Assembly (NCBI GenBank): GCA_014859225.1
Contig: JACUUP010000021.1
Location: 1-16,541, forward strand
Reading direction: 5' to 3'
Source: Candidatus Aerophobota bacterium
GTDB lineage: Bacteria > Aerophobota > Aerophobia > Aerophobales > B3-G15
DNA: 16,541 nt
Positions 1 through 16,541 of this stretch are shown piece by piece; positions within the stretch are counted from its first letter, which is position 1, and every line of letters begins with the position of its first letter. The notes below the pieces were generated by a model, which saw only the letters and a program-made list of their open reading frames with translations, made no database searches and was not told the origin of the DNA. The position numbers and the translations under genes are program-made.

Positions 1-172
1 CTGGTCAATGGTTCTTCTTTGCTCTTCATTTACCTTTTCAAGCGCTACAATTTCTTCCTCCAGTCCCTCAATCTGTGCATTCAGCTCACCTGTTACTTTA
101 AAGTAGTTATCGGTTATCTGGTCAATGGTTCTTCTTTGCTCTTCATTTACCTTTTCAAGCGCTACAATTTCT
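1..172 (-). repeat. 117-bp in-frame tandem repeat, partly identical
   Basis: Bases 1-55 and 118-172 are identical over 55 bp. The remaining 62 bp of each unit have diverged. The period of 117 bp is 39 codons, so the repeat keeps the reading frame of the coiled-coil gene. In coiled-coil terms 39 equals four heptads plus one 11-residue hendecad, so each unit would shift the packing register. Further copies may lie to the left, outside the window. Confidence 0.9.
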
Positions 173-711
173 CTCTGGTAGACTAAAATTTCGCCTTGCA
201 GTTTTTGAATCTCTATTTGGCTTTCCCGCACTAATCCCTGAATCTGTTTTTCCTTTTCTGTAAGGGTTGCCTCAAGCTCGGCTTTCCCGGATACCAGGTT
301 GGCAACCTCTCCTGATAAAAGATTAACTCTTTTAGAGAGTCTTTCAGCAAGTGCGCTTTTTTCTTGAAGTTCAGTTCTAAGAGCAGCAACTCTTGCTCTC
401 AATTCTTCAACCGCTGGTATTGCCACTACCTCTTCTTTGAGTCTGTCTATAGTTACCCTCTGCTGGCTGGCAGTGACTCTAAGTCTTTCTATTTCCTCAC
501 TCAACCCTTCCACGGTTTTAAAGAAATTATCCCTTAACTCGCCGATTATTTTAGCCTGGTCAGCAATGGTTGCTTTTGCCTCCTCCAGTTGTTTTGCCAG
601 AGGTTCATCTTGCGCCAGGGCTGGTAATGTCCCTGAAAATAAAACTGCGAAAGCTAAAAGTATTACCAGCCTCTTTAGCAAAAACTTCCCTTTTTTCTTA
701 CGTTTGAACAT
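1..711 (-). CDS. Secreted coiled-coil repeat protein, 3' end outside window
   Basis: An open minus-strand frame runs from ATG at 711 to the window edge without a stop, giving 237 visible residues. The N terminus is a textbook signal peptide: basic residues 2-14 (FKRKKKGKF...KR), a hydrophobic core at about 15-29, and an ALA|QDE signal peptidase I site after residue 33. Everything after about residue 37 is charged, heptad-rich and glycine-poor, so a long parallel coiled coil is expected. Residues 181-198 (EIVALEKVNEEQRRTIDQ) recur exactly at 220-237, a 39-residue period. A weaker older copy sits at 61-89 (DNFFK...QQRVTID), matching 201-236 with one heptad deleted. AAGGAGG at 720-726 lies 8 bases before the ATG and fixes the start. 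The gene has its own strong promoter. No enzymatic domain is visible. An exported structural, envelope-spanning or surface protein is plausible, but the family is not recognised. Confidence 0.88.
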   Translation of the reverse strand, partial: MFKRKKKGKFLLKRLVILLAFAVLFSGTLPALAQDEPLAKQLEEAKATIADQAKIIGELRDNFFKTVEGLSEEIERLRVTASQQRVTIDRLKEEVVAIPAVEELRARVAALRTELQEKSALAERLSKRVNLLSGEVANLVSGKAELEATLTEKEKQIQGLVRESQIEIQKLQGEILVYQREIVALEKVNEEQRRTIDQITDNYFKVTGELNAQIEGLEEEIVALEKVNEEQRRTIDQ

Positions 712-719
712 CTTCAATC

Positions 720-726
720 CCTCCTT
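720..726 (-). promoter_or_regulatory. Shine-Dalgarno site of the coiled-coil gene
   Basis: On the minus strand the sequence reads AAGGAGG, followed by 8 bases and the ATG at 711. It decides the start codon of the partial coiled-coil gene. Confidence 0.8.
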
Positions 727-766
727 ATGTTTGTTATTTTAAAGAAAAGGTTCTCTGTTTTCTTCC

Positions 767-776
767 ACCTCCTTTC
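767..776 (-). promoter_or_regulatory. Orphan STAB-SD-like ribosome-binding motif in leader
   Basis: The minus strand reads GAAAGGAGGT, a near-perfect complement to the 3' end of 16S rRNA. No ATG, GTG or TTG follows within about 5-20 bases, and the real ribosome site of the downstream gene lies about 45 bases further on. The core GAAAGGAGG is the motif known as STAB-SD in Bacillus cry3A leaders, where bound 30S subunits protect the mRNA 5' end from degradation. Applying that role here is inference from the motif and its position in a long leader. Confidence 0.5.
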
Positions 777-787
777 AAATATTTGAA
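774..787. promoter_or_regulatory. 14-bp perfect palindrome, possible operator
   Basis: TTCAAATATTTGAA is perfectly self-complementary and lies about 45-55 bases downstream of the predicted transcription start of the coiled-coil gene, touching the orphan GAAAGGAGG motif. As RNA it would form only a weak 5-bp AU-rich stem, so a DNA-binding site is somewhat more likely than an RNA switch. No regulator is identified. Confidence 0.35.
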
Positions 788-837
788 CACGCTACCCAGA
801 ATTAGTATTTTTCTGCAAACATCTCTTACGTGTCAAC

Positions 838-866
838 ATTTTAACATACCCTCTTTCTACTGTCAA
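838..866 (-). promoter_or_regulatory. Strong sigma-70-type promoter for the coiled-coil gene
   Basis: The minus strand has TTGACA (861-866), a 17-base spacer and TAAAAT (838-843) preceded by TG one base upstream, an extended -10. The -35 is a perfect consensus and the spacer is optimal. The predicted start near 831 gives a leader of about 120 bases. It lies between the leuC stop and the coiled-coil gene, so that gene can be expressed independently of the upstream operon. Confidence 0.78.
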
Positions 867-889
867 GGAGCAAGGTTTTAACTTGATTT

Positions 890-2152
890 TTATTTAACTT
901 CCTCAGGATGAGCTATTCTTCCTTTGATAGCAGAAGCTGCGGCAACGGCTGGATTTGATAAATAAACTTCACTTTTAGGATGCCCCATTCTTCCGATAAA
1001 GTTACGATTGGTTGTAGCTATAGCTTTTTCTCCCTCTGCCAGAATTCCCATATGGCCTCCTAAACAGGGACCACAGGTAGCAGGACCTACCACACATCCA
1101 GCCTGGATAAATATCTCAATAAGACCTTGCTTGAGAGCCTCAAGATAAATTTGCGGAGTGCCAGGAAGTACAATGGCTCTTAGCTCCGGATGAATTTTTT
1201 TCCCTTTTAGCAATGTAGCGGCAAGCTTTAAATCTTCTAAGTGACCATTGGTGCAGGAGCCGATTACAACCTCATCTATTTTAATATCCCCAATCTCCAA
1301 AACAGATTTAGTTTTTGAGGGAAGATGGGGGCAGGCTATTTGAGGTTCAATTTTTTCCACATTATACTCCCTTACCTCTACAAAAGTAGCTCCTGCATCA
1401 GTTTTATAAAGTTGGTAAGGTTTATTAGTCCTTTTCCTTAAATAATTGATGGTCATCTCATCCGCAGCTATTATGCCATTTTTTGCTCCTGCCTCTACAG
1501 CCATGTTACACATGGTAAGTCTTCCCGCCATAGACATCTGTGAAATGACAGGGCCGCTAAACTCCATCGTCATATAGGATGCCCCATCTACACCAATATC
1601 ACCTATAGTATAAAGTATAAGGTCTTTAGCTACACTCCAGGGAGGAAGCTTGCCTGTATACACAAATTTGATACTTGAAGGGACCTTGAGCCAGATTTTT
1701 CCCGTAGCCATTACCGCAGCAATATCTGTGCTTCCTACTCCACAAGCAAATGCTCCCAGCGCTCCATGTGTGCAGGTATGAGAGTCAGCTCCTATAATAA
1801 GCTCACCCGGTATGCTAAATCCCTGCTCCGGGAGAAAGATATGTTCTATTCCACATCTTCCCACCTCAAAATAATTTTTTACCCCGTACTCTCGGGCAAA
1901 TTTTCTCATCAGGGAGCACTGCTCAGCCGCCATTACATCTTTATTGGGGGTGAAGTGGTCGGGAATAAGGACTATTTTTTCTTCATCAAAAATTCTTTTA
2001 GCCTGCCATTTTTTAAATTTTTCTATGGCAAGTGGAGCAGTAATATCGTTGGCGAACGCTAAATCTACGTTAGCAATAATAAATTCACCTGGTTTTACTT
2101 TGTTTTTTTCCGAATGGGCGGCAAGTATCTTTTCGGAGATGGTCATTTGCAT
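890..2152 (-). CDS. leuC: 3-isopropylmalate dehydratase large subunit, short (archaeal/HacA-like) type
   Basis: This is the [4Fe-4S] subunit of the isomerase converting 2-isopropylmalate to 3-isopropylmalate in leucine synthesis. At 420 residues it belongs to the shorter LeuC/HacA class rather than the roughly 466-residue proteobacterial form. Cluster cysteines are visible as C300 (IGSCTNG) and C360/C363 (ATCGPCLGG). Aconitase-family signatures GADSHTCTHG (121-130) and ACGVGSTD (136-143) are intact. The ATG at 2152 is preceded by GAGGAG, 7 bases away, inside the last codons of the aminotransferase gene, and only 3 bases separate the two genes, so translation is probably coupled. The small subunit leuD, usually next to leuC, is not here. 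Homoaconitase or a related dehydratase cannot be excluded because specificity depends partly on the small subunit. Confidence 0.92.
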   Translation of the reverse strand: MQMTISEKILAAHSEKNKVKPGEFIIANVDLAFANDITAPLAIEKFKKWQAKRIFDEEKIVLIPDHFTPNKDVMAAEQCSLMRKFAREYGVKNYFEVGRCGIEHIFLPEQGFSIPGELIIGADSHTCTHGALGAFACGVGSTDIAAVMATGKIWLKVPSSIKFVYTGKLPPWSVAKDLILYTIGDIGVDGASYMTMEFSGPVISQMSMAGRLTMCNMAVEAGAKNGIIAADEMTINYLRKRTNKPYQLYKTDAGATFVEVREYNVEKIEPQIACPHLPSKTKSVLEIGDIKIDEVVIGSCTNGHLEDLKLAATLLKGKKIHPELRAIVLPGTPQIYLEALKQGLIEIFIQAGCVVGPATCGPCLGGHMGILAEGEKAIATTNRNFIGRMGHPKSEVYLSNPAVAAASAIKGRIAHPEEVK

Positions 2153-2155
2153 AAT

Positions 2156-3355
2156 TTATCTCCTCAATTTATCTAAGGCATATTTCATTTTTTCTATTCC
2201 TTCTTTGATTTCTTCCGTGGAAACTGCATAGGAGATTCTAAGGTATCCTTCCAGACCAAAAGCAGAGCCGGGAACTACTGCTATGCCTGCTTCCTCCAGC
2301 AGGTAATCCGCTAAATCAATTGAGTTTTTAATTTCCTTTTTTTCATAGGATGCTCCCAGAAAATCGCTAAAATCGGGAAATATGTAAAAAGCACCTTGAG
2401 GTTTATTAACCTTAACTCCCTTAATTTTTTTTAAATTTTCTTTAATTATTTTTCTTCGTTGAAAGAATTCTTTAATCAAATGATTAATATCTTGTTTATT
2501 AAAACTGGTGAGGGCACCCAGAGCTGCACGTTGAGAAATAGAACTGGCACAGGAAGTTGAATGACTCTGGAATTTTGTCATAGCCCGGATGAGCTCCTCG
2601 GAGCCTCCAGCATAACCTATTCTCCATCCAGTCATACCGTAGGTTTTGGATACACCATTCACGCTAAGAGTTTTTTTATATACACTATCTCCCAGGGAAG
2701 CAAAACTAACATGAGGAATTTCATAAACGAAATCCTCGTATATTTCATCTGAAATTATGAGTATGGAAAAATCTTCCACAACCTCGGCTATTTTTTCCAG
2801 TTCTTTTTTTTCAAACATCCCCCCCGTGGGATTATGGGGAGTATTTAGTATGATGGCTTTTGTTTTTTCTGGATGAATGGCTTTTTTTAGCTGTTCTGCA
2901 TCTATTTTTAATCCTTTATCAAACTCCAGTTCAATATATACCGGAACTGCTCCTGCCAGTCTTATCTGTTCAGGATAGGAGACCCAATAAGGAAGAGGAA
3001 GAATAACCTCATCTCCGGGATTACATACGACTTGCAGGGCATTAAAGATAATCTGCTTAGCTCCATTTGCTACTACAATTTGAGATGGAGAATAAGTTAA
3101 ATTGTTGTCCTCTTTAAATTTACTGCTTATGGCTTTGATTAGCTCTTCGCTGCCAGCTACCGGAGTGTATCGGGTGTAGTTTTCCTCTATTGCTTTTATT
3201 GCAGCTTTTTGAGCTGGCTCTGGAGTATTAAAATCTGGTTCACCTGCTGAAAAATCAATAATCCTTTTACCCTCTTTTTTCATCTTCTTAGCTTTAGAAG
3301 ATATAGTTAAGGTAACAGAAGCCGTTACAGCACTCACTCTTTTAGAAACTTGCAT
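2156..3355 (-). CDS. aspC: Class I PLP-dependent aminotransferase (aspartate aminotransferase Ib-like)
   Basis: This is a 399-residue cytoplasmic aminotransferase of subgroup I-beta. The Schiff-base lysine is K237 in SVNGVSKTYGMTGWRIGY. HNPTGG (174-179) and SDEIY (202-206) hold the cofactor, and R373 in LRISYA should bind the substrate alpha-carboxylate. K100 in NGAKQ matches the lysine of I-beta aspartate enzymes that contacts a side-chain carboxylate, supporting Asp/Glu-type use. Prephenate or aromatic substrates remain possible. A TTG four codons upstream (3367) is open, but it overlaps the ribosome site, so I take the ATG at 3355. The gene sits between a methionine-cycle gene and leuC, so it may donate amino groups in amino-acid synthesis generally. 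Confidence 0.9.
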   Translation of the reverse strand: MQVSKRVSAVTASVTLTISSKAKKMKKEGKRIIDFSAGEPDFNTPEPAQKAAIKAIEENYTRYTPVAGSEELIKAISSKFKEDNNLTYSPSQIVVANGAKQIIFNALQVVCNPGDEVILPLPYWVSYPEQIRLAGAVPVYIELEFDKGLKIDAEQLKKAIHPEKTKAIILNTPHNPTGGMFEKKELEKIAEVVEDFSILIISDEIYEDFVYEIPHVSFASLGDSVYKKTLSVNGVSKTYGMTGWRIGYAGGSEELIRAMTKFQSHSTSCASSISQRAALGALTSFNKQDINHLIKEFFQRRKIIKENLKKIKGVKVNKPQGAFYIFPDFSDFLGASYEKKEIKNSIDLADYLLEEAGIAVVPGSAFGLEGYLRISYAVSTEEIKEGIEKMKYALDKLRR

Positions 3356-3360
3356 TTTTA

Positions 3361-3365
3361 CCTCC
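3361..3365 (-). promoter_or_regulatory. Shine-Dalgarno site deciding the aminotransferase start
   Basis: GGAGG on the minus strand lies 5 bases before ATG 3355 and overlaps the codon after the alternative TTG at 3367. This spacing favours the ATG and removes four residues from the longest open frame. Confidence 0.75.
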
Positions 3366-3391
3366 AATGAAGTTTAGAAATTTTTCTCCTC

Positions 3392-4906
3392 TCAAATCTT
3401 TGTTGTAGAAAAATTGTTTAACTGCAAAATTACACTTACTGGAATGCGTGACTTTACCTTTTTTATCTTATTAATTACATCTGCAAAAGAAAAGCTAAAT
3501 TGAGAAAAAGGCGGTAGAGTTATTTTTACTACTACTTCCTCTATATTCATTTTAATCTTTTTACATTTTTGCAGGATGATTTCAATTTCTTTTTTTATTT
3601 GAGTTTTCTTATCAAGGTATATATTAAATCCCGGAGCCGCTCCCCATTTTTTTATCTGTGTTAAAATTTCTTCCTCCTGCCAGGATGAACAGGATAAAAA
3701 AACAAGCCCCTTCCCCTCTAATTCACTAAGAGCATCATAAACAAAGGAGGGTTTGTCTATTTCCATGTTGATACCAAGGTCAGTATTTTGCTGAAGAAAA
3801 TTCATAAACGAGCTAATTTTAAAATTTTGAGGTATCTTTGCAAAGTTTAAATTTAAAAAGGAGCATCCTTTTTCCTTAGCCTTATCTACCAGCTGCAAAA
3901 TTTTATCAAAATTTTCTTTCTCATTTTCCATGAGCTCTAAAGGAAAATTTATTCCTAAAAATAAGGGACTTTCTTTTTTAAAGGTATAGATTTTTTTGCG
4001 CGAAGAGAATCCTTTTAAAATAAGATGTTTTTTAACAGGGGGCGAGATATTTTTTATATTTTTAACCATGGCGGCAATATGTTCAGGCGTAGTTCCGCAA
4101 CAGCCGCCAACAATTTTAACTCCACTTTCCACAAATTTTTTTGCCCACTCCGAAAACTCTTCCGGGCCCACAGGGAAGACAGTTTTTCCTTTGACCAGGT
4201 GAGGATTTCCAGCATTGGGCTGGAAAATGAGAGGCTTGCTGGCGCAAGATACCATAGCTTTGACTACAGGAAACATCTGTTCGGGTCCAATACTGCAGTT
4301 TGCTCCTGAAACCTCTATATTTAGTGCTTCTAAAGTAAAAACCGCTGTTTCAGCATCGGTACCGGTTAAAGTTCTACCCTGCTCTCCAAAAGTTAGCTGG
4401 CAAACTACCGGCAAATCACAAACCTCTCTTGCTGCTACCACCGCTATTTTTGCCTCCTTCAAAGACATCATGGTTTCTATAACCACAATGTCAGCACCTG
4501 CCTCAGCTAAAATTTCAATTTGTTCCCTGAAAACCTCAAGTGCCTGTGAACTTGTAATCTCTCCCCAGGGCTGGACTAAATTTCCCAGTGGTCCAATGGA
4601 TGCCCCAACCAGTTGAGAATAAGCGGTTTCCTTTGCTATTTTAACAGCATGGTAGTTAATATCCTTGAGTTTTTGTGTTAAATTAAATTTATCCAGTTTA
4701 ATACGATTCGCTCCAAATGTGTTAGTTTCTATCACATCAACTCCCTGTTTTATGTAGGATAGATGTGCTGCTTTAACCTTTTGGGGAAACACCAGATTCA
4801 GTTTTTCCGGAGGTAGACCCGCTCTAAGGTAGGGCTGAAGAGAGGTTCCCATAGCTCCATCAAAAAAGATAACCCTTTTTTCCTGAAGTAGCTCTGTGAA
4901 ATTCAT
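3392..4906 (-). CDS. Homocysteine S-methyltransferase domain with degenerate methyl-folate-binding tail
   Basis: Residues 1-290 are a homocysteine-binding barrel like the N-terminal module of cobalamin-dependent methionine synthase (MetH). They show FFDGAMGTSLQ near the start and the three zinc cysteines C204 (GANCSIGP) and C269/C270 (GGCCGTTPEH). Residues 300-504 line up by eye with MetH's methyl-tetrahydrofolate barrel: SSRKK, then LFLGIN where GERINPTG is expected, SFLNLN for ILDVN, INMEID for LQIDS, a KG..FLSCSS strand, and VINKIKKVKSRIPVSVILQLNN for the strand leading to GLSNVSFGLP. The protein stops exactly there, and the pterin-binding motifs are eroded. No cobalamin-binding module is present. 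The likely role is homocysteine to methionine with an unknown methyl donor, perhaps supplied by separate subunits. The start has AGGTGA 7-8 bases upstream, and 18 bases separate it from rodA. Confidence 0.82.
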   Translation of the reverse strand: MNFTELLQEKRVIFFDGAMGTSLQPYLRAGLPPEKLNLVFPQKVKAAHLSYIKQGVDVIETNTFGANRIKLDKFNLTQKLKDINYHAVKIAKETAYSQLVGASIGPLGNLVQPWGEITSSQALEVFREQIEILAEAGADIVVIETMMSLKEAKIAVVAAREVCDLPVVCQLTFGEQGRTLTGTDAETAVFTLEALNIEVSGANCSIGPEQMFPVVKAMVSCASKPLIFQPNAGNPHLVKGKTVFPVGPEEFSEWAKKFVESGVKIVGGCCGTTPEHIAAMVKNIKNISPPVKKHLILKGFSSRKKIYTFKKESPLFLGINFPLELMENEKENFDKILQLVDKAKEKGCSFLNLNFAKIPQNFKISSFMNFLQQNTDLGINMEIDKPSFVYDALSELEGKGLVFLSCSSWQEEEILTQIKKWGAAPGFNIYLDKKTQIKKEIEIILQKCKKIKMNIEEVVVKITLPPFSQFSFSFADVINKIKKVKSRIPVSVILQLNNFSTTKI

Positions 4907-4924
4907 TTTATCTTCACCTTTATA

Positions 4925-5992
4925 TCACTTCTCCTTGCTGATGGCAAGCAAAATTCCTATACCTGAGAGAAAAAGTATAGTTGAGCTTCCACCATAGCTT
5001 ATGAAAGGTAGAGGAATACCGATAACCGGGATAATACCCGAAGCCATTCCCATATTTACAAAAGCTTGAATGGCAATAAGTGTTGTAACTCCCGTGGCAA
5101 GAAGACCGGGGAAACTGTTACCTTTGCTCAAAGCAATCAGGATGCCGCGCACAACTATAATTGCATAGGCGGTTATTAGCATTAATACTCCTATAAATCC
5201 CCATTGTTCACCCATGCTTGAGAAAATAAAATCAGTGAAAGGTTGGGGCAAATATCTAAGCTTTGTATGAGCTGCCTCCCCTATTCCTTTGCCAAAAAGC
5301 ATGCCTGAACCAAGTGCTATTTTTGATTGGAGTGAACTCCACCCTGCGCCCAGAGGGTCCTGATAAGGATTCAGGAAACTCATAATTCGCATTTTTTGAT
5401 AAGGTTGAAGTAGATTATAAGAAATAGGAATGAAGGCAGCTATTATGCCTAAGATAGCAACAAATCTTCTCAATGATATGCCTGAGGCAAACAAGAGGAT
5501 TAGCCATATAGAAAAAATAATGAACGCTGTACCTAAGTCTGGTTGAGCTGCAATTAAGATGAACAAAGGCAAAGTTAAAACAAACGACAAGCAGGCGATG
5601 TTCCATTTAATTTGCTCACGCTTAGCTAATAGCCTGGACAGGGTAATAATAAGGGCAATTTTGGCAAACTCTGAAGGTTGTAGTCTAACCAGGCCTATCT
5701 CCAGCCATCTTCTCGCTCCAAAAACAACTTCTCCTCTTATGAGCACCAGGGCTAACAGGATAACTGTAGCCAAAAAAATTATATAAGCTAATTTAGACCA
5801 TAGCTTCACCGGTATAAAACAAAACAAAAAAAGGAAAAAAAATCCTAATGCTACCCATATAAGCTGTCTTTGGAAATAGTAATATGAGCCATCAATGGAA
5901 ATTATGTAAAAATGGAACAGTCCCCATGCCAGGAGCAATAGAGTGGGCATGAGTAGATATTTATCTATTTTCTTGCTGCTCACAAATTTCAT
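4925..5992 (-). CDS. rodA: Rod-shape SEDS peptidoglycan glycosyltransferase RodA
   Basis: This 355-residue polytopic membrane protein of the SEDS family (RodA/FtsW/SpoVE) polymerises lipid II into glycan strands for lateral wall growth with its PBP2 partner. About ten hydrophobic segments can be picked out. Family motifs are GARRWLEIG with W96, QPSEFAK (105-111), QPDLGTA (150-156), and LPQPFTDFIFS, where D254 occupies the position of the catalytic aspartate. The C-terminal PFISYGGSS is also present. The immediately preceding PBP2 gene and lack of an extended FtsW tail favour RodA over FtsW. The ATG at 5992 has only a weak, distant AGGA. Its stop precedes the next gene by 18 bases. Confidence 0.93.
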   Translation of the reverse strand: MKFVSSKKIDKYLLMPTLLLLAWGLFHFYIISIDGSYYYFQRQLIWVALGFFFLFLFCFIPVKLWSKLAYIIFLATVILLALVLIRGEVVFGARRWLEIGLVRLQPSEFAKIALIITLSRLLAKREQIKWNIACLSFVLTLPLFILIAAQPDLGTAFIIFSIWLILLFASGISLRRFVAILGIIAAFIPISYNLLQPYQKMRIMSFLNPYQDPLGAGWSSLQSKIALGSGMLFGKGIGEAAHTKLRYLPQPFTDFIFSSMGEQWGFIGVLMLITAYAIIVVRGILIALSKGNSFPGLLATGVTTLIAIQAFVNMGMASGIIPVIGIPLPFISYGGSSTILFLSGIGILLAISKEK

Positions 5993-6034
5993 TTCAATGT
6001 ATCCTGAATTTTTAGTTAAAATACAATTATTTAC

Positions 6035-7816
6035 TTAAATTTTCTCTGGAATTTTTTTTTGAAATATTCTGGAAAATATTTTTCCCGCTATTTCAGGAGC
6101 AATAGATATATCTTCTTCACGATGCTCAACCAGAACCAGTATGGATAAAGCTGGATTATCTGCAGGAGCGTATCCGATGAACCAGTTGTGAGGATTTTGA
6201 CCCGGCACATGAGCAGTCCCCGTTTTTCCAGCTACCTTTACTATGTTGTTTTTAGCTCGCCATCCAGTGCCTTTTTCCACTACTCCAAAGGCGGCTTCCC
6301 GCAGGAGAGTTAGTGTAGCATTTGAAACAGGTACCTTGCTTATTTTTTCGGGGGAAGATTGAAAGACAGTGTCATTTTTAAGATTGAAAATTTCTTCTAC
6401 CAGATAGGGCCGAACAAGATATCCTCCGTTAGCTACAGCGTTTATTATATTTAGCATCTGGATGGGAGTTGCGAGGACGTATCCCTGTCCGATTGATAGA
6501 TTCGCTGTGTCACCCGGATACCAGGAATCCTTGTAGTTTTGCCTTTTCCACTCAGCTGTGGGAACCAGTCCTACTTTCTCTGAGGCAAGGTCAATGCGGG
6601 TAGACTCACCCAGACCGAATGCGCGCGCATATTTTGCCATTTCTTCTACTCCTACCTTAAGTCCTAATTGATAAAAATAAGAATTGCAGGAGTGGATAAA
6701 TGCCTCCTTGAGGTTTATTTTGCCGTGTCCTTCTTCTTTCCAGCATTTAAAAATTCTGTTACCTACTTGATAGGACCCGCTGCAGGTGAAAGTTGTGTCA
6801 GGCGTTATGACTTTTCCCTCCAGGCCTGCCACCAGAGTTATTATTTTAAAAGTAGAACCAGGAGGATATTCTCCTCGTATTGCTTTATTTTCAAGCGGGG
6901 AGGTAGGATGCTGAGAAATTTCAAGCCATTCTTCGCGGGAGATTCTTTGGGCAAATAAATTGGGGTCAAAAGAAGGAAGGCTAACCATAGATAGTATTTT
7001 GCCCGTATGGGGATTGGCGAGTAAAACCACTCCATTTCTCTCACCCATTTCTTCTTGCGCGATTTTTTGCATAGTAAGGTCTATGGTTAATGAAATAGTA
7101 TCTCCGGGCAAAGGTGCTCTTTCAGATATTATTTTTAAATCTCTACCGTATGCATCAACTTCCACCTGTCTACCCCCCTTTTCCCCCTGCAGATATTGAT
7201 TATAGGCTTTTTCCAGACCTGTTTTTCCCACCAGGTCTCCTGCTTCTATTCTCAAAAGGGCAGGGTTTTTTAGTTCTTGTTCACTGATTTCACCTACGTA
7301 TCCAACCACATTTCCTAAAAGTTTTTCTTGAGGGTAGTTCCTTATAGGTTCGGTAATTATCACAACTCCAGGAAATTCTTGTTCTCTTTCCATAAGGTAG
7401 GTTACTTTAGATAAATCTATTTTTTCTTGAATGATAACGGGGCGGAAGGGATTATTGGTTTTTTTAATTTTTTCCTTACAAAGCTCAACATTAATCTCAG
7501 GTAGGACCGCTTTTAATTTATTCAGAATTTGCTCTGGCTCCCTGATATTTTCCGGTATTATACCCACGGAAAAAGATGCCACATTATCGCCAATGATAGA
7601 GCCTTGTGTATCTACAATCAATCCGCGTGGACTGGGCTGGGGTATTAATCTCAAGCGGGAGGTTTGAGACAAATTGCGGTATCTTTCCCCCTGGACTATC
7701 TGGAGCCATGCTGCTCTTACTAGAATTATAGAAAAAATAAAAAGCAAAATTCCTATTATAATTTTCAATCTTCGTTCAAAGCGCAGGTTTGATCGTTCAA
7801 AAACTCTATAAAACAT
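6035..7816 (-). CDS. mrdA: Penicillin-binding protein 2, peptidoglycan D,D-transpeptidase
   Basis: This 593-residue class B PBP is anchored by one N-terminal membrane helix (residues about 18-37) with a periplasmic or extracellular catalytic part. The dimerisation domain starts near SPRGLIVDTQG (62-72). The transpeptidase motifs are complete: S321-x-x-K324 in PPGSTFK, S376-C-N378, and K531-T-G in AGKTGTA. It cross-links the strands made by RodA, whose gene follows after 42 bases, the standard pairing of the elongation machinery. MreB, MreC and MreD are not adjacent. No Shine-Dalgarno sequence precedes the ATG. The prmC stop lies only 13 bases upstream, so coupled re-initiation is likely. Confidence 0.95.
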   Translation of the reverse strand: MFYRVFERSNLRFERRLKIIIGILLFIFSIILVRAAWLQIVQGERYRNLSQTSRLRLIPQPSPRGLIVDTQGSIIGDNVASFSVGIIPENIREPEQILNKLKAVLPEINVELCKEKIKKTNNPFRPVIIQEKIDLSKVTYLMEREQEFPGVVIITEPIRNYPQEKLLGNVVGYVGEISEQELKNPALLRIEAGDLVGKTGLEKAYNQYLQGEKGGRQVEVDAYGRDLKIISERAPLPGDTISLTIDLTMQKIAQEEMGERNGVVLLANPHTGKILSMVSLPSFDPNLFAQRISREEWLEISQHPTSPLENKAIRGEYPPGSTFKIITLVAGLEGKVITPDTTFTCSGSYQVGNRIFKCWKEEGHGKINLKEAFIHSCNSYFYQLGLKVGVEEMAKYARAFGLGESTRIDLASEKVGLVPTAEWKRQNYKDSWYPGDTANLSIGQGYVLATPIQMLNIINAVANGGYLVRPYLVEEIFNLKNDTVFQSSPEKISKVPVSNATLTLLREAAFGVVEKGTGWRAKNNIVKVAGKTGTAHVPGQNPHNWFIGYAPADNPALSILVLVEHREEDISIAPEIAGKIFSRIFQKKIPEKI

Positions 7817-7829
7817 TTTAAAGGTTTGG

Positions 7830-8717
7830 TTATGTTTTTCGGATGCATACCACCCGTGTATTATTCTCTAAATCGTAAAAAATTTGAGGCAAATTCTTGA
7901 ACCTTTCATAGAGTATTTGTGTAACTTTTTTAGCCTGGTCACAGCTAATCTCTAACATTAAAAATCCATTTTTTCTAAGCCAAACATATGAAGCAGGGAT
8001 TATTTTCTGGTAAAAGTCTAATCCTTCTTCTCCTCCGTTTAAAGTAAAATCTGGTTCCTTTTTTACCTCTTCTGGTAGGTATCTCATTTTTTTTCCTTCA
8101 ACATAAGGTGGGTTGGAGATTATCATATCTATTCTTTCCATTAGCTTCTTTTCCTTAAGGGGAGAAAATAAATCTCCCGGCAAAAACTCTATTCTTTCCT
8201 GAACTTCGTGAAAGCAGGCGTTTCGTTTTGCTATCTGCAGAGCGTAGTTAGATATGTCTGTAGCATAAATAAAGACTTTTTTTATTCTTTTAGCTATGCT
8301 TATGGCAATATTTCCACTCCCTGTCCCGATATCTACCACTATTATTTCTCGCCCGGGACATTCTTTATTTAGTTTTTGGATAAGCTGCAAAGCTTCCTCC
8401 ACCAGGACTTCGGTTTCTGGACGAGGAATGAAAATCCCCGGACGAATAAAAAATACATCTCCCATAAAATGCTGCTTGCCCGTAATATATGCAAGAGGGA
8501 TTTTTCTCCCACATCCTCTTATATTTTTTTTAAACAAGTCCTCCTGTTTGTCATCAACTGTTATTTCAGGTTCAAGGTAAAAGTTTATCCTGTCTTTCCC
8601 CGTAATCTCTTCAGCCACAAGTTCTGCTACAAGCTGAGGATTGGGCAGCTTCTTTAAAATTAAGTAATCCCTTGCCCATTTTATAAGCTCTTTTATGTTT
8701 TTTTGTCCCCGTTTCAT
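7830..8717 (-). CDS. prmC: Peptide chain release factor N5-glutamine methyltransferase
   Basis: PrmC methylates the glutamine of the GGQ motif in release factors RF1/RF2 using S-adenosylmethionine. From ATG 8717 the protein has 295 residues, normal for the family. The N-terminal helical domain begins IKELIKWARDYL. IPRPETE (97-103), the SAM loop VDIGTGSGNI (128-137) and the substrate motif NPPY (202-205) are intact. The open frame extends upstream to 8849, but that part overlaps ribH and encodes unrelated residues. An in-frame ATG at 8753 lies inside a palindromic repeat, 4 bases after the ribH stop. Neither ATG has a good ribosome site. I choose 8717 on homology of the N terminus. A start at 8753 would add 12 repeat-derived residues. 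Unlike many bacteria, prfA is not next to it. Confidence 0.9.
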   Translation of the reverse strand: MKRGQKNIKELIKWARDYLILKKLPNPQLVAELVAEEITGKDRINFYLEPEITVDDKQEDLFKKNIRGCGRKIPLAYITGKQHFMGDVFFIRPGIFIPRPETEVLVEEALQLIQKLNKECPGREIIVVDIGTGSGNIAISIAKRIKKVFIYATDISNYALQIAKRNACFHEVQERIEFLPGDLFSPLKEKKLMERIDMIISNPPYVEGKKMRYLPEEVKKEPDFTLNGGEEGLDFYQKIIPASYVWLRKNGFLMLEISCDQAKKVTQILYERFKNLPQIFYDLENNTRVVCIRKT

Positions 8718-8732
8718 TAAAGGAGACCGTAG

Positions 8733-8751
8733 GACAGGCGTCTCGCCTGTC
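8733..8751. repeat. Small perfect inverted repeat at the prmC start
   Basis: GACAGGCG-TCT-CGCCTGTC is an 8-bp GC-rich stem with a 3-base loop, in the 40 bases between the ribH stop and the prmC start. Its composition differs from the AT-rich surroundings. It resembles short palindromic elements dispersed in several bacterial genomes, which I recall only in general terms. Only one copy is seen here. In RNA it would form a stable hairpin on either strand, but without a following U-tract it does not look like an intrinsic terminator. Confidence 0.7.
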
Positions 8752-8757
8752 ATTACA

Positions 8758-9222
8758 CTACGTAATCTGGGTATAGAGGTTTGCCATTTCCATAGCTGAA
8801 ATGGCGGCATCCCATCCTCTATTTCCTGCTTTTGTCCCAGCTCTCTCAATAGCTTGCTCCAGAGTATCTGTTGTGATTACACCAAATATTATGGGAATCT
8901 CTGACTGCATTGCAAGTGTGGCAATACCTCTTGAAACCTGTCCTGCAATCACTTCATAGTGGAGTGTATCTCCTTTTATAACAGCTCCCAGACAGATTAT
9001 GGCATTGAATCCACCCTTTTTCAGCATTCTGAAAGTTATTGCGGGAATCTCAAAACCCCCGGGGACCCAGGCTATTTCAATATCTTCCTCTTTTGTGCCG
9101 TGTCTTATCAGAGCATCAAGAGCACCCTCAAGTAATTTTTTAGTGATGAGTTCATTATGACGGGAAACAACTATTCCAAATTTAAGATTTTCTCCTGTAA
9201 TTTTTCCCTTATAGATGTTCAC
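8758..9222 (-). CDS. ribH: 6,7-dimethyl-8-ribityllumazine synthase
   Basis: This enzyme condenses dihydroxybutanone phosphate with 5-amino-6-ribitylaminouracil to give lumazine, the penultimate step of riboflavin synthesis. It has 154 residues, the family norm, and typically assembles into pentamers or a 60-mer capsid. RHNELIT (21-27), VPGGFEIP (53-60), [12 protein letters not shown] with H88 (79-90), and R127 in the ERAGTKAGN segment are all in place. It begins with GTG at 9222 and overlaps the end of ribBA by 14 bases. AAGGAG lies 6 bases upstream and clearly supports the GTG. Confidence 0.96.
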
Positions 9223-10453
9223 TTTTTTCTCCTTGTTCTGAACAAAGATTTAGTATGTGCCCCAATTTTTTTTGCTTAGTTTCAAGGTAAGATATATTTA
9301 GTTTGTTAGGTTTTATTTCCAGAGGTATCCTCTCTACCACCTCCAGACCATAGCCTTTCAATCCCACAATTTTTCGGGGATTGTTCGTTAGAAGTTTTAT
9401 TCTATGCAGTCCTAAATCAGCAAGTATCTGGGCTCCTATTCCGTAATCTCTCAGGTCAGGAGAAAAACCAAGCTTTTCATTTGCTTCCACCGTGTCCATT
9501 CCCTCATCCTGGAGCCGGTAAGCCCGCAGTTTATTTAAAAGACCTATGCCTCTTCCCTCCTGGTTGAGGTATAAAAGAACTCCACATCCCTTGCGCGCTA
9601 TTATACTCAAAGCAGTATCAAGTTGCTGACCACAATCACAGCGAAGGGACTTAAAAACATCTCCAGTTAAACACTGTGAGTGCACTCTCACCAAAATATC
9701 TTCTTTACCCCTCACCTTTCCTTTTACAATTGCAAGATGTACTCTATTTTCTATCAGACTTCTGTAGCCTATGAGAGTAAATTTTCCAAAGGCGGTGGGA
9801 AGAGAGGTAACGATTTCCTTTGCAATCAGCCTTTCCTTTTTCCATCTATAATTTATTACATCAGCTATGGTGCATATTTTCATTCCATGAACCCTAACAA
9901 ATTGTCTAAGTTCAGGAAGCTTTGCCACATATCCATCTTCATTTATTATTTCACAGATAACTCCTGCCGGATAAAATCCCGCAGCCCTTGCCAGATCAAC
10001 AGCTGCCTCTGGAGGTGCTGCTTTGACAAGAACTCCTCCTTCACGGGTAATAAGCGGGAAAACATGTCCTGGTTTTACCAGGTCTTCACTTTTTGTATGC
10101 GGGTCAATTATTGCTTTAATAGTTTGAGCCCGGTCATAAGCTGAGATGCCCCCGCTTATATTTTTCTTTGCATCCACGGAAATAGCAAAAATGGTTCCCT
10201 TTAAAGATGTATTTCCGTTAACCATGGGAGAAAGTCCAAGCTGTTTTGCTCTCTCAGAAGTTATAGCTACACAAACAAGACCCCGACCGTATTTGCTCAT
10301 AAAATTTATTATTTCTGGTTTGAGGCAGGAAGCCGGGATAACAAGTTCTCCTCCACTATCTTTATCTTTTTCATCAACCACAATAGCTATTTTCCCTTTT
10401 TTAAAATCCTCCAGGGCTTCCTCTACGCTCATCAAGTTATTTATATCGCTCAT
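9209..10453 (-). CDS. ribBA: RibBA: GTP cyclohydrolase II with degenerate DHBP synthase domain
   Basis: This is a 414-residue fusion. The C-terminal half (about 205-400) is a canonical GTP cyclohydrolase II, opening GTP for riboflavin synthesis: zinc cysteines C261, C272 and C274 (CLTGDVF..LRCDCG), QEGRGIGL (298-305), [10 protein letters not shown] (333-342) and LTNNPRK (355-361). The N-terminal half (1-203) keeps the fold of 3,4-dihydroxy-2-butanone-4-phosphate synthase ([19 protein letters not shown]-like, ICEIINEDG). Its catalytic signatures are changed: DDEDRENEGDL is [11 protein letters not shown] (27-37), TGIS is GGIS (101-104), and the metal-site GHTEA is APPEA (146-150). The synthase activity is therefore doubtful. 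The start is ATG 10453 with GAGG about 8 bases upstream and an in-frame stop just before it. It lies between ribE and ribH. Confidence 0.93.
9229..9234 (-). promoter_or_regulatory. Shine-Dalgarno site supporting the ribH GTG start
   Basis: AAGGAG on the minus strand, 6 bases before GTG 9222 and inside the ribBA coding end. No ATG lies in a competing position, so the GTG start is well supported. Confidence 0.75.
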
Positions 10454-10523
10454 ACTTAAGCCTCATTTTGTTTCAGGTAATCTGGTTTCCTTAGTTTTGT
10501 CTCCTTTGATTGAAGGAATTTTC
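10454..10523 (-). promoter_or_regulatory. 70-base ribE-ribBA spacer with orphan ribosome site
   Basis: This is the longest spacer inside the riboflavin cluster. On the minus strand it contains AAAGGAGA (10500-10507) with no start codon after it. Two mutually exclusive stems are possible: TTCCTT/AAGGAA (10513-10518 with 10487-10492), or a shorter CCTT/AAGG hairpin that includes the orphan site. It is far too short for an FMN riboswitch. A translational or processing element is possible but unproven. Confidence 0.25.
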
Positions 10524-11156
10524 TCAGTACCCTGCCATCTTCAAAAGGTCCAAATTTATCCCCTTCCTCTCTTCAGAGGTGATGATTTCTCCCACATACT
10601 TTGCCAGAATATCAACTTCCAGGTTTAAAAGGTCACCTTCTCTGTGATGGCTTAAGGTTGTGTTATTTAAAGTATGGGGTATAAGGCATACTGCAAAGGT
10701 ATCCTTTTCTTTTCTCGCCACAGCAAGACTAACTCCCTCAAGAGTTACTCTTCCCTGGGAGACAATATATTTTTTCAGGTTAAACGGGGCCCTTAGAGTT
10801 AATGTCCATTGAGAAGTTTCTCGTTTAACTTTTTCCAATCTTGCCAGACCATCTATATCTCCGGTTACAAAATGTCCTCCCAGGAAGGAGTTAGTTAGAA
10901 GAGCCCTTTCTAAATTAACTTTATCTCCAGCTTTTAGCGCCCCAAGATTCGTTTTTTGTAAGGTATGGGGCATTATCTGGACTTCAAAGCTTGTACCCTT
11001 TTTCCTGGTAACAGTAAGACAAACCCCATTTGTGCAGATACTGTCAGAAACATCAAGGGTCTGTGTTGCTTTTTCAGCTTCTATGATAAGCTGAAAAATG
11101 GGAGATGTCATCACTTTAGTAATTTTACCTATCTCCTCCACTATACCAGTGAACAT
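10524..11156 (-). CDS. ribE: Riboflavin synthase, alpha chain
   Basis: This enzyme dismutates two lumazine molecules into riboflavin and a pyrimidine that is recycled by RibH. It has 210 residues with the duplicated lumazine-binding beta-barrels: first barrel MFTGIVEEIG, NGVCLTV with C46, MPHTL, and GGHFVTGDIDG (93-103); second barrel about 104-190 with LEGVSLAVA and IPHTL. The usual GHVDG at the end of the first barrel reads GDIDG, so one conserved histidine is aspartate (D100). It begins with ATG 11156, preceded by AAGGA/AGTGA-type weak sites. Only 46 bases separate it from the E2 gene, leaving no room for an FMN riboswitch here. ribD is not in the window. Confidence 0.95.
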   Translation of the reverse strand: MFTGIVEEIGKITKVMTSPIFQLIIEAEKATQTLDVSDSICTNGVCLTVTRKKGTSFEVQIMPHTLQKTNLGALKAGDKVNLERALLTNSFLGGHFVTGDIDGLARLEKVKRETSQWTLTLRAPFNLKKYIVSQGRVTLEGVSLAVARKEKDTFAVCLIPHTLNNTTLSHHREGDLLNLEVDILAKYVGEIITSEERKGINLDLLKMAGY

Positions 11157-11202
11157 AATCTTTCACTTCCTTTTTTTCAGAGGTCTTTTAGTGTAAACCT
11201 TT

Positions 11203-12396
11203 TTAGACTAAAAGAAGTGCAGGTTTTTCCAGAGCCTTTTTTACTTCCTGAAGAAACTTAGAGCCAACATATCCATCAACTACCCTGTGGTCGCAGGACA
11301 AAGTCATCTCCATTACCGGAGCTATGAGAATTTTCCCTTCGCTTGCTATAGCCTTTTCTTTTATCTCCCCGATAGCCAGAAGGCATACCTGAGGTGGATT
11401 TATAATAGCAGAGAAGTTCTTTATCCCGAGCATTCCCAGGTTGGATAAAGTAAAAGTTCCTCCTTCCATATCCTGAATAGTTAGCTTATCTTCAATTGCT
11501 TTTTTAAGTAAATTTTGTCTTTCCCTGGCAACCTCAAATAAGTCTTTATTATCCGCCTCCTTTATTACGGGAACTACCAGTCCCTTTTCCCTTGCTATGG
11601 CAAGGTTTAAATTCACGCGGGATAATGAGATTATTCTTCCTTCCTTGTAATAGGAATTTACCCGCGGGAATTTACGCAAAGCTTTTGCACAGGCTTTAAT
11701 TATTAAATCAGTGTAAGTTATACGAATCTTTTTTTCTTCTTCAAATTCCTCAACCAAAGCCTTTCTTAGTTTTGCCGCCTGGGAGAAATCAACCTCCATG
11801 GTAAGATAAAAATGGGGAATCTCTTTTTTGCTCTTTTGCATTCTCTCTGCCATTATTTTCTCTACTCTGGAGGGGGTTATTTCTTTTTCCTCAACTGATA
11901 TTTCCTCCAGCTCTGGTTTAGTCTTTATTTCAGCAGCTTCAAGCACATCCTCTTTAACTATTCTTCCCCCCGGTCCTGTTCCTTTTATCTTTGTAATGTC
12001 TACTCCTTTTTCCCGGGCAAGCTTTCTGGCAAGAGGGGAAGCTTTAATCACTCCTTCCTCAGTGGGGGGCTTTTCCTCCTCTGGTTCTTTTTCAAGAATA
12101 GTCTCTTCTTTACTTTTCCTGAAGGGAACTTCCTCTTCTGATGGTATCTTCTCCTCCATTGAATCAGCGATATAGGCTATCTCTTTGGTCACAGCAACTT
12201 TTTCTCCTTCCTTAGCCATAATTTTTCTAAGATATCCTGATGTGGTAGCTTCAACTTCCATATTAGCTTTGTCGGTTGCTATTTCAAGCAGAGGCTCGCC
12301 TTTTTCCACCTCATCACCTTCTTTTTTTAGCCACTTTATTATTTCACCCTCTTCCATAGTTTCGCCCAGTTTAGGCATTATTACCTTTTTAACCAT
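11203..12396 (-). CDS. pdhC: 2-oxo acid dehydrogenase E2 (dihydrolipoamide acyltransferase)
   Basis: This is the core subunit of a pyruvate, branched-chain or related 2-oxoacid dehydrogenase complex, passing acyl groups from lipoate to CoA. Domains in its 397 residues: a single lipoyl domain (1-78) with lipoylated K43 in TDKANMEVE; an acidic Glu/Pro-rich linker (80-114); a peripheral-subunit-binding domain (116-153, ASPLARKLAREKGVDI...GPGGRIVKEDV); a second linker; and the catalytic domain (172-397) with HRVVDG, H370 and D374. The first gene after the promoter at 12427-12454, it is followed by ribE and not by E1 or E3 genes. Substrate class cannot be told from sequence alone, so the symbol is tentative. 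GGGGG 5 bases before the ATG may act as the ribosome site. Confidence 0.92.
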   Translation of the reverse strand: MVKKVIMPKLGETMEEGEIIKWLKKEGDEVEKGEPLLEIATDKANMEVEATTSGYLRKIMAKEGEKVAVTKEIAYIADSMEEKIPSEEEVPFRKSKEETILEKEPEEEKPPTEEGVIKASPLARKLAREKGVDITKIKGTGPGGRIVKEDVLEAAEIKTKPELEEISVEEKEITPSRVEKIMAERMQKSKKEIPHFYLTMEVDFSQAAKLRKALVEEFEEEKKIRITYTDLIIKACAKALRKFPRVNSYYKEGRIISLSRVNLNLAIAREKGLVVPVIKEADNKDLFEVARERQNLLKKAIEDKLTIQDMEGGTFTLSNLGMLGIKNFSAIINPPQVCLLAIGEIKEKAIASEGKILIAPVMEMTLSCDHRVVDGYVGSKFLQEVKKALEKPALLLV

Positions 12397-12426
12397 TGTA
12401 TCCCCCGTTTTTTAGTATGTTTGTAA

Positions 12427-12454
12427 ATTTTAGGAGAATGAGCATCATTGTCAA
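12427..12454 (-). promoter_or_regulatory. Sigma-70-type promoter for the E2-riboflavin-wall-amino acid operon
   Basis: The minus strand has TTGACA (12449-12454), a 16-base spacer and TAAAAT (12427-12432). The -35 begins only 13 bases after the GerMN gene stop, and the predicted start near 12420 leaves a leader of about 24 bases before the E2 ATG. No clear later promoter or terminator appears until after leuC, so ten genes could share this transcript. Confidence 0.68.
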
Positions 12455-12467
12455 GTTAGATGTTTAA

Positions 12468-13034
12468 CTATTTCGGTCTTTTAACGATTTCGCTATTTTT
12501 TGCAAAAGGTCCTCTAATATCAATGTGACCGGCTAAGGTTTGTTGAGGTTTGCCATCTATTAGAATTTGAACTTGAGAATAGGCAGGAAAATTTTCAAGG
12601 AGAGTGTTGACAACTGAATATATACTTATAAGTTCTGCTGATGTTCCTCCGGGATGTTTTTCTGTTAAAGGTGAGAAAAAATCCACGTAAATAGTGCTTT
12701 CCCTGACATAAGCAGCTCTTATTTTCGTTTCTGCAGGAAGGGTAGGCTCATAAGATGTATCTTGAGGTCCTTTTATGAGCTCCTGGAGAATCGCTTTAAT
12801 CTGGCTATTGGTTCCTTCTGGAAGAGTTATCTTTCTTTCAACGGGTGTAAGAACTTCTTCCTCTGGTGTAGAAAAGTACAGAATAACCATCCTGCTTATG
12901 CCTGGTGGATGGATGGCTTTATCCACCCATTCTTTAAGCGGGTAGGAACCTTCCTGTATGAATGGAGCAAATATTATCCCGGCGATAAAGGATACTACCA
13001 GAAGACCAAAGAATACAAGGATTTTTTTTCTCAT
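12468..13034 (-). CDS. Membrane-anchored GerMN-domain protein
   Basis: This 188-residue protein has an N-terminal membrane anchor (residues 5-24, preceded by RKK) and an outward-facing GerMN (sporulation/spore germination-type) domain at about 48-172. Family signatures are ELIKGP (85-90), the IYVDFFSPL strand (115-123), HPGGTSAELISIYSVVNTL (127-145) and DGKPQQTLAGHID (160-172). GerMN domains occur in many non-sporulating bacteria, often beside cell-wall amidase genes, and are thought to bind or act on the wall. The molecular function is not established. The amidase gene is 15 bases upstream, suggesting co-translation and a shared wall role. No good ribosome site precedes the ATG. No sporulation genes are seen, so spores should not be inferred. 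Confidence 0.88.
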   Translation of the reverse strand: MRKKILVFFGLLVVSFIAGIIFAPFIQEGSYPLKEWVDKAIHPPGISRMVILYFSTPEEEVLTPVERKITLPEGTNSQIKAILQELIKGPQDTSYEPTLPAETKIRAAYVRESTIYVDFFSPLTEKHPGGTSAELISIYSVVNTLLENFPAYSQVQILIDGKPQQTLAGHIDIRGPFAKNSEIVKRPK

Positions 13035-13049
13035 AGGTGTATTTTTGCA

Positions 13050-14231
13050 TTACTCTCTTGATGTATTTAGTCTTTTATTGAAAGAATTAACATGACTGAC
13101 AATTCCCTTATGTATCCCTGTGGTAATAATTTTCTGGTACTCTGTCTCTTTTAATTTCTTTTCCTCCAGGGGATTAGAAATGAACCCAACTTCAACCAGG
13201 ACAGCCGGCATACTTGCTCCCCGCAGGACATAGAAAGGAGCTGATTTTACCCCTCTATCTGGCGCACCGGTTATCTTGGCCAATTTTTCCTGGACAATTT
13301 GGGCAAGCTCCTTGCTCTCCTGGCGATACTGGTTCTGGATAAGGTCCCATATAATATTTTGCACACTAAAGGGAAGGTCATTTGCACCAAATGCGGCATT
13401 TTCACGTATTGCCACATCTTTTGCTCCCTCCCCATAGGCATACTGGGAGTTATAGAAGGTCTCCACGCCTCTATCTCGCATATCCCAGCCAGCGTTTGCA
13501 TGTATACTTATAAAAAGCTCTCCCCTTGCCTGGTTCGCTATCTCAGCTCTTCTGTCAAGCGAAATAAATTCATCGCTGCTCCGGGTAAGGACCACTTCAA
13601 ACTGGGAGTTTTGTTTCAAAAGCTCTGATAGTTTTTTAGCTATTGCTAAGGTTATATCCTTTTCTCTTAGTCCAGAAGGTCCGATTGCTCCCGGGTCTTT
13701 TCCTCCATGACCGGCATCAATTACAATTCTATAAATTCCTCTTTCTTTTCTCTGGGGGGCATTTTGCCAGGGGTCGAAATATAAAGGGTTTTCTGCAGCA
13801 TCTACCTCTTCTACTTTTAGCAGAGCTGTGATTATATCTTTTTCTGGTGGTCTTATATCAATGACTATAACTTTTGCCTGGTTTTGAAAGGAGATACCAA
13901 AATTATAATTAGAAATGTTAAGCTCAACTATAACTTTTACCACATTTTCTGACTCTTTTAATAGATGAATTTCCTGGACAAATTTGTCCGATACACTCAT
14001 TTGTTGATGGGCAAGGTTTATTTTAAGGGGAAAAAGGTTCAGCACAATCCTGGGAGGGTTGCTAAGTTCTCCTGCTACATATCCTGTGCCTTCTGGAACC
14101 CGGATAAGTATCTGGCTAAATGTGGGTTGAGAGTTTAGCTTTATCTCACTTACAGAAAAATATTGTTCAGCTTGAGATGACTGAACAAATAAGAAAAAAA
14201 ATAAGGATACCAGTACCAACACCTTCTTCAT
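13050..14231 (-). CDS. amiC: N-acetylmuramoyl-L-alanine amidase with AMIN domain
   Basis: This secreted zinc amidase cleaves the bond between MurNAc and the stem peptide, as in daughter-cell separation or wall turnover. In 393 residues it has a signal peptide (1-21, SSQA|EQ), an AMIN targeting domain (about 24-128) and an Amidase_3 catalytic domain (about 167-382). Zinc ligands are H175 (IDAGHGGKDPGA), E190 (GLREKD) and H244 (ISIHANA); the catalytic glutamate is E347 (VEVGFISNP). The AMIN plus Amidase_3 order is that of AmiC. An insertion around 270-303, between the RGVETFY strand and the last helices, occupies the place where AmiC-type enzymes carry an autoinhibitory helix, so EnvC/NlpD-like activation is possible. 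Start: AAGGA about 9 bases before ATG 14231. Confidence 0.92.
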   Translation of the reverse strand: MKKVLVLVSLFFFLFVQSSQAEQYFSVSEIKLNSQPTFSQILIRVPEGTGYVAGELSNPPRIVLNLFPLKINLAHQQMSVSDKFVQEIHLLKESENVVKVIVELNISNYNFGISFQNQAKVIVIDIRPPEKDIITALLKVEEVDAAENPLYFDPWQNAPQRKERGIYRIVIDAGHGGKDPGAIGPSGLREKDITLAIAKKLSELLKQNSQFEVVLTRSSDEFISLDRRAEIANQARGELFISIHANAGWDMRDRGVETFYNSQYAYGEGAKDVAIRENAAFGANDLPFSVQNIIWDLIQNQYRQESKELAQIVQEKLAKITGAPDRGVKSAPFYVLRGASMPAVLVEVGFISNPLEEKKLKETEYQKIITTGIHKGIVSHVNSFNKRLNTSRE

Positions 14232-14296
14232 TACAAAATCCTTGCCTTTTAGCTATTTTCTCCCCCCCCGGATTCTATATAGAGCTTATTTACAGG

Positions 14297-15340
14297 CTAA
14301 GGTTTCTCTTTTTTTTCTACAGTTTTTTCCTGCACAGGCTTTTTAATGAGTCCCAACTTCTCCCTTATTTTTTGTTCAATCTCCTGGCGCATTGGTCTGT
14401 TATCGGGATTTTTTAAGAATTCACGGGCATTTTCTTTTCCCTGGCCAATTTGAGTGTCTTCGTAGGAATACCAGGTGCCTGATTTTGTAATTACTCCGGT
14501 ATCTGTCCCTAAATCCAGAATACATCCTTCCTGAGAGATTCCCTGTCCAAAGATGATGTCGAACTCGGCTTTCCTGAAAGGTGGGGCTAACTTATTTTTC
14601 ACCACAGTAACTCTAACACGGTTTCCTATCTGCTGTTCTCCTTTGGTTATGGAGGCTTTTCTCCTGATATCTATTCTAACTGAGGAGTAAAATTTTAAAG
14701 CTCTGCCCCCGGGAGTGGTTTCCGGGTTACCAAAGAGAACTCCAATTTTCATTCTTAGCTGATTGACGAATATGGTACAGGTTTTGGAGCGATTTATTGT
14801 AGCGGTGAGTTTTCTAAGAGCTTGAGACATAAGCCTTGCCTGAAGTCCCATATGAGCATCTCCCATTTCTCCTTCCAGCTCTGCACGAGGAACAAGTGCC
14901 GCTACCGAGTCTATAATGATAAGGTCTATAGCGTTGCTGCGCACCAGGGTTTCGGTTATCTCAAGGGCGTCCTCACCTGAATCAGGCTGAGAGATAAAGA
15001 TATTCTCCACATCCAGCCCTAATTTTTCTGCGTATATTGGGTCAAGAGCATGTTCGGCATCTATAAATGCAACTATCCCTCCTTTTTTCTGAGCCTCAGC
15101 GGCTACATGCAAAGCAAGTGTGGTTTTGCCTGAGCCCTCAGGACCGAAAATTTCTATTACTCTTCCTCTGGGAATACCTCCTATCCCTAATGCCGCATCA
15201 AGAGAAAGACTCCCCGTGGGTATTACTTCTACGTCCATGCGGGCAGCTCTTTCTCCCAGCCTCATTATTGCACCCTTGCCAAATTGGTGCTCTATTTGGC
15301 GCCTGGCAACCTCTAATGCCTTAAATTTTTCTTGCTCCAT
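14297..15340 (-). CDS. recA: Recombinase RecA
   Basis: RecA forms ATP-dependent filaments on single-stranded DNA for homologous recombination and promotes SOS repressor cleavage. It has 347 residues and all hallmarks: Walker [10 protein letters not shown] (66-74), Walker [11 protein letters not shown] (140-149), the DNA-binding loop L1 region ([15 protein letters not shown]), [20 protein letters not shown] (193-212) spanning L2, and a lysine/glutamate-rich C-terminal tail. There is no intein and no frameshift. The ATG at 15340 follows AAAGGA by about 6 bases and comes one base after the thpR stop (TAATATG), so the two are co-transcribed. No recognisable LexA box lies upstream in the window. 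Confidence 0.98.
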
Positions 15341-15341
15341 A

Positions 15342-15905
15342 TTAGTCCTTTTTCAAGGAAAACCGCTTCAGGGGTGTATGTATTGCTCCTTGAGGAGTAA
15401 GCTGGCTTTGCAATACAACAATCTCTTCCACTTTCATTTTTCCCCCTGAGGTTTCTTTTTCCTTGCCGATTAGCTCCTTTATAGAATGTGTATCTTTTAA
15501 CTGCTTAACTCTTCCCAGGGTGATGTGAGGTGTCCATTTTTTTCTTTCCCCGGGAAAACCATCCTTAAAAAGTTCTTTTTCCAACTCAGCCGCCATTCGG
15601 GCAAGTTCAGCCGAGCCCTCTTTTATTCCGACCCACAAAACTTTTGGGTTTCCAGTTTCAGGAAAAGCTCCCGTTCCTTTTATCTCAACAGAGAAAGGAT
15701 TAAATTTATCTGCTACCCCTTGTGAAATATCAAACACCTTATCCAATCTTTTTTCTTGCACCTCTCCTAAGAATTTAAGGGTGATGTGCATGGAAGCTGG
15801 ACTCACCCATTTTATTTTATTGGTGGTATCCGTTATTTTATTCTGAATCGCAGCTATTTCTTTTTTGACCTGCTGCGGTAGCTCTACTGCAATAAATACT
15901 CTCAT
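15342..15905 (-). CDS. thpR: RNA 2',3'-cyclic phosphodiesterase (LigT/2H family)
   Basis: This 187-residue 2H phosphoesterase hydrolyses 2',3'-cyclic phosphate RNA ends to 2'-phosphate. The biological substrate in bacteria is unsettled. Both catalytic HxTx motifs are present: H40-I-T42 in [10 protein letters not shown] and H127-I-T129 in [10 protein letters not shown], in the two-fold repeated fold. Its place directly before recA is common in bacteria, though the usual cinA gene is replaced here by yggS. The ATG at 15905 has no adjacent Shine-Dalgarno sequence. A candidate promoter at 15920-15947 would leave only a few untranslated bases. Confidence 0.94.
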
Positions 15906-15919
15906 CGTTTGTTGATTTT

Positions 15920-15947
15920 ATCCTACATCATATTACATAACTGTCAA
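15920..15947 (-). promoter_or_regulatory. Candidate promoter for thpR-recA
   Basis: On the minus strand TTGACA (15942-15947), a 16-base spacer and TAGGAT (15920-15925, four of six consensus bases). It straddles the yggS stop codon. The expected start near 15913 is about 8 bases from the thpR ATG, implying a nearly leaderless mRNA, which fits the lack of a ribosome site. The -10 is imperfect, so this is tentative. Confidence 0.4.
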
Positions 15948-16541
15948 GTCCCGGGGACCAAAAATTTTTGTTCCTATGCGCACAATATTTGCCCCTTCTT
16001 CAATGGCAATTTTATAGGAGCTGCTCATTCCCATAGAAAGATACTTCATTTCCACATTGGGAATGGATTTTTTCTTTATCTCTTCAAAAATCTGCCTTGT
16101 TTTTTTAAAATAAACTCTTACATCTTCCGGGTTATCAAGAAAAGGACCCATGTTCATAAGCCCAGAAACTTTAATGTGCTTTAAAGTAGATATTTTTCTC
16201 ACAAGTTTTTCAACTTCTTCAGGGAAAACCCCTGATTTTTTTTCTTCCCTGGCTATATTCACCTCGCATAAAACAGGCATAACTTTCCCCATACTGGCAC
16301 ATCTTTTATTTATTTCCTCGGCAAGTTCCACAGAATCAGCCGTTTCAATTAAATCAAATATCTTTACCGCCCTTTTTACCTTGTTTTTTTGCAGATGTCC
16401 TATGAAGTGCCATTTGACTTTCCCACTGAAAGTTGCAAAGGACTCTTCTGCCTCCTGAACATAATTCTCACCTATAATTTGAATTCCTGCATCTATTGCC
16501 TCTTGAATCTCCCGGGGAGCTCTGTTTTTTGCCGCAGCAAC
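15933..16541 (-). CDS. yggS: PLP homeostasis protein YggS/PLPBP, 5' end outside window
   Basis: The frame is open from the right window edge (16541) to the TAA at 15933, giving 202 residues of a family usually about 225-230 long, so roughly 25-35 N-terminal residues are missing. The visible start VAAAKNR contains the lysine that binds pyridoxal phosphate in this fold-type III barrel. GENYVQEA, WHFIGHLQKNK, a glycine-rich GLMNMGP and the C-terminal LSMGMSSSYKIAIEEGANIVRIGTKIFG are all characteristic. The SMGMS and RIGT segments hold the cofactor phosphate. The protein buffers free PLP rather than catalysing a known reaction. It is 27 bases upstream of thpR. Confidence 0.95.
   Translation of the reverse strand, partial: VAAAKNRAPREIQEAIDAGIQIIGENYVQEAEESFATFSGKVKWHFIGHLQKNKVKRAVKIFDLIETADSVELAEEINKRCASMGKVMPVLCEVNIAREEKKSGVFPEEVEKLVRKISTLKHIKVSGLMNMGPFLDNPEDVRVYFKKTRQIFEEIKKKSIPNVEMKYLSMGMSSSYKIAIEEGANIVRIGTKIFGPRDLTVM

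Follow-up and report, generated by a model that had tools for sequence, protein, structure and literature searches.

To our knowledge, the four-carbon building block of riboflavin is made by a single known enzyme family, RibB (DHBP synthase), which works by an unusual mechanism. In bifunctional RibBA it forms one half of the protein, the other half being the GTP cyclohydrolase II, RibA. The Arabidopsis protein RIBA3, in which the DHBP synthase (DHBPS) half is changed, is active as a GTP cyclohydrolase II (GCHII) but not as a DHBPS (PMC3509567). When ribBA is deleted in S. meliloti or B. abortus, the cells stay prototrophic for riboflavin, and the authors of that work postulate an undiscovered second RibB (PMC9478397).

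The DNA analyzed here, a stretch of 16,541 nucleotides called the window below, makes up contig 55 of a Candidatus Aerophobetes metagenome-assembled genome (MAG) of 1.8 Mb in 273 contigs that is 91% complete. The nearest relatives in the databases are likewise Candidatus Aerophobetes. This genome, G000, belongs to a set of 17 Aerophobetes genomes (G000–G016), and its family is sampled by three of them: G000 itself, G001, a member of another genus that comes from a separate assembly and is 82% complete, and G002. The minus strand of the window carries, in order, genes for an E2 acyltransferase, ribE, ribBA, ribH, prmC, mrdA and rodA (Table 1). This order is mostly kept at the Aerophobetes loci that we compared, and hence nothing points to a chimeric contig. 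The ribBA reading frame is uninterrupted from 10453 to 9209, and this open frame, together with the conserved synteny and substitutions that also occur in an independent MAG, rules out an assembly or frameshift artefact. Elsewhere in the window, positions 3392-4906 encode a 504-aa protein whose N-terminal start resembles, by eye, the homocysteine methyltransferase part of MetH.

Table 1. Features of the riboflavin gene cluster in the window
Feature	Position	Strand	Description
ribBA	9209..10453	-	414 aa; RibB half with replaced catalytic residues fused to intact RibA half
DHBP synthase-like domain, Pfam PF00926	9848..10423	-	236-238 bits, full length; probably catalytically disabled
KDSGGE replacing RENEGD, metal and substrate loop	10346..10363	-	codons 31-36
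GGIS replacing TGIS	10142..10153	-	codons 101-104
APPEA replacing GHTEA	10004..10018	-	codons 146-150; metal-ligand His and adjacent Thr both Pro; Arg144 to Lys
GTP cyclohydrolase II domain, PF00925	9323..9811	-	zinc cysteines C261, C272, C274 and QEGRGIG retained
ribH, lumazine synthase	8758..9222	-	Phe22-equivalent is His (SRHN); VIKG for VIRG
ribE, riboflavin synthase	10524..11156	-	two lumazine-binding domains, intact

Catalytic residues of the two halves

The original prediction concerned positions 9840-10453, which are the N-terminal half of the window RibBA, and held that this DHBP synthase half is apparently dead; it offered two ways to account for this, a further source of DHBP in the genome or a structural or regulatory role for the domain. 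Both Pfam domains are matched near their full profile within the one chain (DHBP_synthase at 236 bits and GTP_cyclohydro2 at 249 bits), and the DHBP synthase motifs RENEGD, TTGIS and GHTEA are absent from the protein. Residues 31-36 read KDSGGE where RENEGD is found elsewhere, residues 98-104 read NISGGIS, with SGGIS at 100-104 where TTGIS is usual, and residues 144-150 read KAAPPEA, the counterpart of RAGHTEA. An alignment with 125 other RibBA proteins bears the prediction out: the window protein is altered at 14 columns of the RibB half that are at least 90% conserved, most of them in the catalytic motifs, as against a single such column in the RibA half. The second Glu of RENEGD, which is invariant in all 125 of the other proteins, is Gly in the window. 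Of the columns conserved among the other Aerophobetes, the window protein departs at 22 of 102 in its RibB half and at 5 of 124 in its RibA half (Fisher p = 6e-5). The corresponding counts for G001 are 16 of 102 and 3 of 124 (p = 4e-4), and the same comparison reached significance in none of nine other lineages or pairs.

Mutants of the V. cholerae enzyme at Glu39, Glu41 or His154 lose activity, and in the M. jannaschii enzyme a Thr-to-Ser change at the site equivalent to Thr108 abolishes it (PMC5228156). The equivalents of the three V. cholerae residues in the window are Asp, Gly and Pro, and the Thr108-equivalent is Gly. The window RibB half retains D27, D107, Arg108, His130, E149 and Glu168, as well as Cys61, and four of its replacements keep charge (R31K, E32D, D36E and R144K). 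All of these retained residues apart from Cys61 would suit a RibB half that still makes DHBP slowly at an altered metal site, where D32 and E36 might in principle serve as metal ligands. We nonetheless regard such an enzyme as extremely improbable, given that each of the three V. cholerae residues is needed and that a change as small as Thr to Ser is already too much at the position that is now Gly. The replacements strongly indicate that the window RibB half is catalytically inactive, and the charge-keeping changes, along with the several ligands kept in G001, mean that some residual or altered RibB activity may persist.

The RibA half had been described as fully canonical, which holds for the three zinc cysteines and for QEGRGIG, all as in other Aerophobetes, and fails for two further motifs, where HSQC and LYLNQEGR stand in place of HSEC and LYMRQEGR, as in nearly all Aerophobetes. 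With its DHBPS residues lost and its GCHII residues kept, the window protein shows the RIBA3-type pattern, and we infer from these residues that its RibA half works. The two motif variants extend across the phylum: nearly all Aerophobetes GTP cyclohydrolase II sequences have HSQC (HSRC in G015 and G016), with HSEC in most of the bacteria compared, and all examined Aerophobetes have LYLNQEGR (beginning VYLN in G008), with LYMRQEGR in most of the bacteria compared.

Timing of the loss and selection on the fold

The RibBA of G001 has a partly disabled site, reading KNSEGD, TTTGAS and AAHAEA, and has K31, S33, K144, A146 and V176 in common with the window protein. The RibBA of G002 and of the other Aerophobetes examined is canonical, save for AAHTEA in G006. 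In the RibBA tree, G000 and G001 are united with 100% support and are joined next by G002 with 93%. Along the branch shared by G000 and G001, the length is 0.152 for the RibB half (bootstrap 95% 0.08-0.24) and 0.024 for the RibA half (0-0.07). The rate of the RibB half was thus roughly sixfold that of the RibA half, and its branch was the longer in 100 of 100 bootstraps. On the terminal branches there is no clear difference between the halves. Expressed as a share of tree length, the shared branch amounts to 5.8% in the RibB half against 0.9% in the RibA half, with 1-1.4% in RibH and RibE and 3.6% in RibD, the last from seven genomes only. From these comparisons, the disabled RibB is a lineage trait that was acquired in steps and is carried by two genomes only.

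For the RibB half, comparison of G000 with G001 gives a pairwise dN/dS of about 0.13, with synonymous sites near saturation. This value and the ordinary rates after the split indicate that the RibB fold is still under selection; according to the original prediction, purifying selection on the rest of the domain would favour a retained function. Thus, in the RibB half, selection on catalysis appears to have been lost and selection on the fold to have persisted. A full-length AlphaFold2 model of the window RibBA is confident (mean pLDDT 86), lies within an RMSD of 1.4-2.1 Å of E. coli RibB and finds its best structural match in M. tuberculosis RibBA (4i14, 42% identity). The predicted fold is weak support for a retained one, since the input alignment consists mostly of active homologues.

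Rapid change on a single branch, with constraint returning afterwards, is also the pattern expected of a change of function, and the RibB half might have taken on a new role, either with another sugar phosphate as its substrate or as a metabolite sensor that regulates the RibA half. The four charge-preserving replacements are consistent with such a role, as is the finding that the E. coli RibB single mutants G108S and D113G yield DXP in vivo (PMC3424233). However, the two genera have no common set of new residues (KDSGGE/APPEA versus KNSEGD/AHAEA), and the DXP version fails for want of a full-length DXS-like gene or a DXR in G000, G001 and G002. We therefore consider a new role very unlikely. 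A DXP-making RibB that feeds isoprenoid synthesis is accordingly not supported: neither DXS nor DXR (PF02670) was detected in the three genomes of the family, even in G002, whose RibB is intact, and without DXR the DXP would lack an MEP pathway to enter. Across G000-G016, most genomes, that of the window among them, are without DXS and DXR and five have both, which suggests that the MEP isoprenoid pathway may have been lost or replaced within Aerophobetes.

We prefer a reading in which the RibB half lost its catalytic role in the common ancestor of the two genera. In the window lineage the loss would then have gone further, with every metal ligand of the acidic loop and the His ligand replaced and the distal Glu168 left in place. 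Selection and the fold prediction suggest that the RibB domain may be retained as a folded scaffold, probably one that forms dimers, for a working GTP cyclohydrolase II half.

Riboflavin genes and the supply of the four-carbon unit

Other riboflavin genes are kept in both genomes: G000 has ribD, ribH, ribE and ribF, and G001 has ribD, ribH and ribE, with ribF not found in this 82% complete genome. In alignments, the reading frames of ribD, ribH and ribE are open in both, and their sequences are well conserved. A search for a standalone ribB, proposed along with the original prediction, turned up no other RibB homologue in G000; PF00926 has a single match in each of G000 and G001, in MAGs that are 91% and 82% complete. 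Likewise, we found no functional paralogue that could supply DHBP, as in the RIBA3 type, in these two incomplete genomes, and no second GTP cyclohydrolase gene in G000, where PF00925 matches one gene. None of the other Aerophobetes genomes has a second intact PF00926 gene; in G004, two partial matches are found at the ends of contigs and could be the pieces of one split gene. In another bacterium, G024, we observed two RibBA-like genes (G024:C2:404859-410389 and G024:C2:281393-286959). One member of the pair is very degenerate in its RibB half, with RENEGD and GHTEA unrecognizable, and the other has no TTGIS segment and reads GTVFPL in place of GHVFPL.

The main rival to our reading is that a functional standalone ribB, for example one acquired horizontally, lies elsewhere in these genomes and has been lost from both bins, making the RibB half redundant. 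The incompleteness of the two MAGs leaves room for such a gene, newly acquired genes may often escape binning, and Arabidopsis keeps an active RIBA1 alongside RIBA3 (PMC3509567). Set against this are the single PF00926 match in each genome and the want of a second intact gene across the other Aerophobetes. A gene would be missing from both bins with a chance of about 0.09 x 0.18 = 2% if the two omissions are independent, and with a higher one if it sits on a poorly binned element. On balance, we judge a missed ribB unlikely.

It is also conceivable that the lineage has abandoned de novo synthesis and takes up riboflavin or a precursor, with early decay so far reaching the RibB half only. The stepwise loss of catalytic residues across two genera fits this account, and RibH is altered as well, at its Phe22 position. 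Scavenging is nonetheless less likely because the other riboflavin genes are maintained: ribD, ribH and ribE have open, well-conserved reading frames, RibH and RibE show ordinary rates on the shared branch, the RibA half is nearly unchanged, and the RibB half itself has been under purifying selection since the split. In addition, we found no ECF-type substrate component (PF12822) that would mark a riboflavin transporter, a search that speaks to ECF-type transporters only, and no FMN riboswitch in any of the 17 Aerophobetes genomes, despite their conserved rib cluster. Taken together, we hold uptake with decay to be quite unlikely. A BrbF-like creatininase-family formamidase, which might have marked a Rhizobiales-type branch, is present in G000, absent from G001 and also found in relatives with an intact RibB, and is not diagnostic.

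The altered RibH residue occupies the position that we take to be Phe22, with B. subtilis RibH as the ruler. It is His in both G000 and G001 and in none of the other RibH proteins checked (about 100). Among ribH genes beside other ribBA genes, the column holds Phe 99 times, Tyr three times and His twice. G001, counted two times, accounts for both His entries, and G002 and G006 account for the three with Tyr. His88 and Arg127 are retained. In B. subtilis, Phe22 is among the three residues singled out as important for catalysis by lumazine synthase (PMC12871164). The co-occurrence of this His with a disabled RibB falls on a single branch and could be due to chance.

Returning to the reading that we prefer, we give about an even chance to a live RibA half joined to a dead but maintained RibB scaffold, with riboflavin made using a four-carbon unit from a source other than RibB. 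Riboflavin would still be made by RibA, RibD, RibH and RibE, and the four-carbon unit would come from a candidate source without recognizable homology to RibB, in the same genome pair in which RibH is altered at its pyrimidine-stacking residue. The two-genus lineage thus probably obtains DHBP by an unrecognized route. A doubtful and more far-reaching version, which we advance tentatively, dispenses with every RibB-family enzyme: an unrelated enzyme or chemistry would provide the four-carbon unit, and RibH, through the change of Phe22 to His, would have adapted to it.

Relation to known RibBA proteins

The window protein resembles bifunctional RibBA proteins such as M. tuberculosis RibA2 (4i14) in its domain order, its full length and its RibA residues, and its gene stands in an operon with ribE and ribH as in its relatives. 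It differs from them in the replacement of RENEGD, TTGIS and GHTEA, from which the RibB half should be inactive. Like RibBX of A. baumannii (6mnz), it is a two-domain RibBA relative in which one half does not work as the original enzyme. RibBX is its mirror image, with RibB kept and the RibA half degenerate, and the RibA part of 6mnz aligns poorly.

The likeness to plant RIBA3 lies in the inactive DHBPS half. The GCHII half of AtRIBA3 is known to work (PMC3509567), and that of the window protein is expected to do so from its residues. Whereas plants keep an active RIBA1, the window genome has one RibBA and no other RibB homologue, and its case is of separate, bacterial origin. In the open-access literature we found no natural lineage that combines a single disabled RibBA with an otherwise intact pathway. 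Such a lineage makes it possible to test directly whether holding RibA is all that the RibB fold is needed for. As in S. meliloti and Brucella (PMC9478397), riboflavin synthesis appears to proceed without a recognizable second DHBP synthase; there, however, RibBA is presumed active and the evidence comes from deletion mutants, whereas the window presents a naturally disabled enzyme. With the RibB active site removed and every other step kept, this lineage is a natural place to seek the postulated second source of the four-carbon unit.
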